Source: Yersinia mollaretii ATCC 43969
GTDB lineage: Bacteria; Pseudomonadota; Gammaproteobacteria; Enterobacterales; Enterobacteriaceae
Direction: 5' to 3'
Assembly: GCF_013282725.1 (NCBI RefSeq)
Contig: NZ_CP054043.1
Coordinates: 1,922,001-1,986,000, forward strand
Length of the DNA: 64,000 nt
Shown: positions 1 to 64,000 of the stretch, one piece after another
Numbering within the stretch: the first letter of the stretch is position 1
How the letters are laid out: every line of letters begins with the position of its first letter
Translations under genes and position numbers: made by a program
The notes under the pieces: generated by a model
Databases searched by the model: none
The model's input: the letters and a program-made list of their open reading frames with translations, nothing else
Told to the model about the DNA's origin: nothing

Positions 1-1
1 C

Positions 2-211
2 ATTACCCAGCCAGAAATCGGTGAACTAAAAAGAGGTGACCTGAGTTATCTTCGGGTACATAAGTTCCAACTCAATAATCAACTGACCTTGTTGGGCTAC
101 AGTTGGGTCGAACAGAAAATTGAACTGTATCTTTTGAGTCTCAGCTCCCATGAGAATTTTTATCAGGAGCAAAAGCGCTTACGTAAAGTGGACCTGAAAC
201 TGATTAGCTAA
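2..211 (+). CDS. RelE/ParE-type toxin, C-terminal part (left edge)
   Basis: Open frame entering from the left edge and ending at TAA 209-211, 69 residues visible. The tail reads as a RelE/HigB-like mRNA interferase family end: GDLSYLRVHKFQ, an aromatic/charged beta strand, and a closing LSSHENFYQ helix. Family knowledge: such toxins cleave mRNA at the ribosome and are neutralised by a small antitoxin. No antitoxin gene follows in the 117 bases before holD, so any partner would lie upstream, outside the window. In E. coli the gene next to holD on this side is the divergent rsmC, so this looks like an accessory insertion. The family call comes from a partial sequence and is moderately sure. Confidence 0.6.
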   Translation: MTQPEIGELKRGDLSYLRVHKFQLNNQLTLLGYSWVEQKIELYLLSLSSHENFYQEQKRLRKVDLKLIS

Positions 212-327
212 ATATATTTAGCATGAATATGCCTAAGGCGAGCCTGATAAACAGAGGTTTGTTGGCGCATGTACGATGGGTTTGCTAGCATAGCATCGAA
301 ATTCGGGTCGCTCTGACAGGAAATGGC

Positions 328-765
328 ATGGCATCGAGACGAGACTTGCTGTTGCAACAGCTTGGCATTACGCAGTGGACATTGCGCCGCCCGGCCGTCT
401 TGCAGGGTGAGATTGCAGTGCGTTTACCTGAAGATACTCGCCTGTTGATCGTGGCACAGACGCCCCCTGAGCAGGATGACCCGCTGTTGTGCGATGTGTT
501 GCGCAGCTTAGGGCTGACTCCTCGTCAGGCTTATGTGCTGACACCGGATCAGGTAGCCATGCTGCCAGCGGATACGCAGTGCAACAGTTGGCGATTGGGC
601 ATCAGTGAACCGCTTGCGGTCGCGGGTGCGCAGTTACACAGCCCGGCATTGGCCGGACTTTATCAAGACGCGAGCGCGAAGCGCGCACTTTGGCAGCAGA
701 TTTGTCATCATGAAGCAGATTTCTATCCTGACGCCAGCCGATCTGGCCACAGCGTACCAAATTGA
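328..765 (+). CDS. holD: DNA polymerase III psi subunit
   Basis: 145-residue protein, slightly longer than E. coli HolD. Psi pairs with chi (HolC) and bridges the clamp-loader complex to SSB on the lagging strand in the cytoplasm. The start (MASRRDLLLQQLGITQW) matches the conserved tau/gamma-binding N-terminus, and CNSWRLG and ALWQQIC near the end are typical. An ATG at 323 is also in reach, but 328 gives the family start. The last 56 bases overlap rimI in another frame, the usual enterobacterial holD-rimI arrangement implying translational coupling. Confidence 0.93.
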   Translation: MASRRDLLLQQLGITQWTLRRPAVLQGEIAVRLPEDTRLLIVAQTPPEQDDPLLCDVLRSLGLTPRQAYVLTPDQVAMLPADTQCNSWRLGISEPLAVAGAQLHSPALAGLYQDASAKRALWQQICHHEADFYPDASRSGHSVPN

Positions 766-1153
766 GCAAGCCAGCCACGCTTTCCCGTGGACGGAAAAAA
801 CCTTAGCCAGCAATCAGGGCGAGCGCTACCTCAATCTTAAATTGAGTGTCGAGCAGAAAATGGTCGGTTTCGCCATCACCCAAATCGTATTGGATGAAGC
901 CACGCTGTTTAATATTGCCATTGATCCGCAGTATCAGCGTCAGGGCTATGGTCGCTTACTGCTTGAGCACCTGATCGCCGAGCTAGAAACACGCAATATC
1001 GTGACACTCTGGCTCGAAGTTCGGGCCTCAAACGCAGGCGCTATTGCTCTGTATGAGAGTCTGGGTTTTAGCGAGGTTTCGGTGCGTCGCAACTATTATC
1101 CGAGTGCCAATGGGCGTGAAGATGCCATCATGATGGCGTTACCGATGGGATAG
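710..1153 (+). CDS. rimI: Ribosomal protein S18 alanine N-acetyltransferase
   Basis: GNAT enzyme of 147 residues that acetylates the N-terminal Ala of S18 using acetyl-CoA. The start at 710 (MKQISILTPADL) is chosen over the in-frame ATG at 605 because it gives the family length and N-terminus. The acetyl-CoA loop QRQGYG is at about 76-81. Glu103 in WLEV and Tyr115 in LYESLGF match the catalytic base and acid known for RimI. It lies inside the 3' end of holD and is probably co-transcribed with it. In E. coli yjjG follows; here it is absent. Confidence 0.95.
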   Translation: MKQISILTPADLATAYQIEQASHAFPWTEKTLASNQGERYLNLKLSVEQKMVGFAITQIVLDEATLFNIAIDPQYQRQGYGRLLLEHLIAELETRNIVTLWLEVRASNAGAIALYESLGFSEVSVRRNYYPSANGREDAIMMALPMG

Positions 1154-1232
1154 CGCTGTTTTGCCGATGATTCTGTCTTGAATAAATTGTCTATCTCGCA
1201 TAAATCAGGGAAAATACCGCGCTATAACCACT

Positions 1233-1292
1233 TATACCCCAAGTGATGGGCGTTGCCGCTGAATACGCAGCCACGCCGAGTAAGAAGGGTAT
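1233..1292. repeat. ERIC-derived short palindromic element
   Basis: About 60 bp bounded by TATACCCCAAGTGATGGGCG on the left and AAGAAGGGTATA on the right, which are the inverted ends of an ERIC element. The central 60-70 bases of a full ERIC are missing. It fills the rimI-prfC gap where E. coli carries yjjG. Identification is by recalled ERIC end sequences. Confidence 0.55.
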
Positions 1293-1385
1293 AGCGCCAT
1301 AATCCATGCCTTGCTTTGCCTGACCGACACATCAATAGGGTGTGCGGCCCAGAGCAGGGCGGCCTAAAAGTAGAAATCTCAAACT

Positions 1386-2975
1386 ATGTCTCCAAGTGAA
1401 TATGCACTGGAAGTGGCGAAAAGACGTACTTTCGCCATCATTTCCCACCCCGATGCCGGTAAAACCACTATTACCGAAAAAGTGTTGCTGTTTGGACACG
1501 CCATCCAGACCGCCGGTACAGTAAAAGGCCGTGGCTCCAGCCATCATGCCAAATCTGACTGGATGGAGATGGAAAAGCAGCGCGGTATCTCCATCACCAC
1601 TTCTGTGATGCAGTTTCCCTATGGCGGCTGTCTAGTTAACTTGCTCGACACCCCAGGGCATGAAGACTTCTCCGAAGATACCTATCGTACTCTGACCGCT
1701 GTTGACTGTTGCTTGATGGTGATTGATGCGGCTAAAGGGGTAGAAGATCGAACACGCAAACTGATGGAAGTGACCCGTCTGCGCGATACGCCGATTCTGA
1801 CCTTTATGAACAAATTGGACCGCGAGATCCGTGATCCTATGGAAGTGCTGGATGAAGTGGAACGCGAGCTTAAAATTGCTTGCTCGCCAATCACTTGGCC
1901 GATCAGCTGCGGTAAGTCATTTAAAGGGGTTTACCACCTTTATAAAGACGAAACTTACCTCTATCAGACCGGCAAAGGGCACACCATTCAGGAAGTGCGC
2001 ATCATTAAAGGGCTAAATAACCCGGATCTGGATGTGGCGGTGGGTGAAGAGATCGCCAAACAGTTCCGTCAGGAGCTGGAGCTGGTTCAAGGCGCTTCCC
2101 ATGAGTTTGATCATGAGGCTTTCTTGTCGGGTGATTTAACCCCGGTGTTCTTTGGTACTGCGCTGGGTAACTTCGGTGTTGATCATATGCTAGATGGTTT
2201 GGTCGAGTGGGCGCCCGCTCCGATGCCGCGTAAAACCGACACCCGAGTCGTGGTCGCGGCGGAAGAGAAATTCACCGGTTTTGTGTTCAAGATTCAGGCA
2301 AATATGGACCCGAAACACCGTGACCGTGTTGCTTTTATGCGTGTGGTTTCAGGGCGTTACGAAAAAGGCATGAAACTGCGTCAGGTGCGTACCAAGAAAG
2401 ATGTGGTGATTTCCGATGCGCTGACCTTTATGGCTGGTGACCGCTCTCATATTGAAGAAGCCTTTGCTGGCGACATTATCGGCCTGCATAACCACGGTAC
2501 CATTCAAATCGGCGATACCTTCACCCAAGGTGAAGATATGAAGTTCACCGGTATTCCGAACTTTGCCCCTGAATTGTTCCGCCGTATTCGTCTGCGCGAC
2601 CCATTGAAGCAAAAACAGCTGCTGAAGGGGTTGGTTCAGTTGTCAGAAGAGGGCGCAGTGCAGGTGTTCCGCCCACTGACCAACAACGATTTGATTGTCG
2701 GCGCGGTCGGTATTCTACAATTCGAAGTGGTCTCATCACGGCTGAAAAGCGAATACAACGTGGAAGCAGTATATGAGTCCGTTAACGTCTCGACCGCCCG
2801 TTGGGTTGAATGTGACGACGTGAAGAAATTCGAAGAGTTTAAACGTAAGAATGAAGTTAACTTGGCACTCGATGGCGGTGATAACTTGAGCTATATCGCC
2901 CCAACGATGGTCAATCTCAACATTACGCAAGAGCGTTACCCAGAAGTCCGTTTCCGCAAAACTCGCGAGCATTAA
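1386..2975 (+). CDS. prfC: Peptide chain release factor 3 (RF3)
   Basis: 529-residue translational GTPase, the E. coli length. RF3 in its GTP form removes RF1/RF2 from the ribosome after peptide release. The G1 loop HPDAGKTT lies near residue 20, the G3 box DTPGHEDF near 88 and the G4 box NKLD near 142, followed by beta-barrel domains and the C-terminal RF3 domain ending FRKTREH. The start [14 protein letters not shown] aligns with the E. coli start although the ribosome binding site is weak (AGAAA). It stands alone between an ERIC remnant and a GC-rich hairpin. Confidence 0.97.
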
Positions 2976-2999
2976 TCACGCCGCAAGCCGCATTCTATA

Positions 3000-3016
3000 G
3001 GGGTACTCTGTACCCC
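3000..3016. terminator. GC hairpin downstream of prfC
   Basis: GGGGTAC-TCT-GTACCCC forms a perfect 7-bp stem with a 3-base loop 25 bases after the prfC stop. No clear T tract follows, so it may be an inefficient terminator or an mRNA 3' end stabiliser. The rest of the 310-base gap up to osmY (2976-3285) shows no gene and presumably holds the osmY promoter. Confidence 0.45.
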
Positions 3017-3285
3017 GATTCATTAATTTCCCTCATAATTATCCCCTTAAGATAACTCTCACTTAGTCATAAATATCCACCTTTAGGCCGATTCCGACTG
3101 TATTTCTGCCAAGATGCTCTATCTTTATAACTACGCGCAGACTTGAGTCGCATTCACTTTGGGGCGACCAATCTGTAGTAATCGTAAAGTATTCATCAAA
3201 TAGCTACCCATCTGCGGTGGCATAAGAATCCGTAAATTGGGGCATCTATCCAGTTTGGGGTTCAGAACAATAAAGGAAGAAATCG

Positions 3286-3900
3286 ATGACAAACACAAAA
3301 TTTGCCCGTTCAGTGATGGCTGTTGTTTTAGGTACTGCGCTTATCAGCGGTAGTGTGCTGGCCGAAGACACGTTGCTCAATAAAGCCTCCGACGCTGTGG
3401 ACAGTACTGGTGCCAAACTCGATAGCTCGATGAAGAAAGTCGATAACTACATGGGCGACAGCGCCGCAACAGCGAAAGTGAAAAGTGCGCTGTTGGAAGA
3501 GAAATCCCTCAAAAGCACAGATATTTCAGTCGAAACCAGCCATGGCGTGGTGACGCTGAGTGGCTTCGTCACTTCTCAGGCAGAAGCTGAAACCGCCGTT
3601 GACATTGCTAAAAACGTTGAAGGGGTGAAATCCGTTAGCGATAAGCTGCATGTCAAAGATCAGAAAACACAATCAGTCAGTGAATATGCTGGCGATGCGG
3701 CGACAACCAGCTCTATCAAAGCCAAATTACTGGCCGATGATATTGTCCCGTCACGTAAAGTCAAAGTTGAAACCACCGAGGGCGTGGTTCAGTTGTCTGG
3801 TTCTGTTGAGAACAAAGCCCAGTCCGAACGTGCTGAAAGTATTGCCAAAGCGGTTGATGGCGTAAAAAGCGTTAAAAATGATCTGAGCATCAAGCCTTAA
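3286..3900 (+). CDS. osmY: Periplasmic stress protein OsmY, two BON domains
   Basis: 204 residues with a signal peptide ([20 protein letters not shown], cleaved after about SVLAEDTL) followed by two BON domains at about 55-123 and 134-203. Each has the VKSALL or IKAKLL helix and the ETxxGVVxLSG strand pair. OsmY is a periplasmic chaperone-like protein strongly induced by osmotic stress and stationary phase in E. coli. The start is supported by AAAGGAAG upstream. A terminator hairpin separates it from ytjA, with which it is also adjacent in other enterobacteria. Confidence 0.95.
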
Positions 3901-3925
3901 TTTTTTATCCGACAGACAGGTGTTT

Positions 3926-3959
3926 CGTGGGTTATCGATAAACCCACGGAATATTTTTT
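3926..3959 (+). terminator. Rho-independent terminator of osmY
   Basis: CGTGGGTT and AACCCACG form an 8-bp stem with a 7-base loop, followed within five bases by a run of six T (3954-3959). It ends 20 bases before the ytjA ATG. Confidence 0.75.
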
Positions 3960-3979
3960 AAAACGGTAAGGAGAAGCTT

Positions 3980-4141
3980 ATGTTTCGTTGGGGCATCATA
4001 TTTCTAATTATTGCTTTAATCGCTGCGGCATTAGGTTTTGGTGGGCTAGCCGGTACGGCCGCTTGGGCCGCAAAAGTCGTCTTTGTCGTCGGTATTGTTC
4101 TCTTCCTCATCAGTTTGTTTACAGGACGTAAGCGCCTTTAG
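3980..4141 (+). CDS. ytjA: DUF1328 small membrane protein YtjA
   Basis: 53-residue gene, ATG at 3980 with AAGGAGAAG upstream. The product has two hydrophobic helices: [20 protein letters not shown], then a [11 protein letters not shown] turn and [15 protein letters not shown], ending in basic GRKRL. This is the conserved DUF1328/YtjA inner membrane peptide of unknown function that follows osmY in enterobacteria. It sits 79 bases after osmY, across a terminator, so it may have its own promoter or be read through. Confidence 0.9.
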
Positions 4142-4212
4142 TGTGCGAGAGGGTTACAGCCAGGGTGAAGAAGGGGTATCCTCGACACCTGTTGTAGCGG
4201 AATTAAGGATGG

Positions 4213-5466
4213 ATGGTGGGATACAGAATACCTATCACGCTCGGTAATATTGAGCCACTCGCCTATAAACCATACCAACCCGGTAAAATGGCGTTGGTCT
4301 GTGAGGGCGGCGGGCAGCGGGGAATTTTTACAGCCGGTGTGCTGGATGAGTTCCAGCGCGCCCGCTTTAACCCTTTTGATCTGATGATCGGCACCTCTGC
4401 TGGCGCACAAAATCTCTCTGCTTTTATCTGCGGCCAACCCGGCTATGCTCGCCGCGTGATTACCCGCTACACCACCACCGCTAATTTCTTCAATCCATTA
4501 CGTTTTGTTCGTGGTGGACACCTCATTGATCTCGACTGGCTGGTGGATATCACCTCCCAGCAACTGCCGCTGGCCCTCGACCACGCTGAACAGCTCATGC
4601 TTAATGGCCGCGAATTCTTAATGTGCGCCTGCCGCAGTGATGATTTCGAGCCAACCTATATCGCCCCCACCCGTGAAAGCTGGTTGTCGGCACTCAAAGC
4701 CTCCAGTGCTATTCCCGGTTTTTACCGTCAGGGTGTTGATTTAGATGGTATTAGTTATCAAGATGGTGGCATCAGCGATGCGATTCCAGTTGAGGAAGCT
4801 TACCGCCGTGGCGCGGATACTATTGTGGTTATCCGTACAGTTCCTTCGCAAGCTTACTGTACGCCACAATGGATGAAGCGGATGGAGCACCTGCTGAGTG
4901 AAAGCAGCTTACAGCAGCTGGTGCGTATTATGCAGCAGCATGAACAGAGCTATCATCGTATTCAGCAGTTTATTGAGAAGCCGCCGGGTGACTTGCGGAT
5001 TTTCGAGATTTTCCCGCCGAAGCCCCTTGCCAGCAATGCGTTGGGGAGCCGTGTCGCGGCACTGAATCAAGATTACCATTTGGGTCGCCGCTGTGGCCGC
5101 TATTTTCTGGCGACCGTCGGGCACTGGCTCTTGCCTCGTGACGCGCAGAATCAAGCCGAAATGGGTGACGAGAAAACCACCATTCCACTATCTCGCCGTA
5201 TGATTCAACCGCAAGATATTAACCAGACAGATGATATGGCCGAGTTGATTGATGACTATGATTTTTCATTTGATGTCATTCAAACGCCGGATATCATCAC
5301 CCCGGTCGATTCATCCGCCGTGGCGAATCAACCTCTCCCAGCTCAGATGACAGTGGCAGGGAGTGGGCTGATCGTGCCCACCTTAACGCCCAGTAAAACT
5401 AAGCTCTTGGCGGGCGAGATCATTTCACCTGCCAGTGCGCCAGAAACCAAAGGTGATATAGCCTAA
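4213..5466 (+). CDS. yjjU: Patatin-like phospholipase YjjU
   Basis: 417 residues, about 60 longer than E. coli YjjU because of a C-terminal extension rich in Pro, Ser and acidic residues (after about 330). The patatin core is complete: oxyanion loop EGGGQRG (31-37), nucleophile elbow GTSAG with Ser62, and DGG with catalytic Asp184. The family hydrolyses acyl esters of lipids; the substrate here is unknown. AAGGA lies only three bases before ATG 4213, so GTG 4216, giving the E. coli-like start xGYRIPITLGNI, is a plausible alternative. The stop overlaps the yjjV start by one base (TAATG), so the two are translationally coupled. Confidence 0.92.
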   Translation: MVGYRIPITLGNIEPLAYKPYQPGKMALVCEGGGQRGIFTAGVLDEFQRARFNPFDLMIGTSAGAQNLSAFICGQPGYARRVITRYTTTANFFNPLRFVRGGHLIDLDWLVDITSQQLPLALDHAEQLMLNGREFLMCACRSDDFEPTYIAPTRESWLSALKASSAIPGFYRQGVDLDGISYQDGGISDAIPVEEAYRRGADTIVVIRTVPSQAYCTPQWMKRMEHLLSESSLQQLVRIMQQHEQSYHRIQQFIEKPPGDLRIFEIFPPKPLASNALGSRVAALNQDYHLGRRCGRYFLATVGHWLLPRDAQNQAEMGDEKTTIPLSRRMIQPQDINQTDDMAELIDDYDFSFDVIQTPDIITPVDSSAVANQPLPAQMTVAGSGLIVPTLTPSKTKLLAGEIISPASAPETKGDIA

Positions 5467-6302
5467 TGGTGCAGATAGCGGGGCCGACGGCCCATCTCAT
5501 CGATCCCCCCTATTTTGTTGACACCCATTGTCACTTTGACTTTTCCCCATTCAGCGGCGTGGAAGCCGCCAGTTTGGTGAGTGCGGCACAGGCGAATGTC
5601 AGGCAACTGATTATCCCAGCCGTCAGTGCGGTTTACTTCCCCCGCATTTTAGCCTTGGCAGAGCGCTATCCGCCGCTGTTTGCCGCACTGGGCCTGCACC
5701 CGCTCTATATTGCCGAGCACCAAGAGGCTGATTTGGCGACGCTGGCCTCTTATTTGGCGAATAAACCGGAAAAACTGGTGGCGATAGGGGAGATTGGGCT
5801 GGATCTCTATATGGATGAGCCACAGTTTCCACGGCAATTGGCGCTGCTACAGGCACAACTTAAGCTGGCGAAACAGCATGATCTCCCAGTTATTCTACAC
5901 TCCCGCCGTTCCCATGATCAGCTCGCTGCCGCATTGCGCAAAGTCGCGTTGTCGCGCACGGGTGTGGTGCATGGTTTTGCTGGCAGCTTAGCGCAGGCGC
6001 AGGCATTCATTCGCTTGGGTTATTACATTGGCGTTGGGGGCACCATCACTTATGAACGGGCACAGAAAACTCGCAATGTGATGGCAGTATTACCGCTCTC
6101 AGCCCTGTTACTGGAAACCGATGCGCCGGATATGCCATTAGCCGGTTTTCAAGGCCAACCCAATCGGCCCGAACGAGCGGCGAATGTGTTCGCGGCCTTG
6201 TGTGAATTGCGCCCAGAAGCACCACAAGAGATAGCCACCCATCTGCTGGAGAATAGCCAGCGCTTATTTCAGTTGCCCCCAGCTGATCAATCCACGCGAT
6301 AA
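5466..6302 (+). CDS. yjjV: TatD-family metal-dependent hydrolase YjjV
   Basis: 278-residue amidohydrolase-fold protein. The metal-binding DTHCHFD motif is at 19-25, GEIGLD carries the bridging Glu near 106, HSRRSHDQ follows, and ETDAPDMP supplies the late Asp. TatD proteins are DNases or dehydrated-nucleotide/D-aminoacyl repair enzymes; the substrate of YjjV is not settled. It has an extra N-terminal stretch of about 15 residues before YFVDTHCHF compared with most relatives. It is the second gene of the yjjU-yjjV operon with a one-base overlap. Confidence 0.92.
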   Translation: MVQIAGPTAHLIDPPYFVDTHCHFDFSPFSGVEAASLVSAAQANVRQLIIPAVSAVYFPRILALAERYPPLFAALGLHPLYIAEHQEADLATLASYLANKPEKLVAIGEIGLDLYMDEPQFPRQLALLQAQLKLAKQHDLPVILHSRRSHDQLAAALRKVALSRTGVVHGFAGSLAQAQAFIRLGYYIGVGGTITYERAQKTRNVMAVLPLSALLLETDAPDMPLAGFQGQPNRPERAANVFAALCELRPEAPQEIATHLLENSQRLFQLPPADQSTR

Positions 6303-6368
6303 TCTTCTGTCCGACATACTAAAATCGCACTAATAGTTAGCCGGCTATTATTTTCTCACGGAAATTTC

Positions 6369-6384
6369 TGTGATGTTAGTCACA
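6369..6384. promoter_or_regulatory. CRP-type palindrome before the nucleoside transporter
   Basis: TGTGATGTTAGTCACA is a perfect TGTGA-N6-TCACA site 125 bases upstream of the transporter start. A second half-site, TGTGACAGAGATT at 6421, lies 52 bases further on, so a CRP-CytR-type arrangement is possible. Confidence 0.75.
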
Positions 6385-6508
6385 TTAACTCTCTTGGAGT
6401 TGCTCTGAGTTGTGTTTATTTGTGACAGAGATTGTTTGATAGCCTGCTCATGTCGGTATAATCCCGCCCATATTATTTCTATACAAATCATTAACAGGAT
6501 GATCTTAC

Positions 6509-7780
6509 ATGCTTATGAGCTTGGTCGGGATGGCAGTACTGATATTAATAGCCGTACTTCTTTCAAGTAATTTTAGGGCGATTAATATCCGCACTGTAGT
6601 AGGGGCTTTTATTCTTCAGGTGGGTATCGGGGCGCTGGTATTATATGTGCCAATTGGCCGCAGTATCTTGGGTGGTATGTCTGCTGGCGTTGCGAATGTT
6701 ATCGCTTACGGCAATGACGGTATCTCATTTATGTTTGGCGGTTTAGTGTCCGACAAAATGTTTGAAGTCTTTGGTGGGGGCGGTTTTGTCTTCGCCCTAC
6801 GCGTATTACCGGTCATTGTTTTCTTCTCCTCATTAATTGCGGTTTTGTATTATCTCGGCATCATGCAAATCGTGATTAAGGTATTAGGCGGCGGCTTACA
6901 AAAGCTGCTGGGCACCTCTCGCACTGAATCCCTCTCCGCGACCGCCAACATTTTTGTCGGGCAAACTGAAGCCCCACTGGTGGTGCGCCCTTATATTGCC
7001 ACCATGACCCAATCGGAGTTGTTTGCTGTGATGTGTGGCGGTTTAGCCTCTGTCGCGGGCTCCGTCTTGGCCGGTTACGCGCAGATGGGGGTGCCGTTGG
7101 AATACCTGATCGCCGCCTCCTTTATGGCGGCTCCGGGCGGGTTACTCTTTGCTAAATTGATGGTGCCAGAAACTGAAAAAACCCACGATACGGTAGATGC
7201 CACAACGCTAATTGCGGAAGATGAGCGCCCGGCTAACGTGATTGATGCGGCGGCTTCTGGTGCGGCTTCGGGTATGCAACTGGCGCTGAATGTCGGCGCA
7301 ATGTTGCTGGCCTTCATTGCATTGATTGCATTGCTGAATGGTATTTTGGGCGGAATTGGTGGCTGGTTCGATTATCCGCAACTTTCGCTAGAGCTGATTC
7401 TGGGCTGGGTCTTCTCGCCAATTGCTTACCTGATCGGTATTCCGTGGAGTGAAGCGATGGTGGCTGGCTCCTTTATCGGCCAAAAAATCATCGTCAACGA
7501 ATTCGTGGCATTTATGAATTTCGGCCAATATCTACAGGCAGAAGAGTTAGTGAAAGCGGCGGGCTTGCAGGTGTTGTCGGATCACACGAAAGCCATTATT
7601 TCCTTCGCGCTCTGTGGGTTTGCCAACTTGTCATCAGTCGCCATCTTGCTGGGCGGGTTGGGCAGCATGGCACCAAATCGCCGCCATGACATCGCGCGAT
7701 TTGGCCTAAAGGCGGTGGCCGCAGGGACTTTATCTAATTTGATGAGTGCGACGATCGCCGGTTTCTTCCTGGCTTTATGA
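6509..7780 (+). CDS. CNT-family nucleoside:cation symporter (NupC/NupX type)
   Basis: 423-residue inner membrane transporter of the concentrative nucleoside transporter family, close in layout to E. coli NupX/YeiM. The N-terminal hydrophobic helix is followed by two gate domains: [21 protein letters not shown], then [13 protein letters not shown] (substrate-binding QTE motif), and later [12 protein letters not shown] and CGFANLSS. It imports nucleosides coupled to H+ or Na+. AGGAT lies nine bases before ATG 6509. Its place just before deoC and the perfect CRP site link it to nucleoside salvage. Whether nupX or nupC is the right symbol cannot be decided here. Confidence 0.9.
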
Positions 7781-7797
7781 TTAGGCTAGCTTGACTG

Positions 7798-7881
7798 GCC
7801 ATTTTGAGCTTGGGCAGTGCTCATTGCCGTCACATACTGCGTGTATGCTCCGGTTCTTGCGCGCTGTCCGCACTCAAACTG
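7798..7881 (+). repeat. 84-bp intergenic repeat, copy A
   Basis: An 84-base unit from GCCATTTTGAG to CTCAAACTG that recurs at 11837-11920 with 70 of 84 identical bases and no gaps. The centre holds a small stem, CATAC-TGCGT-GTATG. It lies between the nucleoside transporter stop and the deoC promoter, in a 532-base gene-free stretch. Confidence 0.8.
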
Positions 7882-7969
7882 ACTGCGGCTGACGCCTAAT
7901 AGACCAGTTATAAGCTATTCTTGATGTGAGTGGGTATAATAGTGCCGTAAGCCATAAATCAGGGTATTT

Positions 7970-7985
7970 TGTGACGTCAATCACA
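7970..7985. promoter_or_regulatory. CRP-type palindrome 1 of the deo promoter
   Basis: TGTGACGTCAATCACA is a perfect TGTGA-N6-TCACA site. With the second site at 8022-8037 it forms the tandem CRP pair known from E. coli deoP2, where CytR binds between them. Centre-to-centre distance is 52 bp. Confidence 0.8.
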
Positions 7986-8021
7986 TATAATATTTTGGCG
8001 TTACAAATTACTATTGATTAG

Positions 8022-8037
8022 TGTGAAATTGAACACA
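8022..8037. promoter_or_regulatory. CRP-type site 2 of the deo promoter
   Basis: TGTGAAATTGAACACA matches TGTGA-N6-TCACA with one mismatch (A for T). It lies 275 bases before the deoC start. The remaining leader (8040-8312) holds a TCGCGAATATCGCGA palindrome but no convincing gene: a 70-codon frame at 8081 has no family-like content. Confidence 0.65.
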
Positions 8038-8312
8038 TCTCAGGTGTCGAGAACGTGTTCAAATAACATGATTAACTTTTTTGAGTGAAGTCGCGAATAT
8101 CGCGAGAGCTTCCTGTCAGAAAAGTATTGCGGTGAGAAGGATCTCAATTGCAACCACGGGACTGACCCGCGGGGCTATCTTCAAGGAACCAAGTCCGCTC
8201 GCCAACGTCTTGAGTTCAAAGCCAAAGATATCGATACTCTCTCTTGGCTCGCTCATAAATAAATGCTCAGTTTTGGCAAGGTGCCGGGGCTGAAATAGTG
8301 TTGGAGAGTTTT

Positions 8313-9110
8313 ATGACCGAATTAACCGCCTGCGCGAATCTGCACGATTATGCCAAACGCGCGCTGAGTTTGATGGATTTAACCACCCTGAATGACGACG
8401 ACACCGATGATAAAGTGATCGCGTTGTGTCATCAGGCAAAAAGCCCTGCCGGTAATACGGCGGCAATCTGTATTTATCCTCGCTTTATTCCTATTGCGCG
8501 TAAAACATTGCGTGAGCAAGGGACACCTGAAATTCGCATTGCGACTGTGACTAACTTCCCCCACGGCAATGACGATATTGCCATTGCACTGGCCGAAACC
8601 CATGCCGCTATCGCCTACGGTGCTGATGAAGTGGATGTGGTTTTCCCTTATCGCGCCTTAATGGCGGGTAACGATAAAGTCGGCTTTGAATTGGTGAAAC
8701 AGTGCAAAGAGGCTTGCGCCGCCGCGAATGTGTTGCTGAAAGTCATCATTGAGACGGGTGAGTTAAAGCAAGAGCATTTGATTCGTCAGGCGTCTGAAAT
8801 TGCTATCAAGGCGGGTGCTGATTTTATCAAAACCTCCACCGGTAAAGTGCCGGTTAATGCCACGCTGGAAAGTGCGGACATTATGATGCGCACCATTCGC
8901 GATTTGGGGGTGGGCAAAACCGTGGGCTTCAAGCCAGCGGGAGGCGTACGCACTGCGGAAGATGCCGCGCAATTCCTACAACTGGCTGATCAATTGATGG
9001 GGGAGGGCTGGGCAGATGCTCGCCACTTCCGCTTTGGGGCGTCCAGTCTGTTAGCCAGCTTATTAACCACACTGGGTCATCAGAGCGACAGCAAAAGCAG
9101 CGGCTACTAA
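8313..9110 (+). CDS. deoC: Deoxyribose-phosphate aldolase
   Basis: 265-residue class I aldolase that splits 2-deoxyribose 5-phosphate into glyceraldehyde 3-phosphate and acetaldehyde. The start ATG 8313 follows TTGGAGAG; the open frame extends upstream to GTG 8298 but lacks a site there. The Schiff-base lysine is in FIKTSTGK near residue 173, with the relay Asp in [12 protein letters not shown] and a second Lys in [11 protein letters not shown]. The N-terminus carries about six residues more than E. coli (ANLHDYAK). First gene of deoCABD. Confidence 0.97.
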
Positions 9111-9213
9111 GTCTGCGCACTGATTTGAGCTGAGCCAATAACTGAATTTAGCAGATGCACTGCGGGCTGATTTGCTCGCAGTGCAGCTTTCATTCCATAA
9201 ACAGGGGGATGCC

Positions 9214-10536
9214 TTGTTTCTCGCACAAGAAATTATCCGTAAAAAACGCGACGGCCAGCCACTCAGCGAAGAAGAGATTCGTTTCTTTATCAATGGTATT
9301 CGCGACAACGTAGTTTCCGAAGGGCAGATTGCGGCTTTGGCGATGACCATTTACTTCCATGATATGAGTATGCCTGAACGTGTGGCCCTCACCATGGCGA
9401 TGCGCGATTCTGGCACGGTGCTGAACTGGAAGAGCCTGAATCTCAATGGCCCGATTGTGGATAAACACTCCACAGGCGGCGTCGGGGATGTGACCTCCCT
9501 GATGCTCGGCCCAATGGTCGCCGCTTGTGGTGGCTATGTACCGATGATCTCAGGCCGTGGCTTGGGTCATACCGGTGGGACACTGGATAAACTAGAAGCC
9601 ATTCCCGGTTTTGATATTTTCCCCGATGATAATGCGTTCCGCAAAATCATTCAGGATGTCGGCGTGGCGATTATCGGCCAAACCAGCTCACTCGCACCGG
9701 CGGATAAGCGCTTTTATGCCACGCGCGATATCACCGCCACCGTGGACTCTATCCCGCTGATTACCGCCTCCATTTTAGCCAAAAAATTGGCGGAGGGATT
9801 GGATGCGCTGGTGATGGATGTGAAAGTCGGCTCTGGTGCCTTTATGCCGACGTACCAACTATCTGCTGATTTGGCGCAGGCGATTGTCGGCGTAGCGAAT
9901 GGCGCAGGTTGTAAAACCACGGCGCTACTGACCGATATGAATCAAGTCTTGGCTTCCAGTGCGGGCAATGGCGTGGAAGTGCGCGAAGCCGTGCGCTTCC
10001 TGACGGGTGAGTATCGCAATCCCCGTCTGCTGGAAGTGACCATGGCGCTATGTGTTGAAATGCTGCTGTCAGGTGGCTTGGCGCAAGATGAGGCCGAGGC
10101 CAGAGCCAAGCTGCAAGCGGTGCTGGATAACGGCAAAGCGGCAGAGGTTTTTGGTCGGATGGTGGCGGCGCAAAAAGGACCAAGTGATTTCGTCGAGCGC
10201 TATGACAGCTACTTGCCGGTTGCCATGCTGAGCAAACCCGTCTTTGCTGAGCGCCCCGGTATTATCACGGCCATGGATACCCGCGCATTAGGGATGGCGG
10301 TGGTTGCCCTCGGTGGGGGGCGTCGCCGTGCAACAGATCCGATTGATTACAGTGTCGGTTTAACTGATATGGCCCGTTTAGGGGCCAGTGTGGAGGGTCA
10401 ACTGCCATTAGCCGTGATTCATGCCAATAACGAAGATGATTGGCAGCAGGCGGCAGATGCTGTGCGCACGGCCATTACATTGGGTGATAAATCGCCGGAA
10501 GAGACGCCGGTCATCTATCGCCGTATCACTGAATAA
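9214..10536 (+). CDS. deoA: Thymidine phosphorylase (TTG start)
   Basis: 440 residues, exactly the E. coli length when started at TTG 9214, which follows AGGGGGA and gives the family start [14 protein letters not shown]. The in-frame start at 9172 adds 14 unrelated residues. The enzyme phosphorolyses thymidine and deoxyuridine to base plus deoxyribose 1-phosphate. The KHSTGGVGD phosphate/base loop and [11 protein letters not shown] are intact. The rare TTG start is also used in E. coli deoA. The 103-base gap after deoC contains no terminator. Confidence 0.95.
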
Positions 10537-10590
10537 CCGCCCCATTTTGATGATGCCCGCCCAGCGGGTGAATCTTCGCAGGAGAGAATA

Positions 10591-11814
10591 ATGAAACGCA
10601 CATTTATTATGGTATTAGACTCATTTGGTATCGGCGCGAGTGCAGATGCCAAAAAATTTGGCGACGAAGGGGCAGATACACTGGGCCACATTGCTGAGGT
10701 CTGCGCCCGTGGTGAAGCTAACGTGGGCCGTAGCGGCCCCTTAACACTGCCGAACCTGAGCCGTTTAGGGCTGGGTAAAGCGGCTGAAGAATCAACGGGT
10801 AAATTCCCGGTCGGGCTGGATAAAGATGCCGATATCATTGGCGCTTATGGCTATGCCAGCGAGCTATCTTCCGGTAAAGACACCCCATCAGGCCACTGGG
10901 AAATTGCCGGTGTGCCGGTATTGTTCGACTGGGGCTACTTCAGTGATGTAGAGAACAGCTTCCCGCCGGAACTACTGGAGAAACTGGTCAAACGCGCCAA
11001 TTTACCGGGCTATCTGGGTAACTGCCACTCCAGCGGCACGGTTATCCTTGATCAACTGGGTGAAGAGCATATGAAAACCAGCAAGCCGATTTTCTACACT
11101 TCCGCTGACTCGGTATTCCAGATTGCTTGTCATGAAGAGACATTTGGCTTGGATCGCCTGTATGAGCTGTGCGAAATTGCCCGTGAAGAGCTGACCGAAG
11201 GTGGTTACAATATTGGCCGCGTGATTGCACGTCCGTTCATCGGCGATAAGCCGGGGAACTTCCAGCGCACCGGTAACCGCCATGATCTGGCTGTTGAACC
11301 GCCAGCGCCGACCATGCTGAAAAAACTGGTGGATGAGAAGGGCGGCGAAGTGGTTTCAATCGGTAAAATCGCCGATATCTACGCCCATGTGGGGATCACG
11401 CAAAAAGTGAAAGCCACCGGTCTGGATGCGCTGTTTGATGCCACCATTGAAGAGATGAAAAAAGCGGGTGATAACACCATCGTGTTCACCAACTTTGTTG
11501 ATTTTGACTCCTCATACGGTCACCGCCGTGATGTGGCGGGCTATGCCGCGGCACTGGAACTGTTTGACCGCCGCCTGCCAGAATTGCTGGCGCTGGTAAA
11601 AGATGATGACATGATGATTCTGACTGCTGATCACGGCTGTGACCCAACCTGGCCGGGCACCGACCATACTCGTGAGCATATTCCGGTCTTGGTTTATGGC
11701 CCGAAAGTGAAGCCGGGGTCGTTGGGGCACCGTGAGACTTTTGCCGATATTGGGCAGACAGTGGCGACATATTTTAATTTGTCGCCAATGGATTACGGTA
11801 AGAATATGTTTTAG
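10591..11814 (+). CDS. deoB: Phosphopentomutase
   Basis: 407-residue alkaline-phosphatase-superfamily mutase converting deoxyribose 1-phosphate and ribose 1-phosphate to the 5-phosphates, feeding DeoC. Metal and phospho-Thr motifs are present: [13 protein letters not shown] at the start, [14 protein letters not shown] near 95, and [19 protein letters not shown] near 345. GGAGAG precedes the ATG by seven bases. Third gene of the cluster, 54 bases after deoA. Confidence 0.97.
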
Positions 11815-11836
11815 GGCACGAGGCTAAGCTGAGCGT

Positions 11837-11920
11837 GCCATTTTGGGATTGGGCAGTGCTAAAAATCCTCACGTACTTCGTGTACGCTCCGGTTTTTGCG
11901 CGCTGGCCGCACCCAAACTG
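11837..11920 (+). repeat. 84-bp intergenic repeat, copy B
   Basis: Ungapped partner of 7798-7881 (70 of 84 bases identical). Its central stem reads CGTAC-TTCGT-GTACG: the A-T pair of copy A is replaced by G-C, a compensatory change. It splits deoB from deoD, which are only separated by a short gap in E. coli. Confidence 0.8.
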
Positions 11921-12036
11921 TCTATGCTCATCTACGCCTTTTTAATTGATCGAATTCTACTGAATTGGAATTGCGTCAAAATACGAACAGTTCAGTAATT
12001 AAAATTTTAATTCTCTGATTTTTAAGGAAAGTGATT

Positions 12037-12756
12037 ATGGCAACGCCACATATTAATGCTGAAATGGGTGATTTCGCTGACGTTGTATTGATGCCAGGGG
12101 ATCCGCTGCGTGCGAAGTTTATCGCAGAAACCTTCCTACAAGATGTGAAGCTAGTGAATGACGTGCGTGGCATGTTGGGTTTCACCGGCACTTATAAAGG
12201 CCGCAAAATCTCGGTCATGGGCCACGGGATGGGTATCCCATCCTGCTCCATTTACGCGAAAGAGCTGATCACTGATTTCGGCGTGAAGAAAATTATCCGC
12301 GTGGGTTCATGCGGCGCGGTACGTGCTGACGTTAAATTGCGCGATGTGGTTATCGGCATGGGGGCTTGTACTGATTCCAAAGTCAACCGCCTGCGTTTTA
12401 AAGATCACGACTACGCGGCGATTGCTGATTTCGAAATGACCCGCAATGCCGTTGATGCCGCGAAAGCGAAAGGGATTGATGTCCGTGTGGGCAACATCTT
12501 CTCCGCTGATCTATTCTACACGCCAGATCCGCAAATGTTTGATGTGATGGAAAAATACGGCATTCTGGGTGTGGAGATGGAAGCCGCTGGTATCTATGGC
12601 GTGGCCGCTGAATTCGGTGCAAAAGCTCTGACCATCTGCACCGTGTCTGACCATATCCGTACCGGCGAGCAAACCACCGCCGCCGAGCGCCAGACCACCT
12701 TCAATGACATGATCGAAATTGCATTGGAGTCTGTGTTGCTGGGCGACAAAGCCTAA
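12037..12756 (+). CDS. deoD: Purine nucleoside phosphorylase, DeoD type
   Basis: 239 residues, the E. coli length, starting at ATG 12037 ([17 protein letters not shown]) after AAGGAAAG; the in-frame GTG at 12031 adds only two residues. It phosphorolyses purine (deoxy)nucleosides as a hexamer. RVGSCGAVR (phosphate loop), VEMEAAG (ribose site) and SDHI with the proton-donor Asp are visible. The 222-base deoB-deoD gap carries repeat copy B and AT-rich sequence, so deoD may have its own promoter. Confidence 0.97.
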
Positions 12757-12771
12757 CACCGCACCGCGCTT

Positions 12772-12910
12772 TCTATTCAGCAGCAGCTTTTTCTGCTGCT
12801 GAATCTATTCATGAAAATCGCTATAAAAAATCAGTCTCTTTACACATCAGCCAATTAGCGCTATATATCTATTCACCTATCTATTCTTCTTTCTATTCAA
12901 GAATCTATTC
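12772..12910 (+). promoter_or_regulatory. TCTATTC heptamer array before yjjJ
   Basis: Six exact TCTATTC copies start at 12772, 12804, 12868, 12880, 12892 and 12904. The last four are spaced at exactly 12 bases and run up to two bases before the yjjJ ATG, taking the place where a ribosome binding site would be. Regular spacing and position suggest a binding-site array; the binder is not known. YjjJ itself has an N-terminal winged-helix-like segment and is the obvious candidate. Confidence 0.6.
12775..12804 (+). terminator. Hairpin after deoD
   Basis: ATTCAGCAGCAG and CTGCTGCTGAAT form a perfect 12-bp stem around a CTTTTT loop, 18 bases after the deoD stop. There is no T tract after it. The two outer ends carry TCTATTC heptamers that belong to the array before yjjJ. 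Confidence 0.6.
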
Positions 12911-12912
12911 AT

Positions 12913-14268
12913 ATGCTCACTCTGGAAACTCTATTACGTCAAGGTCCAGCAACGGCGGCTCATCTGGCCGATGCCATGAAGGTCAGTCAGCCCACGGTGT
13001 CGCGGCAATTAAGCGGATTAAAAGAAAAAGTGCTGAAAATAGGTAAAGCGAGATCAACGCAGTATGCCTTACGGCGGTCTGGTGTCGGAGATAGCGGGGA
13101 GGCGGGGAAGTTCCCTCTGTATCGTATCGATGAGCGGGGCCATGCTGCTCATTTCGCTACACTCTATCTTATCCATCCTACTGAAAAGTGCTGTGTGCAC
13201 CAATTGGAATCTGATACCTGGCAGCAATTTGATAGCTTACCTTGGTATTTGACTGATATGCGGCCTCAGGGATTCCTCGGGCGGATTTGGGGAAAGTCAG
13301 TCGCGGCCCAGTTACAGCTCACAGATGATGTTCGTTTGTGGAATGAAGAACATATTTTACTCGCGTTATCTCGTCAGGCGGATGACATGAATGGCAATAT
13401 CTTGATTGGGCAGCAAAGCTATCAACGTTGGCTGGCGGCACCCGATGCGATACCGATTGAGCCAGCAGATAAGCTATCCCGCTACACTGAATTGTCTCAA
13501 ACGGCACTCGCCGGTGAAATGGTGGGATCATCAGCAGGGGGGGAGCAACCGAAATTTACCTGCTATGCTGGCTACGATGGAGCCTCTCCATCCTATGTCA
13601 TCGTTAAGTTTACCGCCGTGCAGGATAACCCGAATGCGCAACGTTGGGCTGATTTACTCATTGCAGAGTCTTTGGCACTAAACACATTGAGGGATGCGGG
13701 TTATGCGGCAGCCGTCACCCATGTCCTGCATAATCAGGATCGGCAAACCTTTCTTGAGGTTGAACGTTTTGACCGATATGGGCAACGCGGTCGTGTAGGT
13801 ATGGTCTCTCTGGAAGCGGTGAATGCTGAATTTGTCGGTATGCCGGTTGTCAGTTGGCCCAAAGTTTGTCGTGAACTGGCGGAAAAAGGTTTACTGAGTC
13901 TCGCACAACTTGAACAGGTGCGCTTAATCTGGGCTTTCGGGGTATTGATTGCGAATACAGATATGCATCATGGAAATCTATCATTCTTGCATCCCGAACA
14001 TCGGCCTTTCTCACTTGCCCCTATTTACGATATGTTGCCGATGGCTTTTGCGCCATCAGGCACGGGGAATATGCGGCACACAGTACCCAATATGACATTG
14101 TCAGTTGATATCAGTCGTGAGCATTGGCTGCGAGCGCAAGAGTTAGCACAACCATTTTGGCAGAAAGTGAGCACTAACCCAGATATCAGTGCGGGATTTA
14201 AAACGATAGCCGACCAGATGCAGGAAAAGATAGCGTCGTTAACCCCCCTCATTGAGAGGATGGCTTAA
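12913..14268 (+). CDS. yjjJ: HipA-like kinase-fold protein with N-terminal HTH (YjjJ)
   Basis: 451 residues. The first 60 form a winged-helix-like DNA-binding segment (LLRQGPATAAHLADAMKVSQ, then PTVSRQLSGLKEK). The remainder is a HipA-type kinase fold: GSSAGGEQPKF glycine-rich loop near 205, VERFDRYG, the catalytic ANTDMHHGNLSF near 346-356, and the metal-binding APIYDMLPMAF. E. coli YjjJ has this same architecture and is reported as a HipA-like toxin without a dedicated antitoxin. No HipB-like gene is adjacent; the HTH may be fused into the protein. The start follows the heptamer array without a good ribosome binding site. Confidence 0.85.
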   Translation: MLTLETLLRQGPATAAHLADAMKVSQPTVSRQLSGLKEKVLKIGKARSTQYALRRSGVGDSGEAGKFPLYRIDERGHAAHFATLYLIHPTEKCCVHQLESDTWQQFDSLPWYLTDMRPQGFLGRIWGKSVAAQLQLTDDVRLWNEEHILLALSRQADDMNGNILIGQQSYQRWLAAPDAIPIEPADKLSRYTELSQTALAGEMVGSSAGGEQPKFTCYAGYDGASPSYVIVKFTAVQDNPNAQRWADLLIAESLALNTLRDAGYAAAVTHVLHNQDRQTFLEVERFDRYGQRGRVGMVSLEAVNAEFVGMPVVSWPKVCRELAEKGLLSLAQLEQVRLIWAFGVLIANTDMHHGNLSFLHPEHRPFSLAPIYDMLPMAFAPSGTGNMRHTVPNMTLSVDISREHWLRAQELAQPFWQKVSTNPDISAGFKTIADQMQEKIASLTPLIERMA

Positions 14269-14326
14269 TCCTTTCCGCTGCCGCTGCACCGCCAAATGAT
14301 TTTGGGCATCATCGGTATTTTCTACG

Positions 14327-15004
14327 CTATTTATCATCCGATTTTTTATCTGTTTCCGCCGTGTCATCTTCACTGTCATCTTCTTTCACTGGCGTATTGG
14401 CGGTCAGCAGATAGGGTGATTGCTGCCAGCGGCTGCGGCGGCCTTGCAACAGGGTACGTGCCAGAATGATGCCCACCGCCAGCGCGACCAATATCATCAG
14501 GCGCAGTAAATTGGTGGTATTATCCACTTGCTTGGATTCGGTCGCCAATACATGGGTATCCAGCGTCATCCGCAGAAATCCACTTGGCCCGTTTTTGCCG
14601 GGGATCAACTCGACAATCTGGTGGTTGAAATAACTGCCGGGGCGTTTACCATCTAACGCCAGTCGATCACGCACTTTGACGTTCTCTCCGGCAGCAGCCA
14701 CTAATGTACCGTCAATTTGATAGACACTGGCATCCAAGATGCGGCTTGATTGGGTTAGTTGCTGGAGAACGGCATCGACTTTCTGGCTGTCGATATCGTC
14801 ATCACCGCTGTCCATGATAGGCGACAGGCTGAAAGTGACTTGTTTCGCTAATGTTTTCGCCAGCTCTTCAACTTGTTCCGAACGTGCCAGTTGATGGCTG
14901 AGGCTGAAATAGGATGCACCTTGCATCAGCAAGACGAGTAATGCCAGACAAATCAGCACAATAGCGGTCCGGTGCAGTCGGAATTTTAATTTAGCCTTGG
15001 CCAT
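14327..15004 (-). CDS. smp: Smp/YtjB membrane protein
   Basis: 225 residues when started at ATG 15004 (MAKAKLKFRLHRTAIVLICL), with AAGGAA upstream. The frame stays open to 15121, but those 39 extra residues are not family-like. An N-terminal transmembrane helix (about 13-34), a periplasmic domain with RDRLALDGKRPGSYFNHQIVE, and a second helix near 175-195 give the layout of a membrane-anchored sensor-like protein, followed by an acidic tail. Its function is unknown; it was once called a virulence or hemolysin-related protein. Divergent from serB, as in E. coli. Confidence 0.9.
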   Translation of the reverse strand: MAKAKLKFRLHRTAIVLICLALLVLLMQGASYFSLSHQLARSEQVEELAKTLAKQVTFSLSPIMDSGDDDIDSQKVDAVLQQLTQSSRILDASVYQIDGTLVAAAGENVKVRDRLALDGKRPGSYFNHQIVELIPGKNGPSGFLRMTLDTHVLATESKQVDNTTNLLRLMILVALAVGIILARTLLQGRRSRWQQSPYLLTANTPVKEDDSEDDTAETDKKSDDK

Positions 15005-15252
15005 GCAGGTTCCTTGCCGGATTTGCTCAGTTGCCGCCTTCCTGCAACTCGAATTATTTAGGGTATATGTTGCCAGAAGCAAGGGCGATAGGATAGCTTG
15101 ATGCGTTGTTTTACCCTTCATCTTTCATGATGCAGCGGTGCTGACTGCTCCCCAATCAATGGGCGGGAAGAGTGGTCCAGTTAGCGCCTTGCCAAAACGC
15201 GAAAGTGATGGGGCCTTATATTGCTGAGTCTGGGTTTCTACAGGAGTTATTC

Positions 15253-16230
15253 ATGTCTAATAGTCTGACCTATTGTGATCTTCCCTCGGAGATCTACCAA
15301 TGGCCGGGTTTGCCACTTTCACTCAGTGGCGATGAAGTGATGCCGCTGGATTATCGTGCTGGTCACACGGGTTGGCTGTTGTACGGTAGGAAACTGGATA
15401 AAAAACGGATTACCGATTTCCAGCGCCAACTGGGCGCGGCAATGGTGATTGTTTCAGCTTGGTGCGTGGAAGATTATCAGGTGATCCGTCTCGCGGGCAG
15501 CTTGACGCCTCGGATTAAAACGCTGGCCGATGAGAGTGGCTTGGATGTTGCGCCATTGGGTGCCATTCCGCATCTGCGCACCCCCGGCCTGCTGGTGATG
15601 GATATGGACTCCACCGCCATCCAAATCGAATGTATCGATGAGATTGCCAAGTTGGCGGGTGTGGGTGAAGAGGTGGCAGCCGTCACGGAACGCGCCATGC
15701 AAGGTGAGCTGGATTTCTCAGCCAGCCTGCGCCAGCGAGTGGCGACCCTGAAAGGGGCCGATGCGAATATTTTAAAACAGGTGCGCGACGAGTTGCCACT
15801 GATGCCGGGGCTGACCAGTCTGGTGCGTAAGCTTCAGGCGCTGGATTGGCATGTGGCGATCGCCTCCGGTGGTTTTACCTATTATGCCGAGTATCTGCGC
15901 GACAAATTACGGCTAGTAGCGGTTGCTGCTAATGAGCTTGAAATCAAAGATGGCAAGCTGACCGGCAAAGTTCTCGGGCCAATTGTCGATGCGCAATATA
16001 AAGCCGACACCCTGCTCAAACTGGCTGAAAAGTTGAATATTCCGGTCGCGCAGACCGTAGCAATAGGCGACGGTGCCAACGACCTGAAAATGATGCAAGC
16101 CGCCGGTCTGGGTCTGGCTTTCCATGCCAAACCCAAGGTCTACGCCAAAGCGAAAGTGGCTATCCGTCACGGTGATTTGATGAGTGTGCTTTGCATCCTA
16201 ACCGGCAGCCTAAAACACGAAGAGCGCTAA
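15253..16230 (+). CDS. serB: Phosphoserine phosphatase
   Basis: 325-residue HAD phosphatase, last step of serine synthesis. ATG 15253 after CAGGAG gives the MSNSLTYCDLPSEIYQW start used by Yersinia; the upstream in-frame start at 15172 adds 27 unrelated residues. The HAD nucleophile loop DMDSTAIQIECIDE is near 117, the Ser/Thr loop ASGGFTYY near 208, and GDGANDLKMM supplies the metal ligands near 275. An ACT-like N-terminal domain precedes the HAD domain. First gene of the serB-radA-nadR cluster. Confidence 0.97.
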   Translation: MSNSLTYCDLPSEIYQWPGLPLSLSGDEVMPLDYRAGHTGWLLYGRKLDKKRITDFQRQLGAAMVIVSAWCVEDYQVIRLAGSLTPRIKTLADESGLDVAPLGAIPHLRTPGLLVMDMDSTAIQIECIDEIAKLAGVGEEVAAVTERAMQGELDFSASLRQRVATLKGADANILKQVRDELPLMPGLTSLVRKLQALDWHVAIASGGFTYYAEYLRDKLRLVAVAANELEIKDGKLTGKVLGPIVDAQYKADTLLKLAEKLNIPVAQTVAIGDGANDLKMMQAAGLGLAFHAKPKVYAKAKVAIRHGDLMSVLCILTGSLKHEER

Positions 16231-16233
16231 TCC

Positions 16234-16352
16234 CCTTTGTCCTTGGCACGACAGCGTTGTTAGCGGCACGCACTCACCCGAATCACTGACTTGAGTCAGC
16301 TCATCGGGATGAGTTTGTTTGCTGCCTAGCTGTAGCACCAATGCCTTTGCGG
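16234..16352. repeat. ERIC element between serB and radA
   Basis: About 119 bp with the ERIC core CCCGAATCACTGACTTGAGT followed by CAGCTCATCGGGATG, in which CTGACT-TG-AGTCAG forms the central palindrome and CCGA/TCGG extends it. It is full-length-like but its right end lacks the usual CTTTGGGTAT. Transcribed within the serB-radA-nadR unit, it would form a long hairpin. Confidence 0.75.
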
Positions 16353-16380
16353 ATGTTTTATTATTAGATTGAGGTGAATC

Positions 16381-17766
16381 GTGGCTAAAGCGCCAAAACG
16401 GGCATTTGTCTGTAATGAATGCGGGGCGGATTATCCGCGCTGGCAGGGGCAGTGCAGCGCCTGCAATGCTTGGAATACCATTACTGAGGTGCGGTTGGCG
16501 GCGGTGTCCTCCTCCTCGTCACGCACTGAACGTTTTGGCGGCTATGCCGGTGATGCGGGGGTGAGCCGAGTACAGAAGCTATCGGATATCAGCTTGGACG
16601 AACAGCCGCGCTTCTCAACCGGCTTCCTTGAGTTTGATCGGGTGCTGGGGGGGGGCGTGGTGCCGGGCAGCGCCATTCTGATTGGTGGCAATCCGGGGGC
16701 GGGGAAAAGTACCTTGCTGCTGCAAACGCTCTGTAAATTGTCCGAAAACATGAAAACCCTGTATGTCACTGGCGAAGAGTCGCTGCAACAGGTTGCGATG
16801 CGAGCGCACCGCTTGGGCTTGCCCACGGCGGGCCTGAATATGCTGTCGGAAACCAGTATCGAGCAAATCTGCCTGATTGCCGAGCAAGAGCAGCCACGGC
16901 TGATGGTGATCGACTCGATTCAGGTGATGCACATGGCGGATATCCAATCATCACCGGGCAGTGTGGCGCAAGTGCGTGAAACTGCCGCCTACCTGACGCG
17001 CTTCGCCAAAACACGCGGTGTCGCCATTGTGATGGTGGGTCATGTGACTAAAGATGGCTCGCTGGCGGGACCCAAAGTGCTGGAGCACTGCATCGACTGC
17101 TCGGTGATGCTCGATGGTGATGGTGACTCACGATTCCGTACGCTGCGCAGCCACAAAAACCGCTTTGGTGCCGTCAATGAGTTAGGCGTATTCGCCATGA
17201 CGGAGCAAGGCCTGCGGGAAGTCAGTAATCCCTCGGCGATTTTCCTCAGCCGAGGTGATGAAGTGACGGCGGGCAGTTCAGTGATGGTGGTGTGGGAAGG
17301 GACGCGCCCGCTGCTGGTTGAGATTCAGGCGCTGGTGGATCACTCGATGATGTCTAACCCCCGCCGAGTAGCAGTCGGGCTGGAGCAAAATCGGTTGGCC
17401 ATCTTACTGGCGGTATTACACCGCCATGGCGGCTTGCAGATGTCGGATCAAGACGTGTTCGTCAATGTGGTCGGTGGCGTGAAAGTGACGGAAACCAGTG
17501 CCGATCTGGCGCTGCTGATGTCGCTGGTCTCCAGCTTGCGTGACCGCCCGCTGCCACAAGATCTGGTGGTGTTCGGGGAAGTGGGACTGGCGGGTGAAAT
17601 CAGGCCGGTGCCCAGTGGTCAGGAGCGTATTTCCGAAGCCGCCAAGCACGGCTTTAAGCGCGCGATCGTGCCTTACGCCAATATGCCGAAGAAACCGCTG
17701 CCCAATATGCAGGTTTTCGGCGTGAAGAAGCTGGCTGATGCATTAGCCGTTTTGGAAGATCTGTAA
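16381..17766 (+). CDS. radA: DNA repair protein RadA (GTG start)
   Basis: 461 residues starting at GTG 16381. The N-terminal zinc finger CNECGADYPRWQGQCSAC lies at 11-28, Walker A GGNPGAGKST near 101, the KNRFG motif (HKNRFGAVNE) near 260, and a C-terminal Lon-protease-like domain. RadA is a RecA-like ATPase and DnaB-type helicase that aids branch migration in recombination. It is downstream of serB with an ERIC element in the 150-base gap and upstream of nadR. Confidence 0.97.
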   Translation: MAKAPKRAFVCNECGADYPRWQGQCSACNAWNTITEVRLAAVSSSSSRTERFGGYAGDAGVSRVQKLSDISLDEQPRFSTGFLEFDRVLGGGVVPGSAILIGGNPGAGKSTLLLQTLCKLSENMKTLYVTGEESLQQVAMRAHRLGLPTAGLNMLSETSIEQICLIAEQEQPRLMVIDSIQVMHMADIQSSPGSVAQVRETAAYLTRFAKTRGVAIVMVGHVTKDGSLAGPKVLEHCIDCSVMLDGDGDSRFRTLRSHKNRFGAVNELGVFAMTEQGLREVSNPSAIFLSRGDEVTAGSSVMVVWEGTRPLLVEIQALVDHSMMSNPRRVAVGLEQNRLAILLAVLHRHGGLQMSDQDVFVNVVGGVKVTETSADLALLMSLVSSLRDRPLPQDLVVFGEVGLAGEIRPVPSGQERISEAAKHGFKRAIVPYANMPKKPLPNMQVFGVKKLADALAVLEDL

Positions 17767-17811
17767 TCGCGTATTTAGTAGTACGAATCTCGCAGCATAC
17801 TGTGCTATTTT

Positions 17812-17829
17812 TGTTTAGCGCACTAAACA
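17812..17829. promoter_or_regulatory. NadR operator in front of nadR
   Basis: TGTTTAGCGCACTAAACA matches the NadR box TGTTTA-N6-TAAACA at every specified position. It ends one base before the AAGGAGG-like ribosome binding site of nadR, so a bound repressor would block initiation from a nearby promoter. This implies autoregulation. Confidence 0.8.
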
Positions 17830-17839
17830 AGGAGGCGGC

Positions 17840-19117
17840 ATGCTGCAGTTCGACTATCTCAAAACAGCCATTAAGCAAAAGGGCTGTACCCTACAGCAGG
17901 TGGCTGAAGCCAGCGGCATGACAAAGGGGTATCTTAGCCAGCTACTCAACGACAAAATCAAAAGCCCCAGTGCGCAAAAGCTGGAAGCCTTGCACCGTTT
18001 TCTTGAGCTGGAGTTCCCACGCCGTGAGAAAAAAGTGGGCGTAGTGTTTGGTAAATTTTACCCGCTCCACACCGGCCATATCTTTTTAATCCAGCGTGCC
18101 TGTAGTCAAGTTGACGAGCTGCATGTCATTTTGTGCCACGATGAACCTCGTGATCGCGAGCTGTTCGAAAACAGTTCGATGTCACAACAGCCGACAGTCA
18201 GTGACCGCCTACGTTGGTTGCTACAAACTTTCAAGTATCAGAAAAATATCCATATTCACTCATTTGATGAGCACGGCATTGAGCCTTATCCGCACGGTTG
18301 GGATGTCTGGAGCCGTGGCGTCAAAAAGTTTATGGCGGAAAAGGGCATCGTCCCCAGCTTTATCTATTCCAGCGAAAGTCAGGACGCCCCCCGTTACCGC
18401 GAGCAACTGGGTATCGAAACCATCCTGATCGACCCACAACGCTCATTTATGAATATCAGCGGCCGCCAAATTCGCCGCGACCCTTTCCGCTACTGGGATT
18501 ACATTCCGACCGAAGTGAAGCCCTTTTTTGTCCGCACCGTGGCGATACTGGGGGGCGAATCCAGCGGAAAATCTACTCTGGTCAATAAGTTAGCCAATAT
18601 TTTCAATACCACCAGTGCGTGGGAGTATGGCCGCGACTATGTTTTCTCCCATCTGGGCGGTGATGAGATGGCGCTGCAATATTCAGATTATGACAAAATT
18701 GCACTGGGGCAGGCACAATACGTTGATTTTGCGGTGAAATATGCCAATAAAGTGGCGTTTATCGACACCGATTTTGTCACCACGCAGGCGTTCTGCAAAA
18801 AATATGAGGGGCGCGAGCACCCCTTTGTGCAGGCACTGATTGATGAGTACCGCTTTGATCTGGTTATCTTGCTAGAGAACAACACGCCGTGGGTTGCCGA
18901 TGGTCTGCGTAGCCTCGGCAGTGATCGTGACCGTAAATCCTTCCAGAACTTACTGGAGCAGATGCTGCGCAGTAATAATATTGAATACGTGCATGTCGAG
19001 TCGGCAGATTATGACGAGCGCTTCCTGCGCTGTGTTGAATTGGTTCAGCAGCTCTTGGCCGCCGACCTGCAACGCCTTGCCCGCCCTTCAGTATTGGCTG
19101 AAGTGCGGGAGGAGTGA
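17840..19117 (+). CDS. nadR: Trifunctional NadR: repressor, NMN adenylyltransferase, ribosylnicotinamide kinase
   Basis: 425 residues. The N-terminal HTH (about 5-55, TLQQVAEASGMTKGYLSQLL) binds NAD-responsive operators. The middle NMN adenylyltransferase-like domain has GKFYPLHTGH near 71-80 and ISGRQIR. The C-terminal ribosylnicotinamide kinase has the P-loop GGESSGKST near 237-245 and DTDFVTT. NadR senses NAD/ATP and represses nadA, nadB and pncB in enterics. A strong ribosome binding site and its own operator sit directly before it, 73 bases after radA. Confidence 0.97.
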   Translation: MLQFDYLKTAIKQKGCTLQQVAEASGMTKGYLSQLLNDKIKSPSAQKLEALHRFLELEFPRREKKVGVVFGKFYPLHTGHIFLIQRACSQVDELHVILCHDEPRDRELFENSSMSQQPTVSDRLRWLLQTFKYQKNIHIHSFDEHGIEPYPHGWDVWSRGVKKFMAEKGIVPSFIYSSESQDAPRYREQLGIETILIDPQRSFMNISGRQIRRDPFRYWDYIPTEVKPFFVRTVAILGGESSGKSTLVNKLANIFNTTSAWEYGRDYVFSHLGGDEMALQYSDYDKIALGQAQYVDFAVKYANKVAFIDTDFVTTQAFCKKYEGREHPFVQALIDEYRFDLVILLENNTPWVADGLRSLGSDRDRKSFQNLLEQMLRSNNIEYVHVESADYDERFLRCVELVQQLLAADLQRLARPSVLAEVREE

Positions 19118-19119
19118 CC

Positions 19120-20121
19120 TTAGTAGGCAATCACTATCTTGCCTTGCATATGCCCGCCCGCCACTTGTGCATGGGCGGTATGCAGGTTTTCGACTGTTAG
19201 CCCGTGCAGTGTCTCGCTCAGCGTCCCTTGCAGTTTTCCCCCATCGACCAACTGACTCACCTGCTTGAGAATCTCCCCTTGCTGGGCGATATCTGGCGTA
19301 GAGTACATGCTGCGGGTGAACATAAATTCCCAATGTAAAGCCGCACTTTTCAGTTTTAACTGATTCTGATCCAAGGGTTTTTCGTTCTCCACAATAGTGC
19401 AGATCTGCCCCAGTGGCGCGATCAGTTCGCTGATGGCTGGCCAGTGGCCGTCGGTATCATTCAGGCAGAGAATGTAATCCACCTTATCAATACCTTCTTT
19501 CGCCAATTGCGCTTTCAGGTCGCGGTAATCTACCGTCAGGTCGGCACCTCGTTCACGGCACCAAGCGGCTGATTCTGGGCGTGAGGCAGTCGCAATCACT
19601 TTTACCGGGCTGCGCAACGCCGCCAGTGGAATGGCTAATGAGCCGACACCGCCCGCGCCGCCGATGATCAGTAGGTTTTGATCTGCACTGGCATGCTGGA
19701 TCTTCAGGTGCTCGAACAGCGCTTCCCATGCAGTGATGGCGGTTAATGGCAGGGCGGCGGCCTGCGCCCAGTTGAGCGTGCGGGGTTTGTGGGCCGCAAT
19801 GCGGGCATCGACCAACTGTTGATGAGCGTTACTGCCGGGGCGGGTGATATCACCGGCATACCACACTTCATCGCCGACGCGAAAGCCGCTGACTTTCTCG
19901 CCGACACTCATGACCACACCCGCGGCATCCCAACCCAGAATCCTTGGCTGTTGTAAGCCATTTTTCTTTAAGCTGCTATGCACTTTGGTATCAACCGGAT
20001 TGATGGATGCCGCTTTGACTTCAACCAGCAAATCAAAGGGACCAGGTGTGAGTATATCTAGCGTGATTTCAATAAAATCAGCGGGTTGTTGTGGGTTCAC
20101 TGCAATGGCTTTGAGGGTCAT
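19120..20121 (-). CDS. Zinc-type alcohol dehydrogenase-like MDR oxidoreductase
   Basis: 333-residue medium-chain dehydrogenase/reductase. GroES-like N-terminal part (NPVDTKVHSSLKK, GWDAAGVVMSVG) and a Rossmann domain with GGAGGVGSLAIPLA near 155. The classic GHE zinc ligand region is replaced by GWDAAG, so it is probably of the zinc-free quinone-oxidoreductase-like group despite its usual database name. Substrate unknown. Convergent with nadR (2-base gap) and divergent from a LysR gene 102 bases away, the typical layout of a LysR-controlled enzyme gene. Confidence 0.82.
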   Translation of the reverse strand: MTLKAIAVNPQQPADFIEITLDILTPGPFDLLVEVKAASINPVDTKVHSSLKKNGLQQPRILGWDAAGVVMSVGEKVSGFRVGDEVWYAGDITRPGSNAHQQLVDARIAAHKPRTLNWAQAAALPLTAITAWEALFEHLKIQHASADQNLLIIGGAGGVGSLAIPLAALRSPVKVIATASRPESAAWCRERGADLTVDYRDLKAQLAKEGIDKVDYILCLNDTDGHWPAISELIAPLGQICTIVENEKPLDQNQLKLKSAALHWEFMFTRSMYSTPDIAQQGEILKQVSQLVDGGKLQGTLSETLHGLTVENLHTAHAQVAGGHMQGKIVIAY

Positions 20122-20223
20122 TTTTATCTTCCTGTTTTAGTGTATGGATGAAGTCTAGACCTATTTGATGGTAGTGATAAGATGGACAATTATTAATTCA
20201 GTGTTCGTCTGAGACAAACAATC

Positions 20224-21132
20224 ATGTTTAAGCAACTTCAGGATATGGCACTGTTTGCGCGAGTTGCCGAGTGTGGCAGCTTTACCCGTGCGGCTGAAAT
20301 GGCCGATTTGCCGAAATCGAGTGTCAGTAAGCGCATCAGTCAGTTAGAGCAAAATCTGGGGATTCGGTTGATCAATCGCACCACTCGTCAGTTGAATCTG
20401 ACCTTTGCGGGTGAGCGCTATTTGGTGCACTGCCAAGAGATGTTGCAGGCGGCTGAGCGCGCGGATCTGGCACTGCAACGGCTGAAGGATAATCCCAGTG
20501 GCCGCTTGCGTATCTCGACCCCGGCAGGATTAGGTGCAACCTTAGTGGCGCGGCTGGCGACTGATTTTCAGCGGCAATATCCAGATGTGCTGTTGGAGGT
20601 TTTGGCGTCGGATACCATGGTGGATCTGGTGGAGGAGGGCTTTGATGTGGCGCTGCGCACGGGCAAACCGCAGGATTCGTCACTGATTGGCCGCCGATTG
20701 GGCTACGCCCCGCGCTACCTGTTGGCCTCGCCAAACTATCTGGCGCAGCACCCGCCATTGTCTCACCCCAGCCAATTGGATAAGCACCATTGCATTGCCC
20801 ACCGTGCTTGGCAGGCGCTCATTTTGCGCTGTGAAGGTGAGTTTTACCGCTGGCAAGTGCCGATGCAGCATGTCACGGATAACCTGCTGTATGCCCGCGA
20901 ATGTGCCCTTGCAGGCGGGGGGATCACGCTACTCCCTGCTTTTTTAAGCCGTGAAGTAGTGGCAAACCGTCAGCTTATTGAAGTGTTGCCCCAATGGCGG
21001 CCTGAAGGGAATGAGCTGTATTTGGTATATCCCAGCCGCAAATTAAACTCCCCCGCCTTGAGCTGTTTTATTGATGTGGCGATTGGGCACCCGGTCTTTG
21101 GGGATTATGTGCAAGGGCTGGAAATCTCTTAG
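20224..21132 (+). CDS. LysR-family transcriptional regulator
   Basis: 302 residues. The N-terminal winged HTH (about 1-60: CGSFTRAAEMADLPKSSVSK, then RISQLEQNLGIRLINRTTRQ) is followed by a periplasmic-binding-like effector domain (GRLRISTPAGLGATLVAR). It is divergent from the MDR dehydrogenase gene and probably controls it through the shared 102-base intergenic region; the inducer cannot be told. The stop is immediately followed by the palindrome array of the next gene. Confidence 0.88.
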   Translation: MFKQLQDMALFARVAECGSFTRAAEMADLPKSSVSKRISQLEQNLGIRLINRTTRQLNLTFAGERYLVHCQEMLQAAERADLALQRLKDNPSGRLRISTPAGLGATLVARLATDFQRQYPDVLLEVLASDTMVDLVEEGFDVALRTGKPQDSSLIGRRLGYAPRYLLASPNYLAQHPPLSHPSQLDKHHCIAHRAWQALILRCEGEFYRWQVPMQHVTDNLLYARECALAGGGITLLPAFLSREVVANRQLIEVLPQWRPEGNELYLVYPSRKLNSPALSCFIDVAIGHPVFGDYVQGLEIS

Positions 21133-21195
21133 TGAGCCGAATATACTGCTTATTCGGCTCATATTATGAGCCGAATAGAGTCGATAACCGGCTCA
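21133..21195. promoter_or_regulatory. Double-palindrome array upstream of the Fic gene
   Basis: Four 11-base sites alternate in direction: TGAGCCGAATA at 21133, its exact inverse TATTCGGCTCA at 21151, TGAGCCGAATA at 21167, and TAACCGGCTCA (two mismatches) at 21185. Both inverted pairs have a 7-base spacer, so two 29-bp palindromes repeat with a 34-bp period. They begin one base after the LysR stop and end 21 bases before the Fic ATG. The layout is that of a cooperative operator. Confidence 0.75.
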
Positions 21196-21216
21196 TTCTC
21201 AATACGGGAGAGAGTG

Positions 21217-22347
21217 ATGAACGAAAACCTATGGGTGTGGCAACATGAGAAGTGGCCCCATTTTTACTGGGATGATGCGCTTATTCAGCCTCAGCTACGC
21301 AACACCCGGTTTAAGCTCGGGCAACTCCTCGGCGAAAACAGGGGGAATACCTCTACTGAAAGCGCCTCAAAAACCTTAGATATGCTTTTGGCGAATATTG
21401 TTGCGTCATCAAAAATAGAGAATGAGCAACTTAATATCAGGTCGGTGCGTTCATCGCTGGCAAAAAAACTCGGGATGACGTGGGAGGTAAGTGACCCGAC
21501 GTCTGATCGCTCTGATGGTTTGGCCGCCATTATGCTCGACGCCATTAATGAATGTCATGCGGACTTAACGCTGGAACGATTGTATCAATGGCATGAATGG
21601 CTATTCCCCAATGACCCATGGGTCCTGAATCCTATCAAGGCGGGCCAATTGAGGGGGGGTGAACCTATGCAGGTAGTTTCTGGCCGAATGGGCAAGGAAC
21701 GGGTTCATTTTGAAGCACCACCTCGCGAGGTTTTATTTGCGGAGCTAACACAGTTTATCCATTGGTTTAATGTGTCTCGCATTGAGAATGCTGTTGATCC
21801 ACTGTTGCGAGCGGCAATCGCGCATTTTTGGTTTGTCACTTTGCACCCGTTTGAAGATGGTAATGGCCGTATTACCCGAGCACTGACCGATATGGCACTA
21901 TCACAGGCGGACAACCAAAGTATTCATCTTTACGCTATGTCAGTTGCCATCCTTGAAAACCGAGATGGGTATTACGCTATTTTGGAAAAGTGCCAACGTG
22001 GCGGTCTGGATATTACCCCTTGGTTACTCTGGTTTATCGCCACTCTGGAACAGAGTTTAGATCAGGCATCTGAGCAGGTTCGCGCGACATTGGCTAAAAA
22101 TCGTTTCTGGTTAAAGCACAATGGCAGTGGGCTGAGGGTGGAGCAAATTAAAGTGCTTAATCGTCTGCTAGATGGGGGTGAAAACGGCTTTGCTTTAGGT
22201 ATCAATGCCTCTCAATATCAAAAAGTCGCGAAAGTCAGTAAAGCGACAGCGACCCGTCATCTCGCAGAGTTATTGGCGCGTGAGTGTATTGAAAAGCTAC
22301 CGGGGGAGGGGCGGAGTACCCGATACCGAGTGAAGTATCCAGAGTGA
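21217..22347 (+). CDS. Fic-family AMP transferase with N-terminal DUF4172-like and C-terminal winged helix
   Basis: 376 residues from ATG 21217, which follows GGGAGAGAG; the in-frame ATG at 21166 lies inside the palindrome array. The N-terminus (WVWQHEKWPHFYWDDAL) is the DUF4172-type module. SSKIEN at 64-69 fits the class II inhibitory motif S-x3-E-N. The active-site loop HPFEDGNGR is at 210-218. A C-terminal winged helix (VSKATATRHLAELLARECIE) suggests DNA binding. Fic enzymes transfer AMP or similar groups to protein hydroxyls; the target is unknown. The intact inhibitory and catalytic motifs suggest a working, self-inhibited enzyme. Confidence 0.88.
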   Translation: MNENLWVWQHEKWPHFYWDDALIQPQLRNTRFKLGQLLGENRGNTSTESASKTLDMLLANIVASSKIENEQLNIRSVRSSLAKKLGMTWEVSDPTSDRSDGLAAIMLDAINECHADLTLERLYQWHEWLFPNDPWVLNPIKAGQLRGGEPMQVVSGRMGKERVHFEAPPREVLFAELTQFIHWFNVSRIENAVDPLLRAAIAHFWFVTLHPFEDGNGRITRALTDMALSQADNQSIHLYAMSVAILENRDGYYAILEKCQRGGLDITPWLLWFIATLEQSLDQASEQVRATLAKNRFWLKHNGSGLRVEQIKVLNRLLDGGENGFALGINASQYQKVAKVSKATATRHLAELLARECIEKLPGEGRSTRYRVKYPE

Positions 22348-22384
22348 AATGGCCTGCAATATTCAATTGCAGACCATTTGTTTC
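22346..22384. terminator. Bidirectional terminator between the Fic gene and ettA
   Basis: AATGG-CCTGCAAT pairs with ATTGCAG-ACCATT around an ATTCA loop, with TTTGTTT on the right side. It lies between convergent genes and can serve both. Confidence 0.6.
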
Positions 22385-22399
22385 GATATAAGGTTAAAC

Positions 22400-24067
22400 T
22401 TACTTAACCATTTTCTTATACTTAATACGGTGGGGTTCCAGTGCTTCGGCACCCAGAGTGCGTTTTTTCCACTCTTCGTATTCAGTAAAGTTACCTTCGA
22501 AGAATTGCACTTTACCTTCATCTTGATAATCGATGATATGAGTGGCAATTCGGTCAAGGAACCAACGGTCATGGGAGATGACCATCGCGCAGCCCGGGAA
22601 CTCCAACAAGGCGTTTTCCAGTGCGCGCAAGGTTTCGATGTCCAGATCGTTGGTCGGTTCATCGAGCAGCAGCATGTTGCCGCCGACCTGTAGCAGCTTA
22701 GCCAAATGAATACGGCCACGCTCACCACCGGACAGCTCGCCGACACGCTTACCTTGATCAATCCCTTTAAAGTTAAAGCGGCCGACATAGGCACGGCTTG
22801 GAATTTCAAAGTTGCCGATCTTCATGATGTCCTGACCACCGGACACCTCTTCCCAGACGGTTTTGCTGTCATCCATGTTGTCACGGAACTGATCAACTGA
22901 GGCCAACTGCACGGTATCACCCAGTGAAATGGTGCCGGAGTCCGGTTGTTCCTGACCTGATAACATGCGGAACAGTGTTGATTTACCCGCGCCGTTCGGC
23001 CCGATGATCCCCACTATCGCGCCTTTTGGCAGCGCAAAGGTCAGATCGTCAATCAACAGGCGATCACCGTAAGATTTGCTCAGATGCTCGACTTCCAGCA
23101 CTTTATCGCCTAGGCGTGGGCCGGGTGGAATGAACAACTCACTGGTTTCGTTACGTTTTTGATATTCGACGCTGTTAAGTTCTTCAAAGCGGGCCAGACG
23201 GGCTTTACCTTTCGCCTGACGGCCTTTTGGATTCTGACGAACCCACTCCAGCTCTTTCTGGATAGATTTACGGCGTGCAGCTTCGGAAGAGGCTTCCAGC
23301 GCCAGTCGATCATCTTTTTGCTCCAGCCATGAGGAGTAGTTGCCTTCCCATGGAATCCCTTCGCCACGGTCCAGCTCCAGAATCCAACCTGCCACGTTAT
23401 CGAGGAAGTAACGGTCATGGGTGATGGCGACCACGGTGCCTTCATAATCGTGCAGGAAGCGCTCGAGCCATGCCACGGATTCCGCATCCAAGTGGTTGGT
23501 CGGTTCGTCCAGCAGCAGCATATCTGGTTTTTCCAGCAGCAGGCGGCAGATGGCAACACGACGGCGTTCACCACCGGACAGATTGGCAATTTTGGCATCC
23601 CACGGCGGCAGACGCAGTGCATCCGCAGCGCGTTCTAACTGGTTATCCAGATTATGGCCGTCTTGGGCTTGGATAATGGCTTCCAGCTCACCTTGCTCTT
23701 TCGCCAATTTATCGAAATCAGCATCAGGATCGGCATACAGCGCATACACCTCATCCAAGCGGGTCAGTGCGCGTTTGACGTCGCCCACCGCTTCTTCAAC
23801 TGATTCACGCACCGTTTGCTCAAGATTTAACTTAGGCTCCTGCGGCAAGTAACCAATTTTGATGCCAGGTTGGGGACGCGCTTCGCCTTCGATATCGGTA
23901 TCGATACCCGCCATAATGCGCAATAGGGTCGATTTACCGGAGCCATTCAGACCCAGCACACCAATCTTGGCCCCAGGGAAAAAACTCAGGGAGATGTTTT
24001 TCAGAATATGACGTTTCGGCGGAACCACTTTGCCGACACGGTGCATAGAATAGACGAATTGAGCCAC
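22400..24067 (-). CDS. ettA: Energy-dependent translational throttle protein EttA
   Basis: 555-residue ABC-F protein, the E. coli length. Two ABC domains: Walker A GLNGSGKST (about 39-47) with signature LSGGERRR, and GPNGAGKST (about 357) with LSGGERGR. The arm lies in the first domain, and the linker holds the long charged helices around WVRQNPKGRQAKGKARLARF. EttA binds the ribosomal E site and gates the first elongation step according to the ADP/ATP ratio. Formerly yjjK. In E. coli it lies between nadR and slt; here accessory genes are inserted on both sides. Confidence 0.97.
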   Translation of the reverse strand: MAQFVYSMHRVGKVVPPKRHILKNISLSFFPGAKIGVLGLNGSGKSTLLRIMAGIDTDIEGEARPQPGIKIGYLPQEPKLNLEQTVRESVEEAVGDVKRALTRLDEVYALYADPDADFDKLAKEQGELEAIIQAQDGHNLDNQLERAADALRLPPWDAKIANLSGGERRRVAICRLLLEKPDMLLLDEPTNHLDAESVAWLERFLHDYEGTVVAITHDRYFLDNVAGWILELDRGEGIPWEGNYSSWLEQKDDRLALEASSEAARRKSIQKELEWVRQNPKGRQAKGKARLARFEELNSVEYQKRNETSELFIPPGPRLGDKVLEVEHLSKSYGDRLLIDDLTFALPKGAIVGIIGPNGAGKSTLFRMLSGQEQPDSGTISLGDTVQLASVDQFRDNMDDSKTVWEEVSGGQDIMKIGNFEIPSRAYVGRFNFKGIDQGKRVGELSGGERGRIHLAKLLQVGGNMLLLDEPTNDLDIETLRALENALLEFPGCAMVISHDRWFLDRIATHIIDYQDEGKVQFFEGNFTEYEEWKKRTLGAEALEPHRIKYKKMVK

Positions 24068-24195
24068 GTTGCGTCTGCCTCTCTAATTAGTAGTGATGTC
24101 TGGTGCGGAGTGTAGCCCGTTTGGATTCTGCGAACCAGTATCCAGAGTGGATAGTCGAGCCGTGTCGACAGATTTCAGTGGGATAAAGGCAGAAA

Positions 24196-24217
24196 CCGGT
24201 TTGCCAAAGCAAACCGG
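24196..24217 (-). terminator. Terminator of the hmsCDE operon
   Basis: CCGGTTTGC and GCAAACCGG form a perfect 9-bp stem around CAAA, 14 bases beyond the hmsE stop on the minus strand, followed on that strand by TTTCTG. The T tract is short. Confidence 0.6.
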
Positions 24218-24230
24218 AGAGCAAAAAAGC

Positions 24231-24737
24231 TTAGGGTGCGGTGACTATCATCGAGACTCGGCGGTTTTCTGCCCGCCCTTTGGCGGTGCGGTTATCAGCC
24301 ACCGGATCGAGCTTGCCGCGACCACGAACATCAATATTGGCTCTTGGAATACCAATGAGTGCCAGTGTATCCGCGACGGCCGCCGCACGCTGGTAGGAGA
24401 GTTGCTGGTTATAGCTATCCTCGCCTGTGGAGTCGGTATGACCATCCACCCGCAAATGGGTGATGCCCACAGCGGTTAATGCTTTGCCAATGTTCTGCAC
24501 GGTACGCACGCCGTCGGGATTCAATTTTTTAACGTCACTGTCGAACAGCACTTTATTCGCCAGCCCAAACTCCCAACCGTTGTCGGTTAACTTAAACCCC
24601 TGCTCCTGTAGTGCGGCAATTTGCTCAGCACTCAGCCCTTGCGGTTTTGCCTGACAACCCACCAGTACCAATAAGCTGATAGCGAAAAAACTGAGCCAGA
24701 TACGGCTGATCAGATTTTTATCTTTCAATCCCTGCAT
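24231..24737 (-). CDS. hmsE: OmpA-like outer membrane lipoprotein HmsE (YfiB type)
   Basis: 168 residues. A lipoprotein signal ends at the lipobox LVGC with Cys28, so the product should be lipidated in the outer membrane. The C-terminal OmpA/peptidoglycan-binding domain includes LRVDGHTDSTGEDSYNQQLS and RGKLDPVADNRTAKGRAENR. In the YfiBNR/HmsCDE type of system this protein relieves inhibition of the cyclase by binding the periplasmic repressor. It lies five bases after hmsD in one operon. The hms name relies on knowledge of the Y. pestis operon. Confidence 0.88.
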   Translation of the reverse strand: MQGLKDKNLISRIWLSFFAISLLVLVGCQAKPQGLSAEQIAALQEQGFKLTDNGWEFGLANKVLFDSDVKKLNPDGVRTVQNIGKALTAVGITHLRVDGHTDSTGEDSYNQQLSYQRAAAVADTLALIGIPRANIDVRGRGKLDPVADNRTAKGRAENRRVSMIVTAP

Positions 24738-24742
24738 GTCAC

Positions 24743-26047
24743 CTACCCTAAGCTTTCTGTGAGAGGAGTATCCGATAGGTGAGCAATGACTCTCCCGCCA
24801 CCGGACTGGATGTTTTTCTTGGCTTGATACATGGCTTCATCTGCCCGCTGTAACAGCGCTTCGGGCGTCTGCGCATGATCAGGATAAATGGCAATACCAA
24901 TGCTCAGCGAGGTTGTAATTTCACGCCCATCCGCCAAAACGATGGGTTGGCTCATACTTTCAATAATATTGCTGGCGATAAGCAAAACATCGTCTGTTTT
25001 GTGGATAGGGGCCAGCAGTACGGCAAACTCATCCCCACCTAAACGGGCCACTAAATCGGTTTCACGTAACAACGCGCGGATACGGTCGGCAATGGTGGTG
25101 AGCACCACATCACCCGCTGCATGACCATAATTATCGTTGATCTCTTTGAAGCGATCGCCATCCAGAAAGAGCACGGCGGCATGTTCGCTCGGTTTGCAAT
25201 CACTGAGTGTGCGACTTAAGCGGCCCTCAAAAAAAGCGCGGTTTGCCAGTCCGGTCAGGCTATCGTGTGCCGCCCGATGGGCGAGTGAGTCATGCTCTTG
25301 CGTTAGATGCTCCTGCCACACTTCCAACTCCTCCAGCAAGCCGTTGAAGTCACTGCTTAGCTCATTCAGCTCCGCAATTTTGGCTGAAGGTACCCGCTGA
25401 CCAAAACTGCGGTTGCGACTGACATTATGGGCTACGTCGGTAATTTGGTTTAGTGAGCCGATGATGCCAAAAAGCATGCGCCGTGACAGGACTAACGCCA
25501 CCACGGTACTGAGCAGCAGACACGCCAGCAAGCCCGCTAATCCTTGCAGCAGAAAACGCAGCAGGCTGCCACCATGACCCACAATCACTATGGTGCCAAT
25601 CTCATTGCCGGCATGCACCATCGGGAGGACCACGGGCTGAGGCAGCGCCCAGCGAGCGACATTTTGCTCTAAATAGTGCATGGGGCCATCGTCAGGCTGT
25701 GTCCAGCTCGCCATCTCACGCCCATTCACATCCAGAATTTTTGCTTCGGCCACCTCTTCATTGGCGGCAATCAGGGAGAGCGATTCGTTAGCGGCCACCT
25801 TGTCGCCAAACACCACAGCGGCTTCCGTGGTATAGCTAATCGAGCGAGCAATCAAATGCAGGTTATGGTCAGCATAGACCCGTAAGGCAAACAGCGCCGC
25901 CAGTGTCAGGAAAATACCGGCGGTCGTGACCGACACCAAGACGACGGTTAAATGTATTCGGCCCAATACACGGCCGAGTGTGGGGAGCTTTGTGGCGTTA
26001 TGATGATCTGGTGCCCGTGTGGCGGACTGTTTTTTTATTGAACTCAT
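24743..26047 (-). CDS. hmsD: Diguanylate cyclase HmsD (YfiN/DgcN type)
   Basis: 434 residues. An N-terminal membrane helix (about 28-52) is followed by a periplasmic sensor segment (about 55-155), a second helix (about 160-185), HAMP, and a GGDEF domain. The active loop RLGGDEF lies near 336. The RETD I-site five residues before it fits product inhibition by c-di-GMP. It makes c-di-GMP, which in Y. pestis drives HmsHFRS-dependent poly-GlcNAc biofilm. The ATG overlaps the hmsC stop (ATGA). Confidence 0.93.
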   Translation of the reverse strand: MSSIKKQSATRAPDHHNATKLPTLGRVLGRIHLTVVLVSVTTAGIFLTLAALFALRVYADHNLHLIARSISYTTEAAVVFGDKVAANESLSLIAANEEVAEAKILDVNGREMASWTQPDDGPMHYLEQNVARWALPQPVVLPMVHAGNEIGTIVIVGHGGSLLRFLLQGLAGLLACLLLSTVVALVLSRRMLFGIIGSLNQITDVAHNVSRNRSFGQRVPSAKIAELNELSSDFNGLLEELEVWQEHLTQEHDSLAHRAAHDSLTGLANRAFFEGRLSRTLSDCKPSEHAAVLFLDGDRFKEINDNYGHAAGDVVLTTIADRIRALLRETDLVARLGGDEFAVLLAPIHKTDDVLLIASNIIESMSQPIVLADGREITTSLSIGIAIYPDHAQTPEALLQRADEAMYQAKKNIQSGGGRVIAHLSDTPLTESLG

Positions 26048-26673
26048 AATGCGTCAGCCTTTTTACGGGCAAGTTGCAACACACTGGGGTGAACTCGCAC
26101 CCCACCGCGTGCTAATGCATCCATATTGACTTTGAAAGAAGCTTGCTTATCTTCCAGCAGTAGACAAAATGCACTGCCCAGTGTGCACTCGTCATAATCT
26201 TCACTGATGGTCAGCACCGGGTGCCCAGAGAGTAAGGCCGCCAATTCCTGCCGCTTTTGTACCCCGATACGGCCCAGATAAACCACATCACAATTGGTGG
26301 CAATCGATTTGTCGGGCTGTGGGTAGCGCTGCGTTTTAATCGGGTGAGGCGTTTGCATTAATGCCGGGTTAAACAGAGCTTCCGCGTAATCGGTTTGCGC
26401 CACGACACATAAGCGAATCACCGGTAATGGGGCTGGCCAGCGCGCATAGCTGATGATACCCAACACCATTTTGGTGGCGGCATCACTGCGCTCATGTATG
26501 AGTTCGGCACTCAGGTTATTCGCAGCCCTTAAGGGCAGGGCGGTAAACAGGAGCGAGAAAAGGAATAAAGCAGAGGCACAGGCCTGCCAGACACGCCATG
26601 GCGTCATCTGTTTTAGCGGGGGATAGCGTTTATCACTACTGACGCCATTAATTGCGCAAGTGACGGTATTCAT
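26044..26673 (-). CDS. hmsC: Periplasmic repressor HmsC (YfiR family)
   Basis: 209 residues from ATG 26673, which has AGGAAG eight bases upstream; the frame is open further to 26718 without a good site, and a shorter start at 26607 (MTPWRVWQACASALFLFSLL) would place the signal peptide at the very N-terminus. The secreted domain has YfiR features: VLGIISYARWPAP, GCTL-type cysteines (CDVVYLGR, CTLGSAFCLL) and the end GGVRVHPSVLQLARKK. YfiR-like proteins bind the cyclase periplasmic domain and keep it off. First gene of hmsCDE. Confidence 0.88.
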   Translation of the reverse strand: MNTVTCAINGVSSDKRYPPLKQMTPWRVWQACASALFLFSLLFTALPLRAANNLSAELIHERSDAATKMVLGIISYARWPAPLPVIRLCVVAQTDYAEALFNPALMQTPHPIKTQRYPQPDKSIATNCDVVYLGRIGVQKRQELAALLSGHPVLTISEDYDECTLGSAFCLLLEDKQASFKVNMDALARGGVRVHPSVLQLARKKADAL

Positions 26674-26824
26674 TTTTGCGCTTCCTGTAGGGCGACACGG
26701 TTCAGATGTTAATGACATCCGGCGAATAATAAGCTTCCGCTATAACCATTATAAGATTTAATTGATGCAATAATAGTCATGATATCGGCAATATGAGATT
26801 TATCTTAAATATTATTTTGAATCT

Positions 26825-26854
26825 ATAAAAAAGCCCGACTGATTAGCCGGGCTT
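26825..26854 (-). terminator. Terminator of the P-type ATPase gene
   Basis: AAGCCCG and CGGGCTT pair around a 10-base loop. On the minus strand the stem is followed by a run of T (complement of 26827-26832). It lies 19 bases beyond the ATPase stop. Confidence 0.8.
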
Positions 26855-26872
26855 GATGATTGTGGCTAAAGG

Positions 26873-29593
26873 TCAGACTGCGCTCGACGCCCCTTTAAAG
26901 CGCCCGATGATCCATTTTTCGATCTCTACGATGATAAAGATGGCAATAGAAACCAGCAGTGTGACGCCCCAGTAGTAAGCCGGTAATGGCTCAGTACCGA
27001 ACGCGGTATTCATAAACGGCAGGTAGATAATGGCTAGCTGCAACAGAATCAGCACGCCAGAGACTAACCACAACCCTTTGTTGACAAAGAGTTCTTTGTT
27101 CAGCGGGAAGCGATCCATCACGCGGCAGTTAAACATGTAAATCCACTGCGCAGTCACCAAGGTCTGCATCAACACGGTACGGATAAATTCAGTGCTGTAA
27201 CCGCGTGGCTCCATGTAGGCCTCCAAGGCGAAAGCACTACAGGCGATTAAGGTGCCGACAAAGGCGATACGCCAGATAGCGTGGCCATCTAACACATGTT
27301 TTGATGGGTCACGTGGGTTACGGCGCATAATGCCGCGTTCTGCTGGTTCAAAGGCCAAACCGAAGGAGAGCGTGGTGGAGGTCGCCATGTTTATCCAGAG
27401 AATTTGCAGTGGCGTCAATGGAATCACCGCACCGACCAGAATAGCAAAGATGATTAATAGCCCTTGCGCCAAGTTGGTCGGTAACACGAACAGAATGGTT
27501 TTCTTCAGGTTATCGTAGACGCGACGGCCCTCTTCAACCGCATGGGCAATGGTGGCGAAGTTGTCATCAGAGAGCACCATATCGGCGGCCTCTTTTGTCA
27601 CTTCGGTGCCCTTGATTCCCATGGCGATACCGACATCGGCCTGTTTCAGCGCTGGAGCATCATTGACGCCATCGCCGGTCATGCCGACAATTTCGCCTTT
27701 ATCTTGCAAGGCTTTGACCAGACGCAGTTTATGTTCCGGGCTAGTACGGGCGAAGATATCATAACGAACCGCCGCTTCCGCCAGCTCCTTATCGTCCATA
27801 TGCTCCAACTGACCGCCAGTAATGGAGTCTTTCCCATTGCCTATCCCCAACATGGCACCAATTGCCATGGCGGTTTCCTGATGGTCGCCAGTGATCATCT
27901 TCACGCGAATACCGGCCTGCTGGCAGGTGGCAATCGCGTCGATAGCTTCAGGGCGCGGCGGGTCCATCATGCCGGCGATACCGACAAAGACCATGCCTTG
28001 CTGGATGTCGCTGTGATCTAACTCACCAACCGTCTGCTCTGTTGGGCGGTAGGCTGCGGCCAACATACGCAAACCCTGCTGGGTATAGCGCGTCATCTCG
28101 GCATCCCAGTAATCACGGCGGAATGGCACCACACCCTTTTCCGTCAGCTCTTGCTGGCAGAAAGTGAACAGCACGTCAGGTGCGCCGGTCAGGAAGATGC
28201 AGTTTTCCGACTCAACCTGATGGCTGGTGGCCATGTATTTATAAGCAGAATCGAAAGGAATTTTACCGTGCTGAGTAACCTGACCCAGCTCGATCCCCGA
28301 TTTGGCAGCCAAAACTTTCAATGCACCTTCGGTAGGGCCACCGACAATGGTCCAGTGGCCTTGGTCATTCTTTTGAATCTGGCTGTCATTACATAAATTC
28401 ACCGCAGTGATAAATGTTTTTAGCGGTCCCGCCAGTGAGGCTTGCTGATCACTGCCCTCAGGATAGATATTGCCGACTGGCTCGTAGCTTTCGCCAGTGA
28501 CTCGGTAGCAGTTATCGGCCAAAATCACCGCTTTGACGGTCATTTCGTTCATCGTCAGTGTGCCGGTTTTATCGGAACAGACGACGGTCATGGCACCTAA
28601 GGTCTCCACCGTTGGCAGCTTGCGGATAATCGCGCGATTGCGCGCCATGGCTTGCACGCCAAGTGAGAGGATAATCGAAATAATCGCCGGTAAGCCTTCC
28701 GGCACTGAGGCGACCGCCAGACTGATCAATGCCAGCAGCAGTTCATTGACTGGCAGATCGCGAAGGATAAAGGCGAAGACGAACAAGAAGGCCATCATCA
28801 CTAAAATTAGGATGAAAATGGCTTTGCCCAAACGGTCCATCTGTTGGAGCAGCGGTGTGCGAATGGATTCAACCGCTGACATCATTTGGTTGATGTGGCC
28901 CAACTCGGTGTTACCGCCGCTGGCAATGACCACGCCTTTTGCGGTGCCCGCACTGATTGTGGTGCCTGAGAACAGCAGATTTTTGCGATCGCCAATGACC
29001 GATTCGTCCTCAATCACCCCGATTTGCTTCTCCACCACGGTGGACTCACCGGTCAAGATTGCTTCTTCAATCTGGAGGTTGTGAGCTTCAAGTAACCGCA
29101 GGTCGGCTGGGATCTTGTCCCCCGGTTTCAGGGTAACAATATCACCCGGCACCAGATTCTGTGCGTCAATGGTTTGTGCGTTGCCATCACGGATGACCAC
29201 GGCTTTACTGGAAAGCATGTTCTGTATGCTTTTCAGCGACTTCTCCGCTTTATTTTCCTGCACATAACCAATTAAGGCATTAATGACTGCGACACAAAGG
29301 ATAATAATGGTGTCAACAGTGTGGCCCATCAAGCCCTTAACTAAGGCGGCCGCTAATAAGATGTAAATCAGAACATCATTGAAATGGGCTAAAAACTGTA
29401 TCAGTGGGTGCTTACTTTTCTTGGCAGGTAGGGCATTGGGTCCGTACTGTTTAAGGCGCTCTTCTGCCTCTTGTTGGCTTAAACCTTCTTCGCGGCTACT
29501 TAAATGCTGCAAAGATTCTTCCGCAGTGAGTTGATACCAGGCCTTACCCTCTGGGGGCGGGGAGGCGGATTTATGGTCTGATGAGTTTTGCAT
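26873..29593 (-). CDS. SERCA/PMR-like P2A cation-transporting ATPase
   Basis: 906 residues from ATG 29593 (MQNSSDHKSASPPPEGK), with AGAAGG upstream; a GTG at 29647 in the same frame has no ribosome binding site. The order is an N-terminal cation-ATPase domain (WYQLTAEESLQHL), actuator TGES near 180, M4 PEGLPA, phosphorylation loop CSDKTGTLT, nucleotide domain, hinge TGDGVNDAPALKQADVG, and six C-terminal helices. PEGLPA in M4 points to the P2A calcium/manganese or P2-type group, but the ion cannot be fixed from sequence. Monocistronic. Confidence 0.87.
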   Translation of the reverse strand: MQNSSDHKSASPPPEGKAWYQLTAEESLQHLSSREEGLSQQEAEERLKQYGPNALPAKKSKHPLIQFLAHFNDVLIYILLAAALVKGLMGHTVDTIIILCVAVINALIGYVQENKAEKSLKSIQNMLSSKAVVIRDGNAQTIDAQNLVPGDIVTLKPGDKIPADLRLLEAHNLQIEEAILTGESTVVEKQIGVIEDESVIGDRKNLLFSGTTISAGTAKGVVIASGGNTELGHINQMMSAVESIRTPLLQQMDRLGKAIFILILVMMAFLFVFAFILRDLPVNELLLALISLAVASVPEGLPAIISIILSLGVQAMARNRAIIRKLPTVETLGAMTVVCSDKTGTLTMNEMTVKAVILADNCYRVTGESYEPVGNIYPEGSDQQASLAGPLKTFITAVNLCNDSQIQKNDQGHWTIVGGPTEGALKVLAAKSGIELGQVTQHGKIPFDSAYKYMATSHQVESENCIFLTGAPDVLFTFCQQELTEKGVVPFRRDYWDAEMTRYTQQGLRMLAAAYRPTEQTVGELDHSDIQQGMVFVGIAGMMDPPRPEAIDAIATCQQAGIRVKMITGDHQETAMAIGAMLGIGNGKDSITGGQLEHMDDKELAEAAVRYDIFARTSPEHKLRLVKALQDKGEIVGMTGDGVNDAPALKQADVGIAMGIKGTEVTKEAADMVLSDDNFATIAHAVEEGRRVYDNLKKTILFVLPTNLAQGLLIIFAILVGAVIPLTPLQILWINMATSTTLSFGLAFEPAERGIMRRNPRDPSKHVLDGHAIWRIAFVGTLIACSAFALEAYMEPRGYSTEFIRTVLMQTLVTAQWIYMFNCRVMDRFPLNKELFVNKGLWLVSGVLILLQLAIIYLPFMNTAFGTEPLPAYYWGVTLLVSIAIFIIVEIEKWIIGRFKGASSAV

Positions 29594-30123
29594 TGAAAGA
29601 ACCTTCTTAAAAATTAATAAATCTACAATCTTGCTATCCGTTTTCACTTATTTACCGCAAAAATATGACTCTTCGTCCTCGCCCCTACCGGACCTTAGCA
29701 AGGCCAATGACTTTGGGTATAAATGAAATATTTACAACAGCATAGTTATATTAAGCAAGGATAGTAGATTTTTATCAAAATAGTGCCTTGATCTGAGATA
29801 ATAAATAAGAAATATTTGGCAACAACTTAAGATTAACTTATTGAATAATAAATGATTACGTAGTCATCTATTTTGCATTCTGTCTGTTTTAAAGCACAGA
29901 ATATCGACAGTAAGGCGCTGAAATTCATCGCCCATTCCATTTATCACTCAAAAAGATTAATCCTATACATCCATTACTGTGTGTAATCACTGGCTATCAG
30001 GTGAAACTCTTCGTTAGTATATCCTGCTGCCGAAACCCATCTTAAAATCTATAGGGCAGATGCTAATTAGCGGTTACGGTAAGTGAAATGCAGTAGCCAA
30101 CAACCAGTGAGGAAACAGTAAGT
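29594..30123. other. 530-base intergenic region before slt with an ERIC remnant
   Basis: No gene is visible. An ERIC-derived remnant at about 29671-29720 ends CCAATGACTTTGGGTAT. The rest is AT-rich and must hold the divergent promoters of the ATPase gene and slt; no site can be named with confidence. Confidence 0.5.
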
Positions 30124-32043
30124 ATGGAAAAGTGGCGATATCTGGCGATTGGCGTATGTCTGGTGACGACTTCAGGAGTGGCATCCGCTGACTCCCTTGA
30201 TGCCCAACGGCAACGCTATCAGCAAGTTAAACTGGCTTGGGACAGCAATCAGATGGATACCGTGGCGCAATTGATGCCCACATTGCGTGACTATCCGCTG
30301 TATCCGTATTTGGAGTACCGCCAGTTAACACAAGATCTGAGCCAAGTGAGCGCGGCGCAAGTCAATGATTTCCTGAGCCGGAATCCCACATTGCCGCCAG
30401 CGAGTTCACTGCCATCCCGCTTTGTTAATGAGCTGGCTCGCCGCGAAGATTGGCGCGGATTATTGACCTTCAGCCCAACCGCACCGAAACCGGTCGCTGC
30501 CCGCTGTAACTATTACTATGCCAAATGGGCGACGGGCGAACAGCAAGCTGCTTGGGATGGCGCGAGTGAAATCTGGCTTAATGGTCAGGCGCTACCCGGT
30601 AGCTGCGATAAATTATTCACTGTCTGGCAACAAGCTGGGCATCAAACGCCCTTGGCGACACTGGCACGGATGAAGCTGGCCCTGAAAGAGGGGAATGCCA
30701 GTTTGGTCAGCTACTTACTCAAACAGTTGCCCGCCGATTACCAGACCATGGGCACGGCACTGGCGAAACTGCAAAGTGACCCAGCCAGTGTAGAAAGCTT
30801 CGCCCGCACCGTCGGGCCGACGGACTTTACCCGCTCCGCGACCATTATTGCGTTTACCCGTTTGGCGCGTCAGGACGTGGAAAATGCCCGTGCGATGATC
30901 CCAACCCTAGCGCGGCTACAAAAAATGAGTGACAGCGAGAAGCTGGAGCTGGAAGAGGCGGTGGCCTGGCGTTTGATGGGCACGGATGCGACTTACGATC
31001 AAGCCAAATGGCGAGATCAAGTCACGTTACGTAGCCACTCGACCCCCTTGTTGGAGCGCCGTATCCGCATGTCTCTGGGCAGTGGCGATCGCAAAGGCTT
31101 AGCCACTTGGCTGGCGCGTTTGCCAGCAGAGGCACAAAATAAAGATGAGTGGCGCTACTGGCGCGCATCGCTGTTATTGGAGCAAGGGAAGAAAGCAGAG
31201 GGCGAAGCTATCTTACGCAGCCTGATGCAAGAGCGCGGCTTCTATCCGATGGTGGCGGCTCAGAAACTGGGGGTGCCTTATCCGATTAATGTGCAGGTTG
31301 CCACCAAACCAGATGCTTCGTTGGCAAAGCGGCCAGAGATCGCCCGTGTGCGCGAGCTGATGTACTGGAATATGGACAATCTGGCCCGCAATGAGTGGAG
31401 CTATTTGGTCGCCAGCCGTAGTAAACCTGAGCAGGAAGCCTTGGCGCGTTACGCCTTTAACCAGAAGTGGGCCGATCTCAGTGTGCAGGCGACCATCACC
31501 GCCAAGCTGTGGGACCATCTGGAAGAGCGCTTCCCACTGGCATGGCCGGCAGAGTTCCGTCAGGCGACTGATGGCAAAGGGATCACGCCAAGTTATGCCA
31601 TGGCGATTGCTCGTCAGGAGAGTGCTTGGAACCCGAAAGCACAATCTCCGGTGGGTGCAGCCGGGCTGATGCAGGTGATGCCGCGTACCGCAGAACACAC
31701 GGTGAAACTGAATAATATCAGTGGTTATGTGAATAGCAGCCAGTTGCTCGACCCCATCACCAACATTGAGATTGGCACCAGCTATCTGGAAGAGGTCTAT
31801 CAACAGTTCGGGCGCAACCGCATTCTAGCCAGTGCGGCCTATAATGCGGGGCCATCACGGGTCAATACTTGGTTAGGCAACAGTGCCGGGCAGGCCGATG
31901 CCGTGGCATTTATCGAGAGCATTCCTTTCTCCGAAACCCGTGGCTATGTGAAGAACGTGTTGGCGTATGATGCATTTTATCGTCACTTTATGAATCGTCC
32001 AACGAAGGTGCTGAGTGATGCCGAGTGGCAGCGTCGCTACTGA
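30124..32043 (+). CDS. slt: Soluble lytic murein transglycosylase Slt70
   Basis: 639 residues with a signal peptide cleaved after about SGVASA (23). An alpha-superhelical U domain fills roughly 30-390, then the L linker, then a lysozyme-like C domain with the catalytic Glu499 in ARQESAWNPK, followed by AGLMQVMP and AAYNAGPSRV. It cleaves peptidoglycan glycan strands in the periplasm, forming 1,6-anhydroMurNAc ends. An ERIC element follows the stop directly, before trpR, the same neighbour order as E. coli. Confidence 0.97.
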   Translation: MEKWRYLAIGVCLVTTSGVASADSLDAQRQRYQQVKLAWDSNQMDTVAQLMPTLRDYPLYPYLEYRQLTQDLSQVSAAQVNDFLSRNPTLPPASSLPSRFVNELARREDWRGLLTFSPTAPKPVAARCNYYYAKWATGEQQAAWDGASEIWLNGQALPGSCDKLFTVWQQAGHQTPLATLARMKLALKEGNASLVSYLLKQLPADYQTMGTALAKLQSDPASVESFARTVGPTDFTRSATIIAFTRLARQDVENARAMIPTLARLQKMSDSEKLELEEAVAWRLMGTDATYDQAKWRDQVTLRSHSTPLLERRIRMSLGSGDRKGLATWLARLPAEAQNKDEWRYWRASLLLEQGKKAEGEAILRSLMQERGFYPMVAAQKLGVPYPINVQVATKPDASLAKRPEIARVRELMYWNMDNLARNEWSYLVASRSKPEQEALARYAFNQKWADLSVQATITAKLWDHLEERFPLAWPAEFRQATDGKGITPSYAMAIARQESAWNPKAQSPVGAAGLMQVMPRTAEHTVKLNNISGYVNSSQLLDPITNIEIGTSYLEEVYQQFGRNRILASAAYNAGPSRVNTWLGNSAGQADAVAFIESIPFSETRGYVKNVLAYDAFYRHFMNRPTKVLSDAEWQRRY

Positions 32044-32044
32044 T

Positions 32045-32167
<123 letters not shown>

Positions 32168-32212
32168 CTCCTTTGTCCTTGACGCTGCGGCGATGCCAAG
32201 TTCTTTGGGTAT
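32168..32212. repeat. Truncated second ERIC abutting the first
   Basis: Starts again with the ERIC opening CTTTGTCCTTGACGCTGC and jumps straight to the closing CTTTGGGTAT, lacking the palindromic centre. It ends about 10 bases before a possible -10 of trpR (TATGAT, 32222). Confidence 0.6.
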
Positions 32213-32233
32213 GTTTGGGGTTATGATAAGCTG

Positions 32234-32255
32234 TTGTACTAGTTAAATAGTATGA
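32234..32255. promoter_or_regulatory. Trp repressor operator of trpR
   Basis: TTGTACTAGTTAAATAGTAT followed by GA matches the Trp operator core GTACTAGTTAACTAGTAC with two or three changes. It lies 25-46 bases before the trpR ATG, consistent with the known autoregulation of trpR. Confidence 0.8.
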
Positions 32256-32279
32256 CAGCTTTATTTTTGGGTACTTATC

Positions 32280-32612
32280 ATGACAAAACTACGATTGACC
32301 GATCCCAATCTGTCGACTGAAGAAGATAGCCAGCACTGGCTGAGCTTTGTTGCGCTGCTGCAAAATGCGATTGCGCAAGATCTCCATTTGCCGCTGTTGC
32401 AATTGATGCTGACACCCGATGAGCGCACCGCGCTGGGGACTCGTGTTCGTATCATTGAGGAGTTAATGCGGGGTGAGATGAGTCAGCGCGAACTGAAAAA
32501 CCAGTTGGGTGCTGGAATCGCGACTATCACCCGAGGTTCTAATAGCCTGAAGGCCGCGCCACCAGAGCTTAAAAACTGGCTCGAGGACCAATTGCTGGCC
32601 GATAAAAAGTAG
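32280..32612 (+). CDS. trpR: Trp operon repressor
   Basis: 110-residue all-helical dimeric repressor that binds DNA when loaded with L-tryptophan. The HTH ([20 protein letters not shown]) lies at about 68-88, and the Trp-contacting region [17 protein letters not shown] precedes it. Length and sequence are as in other enterics. No strong ribosome binding site is seen; the leader carries the operator. It is tail-to-tail with yjjX, 16 bases apart. Confidence 0.96.
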
Positions 32613-32628
32613 CTTATTTCGCGGTAAC

Positions 32629-33159
32629 TTAGCCTGAAATTGGGCGTTGATAGATTTCATTATGAAATGGCACTAGCGCCAACAATAACGCTTGATGATA
32701 GACGCTGGTACGGGTCAATTTGCCGTCGGTGAAGATACCGATGGCTCCGCCCTGATGCTTTACATTCGATATCCCCGTTAAAACTGCCATTTCGTCGCCT
32801 AGCTCACGGCCTTGGCGAATCCCTTGCAATATAATATCGGGCAGCATCAAACTGGCAGAACGAGACTCTCCTCGTGATTGTAAGTGCTCAATAACCATCC
32901 ATGCAAAGGTCATATTATCTTCGATACCCGCTTCAACCCCGACCCAAAAATCAGCCTCAGGGCGAATCTGACGAGCATTCTTCACTCGCTGCCTGGCACC
33001 TGTGCGCGTCTCAATACTGCCGATAGGTTGCAGGGGAACGCCGCTATCAACATTGACACCTTCAATGCGGTAGCTGCCGGGGCCATAAACATCATCGAAA
33101 GCGAGGCTAATCGCCTTAATCTTTGCAGGGTTGGTAGTTGCGGCAACAACATGGTACAT
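32629..33159 (-). CDS. yjjX: Inosine/xanthosine triphosphatase
   Basis: 176 residues. YjjX hydrolyses ITP, XTP and related damaged nucleotides, limiting misincorporation. Family motifs are present: [11 protein letters not shown] at the start, [11 protein letters not shown] near 53, [11 protein letters not shown] near 70, and the end [20 protein letters not shown]. Start [11 protein letters not shown] is the family start. It is divergent from gpmB. Confidence 0.95.
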
Positions 33160-33277
33160 AATGAGTCTCGATATCTTTAAGCACCTATACTCTTTATTTG
33201 GGTTAGATATCCATTTAGGTCGATATCCAAAGTCATAGGCTAAGCGGTTATTTCACGCAGTATAACGGAAAAAAGAC

Positions 33278-33925
33278 ATGTTACAGGTATATCTCGTGCG
33301 TCATGGCGAAACCATTTGGAACGCGGAACGCCGTATTCAAGGCCAATCAGACAGCCCGCTAACCGAGACTGGTATCCGTCAGGCGTACTTGGTTGCGCAA
33401 CGGGTCCGCAGCCAAGGGATCACGCATATCATCGCCAGTGATCTTGGGCGCACACAGCAGACGGCAAAAATTATCGCCGAGGCTTGTGGGCTAAGAATGG
33501 TGACCGATCCCCGTCTGCGCGAGCTGGACATGGGGGTGCTGGAAACACGGCCGATTGAGAGCTTAACGCCAGAAGAAGAGCAGTGGCGCAAGCAGATGGT
33601 CAATGGCACCGAAGGCGGCCGTATCCCTGAAGGGGAGTCGATGACAGAACTGGGGCGGCGGATGCGCGCGGCGCTGGATAGCTGCCTCGAGTTGCCTGCT
33701 GGCAGCAAACCACTGTTAGTCAGCCACGGTATGGCGCTGGGGTGTTTGCTGAGCACCTTGCTTGGCTTACCGGCACATGCCGAACGGCGTCTACGGTTGC
33801 GCAACTGTTCGCTATCACGCGCTGATTATCAGGAAAGTCCTTGGTTGGCGTCGGGGTGGGTCATTGAAAGTGCTGGCGATACCGCTCACTTGGATATGCC
33901 AGCACTCGATGAGCTACAGCGCTAG
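33278..33925 (+). CDS. gpmB: Phosphoglycerate mutase-like phosphatase GpmB
   Basis: 215-residue histidine phosphatase superfamily protein. The catalytic RHGETIWN is at 8-15, ELDMGVLE supplies the acid Glu, and LLVSHGMALG the second His near 150. GpmB/YtjC is annotated as a cofactor-dependent mutase, but the family is better supported as a phosphatase. Its TAG stop lies in the palindrome CTAG that also contains the rob stop on the other strand. Confidence 0.93.
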   Translation: MLQVYLVRHGETIWNAERRIQGQSDSPLTETGIRQAYLVAQRVRSQGITHIIASDLGRTQQTAKIIAEACGLRMVTDPRLRELDMGVLETRPIESLTPEEEQWRKQMVNGTEGGRIPEGESMTELGRRMRAALDSCLELPAGSKPLLVSHGMALGCLLSTLLGLPAHAERRLRLRNCSLSRADYQESPWLASGWVIESAGDTAHLDMPALDELQR

Positions 33926-34788
33926 CGCCGGATAGGTATCAGATATTCACATTTCAGCGAGGTCGGAGGCTGATCTTTTGGCCTCCCCAGCGGGAAGAAT
34001 CGTTCGATATCATACCCACGTCTGCGGGTTAATCCCAACTGAGGCAAACAGGTGCCATAGAGTGTCAGGATGAAGTTCTGCAAACCATCCAGCGGCCCTT
34101 CGTAGCCAAACAGCACATATTCGCCACCCTGCAAGATAACGGCTTGCCCTTCCTGCACGTTACTCGGCACATGCTGTGGCTCAATGGCCGTGGTGTAGAA
34201 AATCTCCTGCTCATCATCTTTCTCCTGATTGGGGCGGGAGTGATGTAAGCCATAGAGCACGGGCGGTAGTTGATCGGCTTCACCCAGATATTGTTGCCAG
34301 AAATGTGTGCGCAATTCAGTCCGATACGTCGATATCTGCTCAAGAGTACAGGAGTAGCTCTGTGTCAGACCAACCAGATGCTGCTCGGGTAAGGTGATGA
34401 ATTCAGCTTGAGGCAGGGTATAGGTCCCTAACCGGATAGGCGGGCATATTCCCGCCGAGTGCCAATCCTCTGACCGGCGGTAGAGCGCAGGTGTTTGCGC
34501 AAACTGTTTTTTAAACGCGCGGGTGAAGGTTTGCTGCGAATCAAAACGATATTGCAGCGCAATATCTAGAATGGGGCGGCTGGTAAGTCGCAACGCAACA
34601 GCGGCTTTAGATAGCCTTCTTGCACGAATATAAGCACCGATAGCATTTCCGGTGACATCCTTGAACATTCGCTGCAAATGCCATTTTGAATAGCCTGCTT
34701 TAGCAGCGACATTGTCCAGTGCTAAAGGCTGGTCTAAATGACTTTCTAGCCAGCTGAGCAAATCACGAATGATACTGGCTTGATCCAT
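33922..34788 (-). CDS. rob: Rob, AraC-family activator
   Basis: 288 residues. The N-terminal pair of HTH motifs is typical (AAKAGYSKWHLQRMFKDVTG and ILDIALQYRFDSQQTFTRAF) and the C-terminal half is a GyrI-like ligand domain ending CEYLIPIRR. Rob belongs to the MarA/SoxS/Rob group controlling efflux, antibiotic and superoxide resistance, and was named for binding right of oriC. It overlaps the convergent gpmB by four bases. Confidence 0.95.
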   Translation of the reverse strand: MDQASIIRDLLSWLESHLDQPLALDNVAAKAGYSKWHLQRMFKDVTGNAIGAYIRARRLSKAAVALRLTSRPILDIALQYRFDSQQTFTRAFKKQFAQTPALYRRSEDWHSAGICPPIRLGTYTLPQAEFITLPEQHLVGLTQSYSCTLEQISTYRTELRTHFWQQYLGEADQLPPVLYGLHHSRPNQEKDDEQEIFYTTAIEPQHVPSNVQEGQAVILQGGEYVLFGYEGPLDGLQNFILTLYGTCLPQLGLTRRRGYDIERFFPLGRPKDQPPTSLKCEYLIPIRR

Positions 34789-35013
34789 AGATCTTCCTCG
34801 TAAAGCGGCCTAAATTTAGGGTGTTAATAGTATGGGAATAATAACTCTGGCGCATAGTAGCAACTTTTTATGTTCCCGACTGCTTAAGAATTTCCTGCCG
34901 TTATGTGTTAAAAAAGTCGCTAAGATTGATAAAATGGCTTTTTAACGAATATTTTATTCTTGCTAAAAAGCGTTAACGTTGAATAACGTTATTCAACGGA
35001 ATGGAGTAAGTGT

Positions 35014-35472
35014 ATGAAAAAAAGTTGGATATTGCTTGGTTGCCTGCTTTCTTTGGGGGCACATGCAGAGGAGATTGGTTCAGTCGATACCGTTTTTAAA
35101 CTGTTGGGGCCGGATCATAAAATCGTGGTTGAAGCCTTCGATGACCCCGATGTTAAAAATGTAACTTGTTATATCAGCCGGGCAAAAACCGGCGGTATCA
35201 AAGGTGGTTTGGGGTTGGCGGAAGATACGGCAGATGCGGCAATCTCTTGTCAGCAAGTGGGGCCGATTGAGTTGACGGACAAAATTAAGAATAAGAAATC
35301 GGATGGTACAGTGGTTTTCCAGAAGCGAACTTCACTGGTATTTAAAAAGCTACAAGTGGTGCGTTTCTACGATCAAAAACGCAATGCGCTGATTTATCTG
35401 ACCTATTCGGATCGCGTGGTGGATGGTTCACCGAAAAATGCCATTAGCGCTGTGCCGGTTATGCCTTGGTAG
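35014..35472 (+). CDS. creA: CreA-family secreted protein
   Basis: 152 residues with a signal peptide ([20 protein letters not shown], cleavage after AHA). The mature part has the conserved CreA core: [40 protein letters not shown] and the end SAVPVMPW. Function unknown. In E. coli creA heads creABCD; here no creB, creC or creD follows, and a terminator comes 42 bases after the stop, so creA stands alone. GGAGTAAG precedes the ATG. Confidence 0.93.
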
Positions 35473-35514
35473 CTCGTCTGGATAACAGTCTAATTCTACA
35501 GGCTAAAAAGCATA

Positions 35515-35545
35515 AAAAAGCCAGCATTTGATGTGCTGGCTTTTT
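35515..35545. terminator. Bidirectional terminator between creA and arcA
   Basis: AGCCAGCA and TGCTGGCT form an 8-bp stem around TTTGATG, flanked by AAAAAG on the left and CTTTTT on the right, so both convergent genes can use it. Confidence 0.9.
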
Positions 35546-35567
35546 ACTGTTGATGATAGGCAGAGAG

Positions 35568-36284
35568 TTACTCTTCCAGATCACCACAGAAACGATAACC
35601 TTCGCCGTGGATAGTGGCGATAATCTCAGGCGTGTCCGGCGTAGACTCGAAATGCTTACGAATACGGCGGATGGTCACGTCAACGGTACGGTCATGCGGT
35701 TTCAACTCGCGACCGGTCATTTTCTTCAACAATTCGCCACGGGATTGAATTTTCCCCGGATTTTCGCAGAAGTGCAGCATGGCGCGGAACTCACTGCGTG
35801 GCAGTTTATAATGCTCACCAGCAGGGCTTATCAGTGAGCGGCTATTGATATCCAGCTCCCAGCCATTAAATTTATAGCTCTCAACCAAGCGGCGCTCTTC
35901 ACCGACACTGCCCAAGTTCATGGTGCGTGACAGCAGGTTACGCGCTCGAATGGTTAATTCGCGCGGATTGAACGGTTTGGTGATGTAATCATCAGCGCCA
36001 ATTTCCAAGCCAAGGATCTTATCTACTTCGTTATCACGACCTGTCAGGAACATGAGGGCAACACTGGCTTGTTCACGAAGTTCCCGTGCCAGCAGCAGGC
36101 CGTTTTTGCCCGGCAGATTGATGTCCATGATAACTAAGTTAATATCATTCTCAGACAGAATGTGGTGCATTTCTGCGCCATCATTGGCTTCATGAACAAC
36201 ATAGCCTTCCGCCTCGAAAATGCTCTTCAGGGTGTTACGAGTAACTATCTCATCTTCTACGATCAGAATGTGCGGGGTCTGCAT
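35568..36284 (-). CDS. arcA: Aerobic respiration control response regulator ArcA
   Basis: 238 residues. A receiver domain (about 1-120) carries the phospho-acceptor in VIMDINLPG (Asp54) and ADDYITKPF with the conserved Lys near 104. An OmpR-type winged helix follows, ending [11 protein letters not shown]. Phosphorylated by ArcB under low oxygen, it represses respiratory and TCA-cycle genes. The upstream region is long and carries an FNR-like box and the small yjjY gene, as in E. coli. Confidence 0.98.
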
Positions 36285-36386
36285 GTTTGCTACCTAAAAT
36301 TGCCAACAAAATAGAAATAGGAAGTACAAAAGTCTTTGTTATATCAGGATTTTTATTGACTAGTTACTCGTCATCCCATTCATCAC

Positions 36387-36527
36387 ATGACTAAAGTACG
36401 TAAACGCGTTCTTGATGCACTTTCCATCAACGTCAACAACATCATTAGCTCGGTCGGGGTGTTACTCCCTACAGCCCCAAAGGCGACAAAAGCGGCGCAT
36501 ATCCTAACCCTATTAACAGCAATATAA
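36387..36527 (+). CDS. yjjY: YjjY-like small protein
   Basis: 46-codon frame, divergent from arcA and 102 bases from its start. The product begins MTKVRKRVLDALSINVNNII and ends LLTAI. From memory E. coli YjjY is also 46 residues with MTKVRNCVLDALSINVNNII and ends ILTAT, so length and both ends are conserved while the middle differs. No ribosome binding site is obvious. Function unknown. The conservation might reflect the protein or an arcA leader on the other strand; the amino-acid-level match favours coding. Confidence 0.72.
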   Translation: MTKVRKRVLDALSINVNNIISSVGVLLPTAPKATKAAHILTLLTAI

Positions 36528-36568
36528 CAGTGTGAGCCGAATCTACCACCCAACAAAACTACGCTTTG

Positions 36569-36582
36569 TTGACATATATCAA
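36569..36582. promoter_or_regulatory. FNR-like box upstream of arcA/yjjY
   Basis: TTGACATATATCAA matches the FNR consensus TTGAT-N4-ATCAA with one change. E. coli arcA is known to be FNR-activated from a distal promoter. It lies 285 bases upstream of arcA. The remaining 36583-37164 shows no gene; an ATTGATTTT/AAAATCAAT hairpin is at 36732-36757. Confidence 0.55.
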
Positions 36583-37164
36583 ATTCAATTGTAGCACGTT
36601 AACACTTTTGTGAAAAAGACTTACAAGAATACCAGCTTAAGCAATGACGAGTTAAAATAGGCGATCGATTCAGTGTTATTAATATTAAAAATTGACCGAT
36701 AGACGTAACAAAAAAAACAATTCGCTAATCTATTGATTTTTATTGTTTAAAATCAATATTCTTCCAGCATCGTGGCAATGAAGCTGTTTTTCTTGCCAAT
36801 GTGCTATTTCGCATAAAAGCATAAGAAGAATTATCGCCAATGTTAGCCAAATGTAAAATGGCAAAGGTGAGAGGCATTTTTTGCGACTTTTAGAACGTTA
36901 GTCTGAATAACGAATCAGCGAATCACTATTTGTTTCTTTAAGCGGACTTTATCATAACGGTTGTGTCTATTGTCTGTTGGGTTGTTTCGGATCATTAAGT
37001 TGAAAAAAAACGCTAAAGTTAATCATAGGGACTAAAGTGAATATTTCAGTTTTATTCTCTGGATGTCAGCGGTTATTTTTATTTATTACCGGATAAGTCC
37101 TGTGGGCTTAGAGGATTGCCCCTGATGAAATAGCTACTTTATTTGGGGCAATAGATGAAAAAAT

Positions 37165-37192
37165 TTGACTTCATAGGGCGATTGCTTTAACC
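37165..37192 (+). promoter_or_regulatory. thr operon promoter
   Basis: -35 TTGACT at 37165 and a -10 region TTTAACC at 37186-37192, 15-16 bases apart, closely resembling the E. coli thr promoter (TTGACT ... CTTTAACCAATA). Transcription should start near 37200 and include thrL. Confidence 0.7.
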
Positions 37193-37234
37193 AATAGAGG
37201 GACAGCTTCATTATTGATGAGACAGACAGACGCC

Positions 37235-37303
37235 ATGCGATACATCAGCCTGATTACAACAATTATTACCACCACCGAAACCACAGGTTACGGGGCGGGC
37301 TGA
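37235..37303 (+). CDS. thrL: thr operon leader peptide
   Basis: 22-codon leader MRYISLITTIITTTETTGYG plus Ala-Gly. Seven Thr and four Ile codons occur within 15 positions, so ribosome stalling reports charged tRNA-Thr and tRNA-Ile. An attenuator hairpin lies 25 bases after the stop. The E. coli leader has the same length class and the same GxGAG ending. Confidence 0.92.
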   Translation: MRYISLITTIITTTETTGYGAG

Positions 37304-37328
37304 CGCGTACAGGAAACAACAGAAAAAA

Positions 37329-37360
37329 GCCCGCACCTAGACAGTGCGGGCTTTTTTTTT
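37329..37360 (+). terminator. thr attenuator
   Basis: GCCCGCAC and GTGCGGGC form a perfect 8-bp GC-rich stem around CTAGACA, followed by nine T. Stalling in thrL would favour an antiterminator pairing upstream. It precedes thrA by 61 bases. Confidence 0.92.
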
Positions 37361-37421
37361 CAATCAAATCTTTGCAAAAAAGTTTGCGATAAAAAAGCGC
37401 GAAAGCGGGAGAGAACCAGAA

Positions 37422-39881
37422 ATGCGAGTGCTGAAATTTGGCGGGACATCAGTAGCAAATGCAGAACGCTTTATGCGTGTTGCCGATATCATTGAAAGTA
37501 ATGTGCGTCAGGGACAAGTGGCTACGGTGTTATCCGCTCCCGCTAAAATTACCAATCATCTGGTGGCGATGATTGACAAAATGGTCGCTGGGCAAGATAT
37601 CTCTCCCAACATCAGTGATGCCGAGCGGATTTTTTCCGAGCTATTACGCGGGTTAGCCGATGCCCAATCGGGCTTTGACTATGAGCGTTTGAAAGCCTTG
37701 GTGGCCCATGAGTTTGCGCAACTGAAGCACGTCCTGCACGGTATCTCCCTGCTGGGGCAGTGCCCGGACAGTATCAATGCGTCTATCATCTGCCGTGGCG
37801 AAAAACTCTCCATTGCTATTATGGAAGCGGTATTCCAAGCGAAAGGCTATCAAGTCAGCGTGATTAATCCGGTCGAGAAGCTGCTGGCTCAAGGGCACTA
37901 TCTCGAATCCACCGTGGATATCACGGAATCGACTCGCCGCATTGCCTCCAGCCATATTCCTGCCGACCACATCATCCTGATGGCGGGTTTCACTGCGGGT
38001 AATGACAAAGGTGAGTTGGTGGTGCTGGGGCGTAATGGTTCCGACTATTCAGCCGCTGTGCTGGCCGCCTGTTTACGTGCTGACTGTTGTGAGATCTGGA
38101 CTGACGTCGACGGGGTTTACACTTGCGACCCCCGTGTCGTCCCGGATGCGCGGTTATTGAAATCGATGTCATACCAAGAGGCGATGGAGCTTTCCTACTT
38201 TGGCGCTTCGGTTCTCCACCCCCGCACTATCGCCCCTATCGCCCAGTTCCAGATCCCTTGCCTGATAAAAAACACCTCTAACCCACAAGCGCCCGGCACA
38301 TTGATTGGCGGTGAACACACGGATGACGGCTTCCCAGTCAAAGGCATCACCAACCTGAATAACATGGCGATGATTAACGTTTCAGGGCCGGGAATGAAAG
38401 GGATGGTCGGTATGGCTGCCCGCGTTTTTGCGGTGATGTCACGTAGCGGGATCTCGGTAGTGCTGATCACTCAGTCCTCTTCCGAATACAGCATCAGCTT
38501 CTGTGTGCCACAGGGGGAGCTGTTGCGCGCCCGTAAGGCATTGGAAGAGGAGTTTTATCTGGAACTGAAAGATGGCGTGCTGGAGCCACTGGATGTGATG
38601 GAGCATCTGGCGATTATCTCCGTGGTCGGTGATGGTATGCGCACTTTGCGTGGGATCTCGGCCCGCTTCTTCTCGGCACTGGCCCGCGCCAACATCAATA
38701 TCATTGCGATCGCCCAAGGTTCTTCTGAGCGCTCTATTTCGGTGGTGGTCAGCAATGATGCGGTGACGACAGGGGTGCGCGTTTGCCATCAGATGCTGTT
38801 TAACACTGACCAAGTGATTGAAGTATTCGTCATTGGTGTCGGTGGCGTGGGTGGGGCATTGATTGAACAAATCTACCGCCAGCAACCTTGGCTGAAGCAG
38901 CGCCATATTGATCTGCGCGTCTGCGGCATCGCCAACTCCAAAGCCATGTTGACCAATGTGCATGGCATCGCACTGGATAACTGGCGTCACGAATTGGCTG
39001 AAGTGCAGGAGCCATTTAACTTGAGTCGCCTCATTCGCTTGGTGAAAGAGTATCACCTGCTCAATCCAGTGATTGTGGACTGTACCTCCAGTCAGGCGGT
39101 GGCGGATCAATATGCGGATTTCTTGGCCGATGGTTTCCATGTGGTGACGCCAAACAAGAAAGCCAACACTTCATCCATGAATTACTACCGCCAGATGCGC
39201 GCAGCAGCGGCAAAGTCATGCCGCAAATTCTTGTATGACACCAACGTCGGCGCGGGTCTGCCGGTGATCGAAAACTTGCAGAATCTGCTCAATGCCGGTG
39301 ACGAGCTGATGCGCTTCTCGGGCATCTTGTCAGGATCGCTCTCCTTTATCTTCGGCAAGCTGGATGAAGGGATGAGCTTGTCAGAGGCCACACTGCAAGC
39401 CAAGGCCATGGGGTATACCGAACCCGATCCTCGTGATGACCTCTCTGGGATGGATGTTGCCCGTAAATTGTTGATCTTGGCCCGAGAAGCAGGGTACAAA
39501 CTGGAACTGGCGGATATCGAGGTTGAGTCCGTGCTGCCAGCAAGTTTCGATGCCTCCGGCGATGTCGACAGCTTCTTGGCGCGTTTGCCATCATTGGATT
39601 CGCAGTTTAGCCGTCTGGTGGCGAATGCTGCTGAGCAAGGGAAAGTGTTGCGTTATGTTGGGGTCATTGAGGAGGGGCGCTGTATCGTACGGATGGATGC
39701 GGTTGATGGTAACGATCCCCTGTATAAAGTGAAAAATGGCGAGAATGCGTTGGCTTTCTATACCCGCTATTATCAGCCTATTCCGTTGGTATTACGCGGT
39801 TATGGCGCAGGCAATGACGTCACTGCTGCTGGGGTATTTGCCGATCTTTTACGCACATTATCATGGAAGTTGGGAGTTTAA
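37422..39881 (+). CDS. thrA: Bifunctional aspartokinase I / homoserine dehydrogenase I
   Basis: 819 residues from ATG 37422 ([20 protein letters not shown]), preceded by GGGAGAGAA; the in-frame start at 37344 lies inside the attenuator and is rejected. The N-terminal kinase domain is about 1-250, two ACT-type regulatory repeats follow ([38 protein letters not shown]), and the dehydrogenase starts near 465 with [12 protein letters not shown]. It catalyses the first and third steps of threonine synthesis and is inhibited by Thr in enterics. Confidence 0.97.
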
Positions 39882-39883
39882 AT

Positions 39884-40813
39884 ATGGTTAGAATCTATGC
39901 TCCGGCATCAATTGGTAATGTCAGCGTCGGCTTCGATGTATTGGGTGCGGCAGTTTCGCCGATAGACGGCACCTTGCTCGGCGATTGCGTCAGTGTGACA
40001 GCGGCAGAGAGCTTCAGTCTGCGCAATGAAGGCCGCTTCGTGAGCAAATTACCTGATGACCCGAAAGAGAATATCGTTTATCAATGTTGGGAGCGTTTTT
40101 GTCAGGCAATAGGTAAAACGATCCCGGTGGAGATGGTACTGGAAAAGAACATGCCGATTGGTTCCGGGTTGGGTTCCAGTGCTTGCTCTGTGGTGGCGGG
40201 CTTGATGGCGATGAATGAATTCTGTGGCCAGCCGCTGGATGAAGTGACACTGCTGGGGCTGATGGGTGAGCTGGAAGGGCGTGTTTCGGGGAGTGTCCAT
40301 TTTGATAATGTCGCGCCCTGCTATTTAGGCGGGATGCAGTTGATTCTCGAGCAGGCGGGCTACATCAGTCAGGAAGTCCCCGGTTTTGACGACTGGCTGT
40401 GGGTGATGGCCTATCCGGGCATTAAAGTCTCAACGGCGGAGGCGCGCGCCATTTTACCGGCACAGTATCGCCGTCAGGATTGCATCGCACATGGGCGCAA
40501 CTTAGCGGGATTCATTCATGCCTGCCACACGCAGCAGCCAGATTTAGCTGCCAAGATGATGAAAGATGTGATCGCCGAACCTTATCGCACGCAACTGCTG
40601 CCGGGCTTTGCGGCGGCAAGGCAAGCCGCGCACGATATCGGCGCACTGGCTTGTGGCATTTCTGGCTCCGGCCCGACGCTGTTTGCTGTCTGTAACGACA
40701 CAGAAACTGCGCAGCGCATGGCGAGCTGGCTACAAAATCATTACCTGCAAAACGACGAAGGTTTTGTTCATATTTGCCGTCTGGATACCGCAGGCGCACG
40801 ACTATTGGGATAA
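39884..40813 (+). CDS. thrB: Homoserine kinase
   Basis: 309-residue GHMP kinase that phosphorylates homoserine. ATG 39884 follows TGGGAG and lies two bases after the thrA stop; the in-frame start at 39863 is inside thrA. The ATP loop [12 protein letters not shown] is near 90 and [13 protein letters not shown] near 260. Confidence 0.97.
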
Positions 40814-40816
40814 CGC

Positions 40817-42106
40817 ATGAAACTGTATAACCTTAAAGATCACAACGAGCAGGTCAGCTTCTCGCAAGCGATCAAGCAGGGCCTTGGTAAGCAGCAGGGG
40901 CTTTTCTTCCCGCTGGACCTGCCCGAATTTAACGTCACAGAGATCGATCAACTGCTGGATCTGGATTTTGTCACGCGCAGCAGCCGGATTTTGTCTGCAT
41001 TTATTGGCAGTGAAATTGCCCCTGACGTGTTGACCAAGCGGGTTCAGGCGGCATTTGAGTTTCCAGCCCCGGTGGCGCAGGTTGAGAATGATATCGCCGC
41101 ACTGGAGCTGTTCCACGGCCCGACTTTGGCATTTAAAGATTTCGGTGCGCGTTTTATGGCGCAAATGCTGGCCGAAGTGGCTGGCGACCAGCCCGTTACC
41201 ATTTTAACGGCAACTTCCGGTGATACCGGTGCGGCAGTGGCTCATGCTTTCTACGGCCTGAAAAATGTGCGTGTGGTTATCCTCTATCCACGCGGCAAAA
41301 TCAGTCCGCTGCAAGAGAAGTTGTTCTGTACGCTGGGGGGCAATATCCACACGGTGGCGATTGATGGCGATTTTGATGCCTGCCAGGCGCTGGTCAAACA
41401 AGCTTTTGATGATGAAGAATTAAAGCAGGCACTGAGCCTTAACTCGGCTAACTCAATCAATATCAGCCGCTTACTGGCGCAGATTTGCTACTACTTTGAA
41501 GCGGTTGCCCAACTGCCCCAAGAGGCGCGCAATCAACTGGTTATCTCGGTACCCAGCGGTAACTTTGGTGATTTGACGGCGGGTCTGCTGGCTAAATCCC
41601 TCGGTTTACCGGTGAAGCGCTTTATCGCGGCAACCAATGCCAATGACACTGTGCCGCGTTTCTTGGTGAACGGCCAGTGGCAGCCAAAATCCACTGTGGC
41701 GACAATTTCGAATGCCATGGATGTCAGTCAGCCGAATAACTGGCCGCGCGTAGAAGAGCTATATCGCCGTAAAGTCTGGCAGTTGAAGGATTTGGGCCAC
41801 GGTGCGGTGAGTGATGAAGTGACCAAAGAGACGATGCGCGAGATGGCGAAGCTGGGTTATATCTCAGAACCTCATGCCGCCATTGCTTACCGTGTATTGC
41901 GTGATCAGCTGCAAGATGGCGAGTTCGGGCTGTTCATCGGCACGGCGCATCCGGCAAAATTCAAAGAGAGTGTGGAAGAGATTCTGGGCCAAGAATTACC
42001 GTTGCCAAAACCGCTGGCCATTCGGGCGCAATTACCTTTGCTGTCCCATGATTTACCCGCCGATTTCGCGAAAATGCGCGCATTCTTGATGGCATTACCG
42101 AAGTGA
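40817..42106 (+). CDS. thrC: Threonine synthase
   Basis: 429-residue PLP enzyme converting O-phosphohomoserine to threonine. The PLP lysine is in LAFKDFGARF near 107, followed by TATSGDTGAAVAHAF and the phosphate-binding SVPSGNFGDLTAG. Three bases separate it from thrB, so it is translationally coupled. It closes thrLABC, and a strong hairpin comes 31 bases after the stop. Confidence 0.97.
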   Translation: MKLYNLKDHNEQVSFSQAIKQGLGKQQGLFFPLDLPEFNVTEIDQLLDLDFVTRSSRILSAFIGSEIAPDVLTKRVQAAFEFPAPVAQVENDIAALELFHGPTLAFKDFGARFMAQMLAEVAGDQPVTILTATSGDTGAAVAHAFYGLKNVRVVILYPRGKISPLQEKLFCTLGGNIHTVAIDGDFDACQALVKQAFDDEELKQALSLNSANSINISRLLAQICYYFEAVAQLPQEARNQLVISVPSGNFGDLTAGLLAKSLGLPVKRFIAATNANDTVPRFLVNGQWQPKSTVATISNAMDVSQPNNWPRVEELYRRKVWQLKDLGHGAVSDEVTKETMREMAKLGYISEPHAAIAYRVLRDQLQDGEFGLFIGTAHPAKFKESVEEILGQELPLPKPLAIRAQLPLLSHDLPADFAKMRAFLMALPK

Positions 42107-42137
42107 TATTTTATCGGTTTTAAAAATTTGTGTTAGA

Positions 42138-42170
42138 AGACGCCAGAGTCATTGACGGGTTCTGGCGTCT
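42138..42170 (+). terminator. Hairpin after thrC
   Basis: AGACGCCAGA and TCTGGCGTCT form a perfect 10-bp stem with a 13-base loop. There is no T tract; GGCGGGG follows and starts a second structured element. Confidence 0.65.
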
Positions 42171-42242
42171 GGCGGGGTGACTGCCCCGATGGGCGCTCCG
42201 ACGGCTTACGCCGTTACGACCCATTCGGCGCATTTCCCCGCC
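42171..42242. repeat. Nested palindromic element between thrC and yaaA
   Basis: Three nested inverted pairs: GGCGGGG/CCCCGCC (42171, 42236), ATGGG/CCCAT (42189, 42220) and ACGGC-TTAC-GCCGT (42201-42214). The 72-base unit could fold into one branched stem or a cruciform. It has no similarity to ERIC. Confidence 0.6.
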
Positions 42243-42274
42243 TATCAACTATTTTGATAGCTGAGCGGGCATTA

Positions 42275-43051
42275 TTAATGCTGCTCTGGCCGCTTAAAGA
42301 CCAGTTCGTTTTTCGCCGACAGTCCCGCATCAAACTCATAGCCCTCCAGATTAAAATCAACCAGTTGCTCGGGTTTGGTGAGCTTGTTCTGAATGATAAA
42401 ACGGCTCATCAGGCCGCGAGCTTTCTTGGCGTAGAAACTGATAATTTTGTATTGACCGTTTTTCTCATCCAGAAATACCGGCTTAATTATTGAACCGGCT
42501 AATTTGGCGGGTTTCACGGCCTTAAAATACTCATCAGAGGCGAGGTTAATCAGCACATTATCCCCTTGCTGCGCCAGCGCCTGATTCAGTTTCTCGGTTA
42601 TCTGGTCACCCCAAAAGGTATAAAGATCTTTGCCCTGCGGGTTAGCCAGCCTAATGCCCATTTCCAGTCGATAGGGCTGCATTAAATCCAATGGACGCAG
42701 CACGCCATACAAGCCAGAAAGCATACGTAAATGTTTTTGGGCGAAATCAAAATCGGCCTCGCTGAAAGTCTGTGCCTGCATCCCGGTATAGACATCCCCT
42801 TTGAAAGCCAGAATCGCCTGACGGGCATTTTCTGGCGTGAAATCTGGCTGCCATTCACCGAAGCGCGCGGTATTAAGCCCCGCCAGTTTGTCGCTAATCC
42901 CCATCAGACTGCTGATTTGAGCTGGCGTCAACTCGCGACAGATTTTAATAAGCGCTTGTGACTTATCCAACATTTCAGGCTGAGTAAACTTGTTAGTCGC
43001 TAACGGACTTTGATAATCAAGGGTTTTGGCTGGGGAGATAATAATAAGCAT
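42275..43051 (-). CDS. yaaA: Peroxide stress protein YaaA
   Basis: 258 residues from ATG 43051 ([20 protein letters not shown]), with AGGAT upstream; a GTG just before adds one residue. The DUF328 family protein lowers free iron and is OxyR-induced in E. coli during peroxide stress. PAKTLDY and [20 protein letters not shown] are family signatures. It is convergent with thrC. In E. coli yaaJ lies between yaaA and talB; here it is absent. Confidence 0.95.
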
Positions 43052-43518
43052 CACGACATCCTGTTAATCCAGATAACACACTGTAGCAAAAAGCGCACGC
43101 CAGCAGAAAGAAGATTGGGCGATTGCTAAGATAGGTAGGCTGCTTCTTTTATCGGGCGTATAGTTTTCAAAGTAAATATCCTTTCCAAAGGATAAATAGC
43201 TTAGCTAAATCGTCTCAGCACCACAAGAATGGACGAAGTGGCTATTAATTAGATGATTTTCCGCTGTTTTGAAAGGCGAAAACGGTTGCGAAACCGATAG
43301 AGCAAGGTTGCGCTTTTTTTAATCAGTTTAACTGCCTTGCACCAAGACTTACGCATGTTATTATCAAGACAAGGCAGTGCTTCGAAATAGCTAATATTGC
43401 GAAATGGCTAACATTCCAAAAGCGATGAGTCACCATTTCGAAAACGATAAGAAGATTTCGAAAGCGATAAAGTTGCGACATGCCAAAAGTTCATGCACAA
43501 ACGACGAGAAACGACAAC
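43052..43518. other. 467-base yaaA-talB intergenic region with recurring TTTCGAAA units
   Basis: No gene seen. The right third has loosely repeated units: ATTTCGAAAACGATAAG at 43435 and ATTTCGAAAGCGATAAA at 43455 (20-base period), preceded by weaker relatives at about 43383 (TTCGAAATAGCTAATA), 43400 (GCGAAATGGCTAACA) and 43413 (ATTCCAAAAGCGATGAG). They run up to the talB leader. Confidence 0.45.
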
Positions 43519-44472
43519 ATGACCGATAAACTTACTTCCCTACGTCAAATCACCACTGTAGTCGCCGATACTGGGGATATCGCGGCAATGAAGCTGTATC
43601 AGCCGCAAGATGCCACCACCAACCCATCCCTTATTCTGAATGCGGCACAAATTCCTGAATATCGCAAACTGATCGATGAAGCCATTGCCTGGGCGCGCGA
43701 ACAAAGCAGCGATCATGCTCAGCAGATCGTCGATGCTACGGATAAACTGGCCGTCAATATCGGTTTGGAAATTCTGAAACTGATCCCCGGCCGTATTTCT
43801 ACCGAAGTTGATGCGCGCCTCTCCTATGACACCGTCGCTAGCGTGGCAAAAGCCAAGCGCCTGATCAAGTTGTACAACGAAGCGGGCATCAGCAATGACC
43901 GTATTCTGATCAAGCTGGCCTCGACTTGGCAGGGTATCCGTGCCGCAGAACAGTTGGAAAAAGAAGGTATTAACTGCAACCTGACACTGCTGTTCTCCTT
44001 CGCTCAAGCGCGTGCTTGTGCTGAAGCAGGTGTGTTCCTGATCTCTCCATTTGTTGGCCGTATTCTTGACTGGTACAAAGCCAATGGCGACAAAAAAGAG
44101 TTTGCGCCAAACGAAGATCCGGGTGTGGTTTCAGTGACCGAGATCTACCAGTATTACAAACAGCACGGTTATAAGACTGTGGTGATGGGCGCGAGCTTCC
44201 GTAATCTGGGCGAAATCATTGAATTGGCTGGTTGTGATCGTCTGACTATCGCGCCATCACTGCTGAAAGAGCTGGCAGAAAGCGAAGGCCCGGTAGAGCG
44301 CAAATTGTCTTACACCGGTGAAATTAAGCCGAAACCTGCACCACTGACTGAAGCTGAATTCTACTGGCAGCACAATCAGGACCCAATGGCGATTGATAAA
44401 CTGGCTGATGGTATCCGTAAGTTTGCTATCGATCAGGGTAAGCTTGAGAAAATGATCTCAGACCTGCTGTAA
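43519..44472 (+). CDS. talB: Transaldolase B
   Basis: 317 residues from ATG 43519 ([20 protein letters not shown]), the family length; the in-frame start at 43480 adds 13 unrelated residues. A TIM-barrel class I enzyme of the non-oxidative pentose phosphate pathway that moves a dihydroxyacetone unit between sugar phosphates. The Schiff-base Lys is in [12 protein letters not shown] near 132, and DATTNPSL carries the catalytic Asp near 35. It links deoxyribose/ribose 5-phosphate breakdown to glycolysis. Terminated by a hairpin at 44501. Confidence 0.97.
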
Positions 44473-44500
44473 TCGGAGCAGATCACGCGAGATTTGACGA

Positions 44501-44525
44501 AAAGGTGGCGTAAGCCGCCTTTTCT
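44501..44525 (+). terminator. Terminator of talB
   Basis: AAAGGTGGC-GTAA-GCCGCCTTTT: a stem with one mismatch and a short T run, 29 bases after the talB stop. A scrap of ERIC end (AATCACTTTGGGTAT, 44593-44609) follows before mog. Confidence 0.75.
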
Positions 44526-44650
44526 GTTTCTAAAGGCCGCTTATTTTCTACGGCCTATTCACCAGAGAGGTTTACTGCCCGGCCACCACTTCAATCACTT
44601 TGGGTATGCTATCATTCGACCAGATAATCGCATTTCGTCGAGGTAGTAGC

Positions 44651-45238
44651 ATGAATACATTACGTATAGGTTTAGTCTCCGTCTCTGATCGGGCGTCGAG
44701 CGGGGTTTATCAGGATAAAGGCATTCCGGCGCTGGAAGAGTGGCTGGCAAGTGCGCTAACCACCCCCTTTGAAATAGAAACGCGCCTTATCCCTGATGAG
44801 CAAACGCTGATTGAACAAGCACTGTGTGAGTTAGTCGATGAGATGGGTTGCCATTTGGTGTTGACCACGGGTGGAACCGGCCCGGCAAGGCGAGATGTCA
44901 CCCCTGATGCCACTCTGGCGATTGCCGATCGGCAGATGCCCGGTTTTGGCGAGCAAATGCGTCAAATCAGCCTTCATTTCGTTCCTACCGCTATTTTATC
45001 CCGTCAAGTTGGGGTTATCCGCAAGCAGGCATTGATCATCAACTTACCGGGGCAGCCTAAATCGATTAAAGAGACGCTGGAAGGGGTGAGAGATGCGCAA
45101 TCTAACGTCGTTGTCGCCGGTATCTTTGCCAGCGTGCCTTATTGCATTCAGTTACTGGACGGACCTTATATCGAAACGAACAGCGCAGTCGTAGCAGCTT
45201 TCCGTCCTAAAAATGCGGTAATTGAAATAAAAAGCTAA
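44651..45238 (+). CDS. mog: Molybdopterin adenylyltransferase
   Basis: 195 residues from ATG 44651 (MNTLRIGLVSVSDRASSGVY) after GAGGT; the upstream start at 44600 adds 17 unrelated residues. Mog activates molybdopterin with ATP to MPT-AMP for molybdenum insertion by MoeA. The MPT-binding loop TTGGTGPARRDVTPDA is near 75-90, and LPGQPKSIKE follows near 146. Same position as E. coli between talB and satP, except that two accessory genes are inserted afterwards. Confidence 0.96.
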   Translation: MNTLRIGLVSVSDRASSGVYQDKGIPALEEWLASALTTPFEIETRLIPDEQTLIEQALCELVDEMGCHLVLTTGGTGPARRDVTPDATLAIADRQMPGFGEQMRQISLHFVPTAILSRQVGVIRKQALIINLPGQPKSIKETLEGVRDAQSNVVVAGIFASVPYCIQLLDGPYIETNSAVVAAFRPKNAVIEIKS

Positions 45239-45365
45239 ATTAAGATTTTTTATAACATAAAATGCCATAATGAACGTGTGGGGAATTTTGTACGGTATAG
45301 TCATGTTTACTTTACAAAAGATGAAAATATTTTTCTTCCCCAACTCTGGTTTACTACGGTGTCAT

Positions 45366-46724
45366 ATGTCTCAAGAACACAACTCATCTCAAAGCGACTC
45401 ATCCCAACAGGATGCTGCTCACCAACATAATCGTCGGTTGAACAAGCAAGATTATAAAACGCTGACTCTGGCTGCATTGGGCGGGGCGCTAGAGTTTTAT
45501 GACTTTATCATCTTTGTTTTTTTTGCAGCGGTGATTGGCGACCTCTTCTTTCCGACGGATATGCCTGAATGGCTGCGTCAGGTACAGACATTTGGTATTT
45601 TCGCTGCCGGCTATCTGGCCCGCCCATTGGGTGGCATCATCATGGCGCACTTTGGTGATTTGGTTGGCCGTAAGAAGATGTTTACTCTCAGTATTCTATT
45701 GATGGCATTGCCAACACTGGCAATTGGTATGCTGCCGACTTACGCCTCTATCGGCATCGCTGCGCCATTACTGTTGCTCTTAATGCGTGTGTTGCAAGGT
45801 GCTGCTATCGGCGGTGAAGTCCCCGGTGCATGGGTCTTTGTGGCTGAACATGTACCACGCCGACGCATTGGTATTGCCTGTGGCACCTTAACCGCCGGTC
45901 TGACTGCGGGGATCTTGCTGGGGTCACTGGTCGCCACAGCAATGAATACCACGTTAAGTCATCAGGCTATATTAGATGGCGGCTGGCGCGTACCGTTCTT
46001 CTTAGGCGGGATTTTCGGTCTGTTTGCGATGTATTTGCGCCGTTGGTTGCAGGAGACGCCTATCTTTAAAGAGATGCAGGCCCGTAAAGCCTTGGCTGAA
46101 GAGCTGCCGCTGAAATCTGTACTGGCTAATCATAAGAGAGAAGTGGTTGTTTCGATGCTGCTCACTTGGTTACTTTCTGCCGGTATCGTGGTGGTTATCC
46201 TAATGACACCGACTTATTTACAGAAACAGTTCGGCGTGCTGCCGGCTTTGGCATTGCAGGCGAACAGTTTGGCGATTGTCGCGTTGGTCTGTGGTTGTGT
46301 GATTGCGGGGTTGGTGATTGACCGCTTCGGAGTCAGTAAAACCTTTATTGTCGGCAGCCTGATGTTAGCCGCATCAACATGGTCGTTCTACCACACCAAT
46401 CTCACTGATCCTACTCAGCTCTTTACCCATTATATGATGGCTGGATTCTGTGTGGGGATTGTGGGCGCGGTGCCTTATGTGATGGTGCGCGCTTTTCCCG
46501 CAGAGGTTCGCTTTACCGGTATTTCCTTCTCCTACAATGTGGCTTATGCCATTTTTGGCGGACTGACACCGATTCTGGTGACTTTATTGATGAAGGTGAC
46601 CCCTATGGCACCCGCATATTATATGTTGCTGTTATCGCTGGTAGGATTGTTACTGGGTGTTTATCTGCGCAACGATATTAACAGTGATGCGAAAGCGCCT
46701 ATGCCAAAAAGCATGATGAGCTAA
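45366..46724 (+). CDS. MHS-type MFS transporter (proline/shikimate/alpha-ketoglutarate symporter-like)
   Basis: 452 residues from ATG 45366 (MSQEHNSSQSDSSQQDAAHQ), though starts at 45303 or 45270 are open in the same frame and none has a convincing ribosome binding site. About 12 membrane segments. The metabolite:H+ symporter signature is clear: LGGALEFYDFIIF, then ARPLGGIIMAHFGDLVGRKK and RVLQGAAIGGEVPGAWVFVA. Relatives import organic acids or osmolytes; the substrate is not assignable. The N-terminus has a Ser/Gln/His-rich cytoplasmic tail. Not in this place in E. coli. Confidence 0.85.
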   Translation: MSQEHNSSQSDSSQQDAAHQHNRRLNKQDYKTLTLAALGGALEFYDFIIFVFFAAVIGDLFFPTDMPEWLRQVQTFGIFAAGYLARPLGGIIMAHFGDLVGRKKMFTLSILLMALPTLAIGMLPTYASIGIAAPLLLLLMRVLQGAAIGGEVPGAWVFVAEHVPRRRIGIACGTLTAGLTAGILLGSLVATAMNTTLSHQAILDGGWRVPFFLGGIFGLFAMYLRRWLQETPIFKEMQARKALAEELPLKSVLANHKREVVVSMLLTWLLSAGIVVVILMTPTYLQKQFGVLPALALQANSLAIVALVCGCVIAGLVIDRFGVSKTFIVGSLMLAASTWSFYHTNLTDPTQLFTHYMMAGFCVGIVGAVPYVMVRAFPAEVRFTGISFSYNVAYAIFGGLTPILVTLLMKVTPMAPAYYMLLLSLVGLLLGVYLRNDINSDAKAPMPKSMMS

Positions 46725-46822
46725 ATCTGAGGCGGCGATAGCCTAACAAATATAAATCTCAGTGAAAGCACAGCCCATAATTTGATAAAAATATTATGGG
46801 CTGTTTTCTTTCCACTCATGGA

Positions 46823-49015
46823 TTAGAATTCTGATTTAAAGGTAAATCCAACCTTTTGTTTGACGCGTGCTGAAGGCTCAGAAATGACTTCAGAAAATAA
46901 TATTTTGGCACCCTGTTGCTGTAAGTATCGAGCTAATACGCTAACGGCAGCTGTCCCTGCCCCTCTGACTGTGCCTTCAGCATAGGGGGATAATACATAA
47001 TCGGGTTGTGTTGCGGAGGCCACCAGTTCAACTTGATCTCTATTATTAAAACTATCGGCCAAAACAATCGCAATAATTTCCCCGCGAAATTTAACAACTA
47101 TATAAATTTCACCGGGGCGTTTAATGATCAATCTACGGTGTATTATACCGGTAACAATATTGCCAGCATGACGAGTTTTATTTAATGCGCTGGCTTCATC
47201 AGGATTGTCAAGTTGTTCAATGTGAGCACTTTGATATTGCTCCACCCATTGCACTATAGTTTCAATGAGCTGTTCTCGTGAGGCTTGATTCTTCTCAATT
47301 TCAGCAGCAGAAAGTTTTTCGACCTCCTCGGGAGGGGGCGTAACGATGATTTCAAATTCAAAATCTATTTCAGGATGTGCGACCAACTGACCGTGTTCCA
47401 TCACTTGTGGCACTGTTGGTTTAAAGATAAATGATTCTAATAGTAACTCATAAATGCCTAATGGTAGCTGTTCTACCTTATCGGGCATATCATCAGATGC
47501 ATAATAAAAACTATGGTTCAAATAACTCAGTTGAGCATAATCGAATGCAGTCTTAATTTGACTGAGGGCATTTTCGGAGGAGTGTGTGGTTACACTTTCT
47601 CTTACCGCCTGACTGAATCGTTGTTCTATTTCTGTATGCTCCATTGCTATGGTTGCCCCGGTACTTCCGGTTCTTATAATGGAATTTATGATTCGGCTAA
47701 AATAATCTGAATTCCAGGTTTGCAGACTAGCGCCAAATAACAGAGTGAAATCAGTCATAATATCTAGCGTCCAATCAATGCAATGGGGCCTTATCTGACG
47801 CGATTGCCGTGAGTGCAGCAACGAATAAATAGGAATCATACAGGTTTTTGCTACTGCAGGCAGGCTGAGTGATTGTTGGCTCTTTGTGCTGTCGATATAG
47901 GTCAATGTCATCTGGTTATCAAAGAACTCTTTTTGGTCTGGATCTGGATCTGTATTTATTGATGGTTGCTCTTTTAGTGGGCGACTCTCTCCTGCAATAT
48001 GTAATGTTTTCCCTTTGGTATTACTTCTGAAATAGTTAGCTGCACTGTATACTATATTCGATAATTGCCGACATGACCCGTGAGTAATGTAATTGTAGAT
48101 GTTTAGGAAGGGCACAAATGAACATATTATTTGACTTGTTTGGCTTAAATCCCTTTTCGCCCAATTGTGATCACCTGAATCAGCGGCAAGTATGGCTTTA
48201 TTTAAAATTAATGGCCCAAGATCATTGTAATTTTTTATTATTATCTCTGGCTCTACATCAATATGGGATAACCACTGAAAAGAGATAATAGGTGATATGT
48301 CCACTAGTTCATCATCTAGGGTTTGAATGTATTGAATTTGTACGATGTCATCATTGACTTGTATAATAAATGAAAGTTCATCAGCATTATCTTTGTGTGC
48401 AAACATGAATTTATTAAGCATATTGTAATCAGAGAAGCTAATTCCCTTTTGTATCATGCTAATACTCGGACCGAGTGACAGACTGACACTATAACTGTCA
48501 TCCTTCCCTTGGTTTGGGCTATTAAAAACCAAGAGTATTTGCTTGTTAGGCAAACGTTCATCATCCCAGTAGTCACCAAAAGATTCAGCGAGATTTATTT
48601 TGTATGTATCAAAAATAGTACATTTTTGATCACAATTGAGTTGCTTATTTTCTGATATCTTAATACCGGTTATTTCGTTGTACATCTCCAGACTACTCAA
48701 TTTGTCAGCATTTACACTTTCTGTTAGCGAGTAGAAGGGGGGGTTGTAACTATCATTACTATAAATTTTTGTCATCATCCCTTGAGGGATTTTTATTGAT
48801 CTTGTACTGTCATTGTCAATAATTGGCCAGTTGTCTTCTGCATATGATGATTCTCTATGTTTATTGTATAAATCAACTTGATCACCCGAAGAGAAGCACG
48901 AACTCTCACCTTGATAATTATCTTCGGTGTAAAAACAAACTTTGGTCTCATCGGAATAAGCGAATTTTGATATGGTTAATACAGAGATTGCTAATAGTTT
49001 TAGTGCTATTTGCAT
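46823..49015 (-). CDS. Secreted protein of unknown function, crystallin-like N-terminus and GNAT-like C-terminus
   Basis: 730 residues from ATG 49015, six bases after AAGGGG. A Sec signal peptide (MQIALKLLAISVLTISKFAY, cleaved before about DETK) is followed by a cysteine-containing beta/gamma-crystallin-like or I36-inhibitor-like module (VCFYTEDNYQGESSCFSSGD, about 25-115), a long middle without recognisable motifs, a Pro/Glu linker near 575, and a C-terminal stretch (about 638-730) with a GNAT-like acetyl-CoA loop RGAGTAAVSVLARYLQQQGA and closing EPSARVKQKVGF. The gene is clearly more AT-rich than its neighbours, suggesting transfer. A secreted toxin or effector is possible but not shown. 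Confidence 0.7.
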   Translation of the reverse strand: MQIALKLLAISVLTISKFAYSDETKVCFYTEDNYQGESSCFSSGDQVDLYNKHRESSYAEDNWPIIDNDSTRSIKIPQGMMTKIYSNDSYNPPFYSLTESVNADKLSSLEMYNEITGIKISENKQLNCDQKCTIFDTYKINLAESFGDYWDDERLPNKQILLVFNSPNQGKDDSYSVSLSLGPSISMIQKGISFSDYNMLNKFMFAHKDNADELSFIIQVNDDIVQIQYIQTLDDELVDISPIISFQWLSHIDVEPEIIIKNYNDLGPLILNKAILAADSGDHNWAKRDLSQTSQIICSFVPFLNIYNYITHGSCRQLSNIVYSAANYFRSNTKGKTLHIAGESRPLKEQPSINTDPDPDQKEFFDNQMTLTYIDSTKSQQSLSLPAVAKTCMIPIYSLLHSRQSRQIRPHCIDWTLDIMTDFTLLFGASLQTWNSDYFSRIINSIIRTGSTGATIAMEHTEIEQRFSQAVRESVTTHSSENALSQIKTAFDYAQLSYLNHSFYYASDDMPDKVEQLPLGIYELLLESFIFKPTVPQVMEHGQLVAHPEIDFEFEIIVTPPPEEVEKLSAAEIEKNQASREQLIETIVQWVEQYQSAHIEQLDNPDEASALNKTRHAGNIVTGIIHRRLIIKRPGEIYIVVKFRGEIIAIVLADSFNNRDQVELVASATQPDYVLSPYAEGTVRGAGTAAVSVLARYLQQQGAKILFSEVISEPSARVKQKVGFTFKSEF

Positions 49016-49233
49016 AGGCATCCCCTTGGTGTTATTAATTATAATCTATTTTGTCTTTATCGAAACTTTGCAATTATATGACATGCTAAAATTTTCGCTT
49101 TATCTATTTTTAACTATAATGTTTAATTGTCTTGTGATGTGTTTTTTATAGAGGGTTTTATTATTTGGATGAGTTGTTTTTTTATGACCAATTAAGATTG
49201 GGGTTTTATTTTTTTTGTTGCCATAAAAACAGA

Positions 49234-49274
49234 TAAAAACGCTGAGTATTAGATTTCCTCTAACACTCAGTGTT
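49234..49274 (-). terminator. Terminator of satP
   Basis: On the minus strand ACACTGAGTGTTAGA pairs with TCTAATACTCAGCGT (two mismatches) and is followed by TTTTTATCTG. It lies 33 bases beyond the satP stop. The AT-rich 49016-49233 stretch shows nothing else. Confidence 0.75.
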
Positions 49275-49306
49275 TCGTTAATACAACGATTATGTTCGTG
49301 CTGCTA

Positions 49307-49900
49307 TTAAATAGCAGGCTGGGCGTGTAATTTTTGGCCTGGTTCGCCAATTGGCAGTACGGTACGACCATATTGTTCGTTCAGCACTTCAGCCATTGCC
49401 AGATAAATGGCACTGGCACCACAAATAATGCCTTCGAAGCCAGCGAAGACCAGCAATGAATGGTTACCTGTGAAGTTACCCACTGCTAGCAGAGCAAATA
49501 GCACTGTCAGGCTGCCAAAAACAAACTGCAAGGCGCGGTTAGCCGGTAAGGTGCCAAAGAACATAAACAGCGTGAAGATGCCCCACAGACCTAAATAAAC
49601 ACCGAGGAATTGTGCGTCAGTGGCCTCTGCCAGACCCATTTTAGGCAACATCAGCAAGCCCACGAGGCTCAGCCAGAATGCGCCGTATGAGGTAAATGCC
49701 GTTGCCGCAAAGGTATTACCCTTTTTGTACTCTAATAAACCGGCCAAAATTTGTGCCAGGCCGCCGTAAAAAATCCCCATGCTCAAAATAACAGAGGTCA
49801 GGGGAAAGAAGCCTGCGTTGTGCAGGTTAAGCAAGACGGTAGTCATCCCAAAGCCCATCAGCCCTAATGGGCCAGGATTCGCCAACTTGGTGGTGTTCAT
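49307..49900 (-). CDS. satP: Acetate/succinate:H+ transporter SatP
   Basis: 197-residue inner membrane protein of the GPR1/FUN34/YaaH family with six helices. The family signature [14 protein letters not shown] is at 8-21, and [20 protein letters not shown] follows near 43. It imports acetate and succinate with protons. GAGGACTT precedes the ATG. Same neighbourhood as E. coli, upstream of and divergent from dnaK. Confidence 0.95.
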
Positions 49901-49934
49901 AAGTCCTCTGTCACTAACAGAATGCTAAAAAATG

Positions 49935-50009
49935 GATAGACCCTTCTCCCTTGACGCCGCAGGGGTTGGCTGACGCCTCACCTGCAACATCAAACTCTTT
50001 GGGTATCAT
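49935..50009. repeat. ERIC-derived element between satP and dnaK
   Basis: Has the ERIC opening CCCTTGACGCCGCAGGGGTT and closing AAACTCTTTGGGTAT with a shortened centre that lacks the CTTACTTGAGTAAG palindrome. Two frames of about 120 codons on either strand here (49914-50295) look like chance and are not called. Confidence 0.6.
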
Positions 50010-50145
50010 TATCCGAATAAGTATAAAGCGCCTGAATGACCAAAAAGTCGTCAATTCCCTCAGTGCGCGCGGCATCATAATGATCCCAGCGATTGGAAAC
50101 AATGATCTTGAGGGTGATAAAAAGTATTTTTTTTTCACCTCCCCC

Positions 50146-50173
50146 CTTGATGATGAGTTTCGTGGCCCCATCT
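50146..50173 (+). promoter_or_regulatory. Sigma-32 promoter of dnaKJ
   Basis: -35 CTTGAT and -10 CCCCATCT separated by 14 bases, preceded by a C tract, very close to E. coli dnaK P1. This leaves a 5' leader of roughly 160 bases before dnaK. Confidence 0.9.
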
Positions 50174-50340
50174 TATTCCCAACCGCAGGAGCTAATCGTG
50201 GATCAGCGGATACATGCACCAACACAATATTGGGCATGAAAACATTGATTAACAAAATACGGGCAGTTGAAAATAAGCAATCCGCCCACATATAGATTAG
50301 TAACTTGACCGAATATGACTTTTTAGTGGAGGCGTTTTAG

Positions 50341-52251
50341 ATGGGTAAAATTATTGGTATCGACTTGGGTACTACCAACTCTTGTGTAGCTATTATGGAT
50401 GGCGCAAAAGCGCGCGTGCTGGAGAACAGCGAAGGCGACCGCACCACGCCTTCTATCATCGCTTATACCCAAGATGGTGAAATTCTGGTTGGCCAACCGG
50501 CTAAACGTCAGGCTATCACTAACCCGCAAAATACATTGTTTGCTATCAAGCGTTTGATTGGCCGTCGTTTCCAGGATGAAGAAGCGCAGCGTGATAAAGA
50601 TATCATGCCGTACAAAATCGTGGCAGCTGACAACGGCGATGCTTGGGTTGAAGTAAAAGGCCAGAAAGTTGCACCACCGCAGATCTCTGCTGAAGTGCTG
50701 AAGAAAATGAAGAAAACGGCTGAAGATTTCCTGGGTGAACCAGTGACTGAAGCGGTTATCACTGTACCTGCGTACTTCAACGATGCTCAGCGTCAGGCAA
50801 CTAAAGATGCTGGCCGTATCGCAGGTTTGGAAGTAAAACGTATCATTAACGAACCAACCGCAGCGGCACTGGCCTACGGTCTGGACAAAGAAGTCGGTAA
50901 CCGTACTATCGCGGTTTATGACCTCGGTGGTGGTACTTTCGATATCTCTATTATAGAGATCGATGAAGTTGATGGCGAAAAAACTTTCGAAGTTCTGGCA
51001 ACCAACGGTGATACCCACTTGGGTGGTGAAGACTTCGATAGCCGCTTGATTAACTATCTGGTTGATGAATTCAAAAAAGACCAAGGTATGGATCTGCGTA
51101 CTGATCCATTGGCAATGCAGCGCCTGAAAGAAGCCGCTGAAAAAGCAAAAATTGAGTTGTCTTCAGCTCAACAGACCGACGTTAACCTGCCGTACATCAC
51201 GGCTGATGGCAGCGGTCCAAAACACATGAACATCAAAGTGACCCGCGCTAAATTGGAGTCACTGGTAGAAGATTTGGTCAACCGTTCTATTGAACCACTG
51301 AAAGTGGCGTTGCAAGATGCTGGCTTGTCTGTTTCCGACATTCAGGACGTTATCCTGGTGGGTGGTCAGACTCGTATGCCAATGGTTCAGAAGAAAGTGG
51401 CTGATTTCTTCGGCAAAGAACCACGTAAAGACGTTAACCCAGATGAAGCTGTAGCGATTGGTGCGGCAGTGCAGGGTGGTGTTCTGTCTGGTGAAGTGAA
51501 AGACGTCCTGTTGCTGGACGTGACTCCGCTGTCACTGGGTATTGAAACCATGGGTGGTGTGATGACTCCGCTTATCACCAAAAACACCACTATCCCAACT
51601 AAGCACAGTCAGGTGTTCTCTACTGCAGAAGACAACCAGTCTGCGGTAACCATCCATGTGCTTCAGGGTGAGCGTAAACGTGCTCAGGATAACAAGTCTC
51701 TGGGTCAGTTCAATCTGGACGGCATTCAGGCTGCACCGCGTGGTATGGCGCAAATCGAAGTGACCTTCGATATCGACGCCGACGGTATTTTGCATGTGTC
51801 TGCAAAAGACAAAAATACCGGTCGCGAGCAGAAGATCACCATCAAGGCATCTTCTGGTCTGAACGAGGAAGAGATCCAGAAAATGGTACGCGATGCTGAA
51901 GCTAACGCCGAAGCTGACCGTAAGTTTGAAGAGCTGGTACAGACCCGTAACCAAGCTGACCATCTGATTCACGGCACACGTAAACAGTTGGAAGAAGCCG
52001 GTGACAAACTGCCAGCAGAAGACAAAACTTCAATCGAAGAGGCTTTGAAAGCATTGGAAGCGGCGCTGAAAAGCGAAGATAAAGCTGAGATTGAAGCTAA
52101 AACTCAGGCTCTGGTGCAGGTCTCTGGCAAGTTGCTGGAAATGGCTCAGCAGCAGCAAGCTGCCGCAGGCGGTGATGCTGGCGATACCAGTGCCAAGAAA
52201 GAAGACGACGTTGTAGACGCCGAATTCGAAGAAGTGAAAGACAAAAAATAA
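50341..52251 (+). CDS. dnaK: Molecular chaperone DnaK (Hsp70)
   Basis: 636 residues. An actin-like ATPase domain ([15 protein letters not shown] at 4-18, [11 protein letters not shown] near 194, [10 protein letters not shown] near 340) is followed by the conserved linker [12 protein letters not shown], the substrate-binding domain and a lid ending in the acidic EEVKDKK. It binds exposed hydrophobic peptides under control of DnaJ and GrpE, and restrains sigma-32. GTGGAGG lies eight bases before the ATG. Confidence 0.99.
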
Positions 52252-52302
52252 TCGCCCTTAAGCGGGCACAGCAGTGGTAGGCCTTACTGTTGCTGGAAAC
52301 CA

Positions 52303-52334
52303 GCACGGGCGTCGAGGAAACTCTACGCCCGTGC
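52303..52334 (+). other. Strong hairpin in the dnaK-dnaJ intercistronic gap
   Basis: GCACGGGCGT and ACGCCCGTGC form a perfect 10-bp stem with a 12-base loop. There is no T tract, so it is more likely a processing or attenuation element tuning dnaJ relative to dnaK than a full terminator. Confidence 0.6.
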
Positions 52335-52363
52335 ACGCATGTTAAGGGTAGGAAAAAAAGAGA

Positions 52364-53497
52364 ATGGCGAAGAGAGATTATTACGAGGTTCTGGGTGTTC
52401 AAAAGAACGCCGATGAACGTGAAATCAAAAAGGCCTATAAACGCCTGGCAGTAAAGTATCATCCGGACCGTAATCAGGACGAGAACGATACCGGCGAAAA
52501 CTTTAAGGAAGTTAAAGAAGCCTACGAAATTCTGACCGACCCACAAAAGCGCGCAGCATATGACCAATATGGTCATGCCGCCTTCGAGCAAGGTGGTATG
52601 GGCGGCGGCGGTTTCGGTGGTGGTGGCGGTGCTGATTTTAGCGATATCTTTGGTGATGTTTTCGGCGATATCTTTGGTGGTGGACGCCGTCAGCGTGCCT
52701 CCCGTGGTTCGGATCTGCGCTACAACATGGATTTGACACTGGAAGAAGCGGTACGCGGTGTGACTAAAGAGATCCGCATCCCAACACTGAATGAGTGTGA
52801 CGTTTGCCATGGTAGCGGTGCTAAGCCGGGAAGCTCTCCGGTCACCTGTTCGACTTGCCGTGGTGCGGGTCAGGTGCATATGCGCCAAGGGTTCTTTACC
52901 GTACAGCAGGCATGTCCGACTTGTCATGGCAACGGCCAAATCATTAAAGATCCGTGCAATAAGTGTCATGGGCATGGTCGCGTTGAGAAATCAAAAACAC
53001 TGTCGGTTAAGATCCCGGCGGGTGTTGATACCGGTGATCGCATTCGCTTAACAGGCGAAGGTGAAGCGGGTGAGCACGGTGCACCAGCAGGTGATTTATA
53101 TGTTCAGGTGCAAGTTAAAGCGCATCCAATCTTCGAACGCGAAGGCAATAATCTGTATTGCGAAGTGCCTATTAACTTTGCAATGGCAGCCTTGGGCGGC
53201 GAGATTGAAGTCCCAACACTGGATGGCCGCGTTAAGCTGAAAGTGCCTGCGGAAACCCAGACTGGCAAGCTGTTCCGTATGCGTGGCAAGGGTGTGAAAT
53301 CTGTTCGTGGTGGGAGTCAAGGTGACTTGCTATGCCGCGTTGTGGTTGAGACACCTGTCCATCTGAGTGAAAAGCAAAAACAACTTCTGCGTGAACTCGA
53401 AGAGAGTTTTGTTGGTGCTGCGGGTGAGAAAAATAGCCCCCGCTCTAAAAGCTTTCTAGATGGCGTGAAGAAGTTCTTTGATGATTTGACTCGCTAA
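52364..53497 (+). CDS. dnaJ: Co-chaperone DnaJ (Hsp40)
   Basis: 377 residues. J domain with HPD in [10 protein letters not shown] near 33-35, a Gly/Phe-rich stretch (about 77-108), four CxxCxGxG zinc repeats ([32 protein letters not shown], about 145-205) and the C-terminal substrate-binding domain. It stimulates DnaK ATPase and delivers clients. Co-transcribed with dnaK; a 13-bp stem hairpin follows the stop. Confidence 0.98.
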
Positions 53498-53499
53498 TA

Positions 53500-53536
53500 A
53501 ATGGCTTAACCTGTAAGCCATGCAGGTTAAGCCATT
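53500..53536 (+). terminator. Hairpin after dnaJ
   Basis: AATGGCTTAACCTG and CAGGTTAAGCCATT form a perfect 14-bp stem around a 9-base loop, three bases after the dnaJ stop. It lacks a T run but is strong enough to protect or end the dnaKJ message. Confidence 0.65.
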
Positions 53537-53545
53537 AGTCATGTT

Positions 53546-53590
53546 ATGCCGCTCAATTAAGGGGTTAACGGTCCCTTCATTTAGCGGCAT
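53546..53590. repeat. Nested inverted repeat downstream of dnaJ
   Basis: Outer ATGCCGCT/AGCGGCAT and inner AAGGG/CCCTT pairs around GTTAACGGT, each separated by five unpaired bases on either side. It sits ten bases after the dnaJ hairpin. Confidence 0.5.
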
Positions 53591-54121
53591 TATTCTCGCA
53601 ACTGATTAATCTAATTTAACAGTATGTTAGGTTATAGCGAGTGGCAGACAACCTGCTTTTATTTTATTGACTCCCGCCGCGTATTAACTCATTACCCATC
53701 ATATAATATGACTTTGAAATTAAATGTTGCTTATTTATATTTTATTTTGAATATAAAATAATGTCACATTTATATAATGCCATCTCAATTATCAATTAAT
53801 AGACGATTTATAATAATCATTATCAGTTTCATGCACATAAATATAAAAATGGTGTTTGTTTCTATATTTAATAAAATCAACAAGATAAATAAAAGATAGC
53901 ATGATTTTAATTGCGATATGAATACTAAAGCTCGAATGTAAATAAAAAACCACAACTGGGATATTAATAGATCCAATACTAATTGGATCTATTATTTATT
54001 TTGACAATAATTATGTGCCGAGCAAATTTTCTGCTGCATCTTGTCGTAAACAGGTAGGAGGTTCTGTCCGGTCACGTCGATTGTTACTCTTATTTAATAT
54101 TCCAGTAGAGGTATTATTCAC
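53591..54121. other. AT-rich 0.5 kb before the methyltransferase, with inverted repeats and a Fur-like box
   Basis: No convincing gene; a 63-codon minus frame at 53785-53976 is low-complexity. Inverted repeats: TATTTTAT/ATAAAATA (53738-53760) and AATAGATCCAAT/ATTGGATCTATT (53966-53993). A 19-mer at 53806-53824 ending ATAATCATTATC matches the Fur consensus at 15 of 19 positions. TTGACA at 54001 is a possible -35 for the downstream gene. The base composition differs sharply from dnaJ and nhaA. Confidence 0.45.
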
Positions 54122-55153
54122 ATGGTAACTAATAAGAAATTTACACATGAAAATGAAACAGCTGCTTTATATTTAATGGATCTAATTATGGGTTACAGCT
54201 ATCAGGCATCACTTCGTGCCGTGGCTCTTTTAGGGGTGGCCGATCATCTTTTGGGTGGGCCAAAAACCGCGCAGGAATTGGCGCAGGAGTTGGACGTTGA
54301 AGCACTGCCCCTGCATCGGGTGATGCGATTATTGGCGACACGAGATATTTTTAAAGAAATTGACGGGCAGAAATTTATTCTTACTCCTGCGGCAGAGTGC
54401 CTATGTAAATCATCTCCTTATTCACTTCGTGGGGCGGCAATGATGCTGACGGATGAAACATTCTGGCGACCTGCGGGGATTATCGCTGAGAGTGTTCGTG
54501 GCCACTCCGCTTTTAAAAAGGTGTTCAACACCTCTTTCTTCGAGTATTGGTCACGCCCAGAAAATCATACTGAGGAGAATGATTTTCACGCCGGGATGTC
54601 TTCAATGTCAGAAGTGGAAAACCCTTGTTTGGTGCGCAGCTATGAATTCCCCAAAAATGCGACCGTGGTTGATGTCGCTGGGGGAATGGGCGGATTGCTG
54701 CTTAGGGTGTTGCAGGCCAATCCAACACTTCATGGCATTTTATTTGATAGGGAACCGGTTCTGGCAAGAACCCGTCTTGGCGAGTTAGGGGATGATTCAC
54801 GTTGGAGACTCCAACCCGGTAGTTTCTTCGAGTCATGCCCACCGGCTGATATCTATTTACTGAAATATATCGTCCATGACTGGCCTGATGAAAAAGCGAC
54901 AGAAATATTGCTAAATTGCCGTAAGGCAATGTTGCCAAATGGGAAAGTACTGATCATGGACACCCTTATTCAGGAAGACAACCAACCCCACTTCGGCAAA
55001 AGCATGGATATTCTTATGTTGGGCAGCTTTGACGGTGGGAGAGAGCGCACTGAAGTTGAGTTGAAAGGGATGCTGGCGAATGCTGACCTGAAAATAAATC
55101 GCATTATTGATACCGGCACTTATCTATCAATTGTCGAGGCTGTTGCTCGTTAA
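54122..55153 (+). CDS. Orphan SAM-dependent O-methyltransferase (family 2, CrtF/COMT-like)
   Basis: 343 residues. An N-terminal dimerisation/winged-helix domain (about 15-105: YQASLRAVALLGVADHL, ELDVEALPLHRVMRLLATRD) is followed by a SAM-binding fold with VVDVAGGMGGLLLRVL near 184 and the catalytic-type His in KYIVHDWPDE near 249. Relatives methylate hydroxyls of carotenoids, phenylpropanoids or polyketides. No biosynthetic partners are nearby. GAGG lies 11 bases before the ATG. Flanked by AT-rich sequence and a terminator, it looks like an insertion between dnaJ and nhaA. Confidence 0.82.
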   Translation: MVTNKKFTHENETAALYLMDLIMGYSYQASLRAVALLGVADHLLGGPKTAQELAQELDVEALPLHRVMRLLATRDIFKEIDGQKFILTPAAECLCKSSPYSLRGAAMMLTDETFWRPAGIIAESVRGHSAFKKVFNTSFFEYWSRPENHTEENDFHAGMSSMSEVENPCLVRSYEFPKNATVVDVAGGMGGLLLRVLQANPTLHGILFDREPVLARTRLGELGDDSRWRLQPGSFFESCPPADIYLLKYIVHDWPDEKATEILLNCRKAMLPNGKVLIMDTLIQEDNQPHFGKSMDILMLGSFDGGRERTEVELKGMLANADLKINRIIDTGTYLSIVEAVAR

Positions 55154-55199
55154 TGATAGGGATATGAGCTACCCAAACTCCAGATACAATTTTCTATCG

Positions 55200-55229
55200 A
55201 GCCCACATTTCATTTTGTGGGCTTTTCTT
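55200..55229 (+). terminator. Terminator of the methyltransferase gene
   Basis: GCCCACA and TGTGGGC pair around an 8-base loop, followed by TTTTCTTT, 47 bases after the stop. Confidence 0.85.
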
Positions 55230-55433
55230 TGTGACTGATTACCCGCATAAATCATCAGTCACTTGGTGCTTGAGTCGCGAATAAATGTGATTGACGTCGC
55301 CTATTGCTCGGTTATTTCGAGTATTAACTGCAATAAAAACGACTTTTTACGAGCTAATAATTAGCCTAGAATTTATAAATCAATTGCCAGTTACGCTAAC
55401 TGGTTTCTCTGTCCGATGTAGGGAGTATTCATT

Positions 55434-56612
55434 GTGACAAACATGATTCGTCAATTTTTACGCCAAGAGGCGGCGGGGGGGATGATTCTCATCTTCGCCG
55501 CCATCGTGGCCCTATTTATGGCTAACACCTCGCTACAAGGGATTTATCACTCATTTCTTGATGTGCCGGTATCCGTAAAGATAGCGTCACTGGATATCAG
55601 CAAGCCACTATTACTGTGGATTAACGATGGTTTAATGGCGATATTCTTTCTCGTCGTTGGGCTAGAAGTTAAGCGCGAGCTGATGGAAGGTTCACTGGCA
55701 GGTCGTGATAAAGCAGTTTTCCCCGCAATTGCCGCATTGGGTGGTATGTTGGCCCCTGCTTTGATCTATTTGCTGTTTAATGGTGCGGATGAAGTGACCC
55801 GCCAAGGTTGGGCCATTCCGGCTGCAACGGATATCGCCTTCGCATTGGGTGTGATGGCGCTATTGGGTCCTCGGGTACCGACCAGCCTGAAAGTATTTTT
55901 ACTGGCACTGGCGATTATCGATGATTTGGGTGTCATCATTATAATTGCGCTGTTTTATACCCATGAGGTATCAGTGCAAGCTTTGGCGATCGCCGCTGCG
56001 GCTATTGCGCTGCTGGGATACATGAACTGGCGTGGCGTCGGGAAAACCTCTGCTTATTTACTGGTGGGGTTAGTACTGTGGGTTTGCATTCTTAAGTCAG
56101 GTGTACATGCGACCTTAGCCGGCGTCATTGTTGGCTTTATGATTCCGCTGCATACCAAAAATAAACGCTCGCCTTCGGAATCGCTGGAACATGGTTTGCA
56201 TCCGTGGGTTGCCTATTTGATTTTGCCATTATTTGCATTTGCCAATGCAGGCGTTTCATTACAGGGTGTCTCTCTCTCTGGGCTGACATCGTTACTACCT
56301 ATGGGGATTGCGAGCGGCCTGTTTATTGGTAAACCTCTGGGAATTTTCATCTTTAGTTGGCTCGCGGTTAAGTTAGGGATTGCTAAACTGCCTGATACGA
56401 TAAACTTTAAGCAGATTTTCGCTGTCTCAGTCCTTTGTGGTATTGGCTTTACAATGTCGATATTTATCGCTTCACTGGCATTTGAAGGCGCGGATCTTGC
56501 TCTGACGACCTATTCCAAACTGGGTATATTGCTAGGTTCGACCTCGGCAGCGATTGTGGGTTACAGCTTATTGCGCCTTGTGTTACCGGCGAATAAAACA
56601 GCAGCTAACTAG
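55434..56612 (+). CDS. nhaA: Na+/H+ antiporter NhaA (GTG start)
   Basis: 392 residues from GTG 55434 ([16 protein letters not shown]), with GGGAG upstream. Twelve membrane helices. The ion-binding pair is in [16 protein letters not shown] (two Asp near 161-162, equivalent to E. coli D163/D164), with [13 protein letters not shown] near 125. It extrudes Na+ or Li+ in exchange for protons at alkaline pH. The following gene is its activator nhaR. Confidence 0.97.
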
Positions 56613-56800
56613 TCCAATGTATTGCTAACACAATTTATTGTTAACCCAACGTATGGGTATTGCCGGTGTCAAACAGAGGCATCGGCAGTTTTACTTGATG
56701 GAATTCCTGGCTCACAGTTCGTGTAGTCTAAAACAGGGAATGTTTTATCGTGTATGGGGCCATCTACCTTGGCTTCGCGATATGTTAAGGAGATAACGAC

Positions 56801-57700
56801 ATGCGAGTGTCACATATCAATTTCAATCATCTTTACTATTTTTGGCAGGTCTGCAAGGAAGGCTCCGTCGTGGGTGCTGCGGGAGCATTATTTCTGACGC
56901 CGCAAACTATTACCGGCCAAATTAAAGCCTTGGAAGAGCGACTGGGCGGTAAGTTGTTTAAACGCCAAGGGCGGGGCTTAGTGCCATCGGAACTGGGGCA
57001 GTTGGTCTTTCGCTATGCCGATAAAATGTTCATGCTCAGCCACGAAATGTTGGATATCGTTAACTATCGCAAAGAGTCCAATCTGCTCTTTGATGTGGGC
57101 GTTGCCGATGCTTTATCCAAGCGCTTGGTGAGTCAGGTGCTGGAAACGGCGGTCGTTGATAATGAAAAAATTCATCTGCGCTGCTTCGAATCGACCCATG
57201 AGATGCTGCTCGAGCAGTTAAGTCAGCATAAGCTGGATATGATTCTTTCCGATTGCCCAGTTGATTCCAGCCAGCAAGAGGGGCTGTTCTCGGTCAAACT
57301 GGGCGAATGCAGTGTGAGTTTCTATTGCCGTCAACCCATTCCGGATTTACCTTTCCCCGCTTGTTTACAGCAAAAACCTTTGCTGATCCCCGGCCGCCGT
57401 TCAATGCTCGGGCGCAAATTACTAAACTGGATTAACAGCAAAGGGCTACAGGTGGAAATTTTAGGGGAGTTTGATGATGCGGCGCTGATGAATGCTTTCG
57501 CTATCTACAACAATGCCATTTTTGTCGCCCCAACAATTTACGCTGCTGATACCTATGCCAAAGATGATCAAATTGTTGAAATTGGCCGATTGGATAATGT
57601 GCAAGAGGAGTATTACGTCATTTTTGCCGAGAGAATGATCCAGCATCCGGCAGTACAGCGGGTATGCAACAAAGATTTTTCAGCACTTTTTAGCGGCTAA
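56801..57700 (+). CDS. nhaR: LysR-family activator NhaR
   Basis: 299 residues. The start [20 protein letters not shown] and the helix [20 protein letters not shown] form the LysR HTH; an effector domain with [17 protein letters not shown] follows. In E. coli NhaR activates nhaA, osmC and the pga poly-GlcNAc operon in response to Na+. AAGGAG lies eight bases before the ATG. It is 188 bases after nhaA with no clear terminator between. Confidence 0.96.
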
Positions 57701-57828
57701 TATTTTTTGCAGCTAATAAAGTGCTTCGGTGATTGAGTGGCTAATATGTGAGCGGTTGGCGATCAACCTTATCGCTCTAGGGGCAGGGATGCAGTGAAAG
57801 AGATGAATGATTAGCCAAACGATGGACA

Positions 57829-57856
57829 TAAAAAAACCGGCCTAGGCCGGTCTTTT
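57829..57856. terminator. Bidirectional terminator between nhaR and rpsT
   Basis: The palindrome ACCGGCCTAGGCCGGT is flanked by AAAAAA on the left and CTTTTT on the right, usable by rpsT (minus) and nhaR (plus). Confidence 0.85.
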
Positions 57857-57880
57857 TACTAAGCAACCAACATAATGCAA

Positions 57881-58144
57881 TTACTGCATTGCGTTGATTT
57901 GCGCTACTAAGTTTGACTTATGACGCGCTGCTTTGTTTTTGTGGATCAGACCTTTACAGGACTGACGGTCCACAATTGGTTGCATTTCATTAAATGCTTT
58001 TTGCGCTGCGTCTTTATCGCCAGCTGCAATTGCCGCATACACCTTCTTAATGAAGGTACGCACCATTGAGCGACGGCTAGCATTATGCTTGCGGCGTTTC
58101 TCAGACTGTACGGCGCGTTTCTTAGCTGATTTGATATTAGCCAA
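57881..58144 (-). CDS. rpsT: 30S ribosomal protein S20 (TTG start)
   Basis: 87 residues, the family length, starting with TTG at 58144 ([20 protein letters not shown]) after GGGAG. E. coli rpsT also uses UUG, which is part of its autogenous control. It is a basic all-helical protein that binds 16S rRNA early in assembly. [18 protein letters not shown] and [16 protein letters not shown] are typical. Confidence 0.97.
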
Positions 58145-58558
58145 GGTCCAACTCCCAAATATATTCTATTGAGGACAATTCAAAGGCCGAGGAATATGCC
58201 CTTTTAGCCTTCGTTTGTCAATGGATTTGTGCAAATAAGCGCCGTTTGTACGGGCGGCACTTGCTACGTTGTGATGGAGCGGGATTTTACCAGCTTCGCG
58301 CTGTGGAATACAGTCTTTCGAAAGAAAATTCCACAGTTCACTGCCTCGAAGGGATTCGACGGTGGTTCTTGTAAAAATCTCAGCCTGCTTCTGTATTCAA
58401 CGGCGAGCGTATTCTACAGGATAAAGTCAGTAAAAGGGATTTTACCTGCATATTATTGGCAAAATGGTATGACTTTCGATTAAAGGTGCCAATCGCGGGT
58501 TAACCTTAACCGCTGTACAAGGTATAATCCGGCGATTCCCACTGTTTTTGAGCCAGCT
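58145..58558. other. 414-base rpsT-ribF divergent promoter region
   Basis: No gene accepted: an 84-codon frame at 58229-58483 lacks family-like features. A promoter for ribF is likely at TTAACC (58500) and TATAAT (58523-58528), 17 bases apart. The left part must hold the rpsT promoters on the minus strand. Confidence 0.55.
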
Positions 58559-59497
58559 ATGGAGCTTATTCGCGGTATACATAATATCCGGGCACGCCAC
58601 CATGGTTGCGTGCTAACTATCGGTAACTTTGATGGTGTCCATCGCGGACATCAAGCCTTATTGGAGCAGCTAAAGCGCGAAGGTCAGCGTTTGGGGCTGC
58701 CCGTTATGGTCATGATATTTGAACCGCAACCACTGGAATTGTTTGCAGCGGACAAAGCACCAGCACGGTTGACGCGCTTGCGTGATAAAGCGCGATATCT
58801 GGCTGATGCGGGTGTTGACTATTTATTGTGCGTTAAATTTGATCCGCGTTTTGCAGCGAATACGGCGCAAGCTTTTGTTGCTCAGTTGCTGGTAGAGAAG
58901 TTGGGTGTTAAGTTTTTAACGGTCGGTGATGATTTCCGCTTTGGCGCAGGGCGTCAGGGGGATTTTCAGCTGTTACAACAGGCGGGTGCTGAATTTGGCT
59001 TTGATGTCATTAGCACTGACAGCTTCTGTGACGGTGGGTTGCGCATTAGCAGCACAGCGATTCGTCAGGCGCTTCACGACGATAATCTCGTGTTGGCCGA
59101 AGCACTACTTGGCCACCCGTACAGTATTTCCGGCCGTGTAGTTCACGGCGATGAACTGGGGCGGACGATTGGCTTCCCCACGGCGAACTTGCCGTTAAAA
59201 CGTTTAGTCGCTCCGGTAAAAGGAGTGTATGCGGTTGATGTTTATGGCTTGGATCCAGAGCCATTGCCCGGTGTTGCCAATATTGGCACCCGGCCTACTG
59301 TTGCGGGTGTTCGCCAGCAACTAGAGGTTCATCTGCTTGATGTAACAATGGATCTTTATGGGCGTCATATAGATGTGGTGCTCCGCGCGAAACTGCGCAA
59401 TGAACAGCGTTTTGCTTCGCTCGATGCCCTGAAGCAGCAAATCGCCAATGATGTGGTGACGGCCCGAACATTTTTTGGGCTAAAGACACCGGTTTAA
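58559..59497 (+). CDS. ribF: Bifunctional riboflavin kinase / FAD synthetase
   Basis: 312 residues. The N-terminal FMN adenylyltransferase domain has [12 protein letters not shown] near 20-31 and [10 protein letters not shown] near 162. The C-terminal flavokinase has [11 protein letters not shown] near 203 and [11 protein letters not shown] near 240. It makes FMN and then FAD from riboflavin. First gene of ribF-ileS-lspA-fkpB-ispH, transcribed from a promoter about 30 bases upstream. The ribosome binding site is weak (GAGCCAGCT). Confidence 0.97.
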
Positions 59498-59528
59498 TAT
59501 TTCTAGCCGAAACGGAACCGAGAATCTA

Positions 59529-62345
59529 ATGAGTGACTACAAGAATACCCTGAATTTACCTGAAACAGGGTTCCCGATGCGCGGCGATCTGGCTAAGCGT
59601 GAACCTGACATGCTGAAACGTTGGTATGAGCAGGATCTGTACGGGATTGTTCGTGCGGCCAAGAAAGGTAAAAAGACCTTTATTTTGCACGACGGCCCTC
59701 CTTATGCGAACGGCAACATTCACATTGGTCACTCTGTTAACAAAATTCTCAAAGATATTATTGTTAAATCGAAAGGAATGGCTGGCTACGACTCACCTTA
59801 CATTCCAGGTTGGGACTGCCACGGTCTGCCGATCGAGTTAAAAGTTGAGCAGCTAATTGGTAAGCCGGGCGAAAAAGTCAGTGCCGCAGAGTTCCGTGCT
59901 GCCTGTCGTAAATACGCGGCTGAACAGGTTGAAGGCCAGAAAGCGGACTTTATCCGTCTGGGTGTACTAGGTGATTGGGACCATCCTTATCTGACGATGG
60001 ATTTCAAAACCGAAGCCAATATCATTCGCGCATTAAGCAAAATTATTGATAACGGCCACCTGCACAAAGGCGCGAAGCCAGTGCATTGGTGTACTGATTG
60101 CGGTTCGTCATTGGCTGAAGCTGAAGTTGAATATTACGACAAAACCTCACCTTCTATTGATGTGCGCTTTAACGCCGTCGATGCCGCCGCAGTGAGCGCA
60201 AAATTTAGTGCAGTGAGTGCCAATGGCCCGGTTTCACTGGTTATCTGGACCACCACCCCGTGGACCTTGCCAGCCAACCGCGCAATTTCATTAAATGCTG
60301 AGTACATCTATCAGCTGGTGCAGGTTGACGGCGAGTGCCTGATTCTGGCGGAAGATCTGGTTGAGAGCGTCATGAAGCGCGCTGGTATCGCGGAATGGAC
60401 CGTGTTGGGAAGCTGCAAAGGTGCTGATCTCGAGCTATTGCGCTTTAACCATCCGTTTATGGGCTTTGATGTTCCGGCGATTTTAGGCGACCACGTGACA
60501 CTGGATGCCGGTACTGGCGCGGTTCACACGGCACCCGGTCATGGTCCAGATGACTTTGTTATTGGTCAAAAATATGGTTTGGAAGTAGCGAATCCGGTTG
60601 GCCCGAACGGCTGCTATTTGGCGGGGACTTACCCAACGCTGGATGGGCTGTTTGTGTTTAAAGCCAACGATGTGATTGTTGAGCTGCTGCGCGAGAAGGG
60701 CGCACTGCTGAAAGTGGAAAAACTGGTCCACAGCTATCCATGCTGCTGGCGTCACAAAACGCCCATTATCTTCCGCGCTACGCCGCAATGGTTCATCAGC
60801 ATGGATCAGAAAGGTTTGCGTAAACAGTCACTGGAAGAGATCAAAGGCGTGCAGTGGATTCCAGATTGGGGGCAGGCGCGTATCGAAACCATGGTGGCCA
60901 ATCGCCCAGACTGGTGCATTTCTCGCCAGCGCACTTGGGGCGTGCCGATGTCTCTATTTGTGCACAAAGAGACCGAAGCGCTTCACCCGCGTAGTATTGA
61001 GCTGATGGAAGAAGTGGCAAAACGTGTTGAGCAAGACGGCATTCAGGCGTGGTGGGATCTGGACCCGGCTGAGATTTTAGGTGCCGATGCCGCGGATTAC
61101 GTCAAAGTGCCAGACACGTTAGACGTCTGGTTCGACTCTGGCTCAACCCACTCTTCCGTGGTTGATGTGCGCCCTGAGTTTGGTGGTCATAGCCCAGACA
61201 TGTATCTGGAAGGTTCTGACCAACATCGTGGCTGGTTTATGTCGTCACTGATGATTGCGACCGCGATGAAAGGCAAAGCGCCTTATCGTCAGGTGCTGAC
61301 CCACGGTTTCACCGTGGATGGTCAGGGGCGTAAAATGTCCAAATCCATCGGTAATACCATCAGCCCGCAAGAGGTGATGAACAAACTGGGTGGCGACATC
61401 CTACGTCTATGGGTGGCATCGACCGATTACACCGGTGAAATCGCCGTTTCTGACGAAATTCTGAAACGTTCTGCTGACTCCTATCGCCGCATCCGTAACA
61501 CCGCGCGCTTCTTGCTGGCTAACCTGAATGGGTTTGATCCGGCGCAGCATCAGGTGAAGCCTGAAGAGATGGTAGTGGTTGATCGCTGGGCCGTGGGCCG
61601 TGCTCAAGCAGCCCAAGCCGAGATTATGGCAGCGTATGAAAATTACGATTTCCACTTAGTGGTGCAGCGCCTGATGCAGTTCTGCTCGGTTGAGATGGGT
61701 TCCTTCTATCTGGATATCATCAAAGACCGTCAGTACACCGCGAAAGGCGACAGCGTTGCTCGCCGTAGCTGCCAAACTGCGCTATTCCATATCGCCGAAG
61801 CATTGGTTCGCTGGATGGCTCCAATTATGTCATTCACCGCAGATGAGATCTGGAATCAATTGCCGGGTGAACGTCCGCAATACGTCTTCACTGAAGAGTG
61901 GTATGACGGCCTGTTCGGGTTGGCAGGCGATGAAGGCATGAACGATACTTTCTGGGCCGAGCTGCTGAAAGTCCGTGGCGAAGTGAACAAAGTCTTAGAG
62001 CAAGCCCGTAGCGACAAACGTATCGGTGGTTCGCTGGAAGCCGCAGTCACCTTGTACGCAGAGCCGGAATTGGCCGCACGTTTGAACAGCTTGCAAGATG
62101 AGTTGCGCTTTGTGCTGCTGACCTCTGCCGCGAAAGTCGCAGATTATGCCCAAGCAGGGGATGATGCGCTGCAAAGTGAGTTGATTGCAGGGCTGAAAAT
62201 TACCTTTAACAAGGCTGACGGTGAGAAGTGCCCGCGTTGCTGGCATTACACTCAAGACGTCGGTTTGGTAGCGGAACATGCTGAGCTGTGCGGCCGCTGT
62301 GTCACTAACGTTGCCGGCGACGGTGAAGAGCGTAAGTTTGCCTAA
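59529..62345 (+). CDS. ileS: Isoleucyl-tRNA synthetase
   Basis: 938-residue class I synthetase charging tRNA-Ile. The HIGH motif is in [12 protein letters not shown] near 64, and KMSKS in [10 protein letters not shown] near 602. Between them is the CP1 editing domain ([13 protein letters not shown] near 241). A C-terminal zinc site has CPRCWHY and [10 protein letters not shown]. Domain order and length match E. coli. The TAA stop shares its last base with the lspA ATG (TAATG). Confidence 0.99.
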
Positions 62346-62854
62346 TGAGTAAGCCAATTTGTTCGACCGGATTGCGCTGGCTGTGGCTGGCGGTACTGGT
62401 GGTGATTTTGGATCTTGGCAGCAAGCAGTGGGTCATGACCCACTTTGCGCTGTATGAGTCCATATCACTGATTCCTTTTTTCAATATGACTTACGCACAG
62501 AATTATGGCGCGGCATTTAGTTTTCTCGCGGATAAAAGTGGCTGGCAGCGCTGGTTCTTTGCTGGGATAGCCATCGGCATCTCAGTCATATTGATGGTTA
62601 TGATGTATCGCTCAACGGCAAAACAGCGCCTGATAAACTGTGCTTATGCATTAATTATCGGTGGTGCACTCGGGAATTTATTTGACCGTTTAGTACATGG
62701 CGCAGTGAACGATTTCATCGATTTTTACGTCAATAACTGGCACTTCCCGACATTCAATCTGGCTGATGTTGCGATCTGTATCGGTGCTGCGTTGGTCATA
62801 TTTGAAGGCTTCTTGAGTCCGGCTGATAAAACGGCGATTGATAAAGGTGAGTGA
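62345..62854 (+). CDS. lspA: Lipoprotein signal peptidase (signal peptidase II)
   Basis: 169-residue inner membrane aspartic protease with four helices. The catalytic Asp residues sit in [19 protein letters not shown] and [14 protein letters not shown]. It removes signal peptides from diacylglyceryl-prolipoproteins such as HmsE of this window. Coupled to ileS by a one-base overlap and followed by fkpB after one base. Confidence 0.97.
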
Positions 62855-62855
62855 T

Positions 62856-63350
62856 ATGTCCGAGGGTGGTTATCAAGTGCAAGAGCCTCTTGTGCAAGAG
62901 AATAGCGCGGTACTGGTGCACTTCACTCTGAAGCTGGAAGATGGCTCAACGGCTGAATCAACCCATATTCAGGGGAAGCCCGCGCTGTTTCGTTTAGGTG
63001 ATGATAGTCTTTCAGATGCCTTGGAACAGCAGTTGATTGGCTTGAAAGTGGGTGATAAGCACACTTTCACCTTACAACCTGAAGATGCATTTGGCTTGGA
63101 AAGTCCTGATCTGATTCAGTATTTCACGCAGCGTGACTTTGCGCTAACAGGGGTGCCAGATGCTGGCACCATCATGCTGTTTACCGCTCGTGATGGCAGT
63201 GAAATGCCGGGCGTGGTGCGAGAGGTTGCTGAAGAGTCCATTACTGTTGATTTTAATCACCCGTTGGCAGGGCATGTCGTCAGCTTTGAAATTGAAGTGC
63301 TGGAGCTTGACCCCCAACAGGAGGCTGTCCATGCAGATATTGCTGGCTAA
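62856..63350 (+). CDS. fkpB: FKBP-type peptidyl-prolyl isomerase FkpB
   Basis: 164 residues from ATG 62856 after AAAGGTGA; the in-frame start at 62838 lies inside lspA. SlyD/FkpB-type FKBP with an inserted chaperone (IF) domain: [19 protein letters not shown], and [17 protein letters not shown]. The C-terminus overlaps the ispH start by 20 bases. Cytoplasmic folding helper of the lspA-fkpB-ispH cluster. Confidence 0.96.
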
Positions 63351-64000
63351 TCCACGTGGCTTTTGCGCTGGCGTTGATCGGGCTATCAGTATTGTTGAGC
63401 GCGCGATCGAGATGTATGGCGCGCCAATTTATGTGCGGCATGAGGTCGTCCATAACCGCTATGTGGTTGATAGCCTTCGCGAACGCGGGGCTATCTTTAT
63501 CGAAGAAATTTCGGAGGTGCCTGATGGCTCCATTCTGATTTTCTCGGCCCACGGTGTCTCGCAGGCCGTTCGCGCAGAAGCGCGTGAGCGTAAGCTGACG
63601 ATGCTGTTTGATGCGACCTGTCCGTTGGTGACTAAGGTGCACATGGAAGTTGCGCGCGCCAGCCGCAAAGGTAAAGAAGCTATCCTGATAGGCCATGCGG
63701 GTCATCCGGAAGTGGAAGGGACGATGGGGCAGTACAGCAACCCGAAAGGGGGGATGTATCTGGTTGAGTCACCCGACGATGTCTGGGCGCTGAAGGTAAA
63801 AGACGAGAATAATCTATGCTTTATGACGCAGACAACCTTGTCCGTTGATGATACCTCTGCGGTTATTGATGCTTTAAATAAACGTTTTCCGAAGATTGTC
63901 GGCCCGCGTAAAGATGATATTTGCTACGCCACCACCAACCGACAAGAAGCGGTGCGCAATTTGGCGAATGATGCTGATGTGGTGTTGGTGGTCGGTTCGA
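63331..64000 (+). CDS. ispH: 4-hydroxy-3-methylbut-2-enyl diphosphate reductase, N-terminal part (right edge)
   Basis: 223 codons visible, running off the right edge without a stop. ATG 63331 follows CAGGAGG. IspH is the last enzyme of the MEP isoprenoid pathway, an iron-sulfur protein making IPP and DMAPP. The first cluster Cys is in [12 protein letters not shown] (Cys12), the second in [38 protein letters not shown] and QTTLSVDDT are all intact. The start lies within fkpB. Confidence 0.97.

What the first reader, a model, noticed from the sequence alone, without database searches (positions are those of the whole stretch)
21133..21195. Two tandem 29-bp palindromes form an operator-like array directly before a Fic protein with its own winged helix
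Seen: four 11-base sites, TGAGCCGAATA, inverse, TGAGCCGAATA, inverse (two mismatches), with both inverted pairs having a 7-base spacer and a 34-base period, filling the space between the LysR stop and the Fic start. Known: Fic enzymes with N-terminal inhibitory motifs are self-inhibited AMP transferases. Inference: the Fic protein, which ends in a winged helix, binds this array and represses or senses its own synthesis, possibly with AMPylation changing DNA binding. A self-regulating Fic switch of this form is not one I know to be described.
Basis: partly seen in the sequence, partly recalled or inferred. Interest (0 to 1): 0.72.

Follow-up and report, generated by a model that had tools for sequence, protein, structure and literature searches.

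The report
Self-repressing Fic enzyme's conserved operator array
A protein-modifying Fic enzyme appears to switch off its own gene by binding two mirror-image DNA sites in its promoter; one distant relative was already known to do this, but here the same site layout recurs in front of related genes from several bacterial phyla and its letters track the enzyme's DNA-reading helix.

Summary
The array is real and as described: two 29-bp palindromes (21133-21161, 21167-21195; half-site TGAGCCGAATA, 7-bp spacer, 34-bp period) between a lysR stop and a class II Fic gene (DUF4172-Fic-winged helix). It is conserved: 91 of 98 non-redundant orthologue loci carry such palindromes upstream (shuffles 0.7 of 98, coding control 0 of 98), and 34 bp is the prominent repeat lag. 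Half-site letters follow residues 342-343, the start of the Fic recognition helix (KA with TGAGC, R342 with TGAG[TG], KP with TGAT, D343 with TGCG); one of the two ranks first among all protein columns in three of four tests. So the Fic protein very probably reads the array. Predicted -10 boxes lie inside it, so repression is likely. In 6 of 8 other genomes the site occurs only twice, both before fic.

The principle is published: CccR, a distant Fic-winged-helix protein, represses itself (PMC9755527); CbFic2, the closest solved structure, changes activity on DNA (PMC10628234). New here, as far as seven searches show: the tandem layout, its breadth and the code. No binding was measured; independent evolutionary switches are few; AMPylation as control of binding is untested.

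The parts
21133..21161 (.). Palindrome 1 (29 bp; half-sites 21133-21143 and 21151-21161, spacer 7 bp)
   Evidence: conserved in orthologues
21167..21195 (.). Palindrome 2 (29 bp; half-sites 21167-21177 and 21185-21195, right arm with two mismatches), 34 bp after palindrome 1
   Evidence: 34-bp lag in orthologues
21119..21124 (+). Possible -35 hexamer TGGAAA
   Evidence: consensus scan only
21142..21147 (+). Possible -10 hexamer TATACT inside palindrome 1
   Evidence: kept in L006, L007, L008
21206..21214 (+). Possible ribosome-binding site GGGAGAGAG
   Evidence: read by eye
21217..22347 (+). fic, 376 aa: DUF4172 (6-87), Fic (117-228), C-terminal winged helix
21406..21423 (+). Inhibitory motif SSKIEN (residues 64-69)
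   Evidence: sequence; S64, S65, I67, E68 invariant in 18 aligned proteins
21844..21879 (+). Fic motif HPFEDGNGRITR (residues 210-221)
   Evidence: sequence; H210, P211, D214-R218, R221 invariant
22240..22278 (+). Recognition helix, residues 342-354 (KATATRHLAELLA); K342 and A343 track the half-site letters
20224..21132 (+). LysR-type regulator upstream; not part of the switch
   Evidence: found at high identity only in loci of the same genus

Best explanation
The array is the operator of the fic gene. A dimer of the Fic protein, joined through its DUF4172 domain, places one winged helix on each half-site of a 29-bp palindrome; two tandem palindromes take two dimers. Bound protein covers the -10 region and represses transcription, so Fic holds its own level low. 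Shown by comparison: the array is conserved, is dedicated to fic in most genomes scanned for it, and its letters follow the Fic recognition helix. Inferred: physical binding, repression rather than activation, one dimer per palindrome, occlusion of the promoter.
For: Conservation: at least one palindrome in 91 of 98 loci, 0.7 of 98 in shuffles, 0 of 98 in coding stretches, 0 of 15 loci of other Fic subfamilies; lag 34 in 66 of 98 loci; 78 of 80 named loci. Covariation (90 loci): TGAGC with K342 in 38 of 38; TGAG[TG] with R342 in 11 of 12; P343 only with TGAT (8 of 8); D343 only with TGCG (22 of 22); these are the first two residues of the predicted recognition helix. Dedication: exactly two sites, both before fic, in 6 of 8 genomes and in this one. 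Promoter overlap. Precedent: CccR (PMC9755527).
Against: No binding or expression was measured. The site types are clustered on the tree (9 changes at least) with only 2 well-supported independent pairs per contrast, which cannot reach significance. In a fourth covariation test (four types, close relatives) residues 342 and 343 rank only 3 and 10. Exceptions: L050 (KA with TGAGT), L057 (SA with TGAT), L133 (QA with TGCG). One representative, L041, has no palindrome under any criterion tried. Orphan arrays without an intact fic exist. CbFic2 bound random DNA tightly (PMC10628234), so specificity is not a given. As RNA the array also folds strongly.
Confidence: 0.87

Rival explanations
1. The palindromes work as RNA: read-through or leader transcripts form hairpins that terminate or attenuate.
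For: Folded as RNA, 21130-21240 is more stable than shuffles (z -4.31, 0 of 200 as stable): the two inner half-sites pair.
Against: No terminator-like site and no Rfam match. Half-site letters follow the recognition helix of the protein. The likely -10 lies inside palindrome 1, so a transcript from it would lack the left arm (inference).
Confidence: 0.06
2. Another regulator, for instance the LysR protein encoded upstream, binds the array and controls fic.
For: LysR is adjacent and codirectional here; regulators often sit beside their targets (general knowledge).
Against: A close homologue of this LysR is found only in loci of the same genus; two other loci have a 35% identical one on the far side. 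The array persists without it, and its letters track Fic residues.
Confidence: 0.04
3. The palindromes are a dispersed repeat family (REP- or ERIC-like) that happens to lie before fic.
For: Orphan copies remain in genus members without an intact fic (L173, L176, L177, L178, L180) and in one Aeromonas genome (L185-L187).
Against: Two copies per genome, both before fic, in 6 of 8 genomes and in this one. Some orphans adjoin fic fragments (L180, L185) or what look like the first codons of fic (L178, L186; by eye), as expected after loss of fic.
Confidence: 0.02

Closest known systems
CccR of Yersinia pseudotuberculosis (YPK_0951, PDB 7XUX; PMC9755527)
   Same: Class II Fic with C-terminal winged helix; binds inverted repeats in its own promoter near the -35 and -10 boxes and represses itself as a dimer (abstract, sections 9 and 11, passages of section 10).
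   Different: Only 18% identical to our protein by structure alignment. Its site is AGATAATCAT-N26-ATGATAATCT, two 10-bp boxes 26 bp apart, not tandem 29-bp palindromes at 34 bp. It is a type VI secreted effector beside an effector cluster; nothing of that kind was looked for here.
CbFic2 of Coxiella burnetii (CBU_0822, PDB 8CIL; PMC10628234)
   Same: Closest solved structure (40% identity), same domains. DNA binding through the winged helix drives dimerisation and shifts it to deAMPylation (abstract, sections 12, 15 and 16 in part).
   Different: Studied with random DNA; a specific site was named as open, and self-regulation was not studied in what I read. Its helix start as printed (TSRTTAYREL) is like that of L122, whose half-site is TGGAGC.
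SoFic of Shewanella oneidensis (3EQX) and Sofic anti-phage defence (PMC12249575, abstract and outline only)
   Same: Fic protein with a C-terminal winged helix; PADLOC's SoFic model matches ours (E 1.7e-39).
   Different: 17-18% identical, far below the NCBIfam equivalog cut-off (58.6 of 550 bits). The reported partner AS1 is a small downstream gene; here fic is followed by the convergent ettA with about 50 bp between.
Type II toxin-antitoxin modules such as phd-doc
   Same: A toxin gene under control of palindromes in its own promoter (general knowledge).
   Different: No separate antitoxin gene: DNA reader, inhibitory motif and enzyme are one chain.

Membership tests
Class II Fic protein | Inhibitory motif (S/T)xxxE(G/N) N-terminal to the Fic motif | tested here: met
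   S64-SKI-E68-N69 before H210
Class II Fic protein | Catalytic motif HxFx(D/E)GNGRxxR | tested here: met
   HPFEDGNGRITR, residues 210-221; Pfam Fic E 1.4e-14
Class II Fic protein | AMPylation activity | not testable with these tools
   needs an assay
CccR-like autoregulatory Fic-winged-helix protein | C-terminal winged helix on a Fic protein | tested here: met
   predicted helices 331-338, 342-354 and wing strands 358-360, 370-372; match to 8CIL over full length
CccR-like autoregulatory Fic-winged-helix protein | Inverted repeats in its own promoter | tested here: met
CccR-like autoregulatory Fic-winged-helix protein | CccR's own operator geometry (10-bp boxes 26 bp apart) | tested here: not met
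   29-bp palindromes at 34-bp period; published geometry from PMC9755527 passage. So it works like CccR but is not a CccR orthologue
CccR-like autoregulatory Fic-winged-helix protein | Repression of its own promoter and direct binding | not testable with these tools
   only indirect support
CbFic2-like DUF4172-Fic-winged-helix family | DUF4172, Fic and winged helix in one chain, close in sequence and fold | tested here: met
   Pfam DUF4172 E 1.3e-26; 8CIL E 3.8e-96, TM-score 0.84-0.91
CbFic2-like DUF4172-Fic-winged-helix family | DNA-induced dimerisation and deAMPylation | not testable with these tools
   needs an assay
SoFic (NCBIfam equivalog NF046030) | Score above the curated cut-off | tested here: not met
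   58.6 of 550 bits
Type II toxin-antitoxin module | Separate antitoxin gene next to the toxin | tested here: not met
   neighbours are lysR and convergent ettA (ORFs of at least 80 aa listed, smaller ones not examined)

The most novel reading that the evidence does not exclude
The operator is also the enzyme's parking brake. On the array the Fic dimer is at once repressor and in its deAMPylating (off) state, as DNA does to CbFic2. Release from the DNA (dilution, a phage that strips or degrades DNA, or entry of the gene into a cell without Fic) would switch on AMPylation and fic transcription together. The pair would then be a one-protein toxin-antitoxin switch in which DNA is the antitoxin, used in several phyla with a tunable recognition code.
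Probability: 0.17. Interest if true: 0.8.

Novelty: new variant of a known kind. Interest (0 to 1): 0.6.

Why it matters
Class II proteins are said to be about 80% of Fic proteins, with little known of their control (PMC9755527 discussion), and the specific DNA site of the CbFic2 type was named as a matter for future study (PMC10628234 discussion). This analysis gives a concrete site, layout and residue-to-base code for a widespread DUF4172-Fic-winged-helix family, so self-regulation, and its coupling to AMPylation, can be tested with the predicted true operator instead of random DNA.

Tried and rejected
Chance: rejected. LysR as binder, RNA hairpin, dispersed repeat: see rivals. Wider regulon: in this genome the next best places have 2 mismatches; one (L003) overlaps the start codon of a LysR-type gene that looks like gcvA by eye and was not followed further, since the stricter pattern finds only the two array sites. 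SoFic membership: not met by NCBIfam although PADLOC's model matches. Plasmid search: 160 records with Fic relatives, best coverage 52% and no record covering 80% of the query; upstream regions there were not examined. Literature: brought CccR and CbFic2 but nothing listed on the TGAGCCGAATA array or a family-wide code; the library holds open-licence papers only, and lists were capped (203 papers hold letters of the site, 15 listed, none with Fic in its title).

Rows dropped before counts: of 147 orthologue loci, 5 (L009, L060, L107, L115, L147) for a short frame from the aligned start, leaving 142, cut to 98 below 85% identity. The covariation count uses 90: 7 had no palindrome by the strict rule and L113 lacks the helix. 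The 15 control Fic loci were not dereplicated, and their start codons were picked mechanically.

Full report
Observation. Searches confirm four half-sites forming two 29-bp palindromes at 21133-21161 and 21167-21195, spacer 7 bp, period 34 bp. The array starts at the base after the lysR stop and ends 21 nt before the fic ATG at 21217. In the 4.6-Mb genome the core pattern occurs with 0-1 mismatch only here; 21 places have 2 mismatches. A stricter pattern with up to 3 mismatches again finds only these two.

The gene. The 376-aa product has DUF4172, Fic and a C-terminal winged helix. The inhibitory motif SSKIEN (64-69) and the catalytic motif HPFEDGNGRITR (210-221) keep their key residues in 18 aligned orthologues. 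The closest solved structure is CbFic2, 8CIL (E 3.8e-96; 39-40% identity, TM-scores 0.84-0.91). CccR, 7XUX, is far (18% identity).

Conservation. Genus: 14 of 25 genomes have a match (E <= 0.001): five with a full-length match of 80% identity or more (own genome included; one of them, G023, has a stop inside), one at 56%, three with fragments, five with other Fic subfamilies only. At E <= 1e-40: family 7 of 119, order 63 of 394, class 62 of 369. Of 147 loci 142 had a usable frame and 98 remained below 85% identity.

A letter-free test shows one prominent direct-repeat lag, 34 bp: 66 of 98 loci; lag 68 has 10, other lags 6 or fewer, shuffles about 1. Inverted repeats are commonest at total lengths 27 and 29 (75 and 72 of 98; nested lengths 23-35 also raised), with a second rise at 59-63 (24-35 of 98), which are the outer arms of two palindromes. 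By motif, 91 of 98 have at least one palindrome (31 one, 52 two, 8 three); 53 of 68 successive spacings are 34 bp and 10 are 53-55 bp. A pair exactly 34 bp apart is present in 46 of 98, never in 20 rounds of shuffles; at least one palindrome occurs in 0.7 of 98 shuffled (largest 2) and 0 of 98 coding stretches, and 0 of 15 loci of other Fic subfamilies in the genus. Of the 7 misses, 6 carry a 28-30 bp variant or were cut by my choice of start codon; L041 remains. Over all 147 loci the strict rule finds 134. Among the 80 named loci 78 carry it, with titles from five phyla: Pseudomonadota 70 loci, Bacteroidota 6, Planctomycetota 2, Campylobacterota 1, Bacillota 1. 26 of the 80 are Pseudomonas and several are metagenome bins.

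Who reads it. Half-site positions 1, 2, 7, 8 and 10 are nearly fixed (TG....GA.T); positions 3-6 vary most (the criterion itself favours the fixed letters). The variable letters follow residues 342-343, the start of the predicted recognition helix 342-354. Of 90 loci: TGAGC 38, with KA 37 and KS 1; TGAG[TG] 12, with R342 in 11; TGAT 12, with KP 8, SA 2, AA 1, KI 1; TGCG 23, with D343 in 22; TGAA/TGGA 5, with R342 in 5. All 8 P343 and all 22 D343 fall in one class each. Residue 343 ranks first of 361 columns overall and first of 364 for TGAG against TGAT; residue 342 ranks first of 362 for TGAGC against TGAG[TG]; in a four-type test on close relatives they rank 10 and 3 of 364. L074 (Acinetobacter), placed among TGAGC proteins in the tree though at a weakly supported fork, has both R342 and TGAGTC. 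Caution: on a tree of residues 5-300 the site type needs only 9 changes; well-supported independent pairs are 2 per contrast, agreeing in 2 of 2, 2 of 2 and 1 of 2 (the other tied), too few for significance. The rank among columns that share the same descent is therefore the stronger argument.

Context. A close homologue of the upstream LysR occurs only in genus loci; two others (L033, L119) have a 35% identical one on the far side (flanks of up to 1.5 kb). Of 8 genomes scanned for the TGAGCC pattern with up to 2 mismatches, 6 have exactly two sites, both before fic; a Pantoea whose array deviates has none; an Aeromonas has six. Orphan arrays: in five genus members (L173, L176, L177, L178, L180; only L180 shows fic fragments by tblastn) and in the Aeromonas (L185 beside a fic fragment; L186 and L187 without a match).

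Promoter. In the window TATACT (21142-21147) with TGGAAA 17 bp upstream is the only promoter-like site (0.6 expected by chance). TATACT is kept in L006, L007 and L008 while the spacer of palindrome 2 drifts. Across loci the best -10 lies inside a palindrome in 66 of 91 (31% of positions would qualify), 46 of them at one offset. The arm itself contributes letters there, so orientation is the better test: the spacer ends in [TC]A in 53 of 91 loci, the mirror image in 18. In the window the -10 sits at another offset (9, not 16). Repression by occlusion is the natural reading; activation is not excluded.

Geometry (inference). The TGAGCCG centres of one palindrome are 22 bp apart, about two turns and 75 A; CccR's recognition helices are 70.2 A apart (PMC9755527 section 9). 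CbFic2 was dimerised by 20 bp of DNA but not by 10 bp, and its authors note that the crystal dimer would have to rearrange (PMC10628234 section 15, part 1 of 2).

Known and new. Known: self-repression by a Fic-winged-helix protein (CccR) and DNA-controlled (de)AMPylation (CbFic2). Not found in seven searches: the tandem 29/34 array, its spread over phyla and the code. Seen of the papers: PMC9755527 abstract, sections 9 and 11, passages of 6, 10 and 20; PMC10628234 abstract, section 12, first parts of 15 and 16, passages; PMC12249575 abstract and outline; PMC12894286 and PMC8790059 passages.

Verdict. A dedicated operator read by the Fic protein itself (0.87), a new variant of a known kind. The parking-brake reading is not excluded (0.17).

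Noticed in passing
L173, L176, L177, L178, L180 (genus members): Palindromes of the array survive near ettA in genomes without an intact fic match at that place, as if fic had been lost and its operator left behind.
   Followed up: partly
L011, L012, L015 (genus members): Fragments of fic next to ettA: the gene seems to decay repeatedly in this genus.
   Followed up: partly
L134, L136, L139, L140, L162, L163, L165 upstream regions: In the TGCG class successive palindromes are 53-55 bp apart in several loci, apparently with an extra half-site in between: a second array layout (half-site by eye).
   Followed up: partly
L185, L186, L187 (genome of L102, Aeromonas): Extra array copies, one beside a fic fragment and one about 0.6 kb from the end of an MFS-type transporter gene (by eye).
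   Followed up: partly
L010 upstream of the match: A 56% identical Fic elsewhere in a genus member has, by eye, a TGAT-type array with the same 34-bp period, so one genus holds two operator classes (helix SKP).
   Followed up: partly
L003 (own genome C1:103695-103723): Weak palindrome of the same kind overlapping the start codon of a LysR-type gene that looks like gcvA; possibly chance.
   Followed up: no
21130-21240: As RNA the inner half-sites of the two palindromes pair into a strong hairpin (z -4.31), perhaps relevant to read-through from lysR.
   Followed up: no
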